NCBI GenBank assembly: GCA_945873855.1
Contig: CAMCEN010000001.1
Location: 62,001-126,000, forward strand
DNA length: 64,000 nt
Reading direction: 5' to 3'
Origin: an uncultured Campylobacter sp.
GTDB taxonomy: Bacteria > Campylobacterota > Campylobacteria > Campylobacterales > Campylobacteraceae
Positions within the stretch are counted from its first letter, which is position 1, and every line of letters starts with the position of its first letter. Below are positions 1 through 64,000 of this stretch, piece by piece. The notes below the pieces were generated by a model, which was not told the origin of the DNA, did not search any database, and worked only from the letters and a program-made list of their open reading frames with translations. The translations under genes and the position numbers were made by a program.

Positions 1-1457
1 TTTTTGTTAAATCCTGATAAAATGTGAAAAAATGTAGTCGTATCACGCTCAAAATCACTGCGGCAAGTAAAGTAGCTAATATCAGTATAGATTTTTGCGC
101 TGCTACCGTTGTAGTTGCCAGTGCCAAGGTGCGTGTAGAACTTGAGCTTGCCGCCGTCTTGGCGGATAACCTGACTTAGCTTAGCATGAACCTTAAAGCC
201 AGCAATTCCATACACCACATGTGCGCCAGCATTTTCTAGTGCTTTTGCCCAGTGAAGGTTATTTTCTTCATCAAATCTAGCTTTTAGCTCGACCATCGCG
301 GTTACTTGCTTGCCATCGTTTGCTGCATCTATTAGAGCTTGGACGATATTTGAGTTTTTCTCCACGCGGTAGAGAGTCATGCGAATCGATATGACCTTTG
401 GATCTTTGCTAGCTTCTTTGATGAGCTGAGCAACTGGATCAAAGCTCTCATAAGGATGAAATAATAACACATCGCCTTTGTCAATAGCCTCAAACATAGA
501 AATATTGCTATCAAAAGGCGGCAGGGTCTTTGGTGTATAAGGGCTAAATAGTAGGTGGGAAAACTCCTTATCACCGATGATCTGCCAAAGAGCCCCAAGG
601 GTGAGTGGGATATCATACTCATAGATATCTTTTGGGAAAATATGCATGTGAGAGTTGAGAAAATCTAGCAAGGCTGGATCGCCGTTTTGCTCGATTTGCA
701 AGCGAACAAGAGCTCCCTTGCGGCGAGTTTTAAGCCCCTGCTCTAAAATCAGCATAAAATCATCTGCTTCTTCTTCTTCGATTACCATATCAGCGTTGCG
801 AGTTACACGAAATGCGCACGAGCTAACAGGCTTGTAGCCAACAAAAATGTCTTCCATATGATTTCTAACAATGCTCTCAATAGGCACATAAACGCCGTCC
901 TTGCCATCCCAAAAGCGAGGGAGAACTCGGCTAATTCGCACCATACCAAATTTATTTATCTCAGGATGCTCGCTATCAGCTAGCTTAACAGCTATGCCAA
1001 AGCTAAGGTTATTTAGATGCGGAAAAGGATGCGTGCTATCAACAGCAATTGGCACTATCACAGGCCAAATGTAGTTTTTAAAATACTCATCAGCCCTAGC
1101 CTTCTCAGCATCGCTAAGATCTTCGTAGTTTTTGATATGAAGTCCAGCGGCACCCAAGCCTTTTACTATGCTTTTGTAGGCATTTTCTAGGTTTTCTTGC
1201 TCTTTTTTAAGGTAGCTGCGGATCTCACGGAGCTGTTCTAGCGGACTCATCGTGCCCTCTACGCTCACACCAGCTGCATATAGACTTTTTAGTCCTGCTA
1301 CACGGATCATATAAAACTCATCAAGATTCGTGCAATAAATCGCAATAAACTTCAAACGCTCTAAAAGCGGAAGGTCTTTATTGGCCTGCGCTAGCACACG
1401 AGTATTAAACCTTAGCCAGCTAAGCTCTCTATTTAAAATTACATTATTTTCATCCAT
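1..1457 (-). CDS. ppk: polyphosphate kinase 1, 5' part (runs off window)
   Basis: Polyphosphate kinase, which builds inorganic polyphosphate from ATP. The frame opens at ATG 1455-1457 and stays open to the window edge, so about 485 N-terminal residues are visible of a family length near 700; the C-terminus lies outside. The start [18 protein letters not shown] and the following [15 protein letters not shown] are the PPK N-terminal signature. Near the edge [13 protein letters not shown] holds the histidine that is autophosphorylated in the family, followed by THLGTGNYN. The gene is not broken within the window. It is the last normal housekeeping gene before the AT-rich darTG island. Confidence 0.95.
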
Positions 1458-1553
1458 TTTTACCCCTTTTTTTAAGCTTTTGATTTTGGCATTTTAGCGA
1501 AATTTTAGTTTTGAATTCCATTAAATTTAAAGGGAATTCTAGAATAATCCAAT

Positions 1554-2285
1554 TTAGATCAATTCTATAATCTTATCGCTATATCTACTTTTATAATAAT
1601 AAATTTTAGCTAATTTATCTTTTAAAAATGATTTTAGTTGTTCTGCTATGCTATATATAATACTTTTCCCGGTATTTGTTTCTAATGTTTTATTTTTGTA
1701 AAATCCTCTTCCTATAACAACTCTTTTTATTATTATAGGTATTTTTCTGTATTTTTTATCATCAACAATTATTCTATATTCATTCTCATATTCCCAAATT
1801 TTGTGTTTATACATTAAAATTCTATTTATATCATTGCTATTACGCCTATGTATATCTAAGAATTTAAAACCATCTATATATTTAACATCATCTATAAAAT
1901 ATTCTGCTTCTGGGATTTTGTTTGTATCAAGCTCAAAATCAATTCTTACACCATAATGATTATTTGCATAATGAGCCCACATTAAATGCTCTTTAATACG
2001 GTCTTCATTACAGTTTTCATTGTAGCACTTACTTACAGAACAAATGTATTTTTTCGTTTTTTTACTGTATATAATTCCTAATTTTTCTTTATTTGATTTA
2101 TTGTATAAATTTATACTATCATCGACTCCAAACGCACAATCTAAAATATCATTAAATTTATAAAACTCAGCAGCATATAAAACTTCTTTTTCTAAAATTT
2201 CTTTAATACGCTTAGAATTTTTGCCATTAAAATTTACTTCATTTTTATTTGCATACAAATCAAATCCACGAAATTTACAAAACAT
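1554..2285 (-). CDS. DUF2971 family protein, third gene of the darTG island
   Basis: A 243-residue protein of the DUF2971 type, function not established. Visible family-like blocks are FYKFNDILDCAF (residues about 42-53), the strong block MWAHYANNHYGVRIDF (about 102-117), and KHKIWEYENEYRII near residue 160. ATG at 2285 follows AAAGG. It lies 24 bp downstream of the DarT repeat remnant on the same strand and is as AT-rich as darT and darG, so it is probably cotranscribed and acquired with them. The C-terminus is Lys/Tyr/Ile-rich. I infer an accessory role in the toxin-antitoxin or defence cassette; nothing in the sequence fixes its activity. Confidence 0.7.
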   Translation of the reverse strand: MFCKFRGFDLYANKNEVNFNGKNSKRIKEILEKEVLYAAEFYKFNDILDCAFGVDDSINLYNKSNKEKLGIIYSKKTKKYICSVSKCYNENCNEDRIKEHLMWAHYANNHYGVRIDFELDTNKIPEAEYFIDDVKYIDGFKFLDIHRRNSNDINRILMYKHKIWEYENEYRIIVDDKKYRKIPIIIKRVVIGRGFYKNKTLETNTGKSIIYSIAEQLKSFLKDKLAKIYYYKSRYSDKIIELI

Positions 2286-2309
2286 ATCAAACCTTTTTTT
2301 GTTTATCTT

Positions 2310-2495
2310 TTAAAATACAATATTGTATGTTGCTATAAAAGCTCTGTTTTTTTGTTCTTGTGTAAAATTTGGTATATTTTTCTCATCTATACCACATTCG
2401 TAAAACATACTTGCTGTATTTGTGCTATCATCAATGTCCCAAGAATTTAATGGTTGATTAAAATTTTCACAGTCCGAAAACATATAGTTCGACAT
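2310..2495 (-). pseudogene. out-of-frame tail of the DarT-BspA repeat domain
   Basis: This frame continues the repeat domain of the upstream darT gene: it carries NYMFSDCENFNQPLNSWD and then a non-repetitive end (STNTASMFYECGIDEKNIPNFTQ...) that looks like the natural C-terminal cap. It is out of frame because the repeat unit at the junction is 58 bp rather than 75 bp, a 17-bp loss. Restoring the 17 bp would fuse it to darT, giving a protein of about 479 residues. It may be a stable truncation, a reversible slippage variant, or a sequencing error. An ATG exists at 2495 but it lies inside the repeat unit and has no convincing ribosome site. Confidence 0.75.
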
Positions 2496-2855
2496 TCCAA
2501 GAATTTAGTGGTTGATTAAAATTTTTACAACCCAAAAACATATAGCCCATATTGGTTACATTACTGACATTCCAAGAATTTAGTGGTTGATTAAAATTTT
2601 CACAACCCGAAAACATATGCTCCATATTAGTCACATTACTGACATTCCAATAATTTAATGGTTGATTAAAATTTGTACAGACCCAAAACATTTCACTCAT
2701 ATACACTACATTACTAACATTCCAAGAATTTAATGGTTGATTAAAATTTTCACAATTACCAAACATACAATACATATTTGTTACATTACTGACATTCCAA
2801 GAATTTAGTGGTTGATTAAAATTTTCACAACCCCAAAACATACAGCTCATATCGG
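2467..2855 (-). repeat. 75-bp coding tandem repeats of the BspA domain
   Basis: Near-identical 75-bp units, each encoding one 25-residue BspA/DUF285 repeat. On the plus strand the landmark GGTTGATTAAAATTTT recurs at 75-bp steps (for example 2510 and 2585), except between 2452 and 2510 where the step is 58 bp. Such arrays can gain and lose units by recombination or slippage; here one event is out of frame. Confidence 0.85.
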
Positions 2856-3732
2856 TTACATTACTGACATCCCAAAACTCTATACCATCAAAATTTTCTC
2901 TTTCATTTATTATAACTTCACCATTTTCATAACCTTTAAAAAATAAGTAACTCATATCAGTAATGGCACTGGTATCAATATCACCTAAATAAATATCTTC
3001 ATTATCTACAAGTGCTAGCAACTCTTCGTTTGTCTGTGGATGATATTTAAACTCTCTTTTTTGATTTGCTGTAGTATCGCTAGAATCATTAAAAAACAAA
3101 CTAGAATTCCAGCTTATATTTATAGAATTGTTTAGAAGTTTAGCTACTTTTTCGCATACGCTAGGATTTTGGCACACTATACCAGCTATCATAGCGCTTG
3201 GCACCATATCTGGCACCAAAACTTCTGCCATCATCTTAAATTTCTTTTCATTTTTTACATTTTCGTTAGTATCATTCCAAGAAGTAGCAAACACTTCATC
3301 CCAGTTAATAAAACTAGGATTTAGTAAATCATCTATATCATCGGCAAAGCCGAGCGACTGTGCAGCAGCGTTACCATTTGTAAAAATAACGCCATTTAAA
3401 AGTAAAATTTCTTTTTTGATTTCTAAAAGCACAATATTATCGCCCTGCTCTTTTTGAACTACATAAAGCATAGCATTTCGTGGATTGAAATAAAATGGCA
3501 CATATTCATGGACTGAGCGGTTATGGATAGGTTCTATTCTTTCACGCTTATCATTTGCGCTTTTATTGCTTATATCGTGCTTTTTATAAGGATTGTTATG
3601 TGGTAGTAAGCCATGAGCTAAAATGCTAGGCAAATGCTCAATGTGTGTCATATGATAAATATATCCATTTTTAAGTGGAATTTTATTTAAAACACTATTA
3701 TTATTGTAGCTACTTACTTGATAAATTGCCAT
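2467..3732 (-). CDS. darT: DarT-like DNA ADP-ribosyltransferase fused to BspA-type (DUF285) repeats
   Basis: Residues about 20-200 match DarT (DUF4433), toxins that ADP-ribosylate single-stranded DNA: GYIYHMTHIEHLPSILAHGL, then HNRSVHEYVPFYFNPRNAML with the NAD-site arginine region, and KFKMMAEVLVPDMVP with the catalytic glutamate (near residue 169). All key blocks are intact. After a linker (SWNSSL) comes a DUF285 start (PQTNEELLALV, ITDMSYLF) and about six 25-residue units of the form NVSNVTNMxxMFxxCENFNQPLNSW. The frame ends early, at VELYVFGL, because of a 17-bp loss in the last unit. ATG follows a strong AAAGGAG. darG ends 11 bp upstream, so antitoxin and toxin form one operon. The BspA repeats are normally known from surface and host-interaction proteins, so the fusion is unusual. 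Confidence 0.85.
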   Translation of the reverse strand: MAIYQVSSYNNNSVLNKIPLKNGYIYHMTHIEHLPSILAHGLLPHNNPYKKHDISNKSANDKRERIEPIHNRSVHEYVPFYFNPRNAMLYVVQKEQGDNIVLLEIKKEILLLNGVIFTNGNAAAQSLGFADDIDDLLNPSFINWDEVFATSWNDTNENVKNEKKFKMMAEVLVPDMVPSAMIAGIVCQNPSVCEKVAKLLNNSINISWNSSLFFNDSSDTTANQKREFKYHPQTNEELLALVDNEDIYLGDIDTSAITDMSYLFFKGYENGEVIINERENFDGIEFWDVSNVTDMSCMFWGCENFNQPLNSWNVSNVTNMYCMFGNCENFNQPLNSWNVSNVVYMSEMFWVCTNFNQPLNYWNVSNVTNMEHMFSGCENFNQPLNSWNVSNVTNMGYMFLGCKNFNQPLNSWNVELYVFGL

Positions 3733-3743
3733 TATAAACTCCT

Positions 3744-4451
3744 TTAAAATAAACGATCATAGCTTATATTGCCACGCTCGTGTTTTTGTATAAAATCAAA
3801 TGCTCTTTGAATAGTCAAATCTCCAACACCTTTTACGCTTAGCATTCCATTCATGCTACGAATATTTTTATTTTGTAAAGCTGATAGCAAAGCATTTATT
3901 TGAGTAGTTTTTAGCTCTGTGTGTTCTCTAATATAGTTTATATCACAAGATAAAAATTTTTCTTTAAATTTATCATACAAATCATCACTAGCACTAGGGT
4001 CAAAATGCCAAATTTCAACTGGAATTTCTACGCCAGATAAATACTCTTTCATTATTTTTAGCGAAACATTTTCATCTATTCCACCACGACTTGCGCCAAG
4101 CAATGGAAAGGCAATAGATTCTATACCCTTTTCTTTGTAAGTTTTAATGAATTTTTCAAGTCCAGCGTGCAAATATTCTTCTTTGCTAGGTAGTTTCCAA
4201 GAAGTTTTTGTAGGAAATGCTAAAATCTTAGCATAATTTGCGTTTTCATCTTTACTTAGATTATAAATCCATAAAGTGCCTATTTTTATAGCATTTTGCT
4301 TACAAAATTCTTTGTATTTTTCAAACATTTTTGGATGCCTAAGCCTAAGTTCAAAAGCAATACCAGCACCCATTACACCTTCACAATTAACCGTATTTGC
4401 AATAGTTTGAGCCTTACTAGTAAAAATATTGCCTTTTTTGATTTCAAGCAT
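3744..4451 (-). CDS. darG: DarG-like macrodomain antitoxin (ADP-ribosylglycohydrolase)
   Basis: A 235-residue protein with an N-terminal macrodomain (residues about 1-155). GNIFTSKAQTIANTVNCEGV and MGAGIAFELRLRHP form the ADP-ribose pocket, ILAFPTKTSWKLPS carries the lysine used by DarG enzymes, and FPLLGASRGGID is the second loop. DarG removes ADP-ribose from DNA and neutralises DarT. The C-terminal part (from about residue 165) is only about 70 residues, shorter than the DarT-binding domain of characterised DarG proteins, and includes SVKGVGDLTIQRAFDFI. Start ATG follows AAGG. It is the first gene of the operon darG-darT-DUF2971. A 13-bp inverted repeat sits just upstream. Confidence 0.88.
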   Translation of the reverse strand: MLEIKKGNIFTSKAQTIANTVNCEGVMGAGIAFELRLRHPKMFEKYKEFCKQNAIKIGTLWIYNLSKDENANYAKILAFPTKTSWKLPSKEEYLHAGLEKFIKTYKEKGIESIAFPLLGASRGGIDENVSLKIMKEYLSGVEIPVEIWHFDPSASDDLYDKFKEKFLSCDINYIREHTELKTTQINALLSALQNKNIRSMNGMLSVKGVGDLTIQRAFDFIQKHERGNISYDRLF

Positions 4452-4475
4452 AAAAAAACCTTAATATAAAATTTT

Positions 4476-4513
4476 TTATTTTATCAAAATTTAAATATTA
4501 TTTGATAAAATAA
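4476..4513 (-). promoter_or_regulatory. 13-bp inverted repeat over the darG promoter (candidate operator)
   Basis: TTATTTTATCAAA and TTTGATAAAATAA are perfect inverted repeats separated by 12 AT-only bases. On the minus strand the half nearer darG contains a GATAAAAT -10-like box about 30 bp from the darG start. Position and symmetry suggest an operator, perhaps for autoregulation. A hairpin acting as terminator for transcripts from the gpsA side is the alternative. Confidence 0.5.
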
Positions 4514-4735
4514 CAGCTCGTAGTAGTCTCAGAAGAAGGGTTGCCCTGCTGTGAGGCTTTAAATCTAGGAACAGAGGATAAGGTCTTCTTAGAGCTACTT
4601 TTAAATTTTAAAAAACTACACCACTTCGCAACCAAAATAAATCTCATCAGCACTGATATCAAGGCTAGAATTCCAGCTTAAAGCATAAACCTTTTGGCTC
4701 TATTTTACTTGTTCAAAGCCCTTTATATGAAACAT
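4498..4735 (-). other. gap between gpsA and darG: possible gene remnants
   Basis: Two overlapping minus-strand frames look like decayed coding sequence. The first begins with an ATG at 4735, one base after the gpsA stop, and reads MFHIKGFEQVK, a TAG stop (4700-4702), then a further 27 residues to a second stop at 4616. The second is a 49-codon frame (4498-4647) starting MRFILVAKWCSF and ending CYFIK. The plus strand of the same stretch also has a 55-codon frame without a start. I do not recognise any of them. The piece shares the 16-mer CTAGAATTCCAGCTTA with the darT linker. Confidence 0.3.
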
Positions 4736-4736
4736 T

Positions 4737-5636
4737 TTAATTCTTTTTTAGCAAATCTGCTAGGGCCTGCCTTACATCTTTGCCGTTTATGACTTGTGAA
4801 ATTTGATTGGCAATTGGCGTGTAAATGCTATTTTTGGCTGAAATATTAACCACCGCATGCGCTGTTGGCACACCCTCAGCTACCTCGCCCAAATGCTCCA
4901 AAATAGTAGCAAGATCAGCCCCTTTTGCTAGCATTTTGCCAACTCTAAAATTGCGCGAAAGCTCACTTGAAGCTGAAAGAAAAAGATCTCCTGCGCCACT
5001 AAGCCCCAAAAAGCTCTCAATTTTCGCCCCAAAAGCCTGCCCAAAGCGTGCCATCTCAACTAGCCCACGAGCCATCAAGCTTGCCCTAGCGTTATTGCCA
5101 AGCCCCATGCCATCACAGATTCCACCTGCTATTGCGATTACATTTTTATACGCACCGCAAATCTCAGTGCCTATGACATCGCTACTCTCATAAGACTTCA
5201 TAAAAGGCGGAAAAAACTCTGCCCACTGCTTAGAAAGACTCTCATCAAAGGCTGAAACCACCACCGCACAAGGCAGATTTTTCTCCACCTCGCTAGCAAA
5301 GCTAGGTCCGCTTAAAAAGGCTAGATTTTTGCTATCAAAAAACTCGCTAAAAATCTCGTGCAAAAACGCACCAGTGCTAGTTTCTATGCCTTTTTGTGCT
5401 ACTAGAATTTTTGCGTTTTTGCTTATTTTAGAGCTATTTTTTTTAAGGAATTCTCTTGTACTTTGTGTAGCTATAGCAAAGACGATATATTCGCTTTTTA
5501 GCGCATCATCTAAGCTTATTAGCTCACTATTTTTTCGCCCAGTGGCTGAGGCGTTTGCGCTAGTATTTTTCACGCCAAGAGCATAATTTAGCGCAGACCC
5601 CCACGCCCCAGCACCGATAACTGCGATATTTGCCAT
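4737..5636 (-). CDS. gpsA: NAD(P)-dependent glycerol-3-phosphate dehydrogenase
   Basis: Reduces dihydroxyacetone phosphate to sn-glycerol 3-phosphate, the backbone for phospholipids. The 299-residue length is near the family norm, slightly short. The N-terminal Rossmann motif is IAVIGAGAWGSALNYAL; GPSFASEVEKNLPCAVVV and EICGAYKNVIAIAGGICDG (substrate-site lysine) follow, and NARASLMARGLVEMARFG with GLSGAGDLFL complete the C-terminal helical domain. It is next to gatB with only small membrane genes between them, as I recall for C. jejuni. Confidence 0.96.
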   Translation of the reverse strand: MANIAVIGAGAWGSALNYALGVKNTSANASATGRKNSELISLDDALKSEYIVFAIATQSTREFLKKNSSKISKNAKILVAQKGIETSTGAFLHEIFSEFFDSKNLAFLSGPSFASEVEKNLPCAVVVSAFDESLSKQWAEFFPPFMKSYESSDVIGTEICGAYKNVIAIAGGICDGMGLGNNARASLMARGLVEMARFGQAFGAKIESFLGLSGAGDLFLSASSELSRNFRVGKMLAKGADLATILEHLGEVAEGVPTAHAVVNISAKNSIYTPIANQISQVINGKDVRQALADLLKKN

Positions 5637-5652
5637 ATTTTACCTTTAAATT

Positions 5653-5757
5653 CTAGTTTGCAGCCGGTTTTTTCTTCTCAGCATTTGCCACCCAGTAGCC
5701 AAAAAAACTAGCCGCAATAGTCAAAATCACCACAATCCAAGCTACCAAATCCATCAT
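5653..5757 (-). CDS. 34-residue single-pass membrane protein
   Basis: A short gene (MMDLVAWIVVILTIAASFFG then YWVANAEKKKPAAN) between gatB and gpsA. Residues about 4-24 form one hydrophobic helix and the tail is Lys-rich, so an N-out/C-in topology is likely. AAGGAGAG sits just before the ATG pair at 5752-5757. A similar small membrane gene lies at 23235-23360, in both places downstream of a reading frame starting MRKWQE. I do not know its function. A small-toxin or accessory membrane subunit role is possible but not shown. Confidence 0.65.
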   Translation of the reverse strand: MMDLVAWIVVILTIAASFFGYWVANAEKKKPAAN

Positions 5758-5769
5758 CTCTCCTTATCG

Positions 5770-5844
5770 CTATTGTATGTCAAACACGAGAGCCATACTA
5801 AAGTTTAAAAGTGAGTTTAAAATCAGTTCTTGCCACTTTCTCAT
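5770..5844 (-). pseudogene. truncated copy of the MRKWQE small membrane gene
   Basis: ATG at 5844 opens MRKWQELILNSLLNFSMALV and stops after FDIQ, 24 residues in all. It aligns without gaps to the start of the frameshifted gene at 23353-23554 (MRKWQE, then L, N and ALV in the same places). The other copy goes on for about 45 more residues including a membrane helix, so this one is probably cut down. Its stop lies 13 bp upstream of the start of the next small gene. Confidence 0.5.
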
Positions 5845-5888
5845 TTTATCGCACCTGTCAGGCTCTGTAAAGCCCTCTGTGAAGTCAT

Positions 5889-5999
5889 AGGAATTCTAGA
5901 ATTCCCAAAGCAAAAATCGCCTACCCTAGCTTGCCTTTTATAGGAATTCTAGAATTCCCAAAGAAATTCTAAAATTGCCTACCCAAGCTTGCCTTTTAG
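5889..5999. repeat. tandem duplication of the gatB 3' end with its palindrome
   Basis: Two adjacent copies of roughly 50 bp, each with GGAATTCTAGAATTCC, a spacer and then CTTGCCTTTTA. The second copy contains the true gatB stop (CTA at 5979-5981 on the plus strand) and last codons; the first is a non-coding copy of the same end. It shows that the palindrome and the neighbouring gene end were duplicated together. Confidence 0.7.
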
Positions 6000-7403
6000 C
6001 AGTTCATTTACTTTTGCTGGGTTAAAGGCGCCTTTGCCCTCTTTCATCACCTGCCCTACAAAAAAGCCAAAAAGCTTATCTTTGCCACTTTTATACTCAG
6101 CCACTTTTTCAGCATTTGCGCCTAGTACAGCATCTATGATAGCGATTATTGCGCCATCGTCGCTTACTTGTTTAAGTCCAAGTTTATCTATCACAGCCTC
6201 TACTTGAGCACTCTCATCAGCCACAAGCTCATCAAGCACCTTTTTAGCAGCATTTGCGCTTATTATGCCCTCTTCTATCGCTTTTAAAAGCTCAGCCATT
6301 TTAGCACTACTTACTGGGCTAGTTTCTATTGTTACGCCGTTTTTTAAGCGTCCCAAAAGCTCCACGCACAGCCAAGTTACGCAGAGTTTTGGCGAAATAT
6401 TAGCAGCGATTAGATCCTCAAAGTATCTTGCCATCTCATAGCTAGATACGATCACGCCAGCATCATAAGGCTTTAAGCCAAGCTCATTTACATATCTAGC
6501 CTTTTTCTCATCAGGTAGTTCTGGCAGGTTGCGAGCAGCTGCCATCATCTCATCGCTTAGCACCGCAGGTAGCAAGTCTGGATCTGGAAAATATCTATAC
6601 TCAGCGGCCTCTTCTTTGCTACGCATAGGCTTAGTTATTAGCTTATTTGTATCAAAAAGCCTTGTTTCTTGGACTACAACGCTGTCATACTTGCCATCTT
6701 CCCACGCTACTTTTTGACGCTCTACTTCGTATTCTATTGCTTTTTGGATAAAGCGAAATGAGTTAAGATTTTTTATCTCCACGCGTGTGTAGAGCTTAGG
6801 ATCACCTGCTGGGCGTATGCTTACATTCACATCGCAGCGAAAGCTTCCTTCTTGCATGTTCGCATCGCTTATATTTAAAAAGCGCAAAATGCTATGAAGC
6901 TTTTTTAAATACGCCACCGCCTCATCGCTGCTGCGCATATCAGGTTCGCTTACGATTTCTAGTAGTGGAGTACCGCAGCGGTTTAGATCCACAGCGCTTG
7001 AGCTAGCTAAGTGATTGTTTTTTCCAGCGTCTTCTTCAAGGTGAGCCCTAGTTATGCCTATGCGCTTTTCGCCACTTTCAGTGGTGATAAAAAGCTCGCC
7101 ATTTTCTACCACAGGTGTCGTCCACTGTGAAATTTGATAGGCTTTTGGCAAATCTGGGTAAAAATAATTTTTTCTATCAAAATTTGACTTTTGATTTACC
7201 TTAGCATTTACAGCAAAGCCAAAGCTAGCCGCCTTTGCTAAGGCTTCTTTATTTAGCACAGGCAAGGCACCTGGCAAAGCTAGGCAAACCGGGCAGGTAT
7301 TAGCATTTGGCTCATCGCCAAACTTCGTAGAACAGCTGCAAAATATCTTAGTTTTGGTATTTAGCTGGCAATGGACTTCAAGTCCTATTATAGTCTCAAA
7401 CAT
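5979..7403 (-). CDS. gatB: aspartyl/glutamyl-tRNA(Asn/Gln) amidotransferase subunit B
   Basis: Subunit B of GatCAB, which converts Glu-tRNA(Gln) (and Asp-tRNA(Asn)) to the amidated form. At 474 residues it is full length. The start [20 protein letters not shown], the cysteines of CSCSTKF and CPVCLALPG (zinc site), [16 protein letters not shown], and EEDAGKNNH are characteristic. The C-terminal tail domain (from about residue 330) ends in [19 protein letters not shown], the YqeY-like tRNA-binding end. ATG is preceded by AAAGGC. Confidence 0.97.
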
Positions 7404-7439
7404 TTTTCAAGCCTTTTGATTAAAAATTAAAATTTGGCG

Positions 7440-7445
7440 ATTATA
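7440..7445 (-). promoter_or_regulatory. -10 box upstream of gatB
   Basis: Minus-strand TATAAT in the context GCGCTATAATCGCC, 37 bp before the gatB ATG. No clear -35 box is seen, in line with Campylobacter-type promoters. Confidence 0.5.
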
Positions 7446-7550
7446 GCGCATTTTGGCTTGATTTTTCTTTATTTTTTATTTTTTGTTTGGCAATTTGGAA
7501 TTCCAAAGAGAATTCCAAAGAGAATTCCTAGTAAATTTCGCCTAGGAATT

Positions 7551-8663
7551 CTAGTTTTTCATCTCATTTTTTACACTTTTTGCGATAAAAGCACCGATTT
7601 TTTTATATCCATCGTGGCTTAGGTGTAGGTTATCACGGCTAACAAGCTTGTTTTTGCGCCAGTCCTTCCAGCCACCGCTACTTTCTACAAAAGCCCTAGT
7701 ATCCACAAAAATCGCATTTTCATCTCTAGCTAGGCGTTTTAGAGCACTTATTACCAAAGGCATTTTCTTTATTTTTGGGCTAGGTGGTGGGGCTACAAGG
7801 ACGAGTTTAGCGTTTTTTGAAGCACTTTTTAGCTTGGTGATTAAACTTTTCATTGAGTTATAAAAGCCACTTTCACTAAAGTCTTTATCTAGCGCATCGT
7901 TTGTGCCATATGCTAAAATAAAAAGCTCATAGTCAAAGCCAGCAAAGTCCCTGCTCCACGCCTCATCGCTCCACTTTGCGCTTATGCTTGAGTAAGCTCC
8001 ATTTGCGGCGCAAAAATCCACAAAATCGCCCTTTTGATAGATTTTATATCCGCCAAGTTCTGCGCCATTTTTAAGAGCTTTTATTTCAAGCGGAAAGCTA
8101 AGCGCAAAGGTGCTATACTCCCAGATATCAGGGCTTTTTTGCGTGATTTTATACTCTTTGGCGTTAGCATCTTTTAGCGTAAATATTTCGCCACTTTGGC
8201 TAAATTTATGTAAAATCTCCACTCCAAAAAGCCCTTTTAGCTTTTTTAGTTTTAAAGACATTGTAGCGTTCTCATCAGCTTTTGCCACCACGCCACAAAG
8301 TGCGTAGTCATCGTATTTATCACGCCTTGAGCTCAGCACTTCAAAGCCGTTATTTTCAAAGCTTAGCTCAGAGTGGGCATGATACTTGCTCACAGCAGCT
8401 GGCACAAAGCCCGCTGAGCCCACGCTAGCAGCAAAATACTCATCTCTAAACGCTGCTACCATCGCCCCACTTGCCACATGCGAATCGCCAAAAAACTTTA
8501 CTCCACGACCATTTTGGCTAATATTTAGCCTTTTTAGCTCTTTTTTAGCTAGCATTTCATCGCTGCTCTTGTTTTCAGCTATGATTTTTTGCGCACAAGC
8601 TGCTAGCAAAAGCGCAGCAAAAAGCCCCAAAAACGCATAAAAACTAGCTAAAATTTTATTCAA
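7551..8663 (-). CDS. ape1: SGNH-fold esterase lipoprotein, Ape1-like peptidoglycan O-acetylesterase
   Basis: A 370-residue secreted esterase. The N-terminus has a membrane segment ending in a lipobox, LLLAACAQK, so it is probably a lipoprotein. SGNH blocks are present: GVKFFGDSHVASGAM (nucleophile Ser), ILAYGTNDALD, and DNLHLSHDGYKKI (Asp and His of the triad). It follows patB with an 8-bp overlap and starts at TTG. In Campylobacter this neighbour of patA/patB removes acetyl groups from MurNAc O-6, so I infer that substrate from context. A patB-type transferase role is the alternative. Confidence 0.78.
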   Translation of the reverse strand: MNKILASFYAFLGLFAALLLAACAQKIIAENKSSDEMLAKKELKRLNISQNGRGVKFFGDSHVASGAMVAAFRDEYFAASVGSAGFVPAAVSKYHAHSELSFENNGFEVLSSRRDKYDDYALCGVVAKADENATMSLKLKKLKGLFGVEILHKFSQSGEIFTLKDANAKEYKITQKSPDIWEYSTFALSFPLEIKALKNGAELGGYKIYQKGDFVDFCAANGAYSSISAKWSDEAWSRDFAGFDYELFILAYGTNDALDKDFSESGFYNSMKSLITKLKSASKNAKLVLVAPPPSPKIKKMPLVISALKRLARDENAIFVDTRAFVESSGGWKDWRKNKLVSRDNLHLSHDGYKKIGAFIAKSVKNEMKN

Positions 8664-9672
8664 TTTCTATCCTTTTTAGTATTTCATCAGCTAGGATTTG
8701 TGAGCCTATTTTGCTTATGTGAATTCCATCATCTTGGCGGATTTTAGAGCGTTTGCCATTTATGTTTAAGTAAGTAAGAAAATTATCATTTTGGCAAAGA
8801 TACTCGCTAGTATTTATGAAAAACTGCCCATTTTGCTCGCTTACACTTTTGTAAATTTCATTTAAAAGCTCTATTTTTTTCGCATAGTCAGTTTTTTGCA
8901 TACAAGGCAGGCTTAGCCACAGCACCTTTACATTACTAGCTTTGGCGATTTTATAGATTTCATCCACACGCCTAGCATAAAACTCCCTCCATTCACTCGA
9001 GTTTAGCTCATAAAACTTACCATTTATACTGCGTCCCCACGGATCATTTGCGCCTATTAGCATCACAAGTAGCCTTATGTCTTGATTTTGAGCCAAAGCC
9101 TCTTTTATAACCTGCGCCCAGTTATGAGATTTTTTATATAGTAACCCTGTGCTTTGCTTGCTTAGATCAAGCACTTTTAGCCCTAGTTTTGGATAGTTTT
9201 GACTAGCTATCATGCCGATGTATTGCATCATGCTATCGCCTGTGATTAGCACGCTATCACCTTGTTTTAGCACTATTTTATCATCTGAGCTTTGCTCTAT
9301 AGTAGCAGTATCTGCGCTAGCATTTTCATCACTTATTTGGGCGCTAGCTCTTATATTTATTGTTATATTATCATCAAAAGGTATTATATCGTTAGTGATA
9401 TTTGCTTCGCTATCATTTTGTTTATTTGTCTCAAAGACAGCAGCATCAGCGCTTTGGGTATTATTTTCAAAAATAACATTTGCGCTAGTATCAACAAACA
9501 CGCCAAAAGCCCTAAAAATCTCTGCTCCCTTGCTAAATTCTGTGCCCTTTAAAAGCTCATCAAGCCCAAAAGAGCTATGAAATCTTTGTTCTATATAAAA
9601 AATCAGCGAGTTTTGTGTGAAAAAAACCAGCACCACAAGCATTAAAACATTTACTAAAACAAACTTAAACAT
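8656..9672 (-). CDS. patB: PatB-like SGNH peptidoglycan O-acetyltransferase
   Basis: A 338-residue membrane-anchored SGNH protein. The first 25 residues form a signal anchor (FVLVNVLMLVVLVFF). A variable Asn/Asp/Ala-rich linker (about 75-130) precedes the SGNH domain: SVLITGDSMMQYIG, VMLIGANDPWG, and DDGIHISKIGSQIL. PatB transfers acetyl groups delivered by PatA to peptidoglycan in the periplasm. It sits 3 bp after patA and overlaps ape1 by 8 bp, so the three genes are translated from one transcript. Confidence 0.8.
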   Translation of the reverse strand: MFKFVLVNVLMLVVLVFFTQNSLIFYIEQRFHSSFGLDELLKGTEFSKGAEIFRAFGVFVDTSANVIFENNTQSADAAVFETNKQNDSEANITNDIIPFDDNITINIRASAQISDENASADTATIEQSSDDKIVLKQGDSVLITGDSMMQYIGMIASQNYPKLGLKVLDLSKQSTGLLYKKSHNWAQVIKEALAQNQDIRLLVMLIGANDPWGRSINGKFYELNSSEWREFYARRVDEIYKIAKASNVKVLWLSLPCMQKTDYAKKIELLNEIYKSVSEQNGQFFINTSEYLCQNDNFLTYLNINGKRSKIRQDDGIHISKIGSQILADEILKRIEIE

Positions 9673-9675
9673 GAC

Positions 9676-11211
9676 TTAAAAACTCGCATAAATAAAACTT
9701 GGAATTCCACTAGGCATAATAGCAATTATCATGCTAAAAACAAGCCCTAGCACAAGAGCTTTTAGCGGGACTGGCATGCATGAGAGCATATGAACACAAA
9801 AGCCAAAAAATCCAGCGCATTTGTGATATAGCCCCACGCCCACAAGCAGCAAAATCACTAATGCTGTCTGCGAGCCAAAATTCCCAGCTGCTAGCGCTGC
9901 AAAAAGCCCTTTTAGTATGACTAAGCTATTATCAAAGTCATTGGCAAAAAATATCCACGCAAAACTAACAAAAATATAGGTTAAAATCAAAGATACATAG
10001 TAGTTTAGCTGCGGCAGGGCTAAGGCTTTATAAGCGTTAAAAATCACCAGCCCCACGCCATGAAGCAGCCCCCAGATGAGAAAATTCCACTCTGCTCCAT
10101 GCCAAATTCCAGAAAGCCCAAAGGCAATAAGCACATTTATTTGCGTGCGAGTAAAGCCCCCAGCCGACCCACCAAGCGGAATATAAATATAACGCATAAT
10201 AAAAGTAGTTAGCGTGATATGCCAACGCTGCCAAAACTCTCTAATATTTCTCGCTGCATACGGCATAGCAAAGTTCTGCGCTAGCTCAAAGCCAAGGGCT
10301 AAGGCAAGTGCGCGGCTCATATCTATAAACCCGCTAAAATTCGCATATAGCACCACGCCATAAAGCAAAATCGCAAGCAGTATCTGGCTAGCCGAGCTAG
10401 ATGATGAATAAACCGAGCTAAAAACATTATTTACATAAGGGCTAAGTAGCGAGCTAATCACCAGTAGTTTCACACAAGCAAAAAGGGCAAGCGTGAAAAT
10501 CTCATCACCACAAGAAAAATTCTTTGGCTCATTAAACTGCGGCAAAAGTGCCCTAAGCCCCTTCTCATCGCTAGCACGGCTAATAGGCCCCATCACAATA
10601 CTAGGAAAAAACGCTAAAAAGCAAGCTAGAGAGATAAAATCATCACACCTCTCACACTGCCCCCTATACATAGCTACCAAGTATGTAATACTCATAAATG
10701 TATAGTATGACACGCCCAGCGGAAACGCCACACTCTCAAAAAGACTAAGCCCAAAAAACTCAAAAAATCCAGCAAATACTCCATAAAAGAAATCATAATA
10801 TTTAAAAAAGCACAAAAACAGCACACAAAAGCCAATAATCACGCCCAAAGCTAGATTTGAAGTAGGTGCAAACTTGTTTTTATATGAAATAAGCTCAGCA
10901 CTTTGCGAATTATTTTTTGTATTATTTTTTGTATTATTTTTTGTATTATTTGCTAAATCCTCGCTGAATTTTTGGCTTTGTTCTAATAAGCGCACGAGCT
11001 TGCCGTGTTCTTGCAGATACTTACCACACACAAAAACAGCGCAAGTAAAGCCAAAAAGCACCAGCGCAAAATACAAGCTATTTGCGCAAATAAAGGCATA
11101 AGAAGCAAATAAAATCAGCAATTTTTGCATGCTAACAAAGTTTTTAGCCGCCCAGTATATCACAAAAAACAGCAAAAAAAGTAGCACAAACTCAGGTGAG
11201 AAAAAAGTCAT
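9676..11211 (-). CDS. patA: MBOAT-family O-acetyltransferase (PatA-like)
   Basis: A 511-residue polytopic membrane O-acyltransferase that moves acetyl groups across the membrane for peptidoglycan O-acetylation. The MBOAT signature is clear: VSYYTFMSITYLVAMYRG, IREFWQRWHITLTTFIMRYI and, with the essential His, SGIWHGAEWNFLIWGLLHG. Residues about 93-104 are three NNTK units from a 12-bp direct repeat, in a loop where most homologues have none. First gene of patA-patB-ape1. A TAAAAT -10-like box lies about 25 bp upstream. AlgI of alginate acetylation is a relative, but no alginate genes are nearby. Confidence 0.88.
   Translation of the reverse strand: MTFFSPEFVLLFLLFFVIYWAAKNFVSMQKLLILFASYAFICANSLYFALVLFGFTCAVFVCGKYLQEHGKLVRLLEQSQKFSEDLANNTKNNTKNNTKNNSQSAELISYKNKFAPTSNLALGVIIGFCVLFLCFFKYYDFFYGVFAGFFEFFGLSLFESVAFPLGVSYYTFMSITYLVAMYRGQCERCDDFISLACFLAFFPSIVMGPISRASDEKGLRALLPQFNEPKNFSCGDEIFTLALFACVKLLVISSLLSPYVNNVFSSVYSSSSSASQILLAILLYGVVLYANFSGFIDMSRALALALGFELAQNFAMPYAARNIREFWQRWHITLTTFIMRYIYIPLGGSAGGFTRTQINVLIAFGLSGIWHGAEWNFLIWGLLHGVGLVIFNAYKALALPQLNYYVSLILTYIFVSFAWIFFANDFDNSLVILKGLFAALAAGNFGSQTALVILLLVGVGLYHKCAGFFGFCVHMLSCMPVPLKALVLGLVFSMIIAIMPSGIPSFIYASF
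10909..10958 (-). repeat. 12-bp in-frame microsatellite inside patA
   Basis: TTTTTTGTATTA on the plus strand is repeated three to four times in a row, coding (NNTK)n. Because the unit is 12 bp, changes in copy number lengthen or shorten the loop without breaking the frame. Confidence 0.8.
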
Positions 11212-11740
11212 AAACTAGCCTTGAAAAATAAAAAAGTAATTTTATCTTATTTTTTGTGAATTTTTGCAAAATTTCAGTATTTTTTAGGGGGTTAGGGGGA
11301 TATTTTTTAGCAATTCTAGAATTCCTAAACTAGAATTCATAAACTAAAATTCTAGAATTCTAAAATTCCCAATCTAAAATTCCCAATCTAAAATTCCTAA
11401 TCTAGAATTCCTAAACTAAAATTCTAGAATTCTAAAATTCCCAATCTAGAATTCCTAATCTAGAATTCCTAAAATAAATTCTAGAATTCCAGAATTCCTA
11501 AACTAGAATTCCCAAAATAAAATCTAGAATTCTAGAATTCCCAATCTAGAATTCCCAAGCCTTATGTCATCCCCCGACTTGATCGGGGGATCTCATCACA
11601 AAGAATTCTAGAATTCCTAAAAAATACCCCCTAACCCCCAACCAGCGGATGCGAAGCAAAAAAGCCTAGGAATTCTAGAATTTCATACAGACAGAGATCC
11701 CCCAGTCAAGCTGGGGGATGACAGGGAATTCTAGAATTCC
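11212..11740. repeat. gene-free repeat block (GAATTC palindrome array)
   Basis: No coding sequence seen. From about 11310 to 11560 the DNA is almost entirely full or partial GGAATTCTAGAATTCC copies separated by CCTAAACTA, CCCAATCTA and similar spacers. At 11567-11594 is the hairpin CCCCCGACTTGATCGGGGG inside GTCAT...ATCTC, and at 11694-11722 an opposite-oriented relative. A CCCCCTAACCCCC element with AACCAGCGGATGCGAAGC follows at about 11626-11665. Next to patA is a GGGGGTTAGGGGG stretch, the reverse of that element. Confidence 0.9.
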
Positions 11741-13567
11741 CTAAACCTCCAAGCCCTTTTTAAGTTTTCTAATCAAAAACCTTGCGCTGTGAAACTCGCT
11801 AAAAAGACTATGGCTAATGCATAGCGGACGATTTAAAAGCAAATCAAGCATTATCTCAGAGCCCAAAACAGCCGTGCTAAGTGCGTGCGCACCGTGTGCG
11901 GTATTTACAAAAATGCCCTTTTTGTAGCGTGGTGGCGGCAAAATCTCAGCTTTGTTTTTTTGCCACAAAAGAGCCTTGTAATCCTCGCAAAAGCCCTGAT
12001 AATCGTGCATCTGCGAAATCAGCGCAAACCTATCGCCACTATAAGCTCTAAGCCCAGCATTTGCACCTAAAACTTTAACATTTTTGCCAAGATACTGCGC
12101 TACTTTTGCGATATTTTCATCATTTTCGCTCTCTCTAATCTCACAGTCTAGATCTAGCCTATCAAAGCTAGAGCCAATCACCTGAACGCTGCTAAAAGGC
12201 GCACAAATGTAGCCCTTATGACTAAGCGGAACGCCCTCGTAGCAAGGTTTTATATGCGTAGCTTGCCCACGAACCGCACTTAGCAAAATGTTTTTATCAT
12301 AGCTTTTTATAAGCTCATTTGAGTGAGCACCACCGGCGATGATAAGCGCATCAAAGCTGATTTTTTGCCCACTTTTGAGGCGCAAATCGCTCTCAAAAAT
12401 CTCTTTAACCTCACAGCCAAAGCGCAGATCAAGCCTGCTAGCTAAAAACTGCCTTAAAGCTAGTGGAGCGATTTGCACGGCGTGTTTTACCAAAATTTCA
12501 TCGCCGTTTTTGGCAAAAAGCGCAGGGTAAGCCAAAAAAGCCTCTTTAAAACGCTGTTTTTCATCCTCATTTTTAGCGATGTATTTTGCGCCACAAAAGC
12601 TTATAAATGGCGCAAGCTCGCTGCGCTTTTTATAAAAGCTTATAGCTGCTAAAAAAGCCCTGATATGCGCCTTTGCTAGTAGTGAACTAGGTTTATGGAT
12701 AAGTGGTAAGCAAAGCCCAGCAAGGTTAGAGCTAGCTCCATTTTCTAAGCTAGGATTTTTTTCTAAAACCACGTTAGAAATGCCAAGTTTTTGTAATCTA
12801 TAAGCTGTGAGTAGCCCTGTGATACCTGCGCCGATGATTACTACATTTTGGGGCTTTTTTGCCAAACTAGAATTCCCTCTGGCAAACCATGGATTTAAAG
12901 TGTGCTTTTTTGCCATAGGCTCAGGGCAAAGTGCGTGGATAAACTCACGCTTTTTGCCCTGCCCTGCTCTTTTTTCATATATAAAGGCATTTTTGCTTAA
13001 AGCGTCCTTAAACACCCTAGCGCAAGAATACGAACGCAAAATAGCATCCTTAGCGCAATGCTCTCTTACAAGAGCTAAAAAATCAGCGCTAAAAAGCTCA
13101 GAATTTTTGCTAGGACTAAAGCCGTCAATGTAGAAAATATCAGCCCTAAAATCGCTGTTTTCAAGCCAAGTAAAAGCAGCTCCAAAATAAAAGTCCAAAA
13201 TCCCAAAATCGCCAAAATATATGCGCAAAATCTCATCTTTTATAGGATAATAAAAGCTTATAAACTCACAAAAAAGCTCTCTAAACTCGCTAAAATCAGC
13301 ATAAAAACGCTGCAAATCAGCCCTACTAATAGGCTCTATTTCACAAGCTATATAATGAAGTTTTTTGCCCAAAGCCTGCGCTTTTTTAAGACTAACAAAA
13401 AAGTTTAACCCAAAGCCAAAACCGCTCTCAGCGATGATAATTTCATCTTTTTTTACTTCATCAATAGCACTTGCATACACGCTTTGCCTCTCAGCCTTTG
13501 GGTCATTTGCGTCAAAATACACATCGCCAAAACGCTCATTATACGGCACTCCGTCTTTTAACAGCAT
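11741..13567 (-). CDS. mnmC: bifunctional tRNA wobble-uridine modification enzyme MnmC
   Basis: MnmC finishes mnm5(s2)U at the wobble position of tRNA. The N-terminal methyltransferase (residues about 1-220) shows IIIAESGFGFGLNFFVSLK and FYIDGFSPSKNSELFSADFL. The C-terminal FAD oxidoreductase shows VVIIGAGITGLLTAYRLQKL (dinucleotide motif) and VNTAHGAHALSTAVLGSEIM near the end. At 608 residues it is full length. The interdomain stretch includes ARGNSSLAKK, in which GGGAATTCTAG is a half copy of the genome palindrome. Transcribed divergently from the CsgG-like lipoprotein. Confidence 0.95.
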   Translation of the reverse strand: MLLKDGVPYNERFGDVYFDANDPKAERQSVYASAIDEVKKDEIIIAESGFGFGLNFFVSLKKAQALGKKLHYIACEIEPISRADLQRFYADFSEFRELFCEFISFYYPIKDEILRIYFGDFGILDFYFGAAFTWLENSDFRADIFYIDGFSPSKNSELFSADFLALVREHCAKDAILRSYSCARVFKDALSKNAFIYEKRAGQGKKREFIHALCPEPMAKKHTLNPWFARGNSSLAKKPQNVVIIGAGITGLLTAYRLQKLGISNVVLEKNPSLENGASSNLAGLCLPLIHKPSSLLAKAHIRAFLAAISFYKKRSELAPFISFCGAKYIAKNEDEKQRFKEAFLAYPALFAKNGDEILVKHAVQIAPLALRQFLASRLDLRFGCEVKEIFESDLRLKSGQKISFDALIIAGGAHSNELIKSYDKNILLSAVRGQATHIKPCYEGVPLSHKGYICAPFSSVQVIGSSFDRLDLDCEIRESENDENIAKVAQYLGKNVKVLGANAGLRAYSGDRFALISQMHDYQGFCEDYKALLWQKNKAEILPPPRYKKGIFVNTAHGAHALSTAVLGSEIMLDLLLNRPLCISHSLFSEFHSARFLIRKLKKGLEV

Positions 13568-13628
13568 TTTTTGCCTTTATTTTTTTATAAGCTTAAAGCA
13601 AAATTTATAAAATATTCCTTAAATTTAC

Positions 13629-13634
13629 TATAAT
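13629..13634 (+). promoter_or_regulatory. -10 box for the CsgG-like lipoprotein gene
   Basis: TATAAT in TTTACTATAATTTAAGG, 62 bp before the ATG at 13696. The ribosome site is TTAGGGAGA at about 13682-13690. The leader is AT-rich with no other feature. Confidence 0.6.
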
Positions 13635-13695
13635 TTAAGGAAAAAAACTATAAAGTTACACATTTTTTTCACAATCTAAAACTTAGGGAGACAAA

Positions 13696-14505
13696 ATGAA
13701 AAAATCACTTCTAATCAGTGGCTTGCTAGCTACTGCACTTTTTACAGGCTGTGCTACTGGTGGCAGCTCACAACCTAGTTATAGCGGTGGTGCAGCAGCT
13801 GGAAAAAACTCTACTGCTAAAGGCATTGAGCGTTGCGCTAAACCTATGGGAACTCTTGCTATACATGAGGATCAAAGAAGCGACTGGTTTGCGTATCTTA
13901 CTCGCAACTACAAGCTAACCTCTACAGTCCCAGTTATCAAAACTATACTTCAGCAAACAAATTGCTTTGTTATCGTTGAGCGTGGCAAAATGATGGATAA
14001 CATGATGCAAGAACGCGCTTTACAACAAAGTGGCGAGATGAGAAAAGTAAATACCAAAAAAAGCAAGAAAAATCGCAATTGGAAAAACCAAATGGTCGCA
14101 GCTGACTTTGCTATAAATCCTGAGATTTTCTTTAGCGATGCAAATACTGCTGGCGTAGCCCCAGCAGCAAGTGCTATTGGTGGCGGCCTGTTTGGTGCTT
14201 TAGTAGGTGGCTTTAGCAAAAAAGAAACTCAAGTTTCTCTAACCATGATCGATAACCGCTCAGGTGTCCAAATCGCAAGTGCTATAGGTCATGCTAGTGC
14301 TGCTGATTTTTGGGGTCTTGGCGGACTTGGCGGTAGCGGTGGCGGTGGTGCGCTTCGTATGTACTCACGCACACCAGAGGGTAAAACCCTAGTAAATGCC
14401 TTTGTAGATGCAATAAACCAAATGGTAGTAGCACTTAACAATTATGAAGCTCAAAGTGTAGAAGGCGGCCTAGGTCAAGGCGGCACACTAGAAATCGCTG
14501 ACTAG
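13696..14505 (+). CDS. CsgG-like outer-membrane lipoprotein
   Basis: A 269-residue lipoprotein: signal peptide with lipobox LFTGC at residues about 15-19, then a CsgG/HfaB-like domain with TNCFVIVERGKMMDNMMQER and ALQQSGEM, the family's best conserved part. NAGVAP-like and GGGLFGALVGG stretches and a Gly-rich LGGLGGSGGGG loop follow, then TPEGKTLVNAFVDAINQMV. CsgG proteins form export pores for surface fibres; many distant relatives have unknown cargo. The next gene encodes a small secreted Tyr/Asp/Arg-rich protein that could be a partner, which is inference from adjacency only. Confidence 0.75.
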   Translation: MKKSLLISGLLATALFTGCATGGSSQPSYSGGAAAGKNSTAKGIERCAKPMGTLAIHEDQRSDWFAYLTRNYKLTSTVPVIKTILQQTNCFVIVERGKMMDNMMQERALQQSGEMRKVNTKKSKKNRNWKNQMVAADFAINPEIFFSDANTAGVAPAASAIGGGLFGALVGGFSKKETQVSLTMIDNRSGVQIASAIGHASAADFWGLGGLGGSGGGGALRMYSRTPEGKTLVNAFVDAINQMVVALNNYEAQSVEGGLGQGGTLEIAD

Positions 14506-14590
14506 AAGAATTTTTCTTTATACCTTTGTTTTAGAATTCTAGAATTCCCTAAGGAATTCTAGAATTCCTATCTTCAAAAACGGAACTCTT

Positions 14591-15061
14591 ATGAAAAAAA
14601 TATATTTTGCTCTTTTATTTTCTGCTTTTTTAACAAATCTTAGTGCTAAGATTATCGCTAGTGAGCGTGTAATTGATGGGCTTTGCGAGCTTTATTATGA
14701 GCAAAGCAGAGTCGGCAGAGACTACGGATACTCAAGTGCTAAAGCGATGAATAAACGCATACAAGAGTATAGAGCCAGATTTGGCTTACAAGAATTTGAC
14801 GAAAGAGAATGTGGCGACTTTAACTCTTTTGGCAGAGGCTTTGATGAAAGCAGAGCCTATAATAGAGGCTACGAAGATGGCTATTACGACAGCTACGATG
14901 ATAGAAGGTACTACCGACATCCGCAAAGAAGATCCGCTGATCCGTGGAATGATAGATCAAGAGCAAATGATCCATGGAATGATAGATCAAGAGCCGCTGA
15001 TCCGTGGAATGATAGATCAAGGGGTGGCGCACACAATCCACAAAATCCCTGGAATGATTAA
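14591..15061 (+). CDS. secreted protein with C-terminal DPWNDRSR repeats
   Basis: A 156-residue protein with a cleavable-looking signal peptide (KIYFALLFSAFLTNLSAK), a middle part of unknown fold with two cysteines (CELYYEQSRVG and ERECGDF), then a Tyr/Asp/Arg-rich stretch and three 10-residue units of the form [AN]DPWNDRSR[AG], closed by NPWND. I recognise no domain family. It follows the CsgG-like gene with only one palindrome between them. The repeats are acidic-aromatic-basic and could bind a surface polymer or self-associate; that is speculation. A second open frame over the repeats is a by-product of the 30-bp period. Confidence 0.7.
   Translation: MKKIYFALLFSAFLTNLSAKIIASERVIDGLCELYYEQSRVGRDYGYSSAKAMNKRIQEYRARFGLQEFDERECGDFNSFGRGFDESRAYNRGYEDGYYDSYDDRRYYRHPQRRSADPWNDRSRANDPWNDRSRAADPWNDRSRGGAHNPQNPWND
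14936..15025 (+). repeat. three 30-bp coding tandem repeats
   Basis: GATCC[GA]TGGAATGATAGATC recurs at exact 30-bp steps, coding the [AN]DPWNDRSR[AG] units. The units are nearly identical at DNA level, so the array is young or kept uniform by recombination. Confidence 0.85.
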
Positions 15062-15201
15062 AATATTTTTATTTTACTAGGGAATTCTAGAATTCCTAAA
15101 ATAAAATCTAGAATTCCTAAGATAAATTCTAGAATTCTTAAAATAAATTCTAGAATTCTTAAAATAAATTCTAAAATTCCTAAAATAAAATCTAGAATTC
15201 C
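15062..15201. repeat. palindrome cluster between the repeat protein and bioA
   Basis: Six to seven full or decayed GGAATTCTAGAATTCC copies separated by TAAAATAAA, lying between the convergent 3' ends of the two genes. It may serve as a weak two-way terminator. Confidence 0.8.
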
Positions 15202-16500
15202 TTAGAGCTCATTTATTAGCTCTTTTATTTGCGTGCTAGCAAAGGCGATTTGATCCCTAGTTATAACATATGGTGGCATGAAGTATAGGCTCGCACCAAG
15301 CGGACGAAGCAATAAGCCACGATTTAAAGCTAGGCTTCTAAACTCTCTACTTTTTGCCCCAGCAAGACGCGGCACATCAAAGGCTAGCACCATACCACGC
15401 TGACGGAGGTTTCGCACCTTTTCATGCTCCCTAGCCCACTTAAATTGCTCCAAAATAAACGCACTTAAAGCCTTGTTTTTCTCAATCACATTTTCGCTCT
15501 CAAAGATATCTAAAGTAGCGTTTGCAGCAGCTGCTGCTAGGGCGTTTCCTGTGTAGCTGTGAGAGTGAAGAAAAGCCCTATCAAAATCCCCTAAAAACTC
15601 ATTATACACGCTATCACTCGTCACTACCACTGAAAAAGGCAGATTTCCACCGCTTAGCCCCTTGCTAAGGCAGACAAAATCAGGCACAAAGCCCACCTGC
15701 TCCATCGCCCACATAGACCCACTACGCCCAAAGCCCACCGCAATTTCATCAAAAATCACATCTATTTCGTAGCTTCGCACCAGCTCGCAGGCTTTTTTGG
15801 TATAAGCAGGGCTTGGCATATTCATATTGCCAGAGCATTGAATTAGTGGCTCTATTATAAAGGCACTGATGCGGTGAGCGTGTGTTTTTAGCACTTTTTC
15901 AAGGTCGCTTAGAGCCTCATCTTCGCTTACAATCTCGCCACCCCAAGCAGAAAAATCACAAGGCACTTTTGCTGAGATGCAATCAATCAAAATTCCACCA
16001 TAACTAGCTTTGTAAAGCTCCACATCGCCCACGCTTAGAGCTCCGATGGTCTCTCCGTGATAGCTATTTTTAAGGTTTAGAAAAAGCGGTTTTTCCTTGC
16101 CTGTTAGCTTATTTTTGTGATAGCTCATTTTTAGGGCGACCTCTACAGCTGCTGAGCCATTATCAGCGTAAAAGCATTTGTTTAATGGGCTTGGCAGTAA
16201 TTTACAAAGCCTAGCACTAAGTCGCACCAAAGGCTCGTGCGTAAAGCCAGCTAGTATCACTTGACTGAGGCTCTTTGCTTGTTCGGCGATTTTAGCGGCT
16301 ATATAAGCATTGCCGTGTCCAAAAATATTTACCCACCAGCTAGAAATACAATCAATATAAGCCTTTTCATCGTAGTCGTAAAGGATAGCGCCATCGCCAC
16401 GCTTGATAGCTAGCACGCTATCATACTCACTCATCTGTGAACAAGGATGCCAAATGTGTTCTAAATCAAGTTTTGAGAGTTCTTGGGCTGTATTATTCAT
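15202..16500 (-). CDS. bioA: adenosylmethionine-8-amino-7-oxononanoate aminotransferase
   Basis: PLP enzyme of biotin synthesis that makes 7,8-diaminopelargonate from KAPA using S-adenosylmethionine. 432 residues, full length. Motifs: IWHPCSQMSEY near the start, SYHGETIGALSVGD, VIFDEIAVGFGRSGSMWAME (PLP aspartate), and LSKGLSGGNLPFSVV with the Schiff-base lysine. Flanked on both sides by repeat blocks and not obviously in an operon with other bio genes here. Confidence 0.95.
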   Translation of the reverse strand: MNNTAQELSKLDLEHIWHPCSQMSEYDSVLAIKRGDGAILYDYDEKAYIDCISSWWVNIFGHGNAYIAAKIAEQAKSLSQVILAGFTHEPLVRLSARLCKLLPSPLNKCFYADNGSAAVEVALKMSYHKNKLTGKEKPLFLNLKNSYHGETIGALSVGDVELYKASYGGILIDCISAKVPCDFSAWGGEIVSEDEALSDLEKVLKTHAHRISAFIIEPLIQCSGNMNMPSPAYTKKACELVRSYEIDVIFDEIAVGFGRSGSMWAMEQVGFVPDFVCLSKGLSGGNLPFSVVVTSDSVYNEFLGDFDRAFLHSHSYTGNALAAAAANATLDIFESENVIEKNKALSAFILEQFKWAREHEKVRNLRQRGMVLAFDVPRLAGAKSREFRSLALNRGLLLRPLGASLYFMPPYVITRDQIAFASTQIKELINEL

Positions 16501-16710
16501 CTTGTGCCTTTAAAAAAATATATAGGAATTCTAGAATTCCTAAGCCTTGTGTCATCCCCCGACTTGATCGGGGGATCTCATCACAAATAAATTTAGAATT
16601 CTAAAATTCTAGAATTCTATATAGAGATCCTTAGATCAAGCCAGAGGATGACATAATAGGGAATTCTAGAATTCCTAAGCTAAACTTCAAGGAATTCTAG
16701 AATTCCTAGC
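16501..16710. repeat. short repeat block downstream of amiA
   Basis: No gene. It holds the GTCATCCCCCGACTTGATCG hairpin element (about 16551-16580), a decayed opposite copy (AGATCCTTAGATCAAGCCAG, about 16624-16643), and several GGAATTCTAGAATTCC copies. Confidence 0.85.
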
Positions 16711-18462
16711 CTACAAATTTTTAGCAAAATACTCATCTACACCATCAGCTATGCCTTTTGCTAGGCGGTCTTGGTATTTTGAGTTTGCGATTTTTTGGCT
16801 CTCGTCTGGGTGAGAGATGTAGCCGATTTCTATTAGCACCGCAGGCATGAGAGCACCCACTAGCACCCAAAATGGTGCCTCTCTAACCCCACCATCGCTT
16901 ACTTTGTAGCCAGTTCGCACGCTTTTTAAAAGGGCTGCTTGCATATCGATTGCAAGCTTATTGCTAGCGATGATTTTTTCGCGGTTTAAAAAGTTTAGAA
17001 AACTTACTTTCGTAAAATAATTCATCTCATCAGTATCTGCTTTGTTTTCTAGATTTGCAGCGTTCATTGAACGCTCAGAGCGTGACGGACTTAGAAAAAA
17101 GGTCTCAATTCCGTTCATACTCTTAGCTTTTTGTTTATTTGGCGCAGCGTTTGCGTGAATAGAGATAAAAAGGTGCGCGCCTTTATCATTTGCAAAGCTA
17201 GTGCGAGATCTAAGCTTGATAAAGCGGTCGTTGCTGCGAGTAAAAAGCACCTTGTATCCACGCTCTTTTAGCAAGCTGGCGGTTTTTTTGCTTACATTTA
17301 GCACTATGTCTTTTTCACGCAGCTTTTTATTTTGGCTAAGCGCGCCAACATCATCTCCGCCATGCCCTGGGTCAAGCACTATAATTTTGCTAGCTTTTTG
17401 CTTTTTACTTAGTTTATTGCCGGCAGCTGTGGCGGTATCAGCTGTGATTTTCATAGCTTTTTGATTTACTGGTTCTGGCTTTTTAGCTATTTTTTTATCA
17501 TTTTTAGTGTTTTGGGTTTTTACGGTTTTTTCTGCCTTATTTTCGCTAGTTTTTTCGCTAGTTTTTTCTGTGCTAGCTACTTTTTTTGCGGTTTTTTTGG
17601 TATTTTGTTCTGCTTTTTGTTCTGCTTTTTGCTCTGTTTTTTGTGCTAGCTTTTTGCTAAAAGTTATTTCTTTTTCATCTATTTGAGCGTAAATTTGGCT
17701 TTTTTTAGCATCTTCAAAGACTATTCGCACGGTGCTTGGATCTTTTTGGGCTATACGAATTTTGGCTGAAATGCCGTTTTGTGGGATAGGGAATTTGTTA
17801 GGCAAAATGCCAGTTATATCATAGACATTGCGCCAGCTATCCTTTGAACTAAGAGCGAAGTTTTTTAGCTCGTCTTCATTTATATTGCGGTTTAGCTTTA
17901 TTTTTAGAGAGTTTTTATCGCTTAGCACTTCAAGCACTCTTAGGCTTTTTGGCTCTGCTTTTGCTTCTTTTTTTGCTTCTACTTTTTGCGATTTTTGCTC
18001 TTTGGTTTGTGTTATTATGGATTTAGTGTTTGTTTTTTGTTCTGTATTTTTAGTTTCTTTTTTAGTTTCTTTTTTAGCTTCTTGGGCACTATCTTTATTT
18101 TGGCTTTTTGGAGTAGATTTTTTAGTGTTATTTTTATCAGTGTTATTTTCATCAGCGTTATTTTTATCAGCGTTTTTAGCATTAGCCTGACTTAGACTAG
18201 CTAGTTCTTTTTTTAGGGTTTTTGAGTTTACGCCAAAGACATCATTTGCCTTTATTAGACGCTCCAAACTAGCTTTTTTACACTCCAAATCATCGTTTAT
18301 AACTGATTTTATATAGGCGTTTTTGATTTCATTGTGTAGGCGCTGGCGTTCTTTTGCGCCTACTTCTATGAAGTTTTTGTCAAACTCACTAAAATCACAA
18401 GCACCAAAAACCACACTTATAAAAAGTGTGATTAAGGCTAAAAATCTACTTATTTTCCCCAT
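16711..18462 (-). CDS. amiA: N-acetylmuramoyl-L-alanine amidase with AMIN domain
   Basis: Zinc amidase that cuts the MurNAc-L-Ala bond in septal peptidoglycan. 583 residues: signal peptide (FLALITLFISVVFGAC), an N-terminal helical part, a Lys/Asn/Thr-rich linker, an AMIN-like beta domain (about 180-275), a second Lys/Glu/Thr-rich linker with repeated KAEQ, and the catalytic Amidase_3 domain from about residue 362: IIVLDPGHGGDDVGAL (His), REKDIVLNVSKKTASLL (Glu), HLFISIHANAAPN (His), and VLIEIGYISHPDE (Glu). The linkers are low complexity and likely vary in length between strains. It overlaps the nitronate monooxygenase gene by 17 bp. Confidence 0.93.
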   Translation of the reverse strand: MGKISRFLALITLFISVVFGACDFSEFDKNFIEVGAKERQRLHNEIKNAYIKSVINDDLECKKASLERLIKANDVFGVNSKTLKKELASLSQANAKNADKNNADENNTDKNNTKKSTPKSQNKDSAQEAKKETKKETKNTEQKTNTKSIITQTKEQKSQKVEAKKEAKAEPKSLRVLEVLSDKNSLKIKLNRNINEDELKNFALSSKDSWRNVYDITGILPNKFPIPQNGISAKIRIAQKDPSTVRIVFEDAKKSQIYAQIDEKEITFSKKLAQKTEQKAEQKAEQNTKKTAKKVASTEKTSEKTSENKAEKTVKTQNTKNDKKIAKKPEPVNQKAMKITADTATAAGNKLSKKQKASKIIVLDPGHGGDDVGALSQNKKLREKDIVLNVSKKTASLLKERGYKVLFTRSNDRFIKLRSRTSFANDKGAHLFISIHANAAPNKQKAKSMNGIETFFLSPSRSERSMNAANLENKADTDEMNYFTKVSFLNFLNREKIIASNKLAIDMQAALLKSVRTGYKVSDGGVREAPFWVLVGALMPAVLIEIGYISHPDESQKIANSKYQDRLAKGIADGVDEYFAKNL

Positions 18463-19558
18463 GAATTAGTTTGCCAATTAGCTCTTTTACACTTATTATT
18501 TCTTTTAGGCGGTAGCCATTTGCACCGCTAAAAAATAGCCCTGTCTCAAGGCGTCCCATCACGCCATCATATAGTCTATCTGCTATACAATACCCTACTT
18601 TTTTTGCGCCCTCTCCACGGTTGCATGGAGCTACGCAGTTACTGATGCAGTTTATTTTTGGAGCCTCGCCTTTTTGCATTAGTTTAAAAAGATTTGTTTT
18701 TATACCACGGGCTGGATAGCCAACTGGGCTTTTTATTAGCTCGATGTCTTCTTTTTTTGCTGAGATTAAAGTTTGCTTAAACTCAAGGCTTGCATCGCAC
18801 TCATGCGTGCCTATGAAGCGAGTTCCCATTTGAACACCACTTGCGCCTAGGCTCATAGCGTTTTTGATATCATCGTGATCCCAGATACCGCCGGCTGCAA
18901 TTACTGGTATAGGCGAGCCTTTTTGCTTAGCCCACTCATTTGCCTCAGCTACTACTGGGGCAATTAGCTTTTCAAGCTGGTAGTTTGGATCTATACACTG
19001 CTCGTAGCTAAAGCCTTGATGACCGCCTGAGAGTGGGCCTTCTAGCACCACAGCATCAGGCAGCACGCCATAGCGAGAAAGCCAGCGTTTACAGATGATT
19101 TTTAGAGCTTGGACTGAGCTTACTATTGGCACCAAGGCTACTTCTTTGAAGTCTTTTGTAAACTCAGGCAAGCTAGTAGGCAAGCCTGCGCCGCTTATTA
19201 TTATGTTTATGCCATGCTCGCAGGCATCTTTTACTATCCTAGCATAGTCATTACAAGCACACATGATATTTGCAGCTAGTGGAGCATCGCCGCAGATTTT
19301 TCTAGCATTATCTATTATAGCTTTAAAGCCCTCTCTTGAGTAAAAGTTTATGCTATCAAGAGGCTTGTCTTTTAGCGTTTTAGCGGCGTATTTTAGGTGG
19401 TCGTAGTATCCTGTGCCAACAGAGCTGATCACGCCAAGGGCACCATTTGCGCTTACAGTGCCAGCTAGTTTGTCCCAGCTTATGCCTAGTCCCATGCCAC
19501 CTTGGACTATGGGATATTTTATCTCGTATTTACCTATTTTTAAGCTTTTAAATTCCAT
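18446..19558 (-). CDS. nitronate monooxygenase-family FMN protein
   Basis: TIM-barrel flavoprotein of the 2-nitropropane dioxygenase/NMO family, 370 residues. Motifs: [42 protein letters not shown], and [20 protein letters not shown] followed by [16 protein letters not shown], which bind FMN phosphate. [20 protein letters not shown] is a C-terminal cysteine-rich segment. The enzyme oxidises nitronates or serves as an enoyl reductase-like FMN protein; the substrate is not shown by sequence. Translationally coupled to tyrS (11-bp overlap) and amiA. Confidence 0.87.
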
Positions 19559-20759
19559 TTTTTACCTTTAGTTTTGCATAAGCTTTTTTGCCCACTTGTA
19601 GCACATACTCTCCAGATTCTAAGTGTAGCTGCTCGTCATTTATTTTGCTTTGATTTATGCTTACTGAGTTTGCCTTTATCGCGCGTCTTGCATCAGAGCT
19701 TGAGCTTACTAGGCCACACAGCTTTAGAGCCTCTACTATCCAGATTTTACCCTTGCTTTCATACTCTTTCATATCGCTTGGCAGTGCGCCCTTGCTGTGA
19801 ACGCTCTCCCACTCAGCTCTAGCAGATTTTGCGTTAGCCTCGTCATAAAAGCGCTCTACAAGCTCGCAGCCAAGGGCCTTTTTTGCTTCCATAGGATGAA
19901 CACTGCCATCTTCTACGCTAGCTTTTAGAGCTTCTATCTCATCTACGCTTTTGTTTGATAGCAATAAATACCACTCCCACATAAGCTCATCGCTTATACT
20001 CATAACCTTAGCAAATATCGTATTTGCTGGCTCTGAAATGCCTATATAATTGCCTAGGCTTTTACTCATTTTGTTTGTGCCATCAAGCCCTACTAACAAA
20101 GGCATCATCAGCACGGCTTGTTCTTTGCCAACCTCATAAGTACGCTGTAAGGTGCGACCCATAAGCAAATTAAACTTTTGATCCGTGCCACCTAGTTCTA
20201 TATCGCATTTCATCGCAACACTATCATAGCCTTGTAGCAATGGATATAAAAACTCGCTAATTGCTATGCTTTGTTGTGCGTTATAACGCTTTGTAAAATC
20301 ATCACGCTCAAGCATTCTAGTAACGCTAAAAGTGCCAGCTAGCGCAATTAGCCCACCAGCTCCTAGTTCATTTAGCCACTCTGAGTTAAACATAATCTGC
20401 GTTTTGGCAGGATCAAGGACTTTGAAAACTTGTTCTTTGTAGGTCTCAGCGTTTTTTTCTACTTCTTTTTGGCTAAGAACCTTTCTAGTTACGCTCTTGC
20501 CAGTAGGATCGCCTATGCGGGCTGTGAAATCACCGATCAAAAACTGCACCTTTGCGCCGTGTTTTTGTAAAAAAGCAAGCTTGTTCAAAATTACCGTATG
20601 CCCTAGGTGCAAATCAGCCGCAGTAGGATCCATGCCGATTTTTACCAAAAACTCCTTGCCATTTTCATAATAATCTTTTATAAGCTTTTCAATGCGCTCA
20701 AAATCTATTATCTCAGCAGTGCCTTTTTTTAGTTCTTTTATGATTTCATTTATATTCAA
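19548..20759 (-). CDS. tyrS: tyrosyl-tRNA synthetase
   Basis: Class I synthetase charging tRNA(Tyr), 403 residues. The HIGH motif is HLGH in [15 protein letters not shown] and the KMSKS motif is intact in [12 protein letters not shown]. The last 60 residues are an S4 RNA-binding domain ([17 protein letters not shown]). Start is TTG at 20759 with AAAGGA a normal distance upstream; no ATG fits. It lies downstream of spoT, with a single palindrome between them. Confidence 0.97.
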
Positions 20760-20839
20760 AGTCTTTCCTTTTTTTGCTTAGGAATTCTAGAATTCCTACT
20801 ATTTAGATTCTACCAAGCTTAAACTCAAATCTAGAATTC

Positions 20840-23023
20840 CTAGCTAGAATAAGCATCAGCTAGCGAGCTAAACTCCACGATTTTATACTTATTTTTTAGG
20901 CTTTCCATTACCTTTTGACTATCTACATTTTCTACTATTTGAATAACAAGCTCAAAGTACTCAGCACTATCCTCCTCGCCGCCATCAGCTAGATTTATGG
21001 TAACTAAGTCTATTTTTAGCTTAGCAAGGTCTGTTAAAAACTCAGCCAAAGACCCACGCTTATTCTCCAAGCTTAGTATGATTTTATAGCGATCAGGTGC
21101 GACCTTTGTCCATTTTACAAAAATCATCTCTTCGCCACTTTCTACTAGCTTAGATGCGCGCTCGCAAAGCTTGTGGTGAACTACAGCTCTGTGTCCGTGG
21201 CGAAAGCCCATTATATCATCGCCACGCTTAGGGTTACAACAATAATCAAACTCGGCTGATGTTATTTTATAATTGCTATAAATAACAATATTATCACATT
21301 TTTGTTTTTTGATTTCGTATTTTTTGCCAAGACCACCGATGCCAAGAATTTTATCTTTGCCGTATTTTTTAAGCGCATTTACCACATCTTGTAAAAACGC
21401 AGAATCAGTAGAAACCTTAAAGATTTTTTTGCTTAGATTTTCGCTTAATATCCAGCTTTCAATCACATCTACTGGGCGAGAGAAAATCGCTGAGATGATC
21501 TTTCTAGCAACTTTTTCGTTGATTTCACGCAGTTTTTGACGGCAGTAGTTGCGTATGGTTACCCTTGCTTTGCCAGTTTTTACGCTATTAAGCCAACTGC
21601 AGCGCAGCTTTGGCTCATCGCCAGTTATGATTCGCACGATATCACCATTTTTTAGCTCGGTTAGCAAAGGCACTTTGATTTTGTTTATATACGCTTCGCT
21701 TGCGTGAAGTCCTACCTCAGAGTGTATCTCATAAGCATAGTCCAAAGCAGTAGCTCCCCTAGGCAGCGTAAAAATACGTCCAGTTGGCGAGTAAACAGCG
21801 ATATCTTCTACATACAAGCTATCTTTGGCAAACTCGTAGAGATCTTCTGGGGTTTTTTCATGCTCGTCGATTTGGCTGATGTCTTTTAGCCAGTCGGTTT
21901 TCACAGCTGCTGCGCCGCTATGCTTGTATTTCCAGTGAGCCGCTAGGCCGTATTCGGCGGTTTTGTGCATATTAAAGGTGCGGATTTGCGCCTCTATTAT
22001 GCTTTGATCATCAAAAAGCGTAGTGTGCAAGGTGCGATATCCATTTTGTTTTGGCAGTGCGATATAGTCCTTAAACCTAGCGATAAGTGGATTAAAGTTC
22101 GTGTGCAAAATTCCAAGCACCAAATAGCAATCAAGCTCATCAGGCACGATGATACGCACAGCTAGCAAGTCTAAAATTTCCTCTAAGCTAATGCCCTTGC
22201 GCTGCATTTTTAGATAGATTGAGTAGTAATGCTTGATGCGTTTTTGTATCTCAAAGCTATCTTCGCTAAAGCCATTTGCTAGCAGCTGCTCGCTTACTTT
22301 TTGGCTAAATTCATTTATTTTTAGCTGCAATTGCTGCTTGGCATCATTGATAAAATCATCGATTTTAGCATATTCTTCAGGCATAACATACTTAAAGGCT
22401 AGATCTTCAAGTATATTTTTTATAGCTGAAATTCCAAGTCTGTGGGCAATAGGCGCATACACTACAAGCGTTTCTTCTGCTATGCGCTTTTGCTTATCAG
22501 GGCGAAGAGCATCAAGTGTTAGCATATTGTGTAAGCGGTCGCACAGCTTAATAAATAGCACCCTAACATCCTCAATGCTAGCTAATAGCATTTTGCGAAA
22601 GCTCATAGCCGAGGCAGTTAGCTTTTCGTTTGAGCTAGAGCTTACTAGCTCGTCTTTGCGAATTGCGACGATTTTGGTTAGTCCATTTACTAGCGAGCAG
22701 ACATCCTTGCCAAAGTCAAAGGTAAGCTGCTCCTCATCACACTCAGTATCCTCTACTACATCGTGTAAAAGTGCTGCTATTAGCATACTTTCATCGCCAC
22801 CCATATGTGCGACAAATGAAGTTACCAAAATAGGATGTATGCTATAAGGCTCACCACTTTTTCTAGTTTGTCCATCATGTGAGCTGATACAGTAGTCTAC
22901 GGCTTTTAGCAAAATTCCAGTAGGTTTTGCTACGCTATATAAGATATCCTTTGCATCTTCAAGCGTGTGGCAGGCGCAAACTCTATCTATTAGCTCTTCT
23001 AGGCTATTATCACTGCGGTTCAT
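20840..23023 (-). CDS. spoT: bifunctional (p)ppGpp synthetase/hydrolase
   Basis: RelA/SpoT homologue controlling the stringent response, 727 residues. Order: HD hydrolase (about 40-190) with SIHPILVTSFVAHMGGDES and LLHDVVEDTE (HDxxED intact), synthetase (about 240-370) with RIKHYYSIYLKMQRKG and YIALPKQNGYRTLHTTL, TGS (about 400-465), and a C-terminal ACT domain (from about 650). Both catalytic halves look functional, as expected for the single RSH protein of this lineage. Its ATG shares one base with the rpoZ stop. Confidence 0.97.
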   Translation of the reverse strand: MNRSDNSLEELIDRVCACHTLEDAKDILYSVAKPTGILLKAVDYCISSHDGQTRKSGEPYSIHPILVTSFVAHMGGDESMLIAALLHDVVEDTECDEEQLTFDFGKDVCSLVNGLTKIVAIRKDELVSSSSNEKLTASAMSFRKMLLASIEDVRVLFIKLCDRLHNMLTLDALRPDKQKRIAEETLVVYAPIAHRLGISAIKNILEDLAFKYVMPEEYAKIDDFINDAKQQLQLKINEFSQKVSEQLLANGFSEDSFEIQKRIKHYYSIYLKMQRKGISLEEILDLLAVRIIVPDELDCYLVLGILHTNFNPLIARFKDYIALPKQNGYRTLHTTLFDDQSIIEAQIRTFNMHKTAEYGLAAHWKYKHSGAAAVKTDWLKDISQIDEHEKTPEDLYEFAKDSLYVEDIAVYSPTGRIFTLPRGATALDYAYEIHSEVGLHASEAYINKIKVPLLTELKNGDIVRIITGDEPKLRCSWLNSVKTGKARVTIRNYCRQKLREINEKVARKIISAIFSRPVDVIESWILSENLSKKIFKVSTDSAFLQDVVNALKKYGKDKILGIGGLGKKYEIKKQKCDNIVIYSNYKITSAEFDYCCNPKRGDDIMGFRHGHRAVVHHKLCERASKLVESGEEMIFVKWTKVAPDRYKIILSLENKRGSLAEFLTDLAKLKIDLVTINLADGGEEDSAEYFELVIQIVENVDSQKVMESLKNKYKIVEFSSLADAYSS

Positions 23024-23220
23024 TAGTCATCAATGCTTATTTTGCCCTCTGCGATTTCACGCAAAGCGATATCTACATTTTTTAGCTTAGCTGTATCATC
23101 TATGAGAGGCTCAGCACCATTTCCTAGTTGTTCTGCTCTTTTTGCTACGATTAAAGATAGCTTGTATCTATCATCGCCTACTTTTTCAAGGGCTTTTGTT
23201 ATTATTTGTTCGCTTCTCAT
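23023..23220 (-). CDS. rpoZ: RNA polymerase omega subunit
   Basis: A 65-residue omega subunit, which stabilises the beta-prime subunit. [20 protein letters not shown] and [13 protein letters not shown] match the family's conserved N-terminal part. It lies directly upstream of spoT with a one-base overlap, the pairing usual in many bacteria. Confidence 0.95.
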
Positions 23221-23234
23221 TTTTATCCTTTGTT

Positions 23235-23352
23235 TTAGTTTTGTGTTTTAGCCTCTTTGTTACTTTGGTGAGCTATCCAGTACATCATACAAGTAGCCAC
23301 TACTCCTATGCCCAAAGCTAACCAAGCTGAAAAATCAATATATTCTAAAATG

Positions 23353-23360
<8 letters not shown>
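23235..23360 (-). CDS. 41-residue single-pass membrane protein
   Basis: Small gene reading [20 protein letters not shown] then [20 protein letters not shown] and N. Residues about 12-31 form a membrane helix; the tail is polar. The start follows AAAAAGGAAATAAAA and overlaps the end of the upstream frame at 23353, so the two are coupled. It resembles the 34-residue gene at 5653-5757 in size, layout (aromatic YW end of the helix, short Lys-containing tail) and upstream partner. Function unknown. Confidence 0.65.
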
Positions 23361-24279
<919 letters not shown>

Positions 24280-24323
24280 CTACAAAAATTCGCAGATTTT
24301 AGCCAAAAAAGCCTTAAAAAGCG

Positions 24324-25421
24324 TTAAAAACTATCTATTAAATCGGTAAAAATCGCTTTTAGCTTTTTAACTTCATCTATGCTAACACGCTCGTTTATTT
24401 GATGAATTCTATCATTACACACGCCAAACTCCACCACACTCACGCCAAACTCGCTTAAATGCCTAGCATCGCTAGTGCCACCTGTGGTGCTAAGATGCGG
24501 TATAGTCGTGCAGTGCTTTTCTATAGCCATTGAGATAGCACGCACGATTTTACTATTTTTATCACTTAGATAAGGTTTTGATGTCTGTGCGATATTTAGT
24601 TCAAAATCAAGCCCTGCAAACACACTTTTAATGTAGTTTTCTACGCTCTCTAAGCTAGTTAGGTTTGAGTTTCGTACATTAAACATGATTTTAATATCTG
24701 CTGGAGTTACATTTACTACCTCCATGCCGCCTCTAATATCAGTTATCACGATTTTTGAAGGCTCAAAAAACTCATTTCCCCCGTCCATATCATGCCCTGC
24801 GATTTTTGCTAGCAGTGGGGCTATTTGATGGACTGGATTTATACATTTGCTTGGATAGGCTGCGTGACCTTGCTTGCCTCGCACTATGATTTTACCATTT
24901 ATTGAGCCACGACGACCGATTTTGATAGTATCGCCAAACTGGACGCATGTAGGCTCAGCCACCAGCGCAAAATCAGGCAAAATTCCTTGTTTTTTCATAT
25001 ATTCTAGCACTTTTATTGTGCCGTATTTGCCATCGCCTTCTTCATCGCTAGTTATTATCATGCTAAGTGTGCCGTTAAACTTAGTCTTATTAGCGTCTTT
25101 ACACGCTGAAATAAACGCCGCCACGCCAGCTTTCATATCCTGCGCACCCCTTGCATAGATAAAGCCATCTTTGCTAACAGGCTCAAAGGGATCACTCTCC
25201 CAGCCCTGCCCAGGTGGCACCACATCTATATGCCCAGCAAAGCACAAATGCTCGCCATCACCAAACTTACGCATCAAAAGCAGGTTTTTCGTGCCGCCCT
25301 CGTCTATGTTTGTGATAGTAAAATCATCCATAAGCATTGAAATATAATTCATCGCTCCATCGTCATTTGGCGTGATACTTTTAAAGCGCAAAAGCTCAGT
25401 TAAAATCTCTATTGTTTTCAT
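24324..25421 (-). CDS. dapE: succinyl-diaminopimelate desuccinylase
   Basis: Zinc peptidase-like enzyme of the lysine/meso-diaminopimelate route that hydrolyses N-succinyl-LL-DAP. 365 residues, full length. Metal ligands lie in [32 protein letters not shown], and [13 protein letters not shown]; a dimerisation domain occupies about 180-290, and [15 protein letters not shown] carries a further conserved block. It starts immediately after the LysE-type gene. Confidence 0.95.
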
Positions 25422-26027
25422 CTAAATGTCCTTTAAAAATGTATTATAAATCAAAAACGCAGTAAAAAACAGCATCAGCACAGCCGAAACATACGAAAAA
25501 ATTCTAGCTACTTTAGCGCTGATAATGCGCCTAGCAAGCGATGTTATAAGACTAAGCCCAACCACCCAAGCAAAAAGCGCTAGTAGTACGCCAAGGGCTG
25601 CAATCATCCAGTTTGCGCTACTTGCGATCACAGATGAGAGCGAGAGCCAAAAGCCTATGATAAAAGGATTTATGCTATTTAGCCCAAGACCTTTTAAATA
25701 GCACGCAAGCAGGCTCTCGCCACGCTCTGTGCTAGTGATTTTAGCTAGCATTTTACTAGCGTTTTTGTAGCACGCCCATGTCATATAAAGCAAGAAAATC
25801 GCCCCAAAAATCGCAATGCTTTTAAAAATCCAAGGATTGTCAAATACTGCTAGCACGCCAAGGCTAAGTAGCACAAAGTAGAGAATATCTGCGCTCATCG
25901 CCCCCATCCCCAGAGCAAATCCACGCCCAAAAGAACTAAGCGAATAGTTCATTATAAGGATATTTAAAGGACCAATTGGAATAGCCACGCCAAGCCCTAG
26001 CAAAATGCCTGTGATAAAAGAATCCAC
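25422..26027 (-). CDS. LysE-family amino acid exporter
   Basis: A 201-residue membrane protein with about six hydrophobic segments. The start FITGILLGLGVAIPIGPLNI is the LysE/RhtB signature, and GLGLNSINPFIIGFWLSLSS is the second conserved half. Family members export basic or neutral amino acids; the substrate cannot be read. It starts at GTG and directly precedes dapE, a lysine pathway gene, which would fit lysine export but is only context. Confidence 0.88.
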   Translation of the reverse strand: MDSFITGILLGLGVAIPIGPLNILIMNYSLSSFGRGFALGMGAMSADILYFVLLSLGVLAVFDNPWIFKSIAIFGAIFLLYMTWACYKNASKMLAKITSTERGESLLACYLKGLGLNSINPFIIGFWLSLSSVIASSANWMIAALGVLLALFAWVVGLSLITSLARRIISAKVARIFSYVSAVLMLFFTAFLIYNTFLKDI

Positions 26028-26479
26028 AATTTACCTTATAATTTAAAATTGTGTAATTTTGCCTTTTTATTTTAAATTAAAGCTTAATTTTGCGCTTTTT
26101 TTATTTGGTTTTCTTGGGGGTACGGGGGTTTTCTTTTAGGGAATTCTAGATTAGGAATTCTAGAATTCTAGATTAGGAATTCTAGAATTCCACAAAATTC
26201 GTCATTGCGAGGAGTGAGTGAAGCGAACGACGAAGCAATCTCATTTATTAAGCCTTTTTATTAAGACTTGAACGAGATTGCTTCGGCTTTTTCAAAGCCT
26301 CGCAATGACGGAATTTTGAGCGGAATTTCGGCAATGACGGAATTTTAAATGAGATCCTCAGGTCAAGTTGGGGGATGACACAAGACTTGGGAATTCTAGA
26401 ATTCCCTAAACTAAAAATCTAGAATTGCTTAAAATTATTTTCTAATGTCTAAGCGGTAATATATCAATCTACTTGGAGT
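26028..26479. repeat. gene-free block with three repeat families
   Basis: No gene seen. It contains a GGGGGTACGGGGG element (about 26115), GGAATTCTAGAATTCC copies, a GTCATTGCGAGG...GAAGCAATCTC element (about 26202-26244) and its opposite-oriented partner (GAGATTGCTTCGG...CGCAATGACG, about 26272-26310), which together form a large inverted pair, and an AGATCCTCAGGTCAAG element (about 26348). Confidence 0.85.
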
Positions 26480-26701
26480 TTATTTCAAGCTTAAAGGCAT
26501 TTTTATAAAATATTCATTAAGTGGCGCATCAAAATCATCGCTGATTTTTACGATTTTATCTTTTAGCAAGCCAAAGGCTGATTTTTGCTCATTTACAAAC
26601 TCATCAAGCACAGTGATAATCACTTTTTGATTTTTCTGCGCTTTAAAGTTTTCAAAAGTCTTTATACTATCGCCATCAAAATATCCATTTGCCACTAGCA
26701 T
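26480..26701 (-). CDS. orphan antitoxin-like protein
   Basis: A 73-residue protein that starts LVANGYFDGDSIKTFENF and has KVIITVLDEFVNE, followed by a KISDDFDAPLNEYF end. This layout (short beta start, VTVLDE block, DFDxPL tail) resembles small antitoxins that pair with PIN-type toxins. No toxin follows: downstream DNA has only short broken frames and then repeats. It is either a solitary remnant or a protein of other function. Confidence 0.5.
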   Translation of the reverse strand: MLVANGYFDGDSIKTFENFKAQKNQKVIITVLDEFVNEQKSAFGLLKDKIVKISDDFDAPLNEYFIKMPLSLK

Positions 26702-26764
26702 AACTTCTCCTTATTACAAATGCCAAATTCTAGCATAATTTTTAGAATTTATAAATCTAAAATT

Positions 26765-28396
26765 CTAGAATTCCCTAGCTTTTACTTCTTTTTCGTAGCG
26801 AGTAAATAGCTCTTTTACTATATCGCTTGGGGTGGCGGTTTTGTCTATACCGTAGATTTTTAGCACGGCTTGGTCGTTTTTTTCATGCGCTTTGCGCAAG
26901 TTTGCCGGCATTGTGAGTGGATTATACAAATCAGCCAAAGAACAATCACCAAACTCTGCCCTAGCATCTAGAATTCCCTGCGCTGTGGCTGTGAGTGTTT
27001 CTTTATCTTTCTCATCAAGACTAGCAAAAGGGAAGTTATTATAAACTATATTTTTACTATAAACATAACGCATTTCTAGTCTACCACACACTGCTCTCAT
27101 CCACTCCATATGAACCGAGCTTGTAAGAATAGCAAAATCAGCCAAAGTAGCATTTGGGATAATTTGTGATGTATTTGTTATAATAACATCTTTTGTTACA
27201 AAGCCGATAGGCACATAAAATCTATTTTCACTTGATGTAACTGGCACGATAATAGCTGTATTAGGATTATTTGTTTCCCTAAATAAATGTGGTGTTTGTG
27301 ATAACTGTGAACTAACTTTTTTATCTGTGCTTTTTAATCTCATTTCTTGGCACTTCTTTAATCTATCCATTACAAGTGGCATTGAGCGAAGTTCATTTGG
27401 TGGACAATCTACAAGCCAAAGACAATAGCGCATTTTATTATTTATAAATTCTTCTGCGCCTATAAGTCTTTTTATATATTTTTTAGCTTTTGGTTCTTTT
27501 GTAATAAATTCTTCATAGTCTTTATTTTCAATTATTAAATTTCCACCATCTGTTGGCTGATTACCTTTTCTTATTTCTGGCACATCACAAAGTGGCTTTG
27601 AGCGACTTTCAATAGCAATATTTGGCGCATCTGCTAAATAGCCGTTTATGTTGCTAGCTGGAATTCTAGAATTCCCTGTAAAAATATATTTTTCACTGCT
27701 GTTATTTAGGCTAAAACCTGCGATTATTACATAAACAGCTGCCATTTTTTTATCAGCTTTTTCTTTTTTGCCTGTGCCAAAATCTACGCTATTATCCCAC
27801 TTAAAGCTAGTGTAGGCAAAGTCTATGCTAACTCCACTTTCAAATAGTGGTTTCCACAGCAGTGCTACTTGCTCGCCTTGGCAAATGCTGTTTGTAGCGA
27901 CAAAGGCTGTGCGAGTTTTTGGGCTTTGCTTCATATACTCGCAAGCCTTGAAAAACCAAGCTGTAACATAGTCTAAATTGCCTGCGTTTTTGGCGTTATT
28001 GCTAGCTTTTATTAAATCTGCTTTTTGTGTTTCATTCATCATTCTTGCGCCGACAAAAGGCGGATTGCCGATGATAAAATCAGCCTTAGGGCAATGCTCA
28101 TGCCACGAAGCATCAAGAGCGTTAGCACAAAGTATATTTTCAAAATCACGCAAAGGCAAATACTCTAAGTTTGCGTGAATTAGCTCGTTAGTGGCTTTGC
28201 GCATTTGCTTGTCTGCGATATGTAGGGCTGTTTTGGCTACTGCGGTAGCAAAAGAGTTTATTTCTATGCCATAAAAGTTATTTATATCCACGCAAATGCC
28301 GCAGGTATCAAAGCCCTCTAAAACGCCTTGAAATGTGCCTTTCTTGTCTGTAAAACGCTCTTTTAGAGCTTTGTTTTCTAGCTCACGCAAGCACAA
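26765..28396 (-). CDS. MmeI-like type II restriction-modification protein, C-terminal part
   Basis: This 543-residue frame is the continuation of the gene starting at 29603. It holds the rest of an N6-adenine methyltransferase (DFIIGNPPFVGARM, motif IV NPPF, residues about 128-141) and a target-recognition part. Just upstream, in the same frame but before its first usable start, lies FFDPACGSGNFLTQTF, methyltransferase motif I. So the frame is a fragment, not a separate gene. TGNSRIPASNINGY (plus-strand palindrome at about 27660) is an in-frame insertion of the genome repeat. Without the N-terminal part it lacks the SAM motif and nuclease. Confidence 0.82.
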   Translation of the reverse strand: MCLRELENKALKERFTDKKGTFQGVLEGFDTCGICVDINNFYGIEINSFATAVAKTALHIADKQMRKATNELIHANLEYLPLRDFENILCANALDASWHEHCPKADFIIGNPPFVGARMMNETQKADLIKASNNAKNAGNLDYVTAWFFKACEYMKQSPKTRTAFVATNSICQGEQVALLWKPLFESGVSIDFAYTSFKWDNSVDFGTGKKEKADKKMAAVYVIIAGFSLNNSSEKYIFTGNSRIPASNINGYLADAPNIAIESRSKPLCDVPEIRKGNQPTDGGNLIIENKDYEEFITKEPKAKKYIKRLIGAEEFINNKMRYCLWLVDCPPNELRSMPLVMDRLKKCQEMRLKSTDKKVSSQLSQTPHLFRETNNPNTAIIVPVTSSENRFYVPIGFVTKDVIITNTSQIIPNATLADFAILTSSVHMEWMRAVCGRLEMRYVYSKNIVYNNFPFASLDEKDKETLTATAQGILDARAEFGDCSLADLYNPLTMPANLRKAHEKNDQAVLKIYGIDKTATPSDIVKELFTRYEKEVKAREF

Positions 28397-28436
28397 AAAG
28401 GTCTGAGTAAGAAAATTCCCGCTGCCGCAAGCTGGG

Positions 28437-29603
28437 TCAAAAAAACAAAGCGAGCCAAGCTTTTTTTTGGAATTCTATTAGCTTTTTATCTTTTGTGTCT
28501 TTTTGCTTGATAGCGATTATTTCATCTAGCTCGCTTTCTAGCTTATCTAAAAATAGCGGCTTTATGAGCTTTTCAATGTTTTCTATGCTAGTGTAGTGCA
28601 TGCCGCCGCTGCGTCTGGTCTCTGGATTTAGCGTGCTTTCAAAAAGTCCGCCAAAAATCGTAGGACTGATAAGAGAAAAATCAAAGTCATAAGTAGCTTC
28701 ATTAATGATAAGCTTGGCTAATTTGTCGTTAAACTGCGGTATGTTTTCATCGTAAAACTCAAAAAGTCCGCCGTTTGTGTAAGGAAAGGCTAGAAGCTTT
28801 TTGTCTTCAAACTTGATGCGCTTGTGCTCTGGTGTGCTAAGCATGCTAAAAACATTTAAAATAGCTTGGCGCATGTTTGCTTTGTGCTCGGCAAGATATG
28901 CGCCAAACATATTGCGCTCAGCAAAAACGCCGCTATCATCAGCATAAAAGCAAAACACAAGGCGAGTTAAGAGCATATTTATACTAGCAAAATCCTGCTC
29001 GCTTGGCTCGCCGCTTGGCGTGGCGGCTGCGTAGAGTGCGATTAGCTCATCTTGGATTTGTTTTATGAGCCTTGCTGCTTTAAAGCTTAGTTCGCTTTGC
29101 TTTTTAAGGGCAAGGGCTTTTAGCTCATCGTTTTTACTCTCGTTTAAAAAGGCAAAGCGGTGGATTTGCTTTGTAAGGTCTGCGAAGTTTATTATCTGCG
29201 GTGGGTCTTTGGGGTTTTCCATGTCGTGGATGTGAAACTCATCAAAGTTGCAAACGATGATATAGCGTGCTTTTTGGCTATAAGGTAGCTCGTCATTGTA
29301 GCGTTTGGCTTGCTCAAAAGGTGTTAGCTCGCTGCCGTCGCTTTGCTTTTTAGCTTTGTTTAAATCTATGCCTGAGCTTTTTTGTTCTATCAATGTCTTT
29401 GCGTGTGGGATATAAGCGTCAATAAAGCTTGTGTGGCCGAGTGGGACTGTTTTTTCAAAATTTATTTTTTGCGTTGGCTCATCTACAAAAATACCTAGAA
29501 AATCTATCCAAAAGCTCTGTGCGTCGCTTTTTTCATTGCTTTTGTCTTTGTATTTTTGAATAAAATGCTTTGCGGCTTGTTCTAGCTCTTTTGTACTTTT
29601 CAT
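28437..29603 (-). CDS. MmeI-like type II restriction-modification protein, N-terminal part
   Basis: The N-terminal part of a single-chain enzyme combining nuclease and adenine methyltransferase. FIDAYIPHAKTLIEQKSSGI is a PD-ExK nuclease site (Asp, Glu and Lys) as in MmeI; a helical spacer follows. The frame ends at AWLALFF because of an 8-A run (28461-28468, T on the plus strand). With seven A the frame would continue as KLGSLCFFDPACGSGNF into the second part. Start chosen at ATG 29603 after AAAGGCAAGCAG; a longer frame upstream only translates palindromic repeats. From memory, C. jejuni has a different R-M gene (cjeI) in this slot beside mutS2. Confidence 0.85.
   Translation of the reverse strand: MKSTKELEQAAKHFIQKYKDKSNEKSDAQSFWIDFLGIFVDEPTQKINFEKTVPLGHTSFIDAYIPHAKTLIEQKSSGIDLNKAKKQSDGSELTPFEQAKRYNDELPYSQKARYIIVCNFDEFHIHDMENPKDPPQIINFADLTKQIHRFAFLNESKNDELKALALKKQSELSFKAARLIKQIQDELIALYAAATPSGEPSEQDFASINMLLTRLVFCFYADDSGVFAERNMFGAYLAEHKANMRQAILNVFSMLSTPEHKRIKFEDKKLLAFPYTNGGLFEFYDENIPQFNDKLAKLIINEATYDFDFSLISPTIFGGLFESTLNPETRRSGGMHYTSIENIEKLIKPLFLDKLESELDEIIAIKQKDTKDKKLIEFQKKAWLALFF
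28461..28468 (-). repeat. A8 tract at the MmeI-like frameshift
   Basis: A run of eight A on the coding strand (CCAAAAAAAAGCTTGG) where the frame is lost. A change to seven or ten A would restore a full-length protein of about 945 residues. It is short for a switch, but in the right place. Confidence 0.7.
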
Positions 29604-29804
29604 CTGCTTGCCTTTATTGTAAAATTTTGGAATTCCTAGGGTGAAAAAGCTAAGGAATTCTAGAATTTCTAGGGTAAAAATTCTAGGAATTCTAGAATTC
29701 CTAAAATACCCCCTAACCCCCAAAAAAATCTAGAATTCTTAGAATAAAAACTAGAATTCCTAGGGCAAAAAAGCTAAGGAATTCTAGAATTCCTAAGCTC
29801 TTTG
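29604..29804. repeat. palindromes and CCCCCTAACCCCC element
   Basis: About 200 bp without a gene: several GGAATTCTAGAATTCC copies and ATACCCCCTAACCCCCAAAA at about 29705. Confidence 0.8.
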
Positions 29805-30989
29805 TTAAAACTCAGCTCGTGGCTGACCTAAATAAAAGCCTTGAAACTCATCTATACCAAGCTCTAAGCATTTATTATAGATTTGCTCGTTTGCTACATA
29901 CTCAGCGATGGTCTTTGCCCCAAGGTGCTTAGCAAAGCCGATTATCGTCTCTGCCATTTTTCTAGCCTTTTCATCCTCACAAATGCGCTTGATGATTTCT
30001 CCATCGATTTTGATATAATCAGGCACAATCTCTAAGAGCAAATTAAAGTTTGAAAAACCAGAGCCGAAGTCGTCTACTGCGATTTTGACGCCTCTTTCTC
30101 TTAGGGCTTGGATGTAGTATTTGACCTTTGATGAATTGCTTGCGCAAAGATTTTCGTTTTCTAAAATCTCTACTATCACACGATTGCCTATTTTGCGACG
30201 GTCGATTTCTTTGATGATTAGATCCCTAAGTGGGTTTGCTATCATATCAGAGATTGACATATTTATGCTTAATGCTACCTCGGTATTGTCATTAATGCGA
30301 GAAAAGGCTTGTAAAATCAGCTTTTTCGATAGATCTACATAGCGTTTGATGTGGCGCGAATACTCCAAAAACACGCCAGGCAGTATCGCACGCCCATCGC
30401 TATCAACGATGCGAGCTAGCGTTTCATACTTGCTAATCTTGCCATCTCTATCGAAAATCGGCTGAAAATACGGCACAATCTTATCATCGCTCATCGCTTT
30501 TTCTATCAAATCATAGATAAACTTTTCGCGCTCAAGCTTGCTTGCTAAGCCCAAATCATCGCTATAAAGCACATAATCAAGCTTGTGAGTTTTAGCAAAC
30601 TCTAGTGCCATGAGAGCCTCATTTAGCACATTTTTTTGCCCAAAAGCCCCGCCAATGCTAGTAGAAATGTGGATGCGGATGTCCTTGCAAGCAATCTCAT
30701 AGCCCTTAAAAAACGAGCTAAGCTCGGCGCAGAGCTTTTCTATATCGCAGTATCTAGGGCAAAACAGCACAAAGCGCACATCGCCCAAGCGTCTAACCTC
30801 AAGTCCGCAAAAACTAGCAAAATCACGCAATTTTTTATCAAAAATATTTATAATATTTTCTGTAACTTTTTTGCTATAAGAGGTGATGATTCTATCGTAG
30901 TCATCGATTTTTATCGCTATCATTGACAAAAATCCTAGCTTTTTTAGCTCGCTTTCAAGCAAAAACTTTTTTTTGTAAAAATAATTCAT
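29805..30989 (-). CDS. degenerate GGDEF-EAL cyclic-di-GMP protein
   Basis: 394 residues. Residues about 15-145 have a GGDEF-like fold but the active-site motif is replaced by RRLGDVRFV, so it should not make c-di-GMP. The EAL domain (about 150-394) keeps its catalytic pieces: KYETLARI (ETL for EAL), ALSINMSISDM, VIVEILENEN, KIAVDDFGSGFSNF and TIAEYVANEQ. It is probably a c-di-GMP phosphodiesterase affecting motility or attachment. No transmembrane segment is seen. It lies between the R-M gene and mutS2. Confidence 0.85.
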   Translation of the reverse strand: MNYFYKKKFLLESELKKLGFLSMIAIKIDDYDRIITSYSKKVTENIINIFDKKLRDFASFCGLEVRRLGDVRFVLFCPRYCDIEKLCAELSSFFKGYEIACKDIRIHISTSIGGAFGQKNVLNEALMALEFAKTHKLDYVLYSDDLGLASKLEREKFIYDLIEKAMSDDKIVPYFQPIFDRDGKISKYETLARIVDSDGRAILPGVFLEYSRHIKRYVDLSKKLILQAFSRINDNTEVALSINMSISDMIANPLRDLIIKEIDRRKIGNRVIVEILENENLCASNSSKVKYYIQALRERGVKIAVDDFGSGFSNFNLLLEIVPDYIKIDGEIIKRICEDEKARKMAETIIGFAKHLGAKTIAEYVANEQIYNKCLELGIDEFQGFYLGQPRAEF

Positions 30990-31142
30990 TTTTTATCCTT
31001 TTAAAACTAAAATTTAGAATTCCTAGGAATTCTAAATTTAAGAATTCTAGAATTCCCAGGAATTCTTAAATTTAGGAATTCTAGATTTAAGAATTCTAGA
31101 TTTAGGAATTCTAGAATTCCTAGAAATTTCGCAAGCCCTGCC

Positions 31143-33332
31143 CTATAATTTCACAATCTTTGAGCCAAAGCCACCTTCATTTGGGGCCCCATCTCTAAAG
31201 CCCTTTATGCTAGGATGAGCTTTTAAAAACTCCTTTACTGCGTAAGCTAGCTTGCCAGTGCCTATGCCGTGCTTTATAAGCACTTCATCAAGCCCAGCTA
31301 AAAGCGCATCAGAGATGAACTTATCAAGCCTCTCTACTGCCTCTTCGCTACGCAGTCCGTGCAAGTCTATCATCACGCTAGCAGAGCGTGCAGCCTCTAC
31401 TTTTACCTGCGCTGTGGCTGGGGGCTGCACTATCACGCCGCCTTTTGTTAGCGAGGTTAGCGGCACACGCATTTTTATGCCGTTTGCTTCTATGTTAGCA
31501 TCATTTTTGCTTAGACTTAGTACCTTGGCTTTGATATTACCATATTTTACGCTATCGCCGATTTTTAGCACAGGTACTGGGGCAATTTGTGGTTTTTCTA
31601 TGGCTTTTGCTAGTTCGTTTGCTTTGTTTATGCTTCGTTGCTTTTCTTTGGTATCTTTTAGGTTTATAGCTTTTTTTGCCTCGCTAATTGCGTAGAAAAA
31701 CTCTCTTTCAAGCTTGGCTCTAAGCGCTTTTAGCTCGTCATTTGCGGCAATTTTTTGCTCTTTTAGATTTTCTATTAGGCTATCAAGCTTTGCGCTTTTT
31801 TCATCAGTGGCTTTTATTTTGGTTTTTAGCTCTAGCTCCAAGTTTATTGCCTTTGTGATCGCTTCATTAAAGCTCTCGCCGCCACCTAGCTTTCTAGCAG
31901 CCTCTACTATGCTTGGCGGCACGCTGTAGCGCAAAGCCGTCTCAAAAGCATAAGATTTACCGATAATCCCAGCTAAAAACTCGTATTTTGGACGAGAGTT
32001 TTTCTCATCGTATAAAGCCGCTAGAAGCTCTACATTTTCGTTTTTAGATAGATTTAGCGCAAGCTGTTTGTGATGCGTGGTGATTATCATTTTGATACCA
32101 TTTTTGATAAGCTCTTCAATCAATACGCTATATAGCGCAGCTGCCTCGGCCGCGTCAGTGCCTAGCTCTATCTCATCTACGCCTAGAAGTAGATTTTTTT
32201 TGCTAAAAAGCTTGCTCCAGCTTTGCATACGACCAGCGAAGGTTGATATATCGTCTTTTACATTTTGTGGATCTTCGATGATTGCATCAATTTCTTTAAA
32301 AGAGCTGATTTTGCTCTTGCTAGCATTTATTGAAAGAGGTAGCAAGTATTTTGCGCAAAATGCAGCACTTAGCACGCTTTTTAGCAGCATTGATTTACCG
32401 CCTGCATTTACGCCAGTTATCAGCAGGACTGAGCGAGTAAAATCTATACTAATTCGCTTGGGATTTTTTAGCGCAGGGTGAGCAAACTCACAAAGCTTTA
32501 TAACTCCGTCATTACTAGGCATAACAAAGCTATAATCACGACTTCTAGCAAAAAATACTCTAGCTAAAAGTGCGTCTATATAATCAAAAGCGCTGTCAAT
32601 AAAGCGCAAAAACTTCACATTTTGGCTAAAAAGTGCAGAAATGCGCTTAGCGTGTTCGTAAATAATTTCTTCTTTGCGGTCCAGTAGTGCGCTTTGCTCG
32701 TTTTTTAGGGCTTCAATGCTACTAGGAAATACATAAAAATACCCAGCTTGCGTGCGTCCCATAACAGCACCTTTTATACTAGTATTAAAGCCACCTCTAA
32801 GTAGCAAGCACTCGCATCCGCTGATAAAATGCACATTAAAATCAACTAGATAGTTGGCAAGCGACTTTGAGCGCATGAGCGAGCGCAAGCTCTCATCAAT
32901 CTGGCTTTTTAACCTTCTTTGCGCCTCGTTTATGCCTACCAAACGCTCATCAACGCTGTCTTTTAGCTCGCCATTTTCTGCAAAATAAGAACAAATCTCA
33001 GCGATTTTATCAGGAATTTCAATTTTGGCTAGATATTCATCAGTTTTTGTGCCGATTTGCTGATTTTTTAGGTAAATAAAATAGCTAATAATCTTGCTAA
33101 ACTCGTATATTTCGCTAATATGCAGCACTGCCATAAGCCCTAGCCTTTCAATAGCGTCATTTAGTGCTATTACTGGCTTTGGCGCACTTAGCTTTGCGCT
33201 ACTAAGCTCGCCAAGCCTAGCAAAGTTTAGGGCTAAATCTCCATTTACAAAAAGCGGTTTTTGCCTAGCTAAAAAACTCTCAAAGCTAGAAATATACGCA
33301 CTCAAATCAAGCTTAGCAATCAAATCTTTCAT
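31143..33332 (-). CDS. mutS2: MutS2-type ATPase/endonuclease
   Basis: MutS2 acts on recombination intermediates and stalled ribosomes rather than mismatches. 729 residues: N-terminal helical core, Walker A VLLITGVNAGGKSMLLKSV (about 305-323), Walker B LLGVDEIELGTDAAEAAAL, long coiled coil (about 500-590), and a C-terminal Smr nuclease domain with IDLHGLRSEEAVERLDKFI and LIKHGIGTGKLAYAVKEFL. Its start overlaps the stop of the small membrane gene. Position next to that gene is as in C. jejuni from memory. Confidence 0.95.
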   Translation of the reverse strand: MKDLIAKLDLSAYISSFESFLARQKPLFVNGDLALNFARLGELSSAKLSAPKPVIALNDAIERLGLMAVLHISEIYEFSKIISYFIYLKNQQIGTKTDEYLAKIEIPDKIAEICSYFAENGELKDSVDERLVGINEAQRRLKSQIDESLRSLMRSKSLANYLVDFNVHFISGCECLLLRGGFNTSIKGAVMGRTQAGYFYVFPSSIEALKNEQSALLDRKEEIIYEHAKRISALFSQNVKFLRFIDSAFDYIDALLARVFFARSRDYSFVMPSNDGVIKLCEFAHPALKNPKRISIDFTRSVLLITGVNAGGKSMLLKSVLSAAFCAKYLLPLSINASKSKISSFKEIDAIIEDPQNVKDDISTFAGRMQSWSKLFSKKNLLLGVDEIELGTDAAEAAALYSVLIEELIKNGIKMIITTHHKQLALNLSKNENVELLAALYDEKNSRPKYEFLAGIIGKSYAFETALRYSVPPSIVEAARKLGGGESFNEAITKAINLELELKTKIKATDEKSAKLDSLIENLKEQKIAANDELKALRAKLEREFFYAISEAKKAINLKDTKEKQRSINKANELAKAIEKPQIAPVPVLKIGDSVKYGNIKAKVLSLSKNDANIEANGIKMRVPLTSLTKGGVIVQPPATAQVKVEAARSASVMIDLHGLRSEEAVERLDKFISDALLAGLDEVLIKHGIGTGKLAYAVKEFLKAHPSIKGFRDGAPNEGGFGSKIVKL

Positions 33333-33676
33333 TACTCTTTTATCTCGCAGTCTTTGATCGCTATGATTTGACCGGCGAATTCTTTTACGCCTTTTTTAGC
33401 CACAAAACTTTGCGTGCCATACTCAAAGTTAAAATTGCTCGCATTTACCTCCAAAGCACCGCATTTTAGGCTTTTGCCTTGTTCGTAAGCTAGTAGTAGT
33501 TCTGTGCTTTCATTTTGTGAGTTTTGCGCACTTTGGCTGAAAAAATACACTCCACCAAAAATAAGCACAAGCACCACCAAAATCACGCCTTTACTCTTTT
33601 TGCTGATGATTTCATCGCTTAAAGCTATGATTAAAAGCACTGCTAAAAGCAAAATTAAAAACAAAATTATGCGCAT
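33332..33676 (-). CDS. 114-residue membrane protein, conserved next to mutS2
   Basis: Two N-terminal hydrophobic helices (IILFLILLLAVLLIIAL and VILVVLVLIFGGVYFF) followed by a 60-residue soluble end with two cysteines (SLKCGALEV and AIKDCEIKE). I recognise no named family. It overlaps mutS2 by one base and has a TATGCTAAAATC -10-like box upstream (TAAAAT at 33700-33705, minus strand). The end domain likely faces the periplasm. Confidence 0.75.
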   Translation of the reverse strand: MRIILFLILLLAVLLIIALSDEIISKKSKGVILVVLVLIFGGVYFFSQSAQNSQNESTELLLAYEQGKSLKCGALEVNASNFNFEYGTQSFVAKKGVKEFAGQIIAIKDCEIKE

Positions 33677-34060
33677 TTTTTATCCTAAATTTTTCTTTGA
33701 TTTTAGCATAAAAATTGCTATTTTTGCTAGGGAATTCTAGTTTTTTGTTAGGATTTTTGGGGGTGCGGGGGTATTTTAGACGGAATTTTGAACGGAATTT
33801 TAGAATTCCATAAAATTCGTCATTGAGGGGTGAAGCGAAGCAATCTCATTTGTTAAGTTTTGAACAAGATTGCTTCGGTCGCTTTGCTCCCTCGCAATGA
33901 CGGAATTCTGCGATGACGGAATTTTAGAATTCTCTGTGATGAGATCCTCGGGTCAAGCCCGAGGATGACACAAGGCGGTCAAGCCGGGGAATTTTGAACG
34001 AGATTGCTCCCTCTGCTTTGCTCCCTCACAATGACGGAATTCTAGAATTCCTTAGCACTA
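33677..34060. repeat. repeat block between hemH and the mutS2 operon
   Basis: No gene. Contents in order: GGGGGTGCGGGGG (about 33760), GTCATTGAGGGGTGAAGCG (about 33819), its opposite copy GATTGCTTCGGTCGCTTTG (about 33867-33885), AGATCCTCGGGTCAAGCCCG (about 33941), another partial GCAATGACGG, and a palindrome. Successive pieces could fold into long stems. Confidence 0.85.
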
Positions 34061-34186
34061 GCAATTCTAGTATCGTGGTGTTAGTATGACAAAAGGCAGC
34101 GAGCGTGCCGCAGGGATAGAACAAATAGTTCATCCCAAGGCACGCGCGGCTGGCTTTTTTTATAATAGCGCTGCTTGGCGATTTGC
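34061..34186 (-). repeat. 126-bp structured hairpin element, copy after hemH
   Basis: A near-palindromic unit from GCAATTCTAGTATCGTGGTG to GCGATTTGC that ends at the hemH stop codon. The core pairs GGCAGCGAGCGTGCC with GGCACGCGCGGCTGGC, and inside it GGGATAGAAC with GTTCATCCC. The plus-strand side ends in TTTTTTTATAATAG. The copy at 59281-59408 keeps the same fold with compensating base changes. It may act as a terminator, a stable 3' RNA, or a MITE-like mobile repeat. Confidence 0.7.
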
Positions 34187-35121
34187 TAACACGAGTTTTC
34201 ACATTTTTGGATAATATAATCTACAAACCCATCACTATCATTTGGCGCTTTTACCACAGCATATTTTGCTACGCCTACCTTGCTAGCGTGTTCTCTAAAC
34301 ATTATATCAAGCTCAAAATCACTCTCTGAACAATCTATACAAAAGCTAATAGGATAAACAAGCACATTTTGCCCTTTTAGCCCTTCTAAAACAGCAGAGA
34401 TATTAGGCCCCAGCCACTCCACAGGCCCAAGGCGACTTTGATAAGCTAGATGAATGCCTTTAAAATCTAAGCTCTTGCTAAGCAGGTTAACGTGCGCATT
34501 TATATGCTTTTCGTATAAATCTCCAGCTTTTATAATGCTAACTGGCAAGCTGTGAGCTGAGAAAATCAAATGCGTATCATTTGGGCTAAATCCAGCCGCA
34601 GCGCAGGTTTTTTTAATATCATTTATCAAAATTTTATTAAAACTCTCATCCTCATAAAAAGGCTCTATTACTTTAATCCCACTGATTTCATGCATTTTAG
34701 CAGCTGCGGTGGCATCATCTAGGCTTGAGAGCACCGTAGTTTGCGAGTGGTGCGGATATAGTGGGAAAAAGGTGATTTTCTTAGCACCTTTGTAGCGAGC
34801 CAAAACATCCTTAGCAAAAGGCGGTGTGTAGTTCATAGCAAAGTCAAAATGAAAGCGATTTTGCGCTGCGTTTAGCTTTTCACACAGGCTTTTGCTAAGC
34901 CCTGCGATAGGCGATTTGCCACCAAGTGCCTTGTAGCTTTCGCTGGCCTCTTTTTGTCTCATAGCGGTTATAAACCACGCTAAAATACTGCGCAAAAACG
35001 CTGATTTTAATGGCAAAATATATTTGTCATTAAACATATTTTTTAAAAAAACCTTAACCTCACTAAGGTCATTTGGCCCACCCATATTTAGTAAAATTAC
35101 TATTTCTTTATCCATTTTCAT
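34186..35121 (-). CDS. hemH: ferrochelatase
   Basis: Inserts ferrous iron into protoporphyrin IX, the last step of heme synthesis. 311 residues, family length. Motifs: VILLNMGGPNDLSEVKVFLK, KITFFPLYPHHSQTTVLSSL, LIFSAHSLPVSII with the catalytic His, and HLAYQSRLGPVEWLGPNISA. ISFCIDCSESDFELDIMF includes the conserved Glu. It follows the Mur-ligase-like gene by three bases. Confidence 0.96.
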   Translation of the reverse strand: MKMDKEIVILLNMGGPNDLSEVKVFLKNMFNDKYILPLKSAFLRSILAWFITAMRQKEASESYKALGGKSPIAGLSKSLCEKLNAAQNRFHFDFAMNYTPPFAKDVLARYKGAKKITFFPLYPHHSQTTVLSSLDDATAAAKMHEISGIKVIEPFYEDESFNKILINDIKKTCAAAGFSPNDTHLIFSAHSLPVSIIKAGDLYEKHINAHVNLLSKSLDFKGIHLAYQSRLGPVEWLGPNISAVLEGLKGQNVLVYPISFCIDCSESDFELDIMFREHASKVGVAKYAVVKAPNDSDGFVDYIIQKCENSC

Positions 35122-35124
35122 CCA

Positions 35125-36093
35125 TTAAAATAATGTATTTTCAATCACTTTAGCTGGCATTAGCATCTCTTTTAGCTCGTTATAGTCGCAAAATACTAGC
35201 GCAAAACGCCTAAAACTAAGAGCTTTTAGCTCACTAAGGCTTTCAAATTCTATCAATTTTGCGTTAACAAAGTTTTTATTTTTTTTCATATTTTTTGGCA
35301 AAGCTAGCACAAAATCACCTTCAATTGTTTTGTTAAAATAGCTAAAAACAAGCCCTAAAATCTCCTCATCATTTACGCAGATAAAAGCCCTATTTGAGGG
35401 GCTAAAAGGCTCGTTATTTACCCCCACAAAAAGTGGCTTAAAATACTCAAAATCTCTAAAATCTTTTAGAGCAAACTCACTAAAATTAACACTAGCAAAA
35501 AAATCTAGAATTCCTAAAAACTCAGGTAAAAAAACAGGACTTAAAGGCAAATCATAATGCCTGCTAGCAAAGACAAAATCGCTATAAAAAAGCGACTGTG
35601 ACCTACTTTTTATGCTATTTATCACCCCAAGTTTGCAGCCATCAAAGCTAAGATTTTTTAGCCCCTCATTGTTTGGTGCAAAAATCATCTCGCCCTGCTT
35701 AGATTTTTTTAGCGCAAAATACGCCTCAGCAAGACTTTTTGGCAATAAAGAAAAATCTCCGCTTAGGCAATTTAAGAGAGCAATTTGTATTTTGCTAGCA
35801 AAGATGATTTTAATATTTTTTTGGCTGATTTCATAGCGCAACAGCCGCAAAATCGCAGTATCTACATCATTGCAGTGCAAAAAAGCCACCTCGCTATCAA
35901 AGGGCTCGATATCGCCTACAATAGCGTAGGCGCCGTTATTTACAGCAATTTTTGCGCTCTTTAAATTAGGGGCAAAAAAGCACTCGCCTGCTCTAATTTT
36001 TCTCTCATCAAAGCAAAAGCCACAAATCTCGCTGATGATAGGCTCGCTAAGTAGTTTTGCGCCTAAGATTCCGGCTAAGTTTTGTATATTCAA
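35125..36093 (-). CDS. Mur-ligase N-terminal-like protein, no ATP site
   Basis: About 322 residues with a start like the substrate-binding domain of MurE/MurF: ICGFCFDERKIRAGECFFA and AKIAVNNGAYAIVGD. The GxxGKT ATP motif of Mur ligases is absent, so it is not a working ligase; the rest of the chain I do not recognise. Start TTG at 36093 is preferred because AAAGGG lies 5-6 bases before it; GTG at 36099 abuts the ribosome site. It runs into hemH three bases away. A GAATTCTAG half palindrome codes GILDF near residue 200. Confidence 0.55.
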   Translation of the reverse strand: MNIQNLAGILGAKLLSEPIISEICGFCFDERKIRAGECFFAPNLKSAKIAVNNGAYAIVGDIEPFDSEVAFLHCNDVDTAILRLLRYEISQKNIKIIFASKIQIALLNCLSGDFSLLPKSLAEAYFALKKSKQGEMIFAPNNEGLKNLSFDGCKLGVINSIKSRSQSLFYSDFVFASRHYDLPLSPVFLPEFLGILDFFASVNFSEFALKDFRDFEYFKPLFVGVNNEPFSPSNRAFICVNDEEILGLVFSYFNKTIEGDFVLALPKNMKKNKNFVNAKLIEFESLSELKALSFRRFALVFCDYNELKEMLMPAKVIENTLF

Positions 36094-36099
36094 AATCAC

Positions 36100-36524
36100 C
36101 CTTTTGCTTTTAAAATCTAGCTAGAGGAATTCTAGAATTCCTAGATAAATTCTAGAATTCCTAGTCTAGAATTCTAGAATTCTTAGAGATTGCTTCGGTC
36201 GCCTTGCTCCCTCGCAATGACGCAGAGAATTCTAGAATTCCTAGAAAAAATTTTCTTAAAAATACCCCATAACCCCAAAAAAACATCTAGAATTCCCTAT
36301 AGAGATCCTTGGGTCAAGCCCGAGGATGACATAGTAGGGAATTCTAGAATTCCTAATCTAGAATTTCTAGATAAAATTTAAAATTCCTAGCCTAAAATTC
36401 TAGAATTCCTAGAGATTGCTTCGGTCGCTTTGCTCCCTCGCAATGACACAGAGAATTCTAGAATTCCCTAGCAAAGCAGCAATTCTACTGCGCCCAGTTA
36501 GGCTAAACTCACGCAAGATGACTT
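36100..36524. repeat. repeat block upstream of the hemH pair
   Basis: No gene. Two copies of GATTGCTTCGGTCG(C)..TTGCTCCCTCGCAATGAC (about 36185-36220 and 36413-36447), a CCCCATAACCCC element (about 36265), AGATCCTTGGGTCAAGCCCG (about 36302), and many GGAATTCTAGAATTCC copies. Confidence 0.85.
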
Positions 36525-38441
36525 TTAGCCTACAATTGCGCCGTTTTTTACTTGGCTGTGTGTGCCAAGTAGCACTAGCTTGCGACCACCATTTTCACTC
36601 TCAGCACTCAGTATCATACCCTGAGATTCTAGTCCCATGATTTTTGCTGGTTTTAGGTTTGCTAGAACGCAGACTTGCTTGCCTATAAGCTCGCTAGCAT
36701 TATAAAATTTCGCAATGCCACTTAATATCTGTCTAGGCTGCCCCTCGCCCAAATCCACCTTAAACTTCAAAAGCTTCGAGCTGCCCTCTACATTTTCACA
36801 CTCAAGCACAGTGCCTATTTTGATCTCGCATTTAGCAAAATCATCGATTTTGATCTGCTCGCTTTGTGGTTCGTTTTGCGCCTCAGGCGGCGTCATAAGC
36901 TCACTTTCTACCTTATTAAATAGTGCATCACAGGCTTTTGTAGTAAAGTCTTTTGTAGAATTTTGCGTAATAAAATGCGTAAAATTCTCTGTATTTATCT
37001 CAAAGCCCATGGTATCAGCGATTTTAGCAGCTGTTTTTGGCAAGGCTGGGCTTAGCAAAATAGCTGCTTTTGCTAGCAGGTTCGCACACAGTGCCACCAC
37101 AGCATTTGCGCCCTCTATATCGCCGTTTTTTACCAGCGTCCATGGCTCATATTTTGCTACAGCGGCGTTTGCGATGTTTAGCACACGCCAGATTTCCTCT
37201 AAGTAGCGACTCATATTTGCTTCTTCTATTTCTTTTAGCGCAGCATTTATATACCCCTTAGCAGCGTCCAGCTCTTCTTTGTGCTTAGCTTCTAGCTTGC
37301 TAGCATCTATTTTGTACTCTGAGTACTTTGAGCTCATGCCTACGATGCGAGATAGCAGATTGCCAAGGTCGTTACAAAGCTCGCTATTTATGCGGTCAAT
37401 AAACGCTCTTTGGCTAAAATCGCCATCTTGCCCAAAAGGCACTTCACGCAGCAAAAAGTATCTAAACTGCTCTATTCCATACGCAGCGGCTACTTCTTTT
37501 GGATTTACGATATTGCCTTTGCTTTTGCTCATTTTTTGCCCATCTCTTGTCCACCAGCCATGCGCAGCTACCATTTTTGGCAAAGGCAGACCAAGACTTA
37601 GCAAAAACGCCGGCCAAAAAACAGCATGAAAGCGCAAAATATCCTTGCCGATGATGTGAACTCCACACTCATTAAAATGCGCCATATTGCCCTGCCCTGC
37701 TAGATTTAGCGTGCCGTTTTGCTCTAGTCCAAGTGGCGAGAGATAAGCAAACAAAGCATCTAGCCATACATAAACCACATGCTTTGGCTCATTTAAAATG
37801 TCTGGCAGACTAATACCCCAGCTAAAGCTCGTACGAGTGATTGAAAGGTCTTTTAAACCACTTTTAACAAAGTTTATAACCTCATTTTTCTTGCCTCTTG
37901 GCAGTATGCATTTATCGCTTTCATACCACTCAAGTAGCTTTTTTTCGTATTTGCTAAGGGCAAAAAAGTAGCTTTCTTCTTTGATAATGCTAGTTTTTTT
38001 GCCACAATCTGGGCAAAACTCGCCATCAATTAGCTGATTTGCTGGAAAATAGCTCTCACAGCTTACGCAGTAGTTACCCTCATACTCACCTTTATATATA
38101 TCGCCACTTTCATACATACGCGCAAAGACAGCCTTTACAGTTCTTTCGTGGCTCTCATCAGTAGTTCGCACGAAGTGATCATAGCTGATATCAAAGCTAT
38201 CCCAAAGCGCTCTAAACTCAGCACTTATCTTATCAGACATTTGTTTTGGTTTTAGGTTGTTTTTAGCAGCAGCCCCCTCAATTTTTTGTCCGTGTTCATC
38301 TGTGCCAGTGATGAAAAAAACATCATCGCCCTTTAAGCGGTAAAAGCGCGCTAAAGTATCGCAAATAATAGTAGTATAAGCATGCCCGATATGCGGTATG
38401 TCATTTACATAGTAAATTGGGCTAGTTATTAGTCTTTTCAT
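36525..38441 (-). CDS. metG: methionyl-tRNA synthetase
   Basis: 638 residues. HIGH motif PHIGHAYTTI, zinc knuckle CVSCESYFPANQLI and FCPDCGKK, and KMSKS in GQKMSKSKGNIVNP. The last about 110 residues are an EMAP-like tRNA-binding domain: KCEIKIGTVLECENVEGS and ILSGIAKFY..LIGKQVCVLANL. Followed by the small cysteine gene, fbp and mobB on the other side, in the order I recall for C. jejuni. ATG is preceded by AAAGGAT. Confidence 0.97.
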   Translation of the reverse strand: MKRLITSPIYYVNDIPHIGHAYTTIICDTLARFYRLKGDDVFFITGTDEHGQKIEGAAAKNNLKPKQMSDKISAEFRALWDSFDISYDHFVRTTDESHERTVKAVFARMYESGDIYKGEYEGNYCVSCESYFPANQLIDGEFCPDCGKKTSIIKEESYFFALSKYEKKLLEWYESDKCILPRGKKNEVINFVKSGLKDLSITRTSFSWGISLPDILNEPKHVVYVWLDALFAYLSPLGLEQNGTLNLAGQGNMAHFNECGVHIIGKDILRFHAVFWPAFLLSLGLPLPKMVAAHGWWTRDGQKMSKSKGNIVNPKEVAAAYGIEQFRYFLLREVPFGQDGDFSQRAFIDRINSELCNDLGNLLSRIVGMSSKYSEYKIDASKLEAKHKEELDAAKGYINAALKEIEEANMSRYLEEIWRVLNIANAAVAKYEPWTLVKNGDIEGANAVVALCANLLAKAAILLSPALPKTAAKIADTMGFEINTENFTHFITQNSTKDFTTKACDALFNKVESELMTPPEAQNEPQSEQIKIDDFAKCEIKIGTVLECENVEGSSKLLKFKVDLGEGQPRQILSGIAKFYNASELIGKQVCVLANLKPAKIMGLESQGMILSAESENGGRKLVLLGTHSQVKNGAIVG

Positions 38442-38571
38442 TTTTATCCTTTGTTTTGGAATTCAAAAAAGTTCTTAAAACTCTTTGGAATTACAAAATA
38501 TCATTTTTTATCCTTTTTTTTAAACTAGAATTCCAAATTCCAAATTCTAGAATTCCAAACCTACTTTTAAG

Positions 38572-38688
38572 CAAGTATCGTGCGCCAGATGTGGCTAAAC
38601 TAAGTACAGTGCGAAATGAGACGGGCTTTGCGCCCGTCGCAGTGTAGCACAAGCGAAGTTTAGTCGCAGATGGTGTGCGAGACGCAGC
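38572..38688 (-). repeat. structured hairpin element, copy after the 66-residue gene
   Basis: A near-palindromic unit from AGTATCGTGCGCCAG to GTGTGCGAGACGCAGC with stem CTAAACT/AGTTTAG and a tight inner hairpin GACGGGCTTTGCGCCCGTC. It shares the ends AGTATCGTG and GCGAGACG with the element at 59281-59408 but has a different middle. It abuts the stop of the minus-strand gene at 38689. Confidence 0.6.
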
Positions 38689-38889
38689 TTAAAAGGCAAA
38701 GCCCTTGTCTTCGCCCTCACACATTTTGTCATACGCCGCCTTAACATAGCTATGACGCAAATCACAGCTAAAAAAGTTCTCGCACCCAGAGCAACTTTCT
38801 TTGCCCTGCTTTGCATTTTGACATTCTTTTAAAGCCTCGGTTATATTTTCAAGCTGGGCTACAAAAGCATTACTTTCTACGCTAGACAT
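38689..38889 (-). CDS. 66-residue cysteine-containing protein between metG and fbp
   Basis: Small soluble protein with five cysteines: [27 protein letters not shown] and [10 protein letters not shown]. The spacing C-x2-C...C suggests metal binding. It overlaps fbp by 13 bp and sits in the metG-fbp gap where C. jejuni also has a small gene, from memory. No function is known to me. Longer frames on the same DNA in other registers are shadows. Confidence 0.8.
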
Positions 38890-39716
38890 GCTTTAACCTT
38901 GTCTATTTCATACTTTGAGCCAAAGTAGCATGGGCTAGTTTGATGAACTTTTTCTAGGCTGACTTCAAGCAGTCTTTTGCCCACATTATCCACAGCATAT
39001 CCCCCTGCAAGCTCGTAAATAAAAGCAAATGGCAAAACTTCAAAACTAAGTCTTAACTTACCTTTTGGCGCATCGCTAGTAGCTGGATAGCTAAAAAGCC
39101 CACCGCCTTTTAGCAAAATTTGATGTAAATCACTTACCATAGCCCCAGAATATCTTAGGCGATAACCCTCATCAAATAGCGATTTTATAAGGTTTTTATG
39201 CTTTTCATCCCAGCCTTTTTGAGACCCACCTGTAGCATTTAACTTGCCTTTTTCTTTTAATCTTAGCTCGCTAGCAAAGGCAAAATCGCCCTGCTTATCA
39301 AGCCTAAAAAGCTCTACTTTGTCTTTGGCAATCACCAGCTCTGTTCGTGGACCATAAACGCTATATACGCTAGCAACTAGATTTGCTGGATTTAATGAGC
39401 CTTTATAAATGCCAAAGATAGAACCAACCGCAAAGTTCACATCCACAAGCGAACTGCCATCAAGCGGGTCATAGGCTACGATATACTCGCCATCCCCGCT
39501 TACTTTTAGAGCCTCTTCTTTTTCTTCGCTTACTAGCTCTTTTACTAAGTTTATTTTGCTTAGCGTTTTTGTGATTATTTCATCGCTTAGCACATCTAGT
39601 TTTAGCTGGGTATCACCGGTGGCGTTTTGATTAGCCGTGTAGCCAAAATCGCTGTATTTTAAAGCCTGCGCTATGTCCTTTACAGCTGTTTTTATACCAT
39701 CAAAAATTTCTTTCAT
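38877..39716 (-). CDS. fbp: fructose-1,6-bisphosphatase class I
   Basis: Gluconeogenic phosphatase making fructose 6-phosphate, about 279 residues. [20 protein letters not shown] is the metal-site motif (DPLDGSS); [19 protein letters not shown] and [20 protein letters not shown] are further family blocks. Start ATG 39716 is preferred: it has AAGG seven bases upstream, while a GTG two codons earlier overlaps the mobB end. Together with pckA in this window it supports a gluconeogenic lifestyle. Confidence 0.95.
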
Positions 39717-39718
39717 TT

Positions 39719-40216
39719 TCACACCTTTTTTGCGTTTTTATCTATCCAAGCAATGATATTTTCTATATCATCAAGCCCAAATCTAGGGCTTAATCTCTCA
39801 TCATCTAAATTTGTAACAAAAGCATCGCTGATGCCCAAATACTCATCATTTATCTCATCTCGCACCACAGATATCCTAGGCAGCGGCAGGTTTTTAAAGC
39901 CCTCGATTAGCAAATAATCAAACTGGCTAAAAAGCCCCAAAATATCGCTAAGCTCAGTATTATCAGCCCTTTTAAAAATACTAGTTCGCTTAGGGCTTAG
40001 CACAGCGACATCTGCTCCACTCTCAAAAAACTTCGCGCTGTCCTTTGGCTCACCAAATTCATTTAAAGCAGTATCAAAAATAGCCTTATCCTTTGGGTCG
40101 TGCTTGATGATAGCTACCTTAAAGCCACGCTGTTTTAGTGCTTTTGAAATCTTACAAATCAGCGTGGTTTTACCACTATTTGAAGCGCCAGTTAAGCAAA
40201 GAGCAAGCTGTTTCAT
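39719..40216 (-). CDS. mobB: molybdopterin-guanine dinucleotide biosynthesis adaptor MobB
   Basis: P-loop GTPase that assists MobA in attaching GMP to molybdopterin. About 165 residues. Walker [21 protein letters not shown], then AIIKHDPKD, the [17 protein letters not shown] block and [19 protein letters not shown], all typical. ATG 40216 lies after AAGGAT; the codon before is TTG. Adjacent to fbp. Confidence 0.93.
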
Positions 40217-40280
40217 CAAAATATCCTTATTAAAATCTAGAATTCTAGCCTAAACTTGCTTAAAAAATAAAATTTTTAGC

Positions 40281-40286
40281 TAAAAT
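40281..40286 (+). promoter_or_regulatory. -10 box for murJ
   Basis: TAAAAT in TTTTTAGCTAAAATTGCG. It overlaps the first possible TTG (40286), so that codon cannot be the start; this supports TTG 40316. Confidence 0.5.
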
Positions 40287-40315
40287 TGCGCTTAAAAAAT
40301 TTAAAAGTAAAAACA

Positions 40316-41716
40316 TTGATAAAACATTTTTTCTCAAACTCAGCTGGTATTTTTGTCTCTCGCATTTTGGGCTTTTTGCGTGATTTGCTCATCGCTAGTC
40401 ACCTTGGAGCTAGCGTGTGGAGCGATATTTTTGTGATCGCTTTTAAACTGCCAAATCTTTTTCGCAGACTTTTTGGCGAGGGAGCTTTTACTCAGGCTTT
40501 TTTGCCCCACCTTGTAAAAGCACGCAAAAAAGGACTTTTTATAGCTAACACACTTATTAGTTTTACTCTTATTATGCTAGTGCTTACAGCTCTTGTTATG
40601 CTCTTTGCACCGCTATTTACTATGCTTTTAGCAGGTGGATTTGATGAGGAGACCATAGCACTTGCTGTGCCACTGGTGCGAATAAACTTTTGGTATCTTA
40701 TTCTTATATTTTTAGTTACGCTTTTTGCCTCGCTTTTACAGTATAAAAGCCACTTTGCCACATCTGCTTTTTCTACCGCTTTGCTTAATATTTCAATGAT
40801 AGCAGCCCTACTTCTAGCCCAGGATAAAAAAGCAAGCGAGGCTGTGTATTACCTTAGCTACGGCGTGGTAGCAGGTGGTGCACTGCAGGTTATTTTACAT
40901 ATTTTTATGCTTTATAGACTGCATCTGCTGCCTTTAATAGCCCTTGGCTTAAAGGCTTTAGCAAAAGGTAAAAGAAGTGAGCACAAAGGCTTTTGGGGCT
41001 CTTTTGGTGCTGGCGTGTTAGGTAGTTCATCAGCGCAGTTAAGCGATTTTATAAGCTCTTTTATTGCTAGCTTTTTGATGGCTGGTTCTATTAGCTATTT
41101 ATACTACGCAAACCGCATTTTTCAGCTCCCACTTGCCCTTTTTGCCATTGCACTTAGCACGGCAATTTTCCCAAAAATTTCTAAGCAAATCAAAGCCCAA
41201 AACGAACAAGGCGCAAAAATCTTGCTTAGCAAGGGCTTTTATTTTTTGCTTGCTTTGTTATTAGCAGCTAGCTTAGGTGGCATTATACTAGCAAAGCCTA
41301 TTATTTTTATTCTTTTTGAGCGTGGGGAGTTTGGCAGGGCAAACACGCTTGAGTGCGCATTTGCTTTACAAATGACCTTAGTTGGACTATTGCCTTTTGG
41401 GCTATATAAGCTCTTTTCGCTGTGGCTATATGCTAAAATGAAACAAAAACTAGCCGCAAAAATCTCTATTATTTCGCTGATTTTAAATGTAATTTTAAGC
41501 CTTGTTCTATTTAGACTGGGTGCTGCTGGGCTTGCGCTAGCTGGTTCGCTTAGCGGATATTTCATATTTTTTGCTTCTATTTACTACTTTGGAGTGCTAG
41601 AATTCGCTAAAATTTTAAAAAGCTTTAAGCTTATTTTGGTTTTAGGCGCAAATGCTCTTTTTGCCGTGCTTTTATGGTTAGCCTTACCATATATTGAGAG
41701 TTTTTTAGGAATTTAA
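40316..41716 (+). CDS. murJ: lipid II flippase MurJ
   Basis: Polytopic membrane protein (about 466 residues, around 14 helices) that flips lipid II for peptidoglycan synthesis. NSAGIFVSRILGFLRDLLIA and LPNLFRRLFGEGAFTQAFLP are the MurJ/MviN signature; the arginines used in flipping are present. TTG 40316 is the preferred start because a -10 box sits at 40281-40286 and MIKHFFSN matches the usual family beginning. Divergent from mobB, followed by cysS. Confidence 0.92.
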   Translation: MIKHFFSNSAGIFVSRILGFLRDLLIASHLGASVWSDIFVIAFKLPNLFRRLFGEGAFTQAFLPHLVKARKKGLFIANTLISFTLIMLVLTALVMLFAPLFTMLLAGGFDEETIALAVPLVRINFWYLILIFLVTLFASLLQYKSHFATSAFSTALLNISMIAALLLAQDKKASEAVYYLSYGVVAGGALQVILHIFMLYRLHLLPLIALGLKALAKGKRSEHKGFWGSFGAGVLGSSSAQLSDFISSFIASFLMAGSISYLYYANRIFQLPLALFAIALSTAIFPKISKQIKAQNEQGAKILLSKGFYFLLALLLAASLGGIILAKPIIFILFERGEFGRANTLECAFALQMTLVGLLPFGLYKLFSLWLYAKMKQKLAAKISIISLILNVILSLVLFRLGAAGLALAGSLSGYFIFFASIYYFGVLEFAKILKSFKLILVLGANALFAVLLWLALPYIESFLGI

Positions 41717-41727
41717 GCAAAATTTGC

Positions 41728-41733
41728 TAAAAT
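41728..41733 (+). promoter_or_regulatory. -10 box for cysS
   Basis: TAAAAT in TTTGCTAAAATCACG, 34 bp before the ATG; ribosome site AAGGAT at 41751-41756. Confidence 0.55.
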
Positions 41734-41761
41734 CACGCAAAAATTAAAATAAGGATAAAAA

Positions 41762-43153
41762 ATGAAAATCTACGACTCAGCTCACAAAGAAAAGCTTGAT
41801 TTTATCCCTGCAAACGAGCCAAACACCGTTAATATCTATGTTTGCGGGCCTACTGTCTATGATGATGCACATTTGGGACACGCTAGAAGCTCTATTAGCT
41901 TTGATTTGCTGCGGCGCGTGCTTTGCGAGCTTGGATTTAGCGTGAAATTTGCTAGAAACTACACTGATATAGATGATAAAATTTTACACAAAATGACCAC
42001 CACAGGCAAAAGCTTAGAGCAGATCACCGAGCATTATATAGCAAGCTTTGAGGCCGATATGAAAGCTATGAATGTGCTCGAGCCTGATTTTAAGCCAAAG
42101 GCTACTGAGAGCATCGCTGATATTATCGCTTACATCAAGAGACTTGAGGCAAACGGCGCAGCGTATATAGTAGAGGGTGATGGTGTGTATTTTGATACTA
42201 GCTTGGATGATGAGTATTTAAGCCTCTCAGGCCGCAAGGATGAAAACTTACAAGCCAGAGTCGAGCGAGAGGCGCATAAAAAAAATGAAAAAGACTTTGC
42301 TTTGTGGAAGTTTGATGAGAACTACTACGACGCGCCTTTTGGCAAAGGCAGACCTGGCTGGCACAGCGAGTGCGTGGCGATGATATATAGAATTTTTAAG
42401 CCAAAAGAAGGACAAAAGTATCAAATAGACATCCACTGCGGCGGCTCTGATCTGATTTTCCCCCATCACGAAAACGAGGCCGCACAGTGCCGCTGTGCTT
42501 GTAAGCAAAATCTAGCCAAATACTGGATGCACAATGGTTTTGTGCAAATTAACAATGAAAAAATGAGCAAAAGCCTAGGCAATTCATTTTTCATAAAAGA
42601 CGCTCTTAAAATCGCCCCTGGTGAGGCTTTGCGCTTTTATCTTTTAAGCACGCATTATAGGGCAAATTTTAATTATAGTATTGATGATCTAAGTGCGAGC
42701 AAAAAGCGCCTTGATAAAATCTACCGCCTAAAAAAGCGCCTTAGTGGCGTAGCGGCTAGTGAGGTAAATGCTAGCTTTAAGCAGGGAATTCTAGATTTTC
42801 TAAGCGATGATCTAAACATCTCAGGCGCTTTGGCTACGCTTGATGAGATGGTAAATGACGCAAACGCAGCCCTAGACAGCTCGCCAAAAGACAAGGCGCT
42901 AAAGGCGCAAACTGTGGCAAACTTAGAGTTTGCTAAGCGTGTTTTTGGCATACTAGAAAATGACGAGAATGAGTGGTTTCAGTGGGGTGTGAGCGATACG
43001 CTAAAAGAGCGCATAAACTCTCTTATCGCTGCTCGCCAGACTGCTAAAAAAGACAAAAACTTCGAGCTAGCTGATAGCATTAGAAGTGAGCTTGGCGAGC
43101 TTGGCGTGGAGCTTATGGACACTCCAGCTGGCACTGTGTGGGAGAAAATCTAA
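41762..43153 (+). CDS. cysS: cysteinyl-tRNA synthetase
   Basis: Class I synthetase, 463 residues. [20 protein letters not shown] (HIGH region with zinc Cys), HSECVAMI and HHENEAAQ (zinc ligands), and [13 protein letters not shown] (KMSKS). The C-terminal helical anticodon domain ends [10 protein letters not shown]. An isolated GGAATTCTAGA within it codes GILDF naturally. Confidence 0.97.
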
Positions 43154-44497
43154 GTTTTTAGGAATTCTAGAATTCCTAAAATCTATAATTCCTAAGTCTG
43201 TGTCATTGCGAGGGAGTAAAGCGACCGAAGCAATCTCTATGAAAATCCCCGACCTGCCTTGTGTCATCCTTGGGCTTGAGCTGAGGGTCTCTGCTCTATG
43301 AATTCTAGAATTCCCTAGCTTTTTGCCACTGCTGCGAAGTCCAAAGGACAGCGCGAGTTAGAATTCCCTAAACTAGAATTCCCAGAGAGAATTCCTAAGC
43401 AAAATTCTATAATTCCTAAGCTAAAATCTAGAATTCCATAGATTTTTATTTGCTTTTATCGGCTGGTTTTTAAATTTGTCTAACCCAGCTTTTTTGCTGC
43501 GCAGCCCAGCCACTTTGCAAAAACTTTTGCACTGTTTTTCTGCGGCTTGCGCCTTGAAAATTCAGCGCAAAATTTTTGCAGCTGCTGGCTCCCCACGGCT
43601 AGCGCAGCGGCTTTAAAAATAAAAATTGCTCACCCAGCGGGTGCGAAGCAAAAAATCTTGGAGCCTAGTTTTTTCAGCCGCTAGCGCAAAGTTTAAAGGA
43701 CAGCGCGAGTTAGAATTCCCTAAACTAGAATTCCCAAAGAGAATTCCTAAGCAAAATTCTAGAATTCCTTAAAGATTGCTTCGGCTTTTTTAAAGCCTCG
43801 CAATGACAAGAGCTCTAGAATTCGCTAGTAGAGATCCCCCAGTCAAGCTGGGGGATGACACAAAAAGCAAAGCCATAGGATGACATAGTAGGGAAATTCT
43901 AGACCAACCTCGCCTCTAGGGAATTCTAGAATTCCTAAGACTAAAAATACCCCCTAACCCCCAAAAACGCAGATAAAACAAGAGAATTCTAGAATTCCTT
44001 AGCTTTTTTCAGCCGCTACCGCAAACCCCAAAAGGCAACGCAAATCTAAAATTCCTAAGCAAAATTCTAGAATTTCAAAAGAGAATTCCTTAAACGTGAA
44101 TTCACTAAACTTGAATTCCTATAATTTAGAATTCACACAAACTAGAATTCCTAAGCATAAAACTCAAATTCCTAAGCTAAAATCTAGAATTCCTAGGGCA
44201 AAATCTAGAATTCCTTAAAGATTGCTTCGGCTTTTTTAAAGCCTAGCAATGACAAGAGCTCTAGAATTCGCTAGTAGAGATCCCCCAGTCAAGCTGGGGG
44301 ATGACATAGTACGCCTTGTTTAGCTATGGAATTCTAGAATTCCAAAAAAGACACCCTCTAACCCTTAGAAAATCTAGAAATCCTAAGTGCAAATCTAGAA
44401 TTCCAAAATAAATTCTAAAATTCCCAAAGATAAAAAATACCCCCTAACCCCCAACCAGCGGATGCGAAGCAAAAAACGCAGATAAAGCTAGAGAATT
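43154..44497. repeat. 1.34 kb gene-free mosaic of repeats
   Basis: The longest gene-free stretch. No plausible gene. It is built of all repeat families seen elsewhere: dozens of GAATTC palindromes, GTCATTGCGAGGG (43203), GTCATCCTTGGGCTTGAGC (43261), AGATCCCCCAGTCAAGCTGG (about 43830 and 44278), CCCCCTAACCCCC (43950, 44440), and GGATGCGAAGCAAAAAA (44459). It also contains internal duplications: about 90 bp at 43775-43860 repeated at 44217-44306, and a GGACAGCGCGAGTTAGAATT segment at about 43347 repeated at about 43706. A pairing GCAAAAACTTTTGC...GCGCAAAATTTTTGC lies at about 43515-43582. Confidence 0.9.
43775..44306. repeat. direct duplication (about 90 bp, two copies)
   Basis: Copies at about 43775-43860 and 44217-44306 share AAGATTGCTTCGGCTTTTTT, AATGACAAGAGCTCTAGAAT, TCGCTAGTAGAGATCCCCCA and GTCAAGCTGGGGGATGACA with one or two differences. 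It combines two repeat families and a palindrome in the same order, so it was copied as a block. Confidence 0.85.
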
Positions 44498-45892
44498 CTA
44501 GAATTCCCTAGCCCTTGTTAAAAAATCATTTATTAAAACAAGCTGCTTTTCTACACTCTCATTGCTAGTGCCGCCACTGCTTTTTCTGGCTTCTTTGCTA
44601 GCTTCTAGGCTAAGAGCAGACAGGGCCCCTTCATCAAAGCGCGGATCAACGCTTTTTAGCTCTTCTAAGCTAAGCTCGCTAAGGTCTTTACCCTTGTTCT
44701 CAGCCAAAGCCACTAAGCGCCCCGTGATATTATGCGCTAGGCGAAAAGGCTCGTTATAAGCGCTAACTAAGTAATCAGCAAGGTCGGTGGCTGAAAGATG
44801 CCCCATTTTACACGCTTTTAGCATATTTTCTTTGCGCCAAGTCGTGGTTTTTAGCATTTCACGCAGTATCACAAGGCTGCTGCTAGCTGTGCGGACGCTA
44901 TCAAAGACGCCTTCTTTATCTTCTTGCATATCTTTATTATACGCCATCGGCAGGCCCTTCATCACAGTTAGCAGGGCGATTAGATTGCCATAAACTCTAC
45001 CCGTTTTGCCACGAATCAGCTCGGCTACATCTGGGTTTTTTTTCTGCGGCATGATGGAGCTACCGGTGCTAAAAGCATCACTAATGCTGATATAACCAAA
45101 CTCTTGGCTAGACCATAAAATCAGCTCTTCGCACAGCCTAGAGGCGTGAGTGAAAATCAAAGAAATGTTAAAAAGCAGCTCCAAAGCAAAATCTCTATCG
45201 CTTACGCTATCCATCGCATTTGGCGTAATGCCACCAAATCCTAGCTCGCTAGCTACTAGCTCACGCCTTGTAGGATACGGCGTGCCAGCAAGTGCTGCGC
45301 TGCCAAGCGGACTAAGGTTGTTTCGCTCGTAGCTAGAAAGCAGCCTTTCATAATCACGCTTAAAGGCAAATGCGTAAGCCAAAAGATGAAAAGCAAGGCT
45401 GATAGGCTGAGCGTGCTGTAAGTGTGTAAAGCCCGGCATTAGCGTATCTTTGTGCTCGCTTGCTATGCTAGCAAGGACAGAGATTAGCTCACGCACAAGG
45501 GCGGCTAGCTCTTTTGTGCGGTTTTGGCAATAAGCCCTAAAATCTAGTGCCACTTGGTCGTTGCGAGAACGAGCGGTGTGAAGGCGACCGCCAAGCTCTT
45601 TGCCGATAATCTGGCTAAGCCTGCCTTCAACTGCCATATGAATGTCTTCTTGGCTAACGCTAAATGCAAACTCACCACGCTCAATCTCGCCTAAGACCTG
45701 ATCTAAGCCAGCTCTTATCTTGGCTACATCATCAGCATCTAGAATTCCACACTCGCCAAGCATTTTTGCGTGTGCTTTTGAACCAGCGATGTCTTCTTTA
45801 AATAGTTCTTTATCAAAGAAAATCGAAGCATTAAACTCCTCAAGTAGCTCGCTGCTAGCCTCGTTAAATCTGCCATCCCACATTTTTTTCAT
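44498..45892 (-). CDS. argH: argininosuccinate lyase
   Basis: Last step of arginine synthesis, splitting argininosuccinate. 464 residues. Signature [38 protein letters not shown] and TPGFTHLQ-like [18 protein letters not shown] hold active-site His and Thr residues. It overlaps the CAP-domain gene by four bases and lies next to pckA across it; argH-pckA adjacency is as I recall for C. jejuni. Confidence 0.97.
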
Positions 45893-47268
45893 ATTTTTGC
45901 CCTTTTTGCGATAAAAATAAATAAAATAATAGCTAAAATTAGCGCAAAAATCACTTTAAAATCTAGATTTTTTTCGCTTTTTATGAGAATTTTTATATTA
46001 TGTGTTGCACTTTTAAACTCTATCACATCGCCATAAGCCCCACTAGCACGCATTTTTAGCATGTTTATTCCAGTATCTTTTAGCTGCAAACTTGAGCCAA
46101 AAGGCAGAGTATAGCTATACTGGCTAAAGCTGTCATTACAATGCTTTGGCGCAAAAAATACTTCGTATTCTCTACCATCTTCAAGCTCAATTATATCGCC
46201 GTCATTTACTATGAAGTACGGAATTTGTGGCTCTTTGGTAGCAAAACTCCACGAAAGGCTTTTATTCTCGCCACCTTGCGTATAAGTAGCTAGCACCTCA
46301 TAACTAGCACCAAAATCAAAAGGACTTAACGAAAAAAGCGCAAACTGATTGCTAGTAAACCTTAGGTCGTTATCACTACTTAGTAAAAGCGTGTTTTCTA
46401 GCTCTTTTCCATCTTTAAAAAGCTTAAAACTTTTTAAAAAAATCTCTAAGTTTGGATTAAACTCCAAGCTAACAGGCGCAGATGTGATTTTGCACTGGGG
46501 CAAGGGGTCAGGGTCTTCATCACCAAAAACAGCCACGCTAGCAAAACTTTCATTTGGAAACATTAAAAAATCAGGCTTGCTAGGCTTAGTGGCTAGGTTA
46601 AAAGAAGTAGGACTTAGTGGCATTTTTGGATTTGCGCAAGCTCCTAGCACATACTGCCTACCTATGCTCTCTCCACGCTCGCAAAGCTTTAAAAGAGCTG
46701 AGTTTGACATCTCATAAGTGTAAATATCGCCATCATCATAATAGCCAATCTCATCAAAGCTGTAATTTAAAAAGTTAAATCTATGATAAATTGCGCTTAA
46801 AAGCCCATCAATGCTGTCATTAAAGCTAGCGTGCTTAGCTGAGATATTCTCACTAACAAAGCTAGAATTAAGCCCAGCAAAAATCGCTCGCTCGCTAGGG
46901 TTTGCGCCTGTAAAATGCTTGTTTTCTTTGCTTTCATCGTGGCTGATGATACCAAGGTTTGAAAGATACAAAGTGTGATTTTTAGCAGCTTCGCTAAGAA
47001 TAGAGTTTTCTTTAAAAGGCACTAAGCCCACGCTCTTTCTAGCAAGGTTTAGATAATCAAGCCCAAAAGAGGTATAAAGCTCGATAGGAATTCTATAATT
47101 TTGGCTAGGAATTCTAGAATTCCCAGTCAAATCTGTATCAAGAAAATTAGCTAAATTATTTGGGTCTTTTGGAAACTTTGTAGGCTCCAAACTCTCTTTG
47201 CCAAGCTTAAAAAAAGCAAGGGCAAAAAGAGCTAAAATTATACTAAGACCTAGGACCAGCCGCAGCAA
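45889..47268 (-). CDS. CAP-domain membrane-anchored protein
   Basis: 459 residues with an N-terminal anchor ([19 protein letters not shown]), a CAP/SCP-like domain at about 65-190 ([57 protein letters not shown]), beta-rich extracellular parts, and a C-terminal membrane helix ([20 protein letters not shown]). Start is TTG inside the pckA 3' end (26-bp overlap). [18 protein letters not shown] at residues about 50-67 is coded by one full and one decayed genome palindrome. Function unknown; CAP proteins are secreted and often bind lipids or the cell wall. Confidence 0.72.
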
Positions 47269-48811
47269 TTTCCTCGCCCTCTGCTCCGTATCGTTTGAAG
47301 TTTTCTACGAACATTTTAGCTAGTTTGCTTCTAGCTTCTTTATACTCACTAGCATTTGCCCAAGTGTTAATTGGGTTTAAAAGCTTGGTTTCTACACCTT
47401 CAAGGGCTTTTGGGATGGCTAGATTAAACTCATCAAAGTTCTCAAACTCGCATTTTGTGATTGAGCCATCAAGTATAGCATTAACACAAGCCCTAGTGGC
47501 CTTTATACTCATGCGTTTGCCCACGCCATAAGCACCGCCACTCCAGCCAGTATTTACTAGATATACATGCACGCCGTGTTTGTCGATTTTCTCGCCTAGA
47601 AGTTTAGCATACACAGTTGGGTGCATAGGCATAAATGGCTCGCCAAAACAAGCTGAAAAAGTTGCTTCTGGCTCTTTTACTCCACGCTCTGTGCCAGCTA
47701 CTTTTGCTGTGTAGCCACTTAGAAAATAATACATTGCTTGTTCTTTGCTTAGCTTGCTAACTGGTGGCAATACACCAAAGGCATCTGCTGTTAAGAAAAT
47801 GATATTTTTTGGATGACCTGCTTTTAGGCTTTTTTCGTGGTTTTCTATATGTTCTATGGGATAGCTTACGCGGGTATTTTCAGTCTTGCTAGCATCGTTA
47901 TAGTCTACTTTACCAGAGCCGTCAATTACTACATTTTCTAGCAAAGCATTTTTGCGAATTGCAGCGTAGATCTCAGGCTCGTTTTCTGCGCTTAGATTTA
48001 TACATTTTGCGTAGCAGCCACCCTCAAAGTTAAACACACCCTCATCGTCCCAGCCGTGCTCATCATCGCCGATTAAGGCGCGGTGTGGGTCAGTTGAGAG
48101 TGTAGTTTTTCCTGTGCCACTAAGTCCAAAAAATAGCGCAGTATCGCCGTCTTTGCCTACATTTGCTGAGCAGTGCATAGGAAGCTTGTTTTCAAGTGGC
48201 AGCCAGTAGTTCATCATAGAAAAAATTCCTTTTTTCATCTCACCGCCATACCAAGTGCCACCTATCACGCCTACATTTTCTTCTATGTTAAATATTACGA
48301 AAACTTCGCTATTTAGCCCATCTTTTTGCCACTCATCATTTACGCATTTACAAGCGTTGTAGACAGTAAAATCAGGCTTGAAGTTTTCTAGTTCGCTCTC
48401 GCTTGGACGGATAAACATATTTTTTACAAAATGCGCTTGCCAGGCAACTTCTGTGATGAAGCGAACAGCTCTTCTTGAGCTTTGAGAACTACCAGCATAA
48501 GCGTCTTGGACATAAATATCTTTACCACTTAATTGTGCTTTTGCTTTTTTTAGAAGTTTATCAAAAAGTTCTTTTGAGATTGGACGATTGATTTTACCCC
48601 AAGCGATGTATTTTTTGCTTGGGTCTTGGTCTACGAAATATTTATCTTTTGGGCTACGACCTGTAAAAATACCAGTATCTACGCTAAAAGTGCCATTTTC
48701 AGTGACCGTGCCTTCGTTATTTGCTTTTTCGTGTTCAAAAAGCTCATCATAGCTAAGATTATGAAAAACCTTGCCAACGCCGTCAAGTCCTAAGCTTGCC
48801 GTATCTTTCAT
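47243..48811 (-). CDS. pckA: phosphoenolpyruvate carboxykinase (ATP)
   Basis: Converts oxaloacetate to PEP for gluconeogenesis. 522 residues. [11 protein letters not shown] near the start, [20 protein letters not shown] (P-loop and kinase motif), [20 protein letters not shown] (metal site) and [18 protein letters not shown] are intact. ATG 48811 is the start; a GTG nine bases upstream lies within the strong ribosome site GAGGTGAG. Confidence 0.96.
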
Positions 48812-48877
48812 TTTTCTCACCTCTTTTTAAAATTTTTTTGAAAGTGTAGTTAAATTTAAATGATTTTTAGCTTAAAA

Positions 48878-48908
48878 ATTCGCAAAATTTTATTTTTTGC
48901 GAATTTTT
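48878..48908 (-). terminator. hairpin at the end of the TlpA-like gene
   Basis: TTCGCAAAA and TTTTGCGAA pair around a 7-base loop and are followed on the minus strand by TTTTTAAGC. It overlaps the last codons and stop of the gene ending at 48890, as compact terminators often do. Confidence 0.55.
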
Positions 48909-49498
48909 TCTAAATCTTTTGCTACTAGTTCGCTTGAAACCGCACCTAGATAATAAAGCGCCTCTTTACCGCCTCTCTCGCCTAGATTATCGCTTAAAAG
49001 CTCGTATTTACCGCCTTTTAGCACTACTTTAAAAGGCAGTGAGAGCGCACTATCATAGCCGATGTCAGCCAAAACTTGCGAGATTAAACGCTCGTTTTTC
49101 TCGCCCTCATTTGCGATGAAATAATAAGCATTAAAAGGCTTTATAAACTTTTCAATCACATCTTTATCGCTGATTTGTTCAAAGGTTATAAGCCCAATTA
49201 GCATGAAATCATCGTGATTTAGCTGATAATCCATAAGATGTGGTGCTTCTGCTTTACAAGGCGCACAAAAAGTGCCAAAGATATCTAGCATAACGATTTT
49301 ATCGCTACCCTTTAGCACAAAGCCCTTAGCTGTTCGCACCAAGCTCACGCTTGCGCCACTCACGCTTTTTAGGCTGATTTCCTCTCCGTCTTTAAAAGGT
49401 GCGTACTCGCCAAGGCTGTAGCTTTCGCTCTCATTTTTATCACAGCCTAAAAACACTAGCGCAAAAGCGCAAAGCAGTACTAAAAGCAGTTTTTTCAT
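48890..49498 (-). CDS. TlpA-like thioredoxin-fold lipoprotein
   Basis: 202 residues: signal peptide with lipobox VFLGCDKNE, then a thioredoxin fold with the active site DIFGTFCAPCKAEAPHLMDY (CAPC, residues about 77-80), and a cis-Pro loop SALSLPFKVVLKGGKYEL. It is probably a periplasmic reductase that keeps cysteines reduced, for example for cytochrome c assembly; the partner is not shown. It is followed on the upstream side by smpB, in an order matching C. jejuni from memory. Confidence 0.87.
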   Translation of the reverse strand: MKKLLLVLLCAFALVFLGCDKNESESYSLGEYAPFKDGEEISLKSVSGASVSLVRTAKGFVLKGSDKIVMLDIFGTFCAPCKAEAPHLMDYQLNHDDFMLIGLITFEQISDKDVIEKFIKPFNAYYFIANEGEKNERLISQVLADIGYDSALSLPFKVVLKGGKYELLSDNLGERGGKEALYYLGAVSSELVAKDLEKIRKK

Positions 49499-49573
49499 TT
49501 TTATCCTTTCTTAAAAACTAGAATTCCTAGGAATTCTTTCATCCTTTCTTAAAATCTAGAATTCCTAGGAATT

Positions 49574-50032
49574 CTAGATTCTCTTAAACTCAGCCAAAGC
49601 ACGCTTAGCATCCATATTTGCTTGCTTTTCTTTTAGGGCTTCACGCTTATCATGTAGGTTTTTACCCTTTGCCAAAGCGATTTTTGCTTTTAGGCGGTTT
49701 TTTGAGTTTAAATACAGGCTAAGCACGACTAGCGTGTATCCATCGGTGCTTACAGAGCCTAAGAGCTTATCTATTTCTTTGCGGTGCATAAGCAGCTTTC
49801 TTGGTGCTTTTTCATCTGGGCGAAAGTGCGGATTTGTCGTATTTAATAGGCTTATATGACAGCCTAGCAAAAACAGCTCGCCTTTTATAATCCGCACAAA
49901 AGAATCTTTTAGATTGCCCCTGCCCATGCGTAGGCTTTTTATCTCAGAACCTTTTAGCACCACGCCTGCTTCGTAGTCTTTGATGATAGTAAAGTCGTGA
50001 TAGGCTTTTTTGTTTTGGACTAGAATTTTCAT
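49574..50032 (-). CDS. smpB: SsrA-binding protein SmpB
   Basis: RNA-binding partner of tmRNA in ribosome rescue, 152 residues. [39 protein letters not shown] and [18 protein letters not shown] are the classic blocks; the C-terminal basic tail that enters the ribosome is present. Coupled to ispE by a four-base overlap. Confidence 0.96.
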
Positions 50033-50799
50033 GCTATTACCTTAAACTTCGCTGAGCCAGACCCACTCAAAAACTCAGATTCTTTTATATTAAATCCTGC
50101 ATAAATTGCCACAACAGGTGCTAGCAAATCATTTAGCTCAAAGTTTTCATAAGAGCTTAAAATCTCTTTGCTGCTCATACTCTCAAGCCTTTTTGCTAGC
50201 TTTGCATCTTTAATAAAACTTCCTTTTGCGTAGGCTTTATACACCTCAGGTGTGGAGCAAAAAATATTGCTTAGCACTATGCCAAGGCGTGGCAAATCAT
50301 CATCAAAGCTCTCTACAATCTGCCCAAAGCCACGCACATTAGCCGCGCTTGCCTTGCTAGCAAAAAAGCTCACATCAGAGCCGATTTTTGCTGAAATACT
50401 CATCAAAAGCTTATCCTCAAAGCCTAAAATCTCTTGCATAAAAAGCAAAAAGCTAGCCACATCGCTGCTGCCCCCACCTAGTCCAGCACCACTTGGAATT
50501 CCTTTTAGCAAATGTATTTGCTTATCGCTAAAAAACCTAGCCAAAGCCTCTTTAAAGCCAGCATTTTCAAGCTCTTTGTAAGCTTTAAAAATCAAATTAT
50601 CAGCAATATCATTTGCATACATTAGTCCGCTAGTATCAATACGCTCTATTATGCTAAGTTCATCATAAAGTCCATGAAATCGCACAAAACGAGAGCTAAG
50701 CTCGTGGTAGCCGTCATTTACTCCACCTTTTATACGATTTAATATTTTTAGAAAAATATTTAATTTTGCTGGTGCTTTAACGCTTGCGATTATATTCAT
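50029..50799 (-). CDS. ispE: 4-diphosphocytidyl-2-C-methyl-D-erythritol kinase
   Basis: GHMP kinase of the MEP isoprenoid route, 256 residues. [14 protein letters not shown] at the start, [20 protein letters not shown] (ATP loop), and [14 protein letters not shown] near the end. Slightly short of 280, with a compact C-terminus. Starts overlap csrA (stop/start ATGA) and smpB, so csrA-ispE-smpB form an operon. Confidence 0.94.
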
Positions 50800-51029
50800 T
50801 TTGACTCTGTTAGTTTTTTTATCATTTTTTTAATTATATTTGTGTTTTGGTGTGTGGCTTGTTCGTTTGATACCTTTATATCTTTTGTCAGCTCTGAGCG
50901 CAAAATCCGCACGAAACTAGGCGCAGATATGCCTATTTTAACATTTGCGCCATCTATTTCTAGTATGGTTACTTCTATATTTTCGTTAATTCTAATGCTT
51001 TGCTCTTTTTTTCTAGTTAAAATCAGCAT
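50796..51029 (-). CDS. csrA: carbon storage regulator CsrA
   Basis: Small RNA-binding regulator that binds GGA in 5' leaders, 77 residues. LILTRKKEQSIRINENIEVT and KIGISAPSFVRILRSEL match the family, with the RNA-binding arginine in the second block. The tail of about 15 residues is Lys/Asn-rich. It overlaps truB by 17 bp. Many genes here have AAGGA ribosome sites, which CsrA could target. Confidence 0.95.
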   Translation of the reverse strand: MLILTRKKEQSIRINENIEVTILEIDGANVKIGISAPSFVRILRSELTKDIKVSNEQATHQNTNIIKKMIKKLTESK

Positions 51030-51843
51030 TTTTTATACCATTTAATTTATATGTTACTTGCCCGTTTAAAATCTCTATTATACTAAAAAATTTTTCAAAT
51101 TTGATGAAATATTCGCCATTTTCTTTAATCTTAAAATCATCTACGCAAAGTTTTTTGCCAAGCTCAATATCACTTTGGCTTTTTTCATACCAGTTTTGCG
51201 CTATTTTTAGGTGCTTTAAAGGATCTAAGGCTTTTTCATTTTCATAAAAAAACTCTCCTTCGCTCTTTCGCTCCAAAGCACTCAAAGTCGCATTTATACC
51301 AAGCTTTTTGGCTAATAGCCAAGCCCAGCTTCTAGCATAAGAACCTTTACTAAGTTCAAGTCGCACTAGCAAAAAAGGATGAGTATAGTGTAAAATCTCT
51401 GCGCTAAAAACCTCCATTTGCTCAGTTTTTAGCTCAAAATCCACGCCACGCCTTGCTAGTTCATAGGCCCTCATGCCATTCACATGCTTTGCGCTGTATT
51501 TTGGCGGAGTGTAATCTAGAATTCCTTGTAGATTTTCTACATTTTTACTTAGAATTTCTAGCTCAAAAGGCTTTATGATATCAACTTTACTTATATTTTC
51601 ATTATCCCCACTAGGACAAAAAGCCCCTAGCCAAAGACAAGCCTCATAAACCTTAGGCTCCACCTCTAAATACTGAAATAGCCTTGTATAGCTGCCAAAA
51701 GCTACTAGCAAAACCCCACTAGCAAAGGGATCAAGCGTACCTGAAAATCCGGCTTTTTTAACGCCGTATTTGCGCTTTAAGCGAGCTAAGAAATGATTGC
51801 TAGAAATGCCTGAGGGTTTTTTTGCTGTAAATAATCTATTTAT
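51013..51843 (-). CDS. truB: tRNA pseudouridine 55 synthase, apparent ATA start
   Basis: Makes pseudouridine at position 55 of tRNAs. Read from 51843 it gives 276 residues: INRLFTAKKPSGISSNHFLA, KKAGFSGTLDPFASGVLLVA with the catalytic Asp, and YEACLWLGAFCPSGD. No ATG, GTG or TTG lies in frame upstream of the catalytic segment. ATA at 51843-51841 sits six to seven bases after AAAGGA, as ATG does for other genes here, and MNRLF is the expected start. An ATG at 51850 is in another frame and reaches a stop in four codons; losing one A there would also give a normal start. Starting downstream at TTG would drop the catalytic Asp. Confidence 0.85.
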   Translation of the reverse strand: MNRLFTAKKPSGISSNHFLARLKRKYGVKKAGFSGTLDPFASGVLLVAFGSYTRLFQYLEVEPKVYEACLWLGAFCPSGDNENISKVDIIKPFELEILSKNVENLQGILDYTPPKYSAKHVNGMRAYELARRGVDFELKTEQMEVFSAEILHYTHPFLLVRLELSKGSYARSWAWLLAKKLGINATLSALERKSEGEFFYENEKALDPLKHLKIAQNWYEKSQSDIELGKKLCVDDFKIKENGEYFIKFEKFFSIIEILNGQVTYKLNGIKNADFN

Positions 51844-51850
51844 TTTTCAT

Positions 51851-52155
51851 CCTTTATTTTAAATTCAGCTCAATCTGCGGACGCCTTTTACGAATTTTTG
51901 CTTAGGCAGCCCAGCTCGTTCTAGCAAAACTTTCACGGCAGTTTCCTTCGCTCGCCGCTGATTTTGTGACTTTTGTGACAGCAGCAGCTCGCTCGAAATT
52001 CAGCCGTAAAATTTTGCTAGCCGATGTCTCGGACACGGCTCCAAGGCTAGCCTTGCGCAAAAATTCGCTAAATTCGTCTCGCAGCCTGATTTTAAGAGCA
52101 ACCACCAAAAGTTGCAAGGCTACGCTAAACTTAAATTCCTAGGGAATTCTAGAAT
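51851..52155. repeat. imperfect-hairpin-rich gap between truB and the helicase
   Basis: No gene. TCTAGCAAAACTTTCACGGC (about 51920) pairs imperfectly with GCCGTAAAATTTTGCTAGCC (about 52003), enclosing a second arm. A similar GCAAAA...TTTTGC fold is found in the 43.5 kb region. GTCTCGCAGCC (about 52076) resembles the ends of the hairpin element family. A palindrome lies at 52142-52157. Confidence 0.7.
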
Positions 52156-52229
52156 TCCCTAGTCTCGTAGCGGTTAAAAAACAGCGAAGTGCGAACGAAA
52201 TTCCGTCGCAATAGGTGCGCGAACTGCCT
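52156..52229 (-). repeat. short hairpin-element relative after the helicase gene
   Basis: AGTCTCGTAGCGGTTAAAAA to AGGTGCGCGAACTGCC, next to the helicase stop. It resembles the ends of the elements at 38572 and 59281, but is shorter. The call is weaker than for the others. Confidence 0.4.
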
Positions 52230-54281
52230 CTAAACCTTTTCTACAAAGCCTGACATTATTTCCTTTATATTTCCGCCAAAGTTTATTTTTAGCTTAAAAT
52301 CGCTTTTTATCTGCGTTACTTCTAGCACCCTGCCGATGCCAAAGATTTTATGCTTGATTAGATCGCCTCTGCGAAACTCTTTTGTGCTTTCTATGCGAAG
52401 TTTGCCGCTTATTAGCCCGGCTTCGCTTAAAAAGCGTGAACGCTCTAAGTTTGATTTTTTACCTCTGTAAATGCGAAAGTTTGAGCTACTTAGCACTAGA
52501 TCGCTTTTAGCCCTAGTGATTGCCACATAGCCTAGGCGGCGTTCTTCTTCTATATCGCACTCATCGCTAATAAGTGGGAAAAAACCCTCTTCAAGCCCTA
52601 TTATAAAAACATGTTCAAACTCTAATCCCTTGCTAGCATGCACACTCATAATGCTAATGGCATCCTCGCTTATGCGGTCTTGGTCGCTTTGAAGCGTGAT
52701 GTCGTTTAAAAACTCTTCTAAGCTAAAATCAGGATTATTTTCTATTTTTTGGTTAATTGAGCCATAAAACTCATCAATGTTTAGCAGCCTATCATCGCCC
52801 TCTGGGCTTTGTTTGTAAAACTCTTTTAAGCCAAATTTATTTTCTAGCTCAAAAACAAGGTCTTTTGGCTCTGCTTCTCTAAGCTCAGCTATATCACGCG
52901 CAAGCTCGTTTAGCGCAGTAAAGACCTTTTTGCCAAGTAGTCCCTCATCCATGCGCAAAATCGCCTCATAAAGCGAGATTTTATTATTAAAAGCAAACTC
53001 GCTAAGCTTGTTAAATCCTACCTTGCCAAGCCCACGCTTAGGGCGGTTTATAATTCGCTCTAAGCTAAAATCATCATGCGGATTTAAAATTAAGCGCAAA
53101 TAGCTTATGATATCTTTTATCTCAGCTCTTTCGTAGAATTTTATTCCACCTACGATTTTATAAGGCACACCGTTTGCGATAAGTCCTTCTTCAAGCGCGC
53201 GGCTAAGGGCATTTATGCGGTATAAAATCGCTATTTGCGTAGGGTGTTCTCCATCATTTATAAGCTTTGCTATGCGAGCTGAGATTATCTTTGCTTCGCT
53301 TTCTTCGTCGCTGTTTTGTAGAATTTCTATATCTTTATTATCTTTTTTTGTGCTTATTAGCTTTTTGCCTAGGCGGTTGCGGTTGTGGTCTATTAGCTCG
53401 TTTGCGGCATTTAGGATATTTGAGCTTGAGCGGTAGTTTTCTTCTAGACGCACTACCTTTACAGAGCTAAACTGGTCTTTGAAGTTTAGTATATTTTCTA
53501 TTTTTGCGCCTCTCCAGCCATAGATGCTTTGATCATCATCGCCTACTACTACTACATTTTCATGCGCCACGCAAAGTTTGCGAAGTAGTTTGTATTGAAG
53601 TTCGTTTGTGTCTTGATACTCATCTATTGTTATGTATTTGTAGCGGTTTGAGATTTGATTGCATAGACTAGGGTTTGAGTCTAGAATTCTATATGTTAAG
53701 CAAAGCAAATCATCAAAATCAACTAGATTATTTGCTACTAAATACTCCTCGTAGCTTTTGTAGGCTTTGGCAATTTTTTCGTAGTTTGCCCTACCGCCGA
53801 TAAAAGCTGGTATGACAGAGCTAGAAATAATCTCTTCTGGGCTTAAAAGCATATTTTTATAGCGCGAGATTTCATTACTAACGATATTTGTAGCAATGCT
53901 ACTTTCAAACTCTTTTATGATTTTTTTCTTATCGTCGATATCGATTATGACAAAGTTATTTGCCCTATTTAGCTCTCTCATATATAGCTTTAAAAACAGC
54001 AGTCCAAACTTGTGAAAAGTACAAAGCAAAGGATTTGCTGAGGGCTGCGAACTTCTAATTAGATTTAAAGCCCTTAGCTTCATCTCAGTAGCAGCTTTGT
54101 TTGTAAAAGTAAGCGTTAGCGTATTTAGTGGATCTATACCAACCTCGCCGATAAGATAAGCAAGGCGAGTTGTGATAGTAAGCGTTTTGCCAGACCCTGC
54201 GCCTGCTAGGATTAGCATTGCACCATCTATGTGCCTAGCAGCCTCACGCTGGGCGTCATTTAAGCTAGATAATATATCCAT
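52230..54281 (-). CDS. rep: UvrD/Rep-family DNA helicase
   Basis: Superfamily 1A 3'-5' helicase, 683 residues. Walker A MLILAGAGSGKTLTITTRLA, motif II YITIDEYQDTNELQYKLL, motif III VVVGDDDQSIYGWRGAK, motif V MSVHASKGLEFEHVFIIG and motif VI RLGYVAITRAKSDLVLSSS. It matches the Rep-type gene beside truB in C. jejuni from memory; uvrD itself is elsewhere there. Whether it acts in replication restart or repair cannot be told. Confidence 0.93.
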   Translation of the reverse strand: MDILSSLNDAQREAARHIDGAMLILAGAGSGKTLTITTRLAYLIGEVGIDPLNTLTLTFTNKAATEMKLRALNLIRSSQPSANPLLCTFHKFGLLFLKLYMRELNRANNFVIIDIDDKKKIIKEFESSIATNIVSNEISRYKNMLLSPEEIISSSVIPAFIGGRANYEKIAKAYKSYEEYLVANNLVDFDDLLCLTYRILDSNPSLCNQISNRYKYITIDEYQDTNELQYKLLRKLCVAHENVVVVGDDDQSIYGWRGAKIENILNFKDQFSSVKVVRLEENYRSSSNILNAANELIDHNRNRLGKKLISTKKDNKDIEILQNSDEESEAKIISARIAKLINDGEHPTQIAILYRINALSRALEEGLIANGVPYKIVGGIKFYERAEIKDIISYLRLILNPHDDFSLERIINRPKRGLGKVGFNKLSEFAFNNKISLYEAILRMDEGLLGKKVFTALNELARDIAELREAEPKDLVFELENKFGLKEFYKQSPEGDDRLLNIDEFYGSINQKIENNPDFSLEEFLNDITLQSDQDRISEDAISIMSVHASKGLEFEHVFIIGLEEGFFPLISDECDIEEERRLGYVAITRAKSDLVLSSSNFRIYRGKKSNLERSRFLSEAGLISGKLRIESTKEFRRGDLIKHKIFGIGRVLEVTQIKSDFKLKINFGGNIKEIMSGFVEKV

Positions 54282-54284
54282 TTT

Positions 54285-54710
54285 CTACTTCTTAAAAAAA
54301 TCTTTATTTTTTGGGTTTGCTTTGAAAATATTTTTGCTTTTTTCAGTCTCGCTGGGCTCTTCTGGCAAGGCAAAACTCACAAAAAACACAGCATTCCCAG
54401 AGCTTATTCGCATGATAGCACAAAGCGGGATTAGCACCATGCTCTCAAAATCATTTTCGCCAAAAGCAGCGTGAAAATGTAGCCCACTCTCACTTACATA
54501 AGCAGAACTAAGCGTATAACCCTCAAGCCCAAAAAGCACGGCATTTTTCTCAGGCAAAAGCCCCTTTGGCAAGGCTGGTTTAAACTCTATTTGCTCCACA
54601 TCTGCTAGGATATCAAACTTTTGATTTTTAGCAATTAGCAAATGCAAAACTTCTTTTGCGTGCTTTTTCATTAAAGCATTAAAATCACCACTGGCTAAGA
54701 ACTTTTGCAT
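54285..54710 (-). CDS. SspB-like protein
   Basis: 141 residues. FKPALPKGLLPEKNAVLFGL, YTLSSAYVSESGLHFHAAFG and MVLIPLCAIMRI fit the beta-rich SspB fold, whose members deliver tagged proteins to ClpXP. The end (EKSKNIFKANPKNKDFFKK) is a polar tail like the ClpX-binding tail of SspB. The family match is by pattern only, so I rate it moderate. It sits three bases from the helicase, where C. jejuni also has an uncharacterised gene. Confidence 0.55.
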   Translation of the reverse strand: MQKFLASGDFNALMKKHAKEVLHLLIAKNQKFDILADVEQIEFKPALPKGLLPEKNAVLFGLEGYTLSSAYVSESGLHFHAAFGENDFESMVLIPLCAIMRISSGNAVFFVSFALPEEPSETEKSKNIFKANPKNKDFFKK

Positions 54711-54876
54711 TTTTTCTCCTTTTAATACTTAGGAATTCTAGAATTCAATCTAGAATTCCCTAGAAAATTCTAGAATTCCCTAGAAAATTCTAGAATTCCA
54801 ATTAGAATTCCTAACTAGAATTCCATCTAGAATTCCCTAGAAAATTCTAGAATTCCTTAGAAAATTCTAGAATTCC
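54711..54876. repeat. palindrome cluster between pepF and the SspB-like gene
   Basis: Seven or so GAATTCTAGAATTC-type copies separated by CCTAGAAAA and similar. Confidence 0.85.
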
Positions 54877-56592
54877 TTATAAACTCTCAAACTCATCAAC
54901 TAGCTTTTTAACCTCGTTTATACCGATTTGCCAAAACTCGCTACTTTCAATATCAAAGCCAAACATAGCCACCATTTCTTTTGGGCTTTTGCTGCCACCA
55001 AGGCTTAGAAACTGCGTATAAATCTCTACAAAATTCTCGCATTTGCCACTTTTATAAAGTCCAAAAATCGCCAAAACCAAAAGCTGAGCATAGCTATAAG
55101 CATAGCAATAAAACGGCGTATGAATAAAATGCGGTATATAACTCCACCAAAGCTCGTAATAATCATTTAGCTTTAAGCTATCGCCAAACATTTTTTCGCT
55201 CTCATTCATCCAAAGTTTGCTTATACTATCGCAGCTTAGCTCATCAGGCTCATTATGCACAGCACGCTCAAAGGTAGTAAAGTTAATCTGTCTAAACAAA
55301 GTAGCAAAAATATCTTCTATTTTAGCACCCAAAATCGCACGCTTTTCTTCATTAGAGCTAGCTGCATTTTTAATGCGTTCAAAAACCAACATTTCACAAA
55401 AAACCGATGCTGTCTCAGCCATCGTTAGTGGCGTGTGAGAGCCAAAATACCCAGCCTTATAGCTTAAAAACTGATGTATAGCATGACCAAACTCATGGGC
55501 TAGCGTGTAGACATCACGGCGTTTGTTTGTGAAATTTAGCAGCACAAAAGGATGCGTATCGGCTGAAGCTGAGTGACTAAAAGCCCCACCCATTTTAAAA
55601 TCAGCTGGCATAGCATCGCACCAGCCGTTATTTAGCCCAGTCTCAGCGATAGTCGCAAACTGTGGGCTAAAGTCTCTAAACGCAGCAAGCACAAGCTCTT
55701 TTGCCTCATCAAAGCTAAACTCGCCATCATCACTGCCAAGTGGCGCATAGCGGTCATAATCATACAGCTCTGAGTATCCTAGAATTTCACGCTTTTTAGC
55801 ATAGTAGCGGTGACTTAGCTCAAAGTTACTCTCACACGCTTTAATTAGCGCATCCACGCTTTCTTTACTTACAGCATTGCTTATATGTCTAGGACTCTCA
55901 GCACTCTCATAGCCACGAAGCTCGCAGTCGTTTTTAAGATCAGTTTTTATGATATTAAAAATAAAACTTAGCAAATGCGAGTTTGCCTTTAGCCCCTCGC
56001 TCAAGCTAAGGGCTGCTGCTTTTCGCACTAGGCGGTCTTTATCACTTAGTTTTGAAAGTAGCTCTTCCTCTGCGATTTTTTCGCCATTAAAATCAAACTT
56101 AATGCGTGCCATACTCTCATCAAATAGCCTAGAAAATGCGCTTGCTCCAGTGTTTGCTGTGCGAAGCAGCACACGCTCTTCTGCTAGGCTAAGCTCGTAT
56201 TTTTTACTCTCTATGCTACGCTCTAAAAAATATCTATGCGCCTCGCAATGCTCACAAAAGCTCTCTTGCTTTTGCCTTGGCAAAGCATTAAACTCAAGCA
56301 TAAAAAATAGCAGTTTTTCATCTATTTTGGTATAAAACTCTTCAAACTTTGCTTGCAGGGCACCTTTTCTAGTATCTTTAGCAAAGCTTAAATGCGCCCA
56401 GCTTATCGCCTTTGAAGCACGCTCACTTATGCTCTCATACTCTCTAAGAGCTTCTTCAAAATCATTATCGCTTAGAGCAAAAAGGTTATTTTTATACTCT
56501 TTTTCAAACTCGCCTGCCTCAGCTAATAAATTCACACAAAATTCGCTAGCTTGGCTTTCATTTTCAAAAAACTCAGTTAAATTCCATGTCAT
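54877..56592 (-). CDS. pepF: oligoendopeptidase F
   Basis: Zinc metallopeptidase of family M3B, 571 residues. DVYTLAHEFGHAIHQFLSYK is the HExxH site, with the third ligand in MAETASVFCEMLVFE. It degrades peptides in the cytoplasm. Directly upstream of it lies sstT with three bases between, suggesting an operon of uptake and peptide turnover, in the order I recall for C. jejuni. Confidence 0.95.
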   Translation of the reverse strand: MTWNLTEFFENESQASEFCVNLLAEAGEFEKEYKNNLFALSDNDFEEALREYESISERASKAISWAHLSFAKDTRKGALQAKFEEFYTKIDEKLLFFMLEFNALPRQKQESFCEHCEAHRYFLERSIESKKYELSLAEERVLLRTANTGASAFSRLFDESMARIKFDFNGEKIAEEELLSKLSDKDRLVRKAAALSLSEGLKANSHLLSFIFNIIKTDLKNDCELRGYESAESPRHISNAVSKESVDALIKACESNFELSHRYYAKKREILGYSELYDYDRYAPLGSDDGEFSFDEAKELVLAAFRDFSPQFATIAETGLNNGWCDAMPADFKMGGAFSHSASADTHPFVLLNFTNKRRDVYTLAHEFGHAIHQFLSYKAGYFGSHTPLTMAETASVFCEMLVFERIKNAASSNEEKRAILGAKIEDIFATLFRQINFTTFERAVHNEPDELSCDSISKLWMNESEKMFGDSLKLNDYYELWWSYIPHFIHTPFYCYAYSYAQLLVLAIFGLYKSGKCENFVEIYTQFLSLGGSKSPKEMVAMFGFDIESSEFWQIGINEVKKLVDEFESL

Positions 56593-56595
56593 TTT

Positions 56596-57846
56596 CTAAT
56601 CCTTTTTAATATTTTCATTGACTTTAAGATTTTCATTTACAGCAGCTGTAAATAACACATCAGTAGAACTATTTAGCGCGGTCTCAAAGCTATCTTGTAT
56701 AACGCCGATAATGTAGCCGATAGCCACCACTTGCATAGCAATGTCATTTGATATACCAAAAAGCGAACAAGCAAGTGGAATAAGCATAAGCGAACCTCCA
56801 GCAATGCCACTAGCCCCACAAGCTGCAATTGCAGATACAAAACAAAGCAAAAGCGCAGTACCAAAATCTACGCTAATGCCAAGAGTATGAACAGCAGCTA
56901 GTGAGAGCACCGCTATTGTGATAGCAGCTCCAGCCATATTCACAGTAGCACCAAGCGGTATGCTAACAGAATATAGTTTTTCATCTATATCAAGTTTTTC
57001 AGCAAGAGCGATATTTACAGGGATATTCGCAGCCGATGAGCGAGTGAAAAATGCTGTAATTGCGCTATTTTTGATACAAGTAAAAATCAGCGGATAAGGA
57101 TTTTTCTTTATCATCACAAAAACAATAACTGCATTTACCACAAAAGCGACAAAAAGCATAGAAAGTACAAGCACTAAAATCAGCTTCAAATACCCACCAA
57201 GAGCCTGGGAGCCAGTCTGCGCCACGCTAGTAGCAACAAGACCGCAGATACCAAATGGAGCTAGGCGGATGACTAAATAAACTACTTTATTTATGGCCTC
57301 AGCAAGATCTACTAGGGCTACTTTTGAGCTATTTGATGCGCGGCGAAGTGCTATACCAAGTCCCACCGCCCAAACTATAAGAGCGATGAAATTACCAGTA
57401 GCAAGAGCATTTACTGGATTATCTACGGCTTTTTTGGCTAGATTTATTAGCACAGCCCCCACGCTAGCTGGCGCACTAGCGTTTGTTGCGGCGTCTTCTA
57501 GCACCAAGCTAGTAGGAAAAGCAAAACTAGCAAGAACCGCACAAACACTTGCTAGCAAGGTGCCAACGATATACAAAACAATGATTTTTCTAAGCCCAGT
57601 AGAACTAGTAGAAGTAAAGTGCTTTGTAGCAATAGACTCACAAATCAGCACAAAAACCACAATAGGCGCAATAGCCTTTAAAGCTCCAACGAACAAACTA
57701 CCAAGCAGCTCTAAAATCACAGCAAGGCTATCTATATGATAAAGATATAAAAAATACCCAAGCACTGCGCCTATAAGCACGCCTACAGCAATCTGGGCTA
57801 CCAAGCTTCCATCGCCACTGCGAGATATCGCATTTGAGATTTTCAT
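56596..57846 (-). CDS. sstT: serine/threonine:sodium symporter SstT
   Basis: Dicarboxylate/amino-acid:cation symporter family, 416 residues, eight or so membrane helices with re-entrant loops. [20 protein letters not shown] and [20 protein letters not shown] are the SstT signatures; [20 protein letters not shown] is the second re-entrant part. Serine is a main carbon source for Campylobacter, consistent with this gene. Confidence 0.93.
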
Positions 57847-58091
57847 CTAGGATCCTTAAAATAAAAAAATTAGCAGATTATAGCAAAAAGGGCTAAAAGT
57901 AACTTTAAATGAAATCTTAATAGTAAATATGCTCTAGAATATCGCTAAATGCCGGAATTCTAGAATTTCTAAGATAAATTCTAGAATTCCAAGATAAATT
58001 CTAGAATTCCCAAGAAAAACCCTAGAATTCCTAAAATAAATTCTAGAATTCCTAGGCAAATTCACTTAGGAATTCTAGAATTTAAAAAACT
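57847..58091. repeat. palindrome cluster upstream of sstT
   Basis: The first 100 bp should hold the sstT promoter; from about 57955 on there are six GAATTCTAGAATT-type copies up to the 3' end of the oxygenase gene. Confidence 0.75.
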
Positions 58092-59147
58092 TTACTCGCC
58101 TATACCTGCTTTTAGCGCTGATGCAGGATTTGTGGGGTCGTAGACATCAGCATAAAACTTCTGCGCCACTTCTTTGTGAGAGCGAAGGCGGTGTTTTAGA
58201 TAGTTCCAGCCGATTGTTGGGATTAGCGGATTGTGCGGATCACGCTCCACGCCTCTCATTTTTTCTTTTAGCTGCGGTGGTAGTTCGTAGACTTCTAGCT
58301 TGTGATCTAGCTTTGAGCCTAAAAAAATCACGCACGAAATACGCTCTTGCCCTTTTAGTGGACTTTTTACCCTGTGGTTTGTCGCACGCAAATACCCATC
58401 AGTAGCAATCTCCAAAAACTCGCCTATATTTATCACAAAGGCACCTTTTTTATAGCTCGCATCTATCCACTCGCCTTTTTTGGCCTCTACTTGAAGTCCG
58501 GCTATCTCATCTATCATTAAAAGCGTAAGAAAGCCATCGTCTTTATGCGCACCTACGCCTTGTGTGTCTGCGCTATACTCATCTCCCGCCTCGGCTCTGC
58601 CTGGATAATGAATAAGCTTGCCATGCTCATAAAAATCATCACCAAAAAGCTCATCAAAAACCCCAGAACGCCCATAAAGTGCATTAGAAAAAGCATCAAG
58701 CAAAGTAAAACCCATTTCATTTACCTTGCCTTGCCACTCATCAAAGGTTTTTTTAAGCTCCGCTGTTTCATCACTCCATTGATTTGGCCCATAAAGTCTC
58801 ATAAATGCTGGCTCATCGCCCCTTGGCGGCTGATCAAGCCCCAAATCAATCTCTTCTCGCCAGTCCTTTTGCCCTAGTGTGTACTCACCGCCCACTGCTG
58901 TATAGCCACGAAAATGCTTTGAGTTTTCAAGGGCGATTTTTTGTTTTACTTCAAGTGGCAAGCGGAAAAACTCTTTGCTTTGCGCTCTTAGTTTATCGCA
59001 AAGCTCCTCACTTATGCCATGTCCTACTAGATAAAAAAATCCTACCTCATGCGCTGCGTGAAGTAGCTTTTCATAAAATGCCGCCTTTGCCTCAGGCGTG
59101 CTAGCGTTTTTGTATTCGCTTAGATCTATTGCTGGTATTTCTTTCAT
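58092..59147 (-). CDS. 2-oxoglutarate/Fe(II) dioxygenase, isopenicillin-N-synthase-like
   Basis: 351 residues. N-terminal DIOX_N-like part (IPAIDLSEYKNASTP, GFFYLVGHGISEELCDKL) and a 2OG-Fe(II) domain with GVGAHKDDGFLTLLMIDEIA (HxD) and ATNHRVKSPLKGQERISCVI (distal His and 2OG-binding Arg). Metal and co-substrate residues are intact. Bacterial members of this group oxidise diverse small molecules; the substrate is unknown here. Single-gene unit flanked by repeats. Confidence 0.85.
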   Translation of the reverse strand: MKEIPAIDLSEYKNASTPEAKAAFYEKLLHAAHEVGFFYLVGHGISEELCDKLRAQSKEFFRLPLEVKQKIALENSKHFRGYTAVGGEYTLGQKDWREEIDLGLDQPPRGDEPAFMRLYGPNQWSDETAELKKTFDEWQGKVNEMGFTLLDAFSNALYGRSGVFDELFGDDFYEHGKLIHYPGRAEAGDEYSADTQGVGAHKDDGFLTLLMIDEIAGLQVEAKKGEWIDASYKKGAFVINIGEFLEIATDGYLRATNHRVKSPLKGQERISCVIFLGSKLDHKLEVYELPPQLKEKMRGVERDPHNPLIPTIGWNYLKHRLRSHKEVAQKFYADVYDPTNPASALKAGIGE

Positions 59148-59280
59148 TATTATCCTTATTGTGAAGCAAGCTTGGAGCCTGCTTTTAACTACCGCTAACG
59201 CAAATCTAGAATTCCCTAGAGAATTCTAAAATTTCATAGAGAATTCTAGATTTTTAGGAATTCTAGAATTTCTAAAAAAC
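59148..59280. repeat. palindromes upstream of the oxygenase gene
   Basis: Four decayed GAATTCTAGAATTC copies and an AGCAAGCTTGGAGCCTG segment related to TCTTGGAGCCTAG at about 43657. Confidence 0.6.
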
Positions 59281-59408
59281 GGCAATTCTAGTATCGTGGT
59301 GCTAGTATGACAAAAGGCAGCAAGCGCGCCGCAGGGATAGAATGCGAAATTTATCTGGGGGCGCGCGTGGCTGGCTTTTTTTATAATAGTGCTGCGAGAC
59401 GAATTGCC
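59281..59408 (-). repeat. 128-bp structured hairpin element, copy after cysK
   Basis: Begins GGCAATTC and ends GAATTGCC, a perfect outer inverted repeat. The core pairs GCAAGCGCGCC with GGCGCGCGTGGC, and GATAGAAT with ATTTATC. Against the copy at 34061, CGTGCC/GGCACG has become CGCGCC/GGCGCG and GAAC/GTTC has become GAAT/ATTT, so pairing is kept while bases change. It ends nine bases before the cysK stop. Confidence 0.75.
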
Positions 59409-59417
59409 ACACAAAAT

Positions 59418-60320
59418 CTACTCAAAAATTCCCGTTGAGAAGTATCTAGTCCCCGTATCTGGCAGCACAGTTACTACTACCTTACCTTTATTTTCATTTG
59501 CTATTTTACTAGCTACAAATACATTTGCTCCAGCTGAAATGCCTACTAATGCGCCCTCCCCGCTAGCTAGTTTTCTTGTAGTTGCGATAGCATCGTCGTT
59601 TGAGACTGTGTAAATCTCATCAATAACACTTCTATCAAGGTTTGCTGGGATGAAGTTTGCCCCTATTCCTTGTATAGCGTGAGGTCCGGCTTTGCCTTGA
59701 GTAAGAAGCGGGCTAGCCTCAGGCTCGACTGCTATGATTTTTACATTTGGGTTATGCTCTTTTAGCGCTTTGCCCACACCAGATATCGTCCCACCAGTGC
59801 CAAAGCCAGCTACGAAAAAGTCTATTTTGCCATCAGTTTGCTCTAAAATCTCTTTTGCTGTTGTGTTATAATGAACCTTAGGGTTTGAAGCATTATCAAA
59901 CTGGCTTGGGATAAAGCTGTTTGCTAGGTTTTTAGCCAGTTCATTTGCTTTATCCACAGCACCTTTCATACCTAGGCTTGGCTCAGTTAGTTCAAGCTGG
60001 GCACCATATGCTTTTAAGATGAGTTGCCTTTCTTTGCTCATAGAAGCTGGCATGGTAAAAATAGCTTTTAGTCCCAAAGCTGCGCAAACCATAGCAAGTC
60101 CTACGCCAGTATTTCCGCTAGTTGGTTCGATAATTACGCTTTGGTTAGTGATTTTGCCACTATCAAAGGCATCTTTTATCATCGCATAAGCAATGCGGTC
60201 TTTTACTGAGTGACCTGGATTTACAAACTCAGCCTTTGCTAGGATTGGCTCGCCAAAACTATTGATTTTTAGTAAAGGCGTATTGCCTATCATTTCAGTT
60301 ATATTTTTTGCTATTTTCAT
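59418..60320 (-). CDS. cysK: cysteine synthase A
   Basis: PLP enzyme making cysteine from O-acetylserine and sulfide, 300 residues. NPGHSVKDRIAYAMIKDAFD carries the PLP lysine and IEPTSGNTGVGLAMVCAALG the substrate loop; GTGGTISGVGKALKEHNP binds PLP phosphate. Preceded by an Rrf2 regulator and metY in one operon. Confidence 0.95.
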   Translation of the reverse strand: MKIAKNITEMIGNTPLLKINSFGEPILAKAEFVNPGHSVKDRIAYAMIKDAFDSGKITNQSVIIEPTSGNTGVGLAMVCAALGLKAIFTMPASMSKERQLILKAYGAQLELTEPSLGMKGAVDKANELAKNLANSFIPSQFDNASNPKVHYNTTAKEILEQTDGKIDFFVAGFGTGGTISGVGKALKEHNPNVKIIAVEPEASPLLTQGKAGPHAIQGIGANFIPANLDRSVIDEIYTVSNDDAIATTRKLASGEGALVGISAGANVFVASKIANENKGKVVVTVLPDTGTRYFSTGIFE

Positions 60321-60329
60321 TTTTTTCCT

Positions 60330-60731
60330 TTAAATTGCGTAGTTTAAATATTTATCTGCGTTTTTGTTAAACTCGCTTAAAGGCTTGCTAAAAAGCTTTT
60401 TAAGCTCTTTATCAAGCGTGCCAAAAAGCTCTTTATACTCACCCTCAATGTCTTTGGCAAAAAAGCCAAAGTCATTTTCAAGCGTATCTAAAACCTCGCC
60501 AAAGCTGATTTCGCTCAGGCTTTTACTTAGATAATATCCGCCTTTCATGCCTTTTACTGCGCTTATTATCCCTGCTTTTTTTAAAGCGTTTAAAATCTGC
60601 TCTAAATAATTGCGAGAAACGCCGATATTTGCTGAAATCGCATTTATAGATACAGGATGCTCACTAGTGCCTTTTGAGACCTCAAAAACAGCCATAAGTC
60701 CATAAGCACCCTTTGTGGTAATCAAACTCAC
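60330..60731 (-). CDS. Rrf2-family transcription regulator
   Basis: 133-residue winged-helix protein: SLITTKGAYGLMAVFEVSKG, ISANIGVSRNYLEQILNALK (recognition helix) and GIISAVKGMKGGYYLSK. The cysteine cluster of IscR-type members is not present, so it probably does not hold an iron-sulfur cluster; a CymR-like role in cysteine control fits its place between metY and cysK. GTG start overlaps the metY stop. Confidence 0.88.
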   Translation of the reverse strand: MSLITTKGAYGLMAVFEVSKGTSEHPVSINAISANIGVSRNYLEQILNALKKAGIISAVKGMKGGYYLSKSLSEISFGEVLDTLENDFGFFAKDIEGEYKELFGTLDKELKKLFSKPLSEFNKNADKYLNYAI

Positions 60732-62014
60732 GCAAGTGCCTTTTTTAGATCTTCTATCAAATCATCTGCGTTTTCTAGTCCTACGCTTAGGCGGATTAGC
60801 CCAGCGCTAATGCCTGCTTTTAGCTGCTCATCTTTGCTTAGCTGAGCGTGAGTAGTAGAGGCTGGGTGTGTGATGATGCTTTTGCTATCGCCTATATTTA
60901 CCATTACTCTAAAAATCTCCGTGCCATTTGCTACTTTTAGCGCAGTCTGCTCATCAGCCACTTCAAAAGCCAAAAGTCCACTAGCAAGTCCTTCGGTGAA
61001 GTTTGCTTTAACTCGCTCGTAGTTTGGCGAGCTTTTTAGCCCTGGGTAGTTTACACTTTTTACCTTTGGATGACTTTCTAAAAACTGCGCTACTTTTAAA
61101 GCACTTGCGCTTATTGCTCTCATACGCACATTTAGGGTTTCTAGCCCTGCTATTAGCTGCCAAGCATTAAAGGCTGAAAGAGCTGCACCGATATCACGGA
61201 GCAAAATAGTCTTAATGCGAAGCGTGAATAAATCAAAATCATCAGGCAAAGAAGCATATACAAGTCCGTGGTAGTTTGCCTCTGGTTCGTTAAAATAAGC
61301 ATATCTAGAATTCCCTCTTAGCTTAGCATTTAGCTTAGCATTTGTTGCGATTAGGCCGCCTAGCACGCTACCATTGCCACTTATATACTTTGTTGCACTA
61401 TGCACGCTCACATCTACACCATGCTTTAAAGGCTGATAAAGAGCTGGGCTAGCAACTGTGTTATCTACTATGCTCACAACGCCGTGTTTGTCAGCGATTT
61501 TTGCGATTTTATCAGTATCAGCTACGGCAATTTGTGGGTTTGAGAGACTCTCAAAAAATATAGCCTTTGTCTTATCATCTATTAAGCCTTCTAAATCATC
61601 AGCATTATCGCTATCAAAGGTCTTTGTGCTTATGCCAAAGTTTTTTAGAGTATTATGTAATAAAGCAGCTGAGCCGCCGTAGATTTTTTTAGCTACGATT
61701 ATATTATCGCCTGCACCTGCTAGGTTTGCGATAGCATTAAAAATAGCAGCCGAGCCAGAGGCAGCGCTAATGCCGCCCTTGCCACCCTCAACGGCTGCTA
61801 TTCTAGCTTCTAGCACATCAACAGTAGGGTTTGTAAGGCGAGAGTAAATCGCACCTAGTTCTTGTAAGGCAAAGAGCCTAGCACCACGCTCGCTAGTTCC
61901 AAAGTCATAAGCGTTTGTAAGGTATAATGGGACATTAACTGAACCATAGGTCTCTTTTGATGAGTCATAGCCGTAGTGAGTGGCTAGAGTTTCTTGATGA
62001 AGATTATTTGACAT
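60728..62014 (-). CDS. metY: O-acetylhomoserine sulfhydrylase
   Basis: PLP enzyme of direct sulfhydrylation giving homocysteine, 428 residues. LATHYGYDSSKETYGSVNVP, SRLTNPTVDVLEARIAAVEG, and HSATKYISGNGSVLGGLI with the PLP lysine. KLRGNSRYAYFNEPE includes a half copy of the genome palindrome (about 61303). First gene of metY-Rrf2-cysK; a clear promoter lies upstream. Confidence 0.93.
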   Translation of the reverse strand: MSNNLHQETLATHYGYDSSKETYGSVNVPLYLTNAYDFGTSERGARLFALQELGAIYSRLTNPTVDVLEARIAAVEGGKGGISAASGSAAIFNAIANLAGAGDNIIVAKKIYGGSAALLHNTLKNFGISTKTFDSDNADDLEGLIDDKTKAIFFESLSNPQIAVADTDKIAKIADKHGVVSIVDNTVASPALYQPLKHGVDVSVHSATKYISGNGSVLGGLIATNAKLNAKLRGNSRYAYFNEPEANYHGLVYASLPDDFDLFTLRIKTILLRDIGAALSAFNAWQLIAGLETLNVRMRAISASALKVAQFLESHPKVKSVNYPGLKSSPNYERVKANFTEGLASGLLAFEVADEQTALKVANGTEIFRVMVNIGDSKSIITHPASTTHAQLSKDEQLKAGISAGLIRLSVGLENADDLIEDLKKALA

Positions 62015-62044
62015 TTTTTACTCCTTTTTTTGTTTTCGCCCAGA

Positions 62045-62073
62045 ATTGTAGCAAAAAATTTTATAATTGTCAA
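62045..62073 (-). promoter_or_regulatory. sigma-70 promoter of metY-Rrf2-cysK
   Basis: Minus strand: TTGACA (62068-62073), 17 bp, TACAAT (62045-62050). This near-consensus promoter is unusual here because other genes show only a -10 box. A repeated AATTATA flanks the -35 box and could be where the Rrf2 protein binds (inference). Ribosome site AAAGGAG follows. Confidence 0.8.
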
Positions 62074-62201
62074 GTATTTTGCTATAATTTTTTAATTATT
62101 ATATATTTGTATTTTAAGATAATATATATTTATTTACTATATATTATCCCCTAGGGAATTCTAGAATTTCTTAGCAAAAATTAAAATAAAAAACTATAAT
62201 T

Positions 62202-62212
62202 TATGCTAAAAT
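62202..62212 (+). promoter_or_regulatory. -10 box for the phase-variable radical SAM gene
   Basis: TATGCTAAAAT followed by a ribosome site AAAGGA at 62226-62231 and ATG at 62238. Confidence 0.6.
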
Positions 62213-62237
62213 GCTATATTTTTTTAAAGGATGTAAA

Positions 62238-63238
62238 ATGGATGAAAAAATCACTCTAAGCCCAGTTTCAAATAATGCGCCTACCCTCCCCCCCCCCCCC
62301 AACAAAACAATGAACTAGAACAAATAAACGCAAACATAAAAGCCCTAGCAAACGCTCACAATGAGCTTGTAAAGGTCATCCAAGGACTTCAAAACAACCT
62401 AAATCTCATCCAGCACGGATATTTTCGTACTACACCGCAGCCGTATTTGGGGCTTGTGGAGTTTCATCTAGCTGAAAATTGTAATTTAAATTGTAAAGGC
62501 TGTGCGCATTTTAGCCAGCTAGCAGCAAAAGAACTAGCAGACCCTGCTGTGCTTGAGCGTGATTTTGCTAGACTTAGCGAGATTAGCGAGGGCTTAGTGG
62601 GCAAGATTCACCTTATGGGTGGCGAGCCACTTTTACACCCAGAGCTTGCTAGCATCATGACAAGTGCTAGAAAACACTTCCCAAACACTCTAATAAAATT
62701 AGTCACAAACGGCGTGCTGCTGCCAAAAATGAATGATGAGTTTTTTGCCACTGCGGCTAAAAATAAAATTCTCATCGCAGCCACGCCCTACCCACTAGAA
62801 ATAAACTGGGATAAAGTAAATGAAAAAATCGCAGAGTTTGGCTGTGATTTTGAGTGGTTTGATGGTGGTGAACCTGGCAAAAAGACCTTTCGCCGCTTTG
62901 CTTTAGACAAAGAAGGCAAACAAAATGCTAGGCTAAATTTCATGCGATGCGGCATAGCAAATGCTTGTACTTTGTTGCGAGACGGCAAGCTTTATCCTTG
63001 TTCAATTATCGCAAATATTCATCACTTTAACAACTATTTTGGCAAAAAAGGCGAGCTTGAAAAGCCTATGCTACCTAGCAAAATTGATTATATAGATATT
63101 TACAAAGCTACTAGCTATGAAGAGATTTTGCGCTTTATGGCTCATCCTGCGCCGTTTTGTAGATTTTGTAAGCTAGATGAGTGGATAGAGACTGGGACTT
63201 GGACTACTAGCAAGCGTGAGATTAGCGAGTATCTCTAA
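62238..63238 (+). CDS. phase-variable radical SAM protein, poly-C register OFF
   Basis: ATG 62238 opens MDEKITLSPVSNNAPTLPPP; with the 13 C seen here it stops at TAG 62316 after 26 codons. With 11 or 14 C the frame goes on without a stop: a coiled-coil stretch (QQNNELEQINANIKALANAH...) and then a radical SAM domain with CNLNCKGCAHF (CxxxCxxC) at the cluster site, HLMGGEPLLHP, and a C-terminal cysteine part (CGIANACTLLRDGKLYPC, FCRFCKLDEW) like SPASM/twitch. About 333 residues when ON. The next gene starts ten bases after. Such tracts are the classic contingency switch in Campylobacter surface genes, so a role in surface glycan or peptide modification is likely, not shown. Confidence 0.88.
62288..62300 (+). 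repeat. C13 homopolymer contingency tract
   Basis: Thirteen C in a row within the 5' coding part of the radical SAM gene. Frame arithmetic: ON with 11 or 14 C, OFF with 12 or 13. Campylobacter lacks much mismatch repair and such tracts change length at high rate. Confidence 0.92.
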
Positions 63239-63247
63239 GGAGCAAAA

Positions 63248-64000
63248 ATGTCAAAAGAAAACCTAGCAAATAATTACGGCTTAGTGCTACTAGGCGATGT
63301 TTATGGTGGATGCGTTTTTAGCTACGAAAGACCATTTTGCCTACATGAAAATGTGCTTTTTACCCACAGCCGTGGCGGGGCTTTTAGCTATGTAAATGCT
63401 GGTTCGGTGCTAAGAAACTGCTATATAGGTCGCTACTGCTCGCTCTCAACCGGTCTTGGCTTTGGCATGGGACAGCACCCTCACCACTGGGCGGCTACTA
63501 GCACTAGCCCAAATGTGTATTTTAAAAATCTCACAAGCTGCGGGAGTTTGCCTATCAGCGCAGATACCTTTGATAACTACGACTGGTGGCCAAAACCTAC
63601 TATAATAGGCTCAGATGTATGGGTAGGCGCAAGTGCCTTTATCCCTGGTGCCAAGCAAATAAAAATCGGTGATGGGGCCGTGATAGCCGCTCATGCTGTG
63701 GTCACAAAGGATGTGAGTGATTTTGCAGTAGTTGCTGGCAATCCAGCGCGCGTAGTAAAAATGCGTTTTAGCGATGAAATTTGCGCTGATTTAAAAGAAA
63801 TTGCGTGGTGGGATTATGACTTTAAGCGACTTGGAGCAGCGCATCCTAAACTAGTAGCTAGGACAAATCCAGCCAGAGACCCAAAAGAGTTTATCGCTAT
63901 GTGGCGTGACGAGCTAGGATATGTGGCAAAGGATTTTAAAATAGCAGGGCAGCACAAAGAAGTAAGAATATCAGGCTCTGAGCTACAAATCAGAGAAATA
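63248..64000 (+). CDS. CatB/XAT-type hexapeptide acetyltransferase (partial at window end)
   Basis: ATG 63248 opens a frame still open at 64000 (251 codons). Left-handed beta-helix acetyltransferase of the CatB/Vat type: [20 protein letters not shown] with HPHHWAAT (catalytic His), [37 protein letters not shown] and [13 protein letters not shown]. Such enzymes in this setting usually acetylate sugars. It would be cotranslated with the switchable radical SAM gene, so its expression may depend on polarity. C-terminus outside the window. Confidence 0.88.

Follow-up and report, generated by a model that had tools for sequence, protein, structure and literature searches.

Organization of the locus

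The window analyzed here, a stretch of 64,000 nucleotides from an uncultured Campylobacter sp. (GenBank assembly GCA_945873855.1), carries on its minus strand a darG antitoxin gene and a darT toxin gene that continues into an array of PARCEL (DUF285/BspA) repeats. According to ORF and Pfam analysis, the darT-PARCEL fusion (2467..3732, minus strand) is a single frame running from 3732 to 2467 and encoding 421 residues plus a stop codon. It is directly preceded by darG (3744..4451, minus strand; 235 residues), which ends at 3744, with darT starting at 3732, an operon-like arrangement. Pfam, PADLOC and alignment assign to DarG a macro domain, with a GVMGAGIA motif and an FPTK lysine that we take to be K80 of the literature, followed by a short C-terminal part. 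Adjoining darT-PARCEL, a gene at 1554-2285 (minus strand) encodes a DUF2971 protein that matches the PADLOC candidate PDC-S31 (E = 5e-30); it is mostly deleted in G007, a genome of the same species.

Both domains of the fusion are matched within one chain. The Pfam DarT family (PF14487) covers residues 26-203 (E = 6.3e-44; 150.5 bits against a cut-off of 22.5), and the PADLOC DarT model agrees (E = 2.5e-44). DUF285 (PF03382) is found in three stretches of the same chain (E = 3.2e-80; 266.1 bits, cut-off 25), and the PARCEL repeat model TIGR02167 of NCBIfam scores 91.2 bits (cut-off 30). For DarG, the macro domain reaches 56.7 bits in Pfam (cut-off 22) and the PADLOC DarG model is matched with an E-value of 2.7e-45. 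Both proteins miss the curated NCBIfam cut-offs (130.3 versus 150 bits for DarT; 146 versus 250 bits for DarG); these equivalog cut-offs are a naming threshold and define no biological property. No signal peptide was recognizable by eye on the fusion protein.

The first-pass annotation of this DNA had proposed a DarT toxin fused to BspA/DUF285 repeats, and the Pfam, PADLOC and Foldseek matches confirm that the two domains share one chain. That annotation had also named two ways in which the fusion could be illusory, namely repeats forming a separate gene with its own start and terminator, or a local assembly join. Both were rejected: the single frame has no internal stop, the domain-joining region contains neither a stop codon nor a terminator-like site and is not enriched in promoter-like sites (24 observed, 21.8 expected in shuffles), and the same fusion is present in four other genomes from the Campylobacter clade to which the window belongs. 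The extent of the gene had to be revised, however, as 2310-3732 had been read as one ORF; the frame ends at 2467 with the remainder in another frame, and the window sequence contains no "intact 479-residue form". A search of the literature found no paper describing a DarT with BspA or DUF285, and, as far as the literature searched shows, a DarT-PARCEL fusion in a DarTG2-type module is previously unreported.

Fold and active site of the DarT domain

The DarT ADP-ribosyltransferase domain (residues 1-215; 3088..3732, minus strand), which includes the last strand SWNSSLFF, was delimited by Pfam, PADLOC, alignment with Thermus DarT 7omv, an AlphaFold model and Foldseek. The model of the 421-residue protein (mean pLDDT 83.2, pTM 0.62) consists of a confident DarT domain and a confident repeat domain, with a low-confidence coil between them (pLDDT <50 at residues 217-227). 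When it was compared with the PDB by Foldseek, all matches at E ≤ 0.001 were DarT structures; the top match was Thermus DarT 7omy (E = 3.5e-13; TM 0.79 by target), and the DarT1 structure 8baq was a weaker fold match. The repeat part yielded no confident Foldseek target in the PDB and no sequence match to solved chains at E ≤ 0.1.

The NAD-binding and catalytic residues look intact, as had been claimed earlier. Thermus H13, T15, R51, Y71, M78 and E160 correspond in the 7omv alignment to H27, T29, R63, Y81, M88 and E170 of the window protein, all of which are kept; E160 is presumably the counterpart of E170, as read from this alignment and from knowledge of the family. The NAD contact N19 of Thermus DarT is H33 here, and the base-contacting H119 is replaced by N121, within a GNAA motif that is also seen in the macro-associated DarTs of Thermosipho (7omu) and M. 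tuberculosis (7yk3). This mapping combined a HMMER alignment to 7omv with residue roles taken from the literature (PMC9967889).

Junction and repeat array

The junction had been placed at SWNSSL, a half copy of a genome palindrome, with recombination at the palindrome suggested as the origin of the fusion. The palindrome itself is real: the 12-bp sequence CTRGAATTCYAG occurs at 8 sites in the window (0.02 expected), and it is abundant and species-specific, with 80 sites in the window genome, 94 in a conspecific genome and 0-5 in 14 congeners. A motif search located one site inside darT (3101..3112) and another between gpsA and darG (4665..4676); further sites lie, for example, at 11481-11492 and 40237-40248. 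SWNSSL (residues 207-212) is nevertheless not the junction, because it aligns with the final beta strand of ordinary DarTs (NIISKPDMFF, WKIAIEPDLFF) and sits inside the modeled DarT fold. Other DarTs terminate at LFF/LYF or at most about 13 residues beyond, and these ends, together with the low pLDDT, put the real junction in the linker, a low-confidence coil at residues ~216-229 (3046..3087, minus strand). At the strand that bears the palindrome in the window, the fused DarTs of the congeners G005, G010 and G011 read VADMEYFF. Since congeners without the palindrome at this site also have the fusion, and since the motif lies within a DarT strand and is abundant in one species only, the palindrome was rejected as the cause of the fusion.

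Behind the linker lies a PARCEL N-cap (YHPQTNEELLALVDNEDIYLGDIDTSAITDMS...; 2896..3045, minus strand), which sequence comparison showed to be common to stand-alone PARCEL proteins of the genus. It is followed by five complete PARCEL/DUF285 units (2524..2895, minus strand; Pfam, NCBIfam and unit-length analysis) of 72, 75, 75, 75 and 75 nt; beyond the 72-nt first unit, the repeat is thus exactly 75 nt long. Unit-length analysis further revealed a shortened penultimate unit of 58 nt (2466..2523, minus strand), in which a 17-nt deletion shifts the frame; the ORF therefore closes at 2467, before the last repeat and C-cap, which fall into another frame. This last part (2310..2465, minus strand), within an ORF at 2310-2495, is still matched by DUF285 in Pfam (E = 1.8e-8). 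The run of 25-residue BspA units in the C-terminal half described by the first reading is therefore upheld by DUF285, TIGR02167 and the 75-nt units as far as the frameshift; the last repeat and C-cap do not belong to it. Having lost these by frameshift, the tail of the window copy may already be decaying. Dyad symmetry of the coding repeat has been reported for PARCEL (Roske et al. 2010, PMC2996958).

Distribution and origin of the fusion

DarT and DUF285 occur in one ORF in 5 of 16 Campylobacter genomes: the window genome, G007, G005, G010 and G011. The fusion of G007 occupies the same gpsA-side locus; that of G005 is found downstream from an msrAB-like gene and those of G010 and G011 downstream from a thioesterase-like gene (gene names assigned by eye), which makes three chromosomal sites in all. 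The four relatives share with the window copy the architecture and an N-terminal MAI(Y/F)QV..LPLKNGY; those whose end is known also have a related C-cap. The five fused DarT domains form one clade (95/97), with about 45% identity between the two groups of fusions, and none of the five lineages has lost the PARCEL array (1 to 16 units by pattern, the lowest count being at a contig end). A survey of 397 Campylobacterota genomes detected DarT in 33 and DUF285 in 106; in the 28 DarT-bearing genomes outside the genus, no fusion was found, and DUF285 was present in just two, away from DarT. The DarTs found in other phyla (L054, L059-L062 and L056, a Gracilibacteria-labeled contig) likewise carry no PARCELs. 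From these sequence relationships, the fusion appears to have arisen once, in this Campylobacter clade.

A phage origin was considered and rejected, as the listed phage matches and all four IMG/VR matches are limited to the PARCEL part. DarT homologs, counted for DarT alone, are present at <60% identity in 21 plasmid records.

Copies without an antitoxin

Besides the window gene, a search of the genus for DarG recovered only one, a different type in G009 (34% identity), leaving four fusions (G005, G007, G010 and G011) as orphans, although G010 and G011 are drafts (83% and 99% complete), so that a DarG could have been missed there. In all four, YCISS or YYIAN replaces YHMTH, with loss of the NAD-anchoring H27; the NAD loop (residues ~43-62) is largely missing, as is the GNAA Asn, and the position of M88 is occupied by L, T or A. 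R63 persists in three orphans but not in G007; all four retain Y81 and E170. DarG and intact motifs therefore co-occur across the five fusion genomes: one has both and four have neither. The four orphan DarTs are accordingly predicted, from their residues, to be NAD-dead, and their loss of H27, the NAD loop, M88 and the GNAA Asn is as expected if DarT activity is not tolerated without an antitoxin. A dN/dS of about 0.33, based on few changes, suggests that the DarT domains of G005, G010 and G011 are nonetheless maintained. Constraint is also seen over the repeats, with dN/dS values of 0.26 between the window and G007 over linker, cap and two units, and of 0.4-0.57 among orphan copies over cap and units.

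Alignment of the window with G007 exposed a mosaic block (3290..4600, minus strand) comprising darG and darT codons 1 to ~147: G007 lacks darG and diverges in these darT codons, whereas its flanks match those of the window at 94-98% identity. Below about 3290, identity is again 85-98% per 100 columns over the last part of DarT and the repeat cap. The mosaic implies two alleles at one site, recombined inside darT. Over residues 23-60, the window copy resembles L054 (64%) more than it does the orphans (about 40%). Recombination of the active site from a canonical DarT is disfavored, however, as in a tree of residues 1-146 the window copy stays within the fusion clade (98/99), sister to the four grouped orphans (96/92). 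Joint loss of residues may draw the orphans together in this tree, which is also limited by long branches; its placement of the window copy makes retained ancestry the simpler explanation.

Other repeat and DarT fusions

PARCEL arrays also occur at the C-terminus of bpMoxR AAA ATPases (PF20030) in two Campylobacterota genera (L046:5449-7488 and 9093-11246; L113:1069-3234), and the L046 genes adjoin a VWA gene. Near PARCEL genes of G000 (contig 2), G005 and G010 lies a PDDEXK_4-type nuclease-like gene (L039:8210-9520, L042:10567-11865 and L051:1081-2325), assigned by Pfam for L039 and L042 and by sequence likeness for L051. A different repeat-DarT fusion is the 1543-residue protein at L124:1648-6279, which has many W-D-W-type repeats and a DarT domain at its end; it adjoins a 450-residue protein ending in a macro domain (L124:291-1643). 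In a 522-residue protein at L054:287-1855, the DarT domain is C-terminal and the N-terminal half has no assigned domain.

Possible roles of the repeat domain

We regard it as moderately probable that the locus is a chromosomal DarTG2-type module whose toxin bears a C-terminal, likely protein-binding, PARCEL solenoid, with the fusion having arisen once and the DarG-free copies having lost NAD-binding residues; the module is a candidate anti-phage toxin-antitoxin system. Judging from homology, DarT would transfer ADP-ribose from NAD+ to thymidines in ssDNA, and the DarG macro domain would strip it off and restrain the toxin. The PARCEL array, held on a flexible linker behind the DarT fold, could bind a protein partner and so place DarT or couple it to a trigger. 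Indirect support for partner binding comes from the retention of the array in five lineages, the constraint on cap and units, and the separate bpMoxR-PARCEL fusions. We know of no ligand for any PARCEL solenoid. For the family, the ADP-ribosylation of thymidines in ssDNA and the removal of this mark by DarG are described in PMC11543638, and the release of DarTG by phage infection has been described as elusive (PMC9967889).

Alternatively, the repeats might be a passive passenger, a recombinogenic PARCEL cassette added to the 3' end of darT and tolerated there, with ordinary DarTG2 function. PARCEL ORFs are repeat-rich and frequent among Campylobacterota genomes (106 of 397), they are thought to spread via horizontal gene transfer and shuffling (PMC2996958), and the window array is frameshifted; yet a mere passenger would hardly be kept in all five lineages, whose DarT domains are about 45% identical between groups, or show a dN/dS of 0.26-0.57 over cap and units, and we consider this explanation rather unlikely. 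Less likely still is a locus in decay, in which the fused toxins gradually lose function and the window copy is simply the allele that has degraded least. The frameshift, the loss of active-site residues and DarG from four of five copies, and the inactive-looking allele at the same site in G007 would fit such decay, but the degenerate DarT domains are still open frames with a dN/dS of about 0.33 in G005, G010 and G011 (few changes), and the window DarT and DarG retain all catalytic motifs. That the repeats keep DarT inactive or contribute to the DarG-binding surface, as autoinhibition rather than targeting, is highly improbable: the fusion point is at the end of the DarT fold, and the short DarG (225-241 residues in aligned relatives of the window group versus 331-356 in two longer types) would leave room for a second inhibitor, but short DarGs also partner repeat-free DarTs (L054, L056-L060), and the linker is modeled at low confidence, like a flexible coil.

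A more speculative and rather unlikely reading is that PARCEL solenoids are exchangeable recognition modules of Campylobacterota intracellular conflict systems, and that antitoxin-free DarT-PARCELs are pseudo-toxins maintained for a separate function, such as that of decoys binding ssDNA or a partner. A DarT with a built-in interaction module, together with natural relatives that share this module but whose enzyme is apparently dead, provides a direct way into the question of what the toxin is tethered to. A role inside the cell is also suggested for PARCEL repeats, which have hitherto been studied mainly as surface proteins.

Comparison with known systems

With DarTG1 (DarT-NADAR), the window module shares the DarT fold; its antitoxin is a macro domain rather than NADAR. 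The bpMoxR-vWA ternary conflict systems (PF20030) resemble it in that the bpMoxR ATPase of G001 and G293 has a C-terminal PARCEL array, as the window DarT does, but their core enzyme differs. Kaur et al. (2020, PMC7159879) placed the bpMoxR family in conflict systems; neither DUF285 nor BspA turned up when the text of their paper was searched. PARCEL/DUF285/TIGR02167 proteins have in common with the window array the 25-residue repeat, the 75-nt units and the stand-alone-type N-cap, whereas here the array sits on an enzyme without a signal peptide recognizable by eye. Roske et al. (2010, PMC2996958) described many PARCEL ORFs as targeted to the membrane and left the role of the untargeted ones open. 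With the DarTG2 systems of Thermus, Thermosipho, EPEC and M. tuberculosis, the window module shares the ART fold, the active-site residues and an adjoining macro-domain DarG with GVMGAGIA and FPTK. It differs from them in its short DarG, in its gene order, with darG before darT where the nearest relatives (L054, L056-L058) have darT first, and in the PARCEL solenoid at the C-terminus of its toxin.
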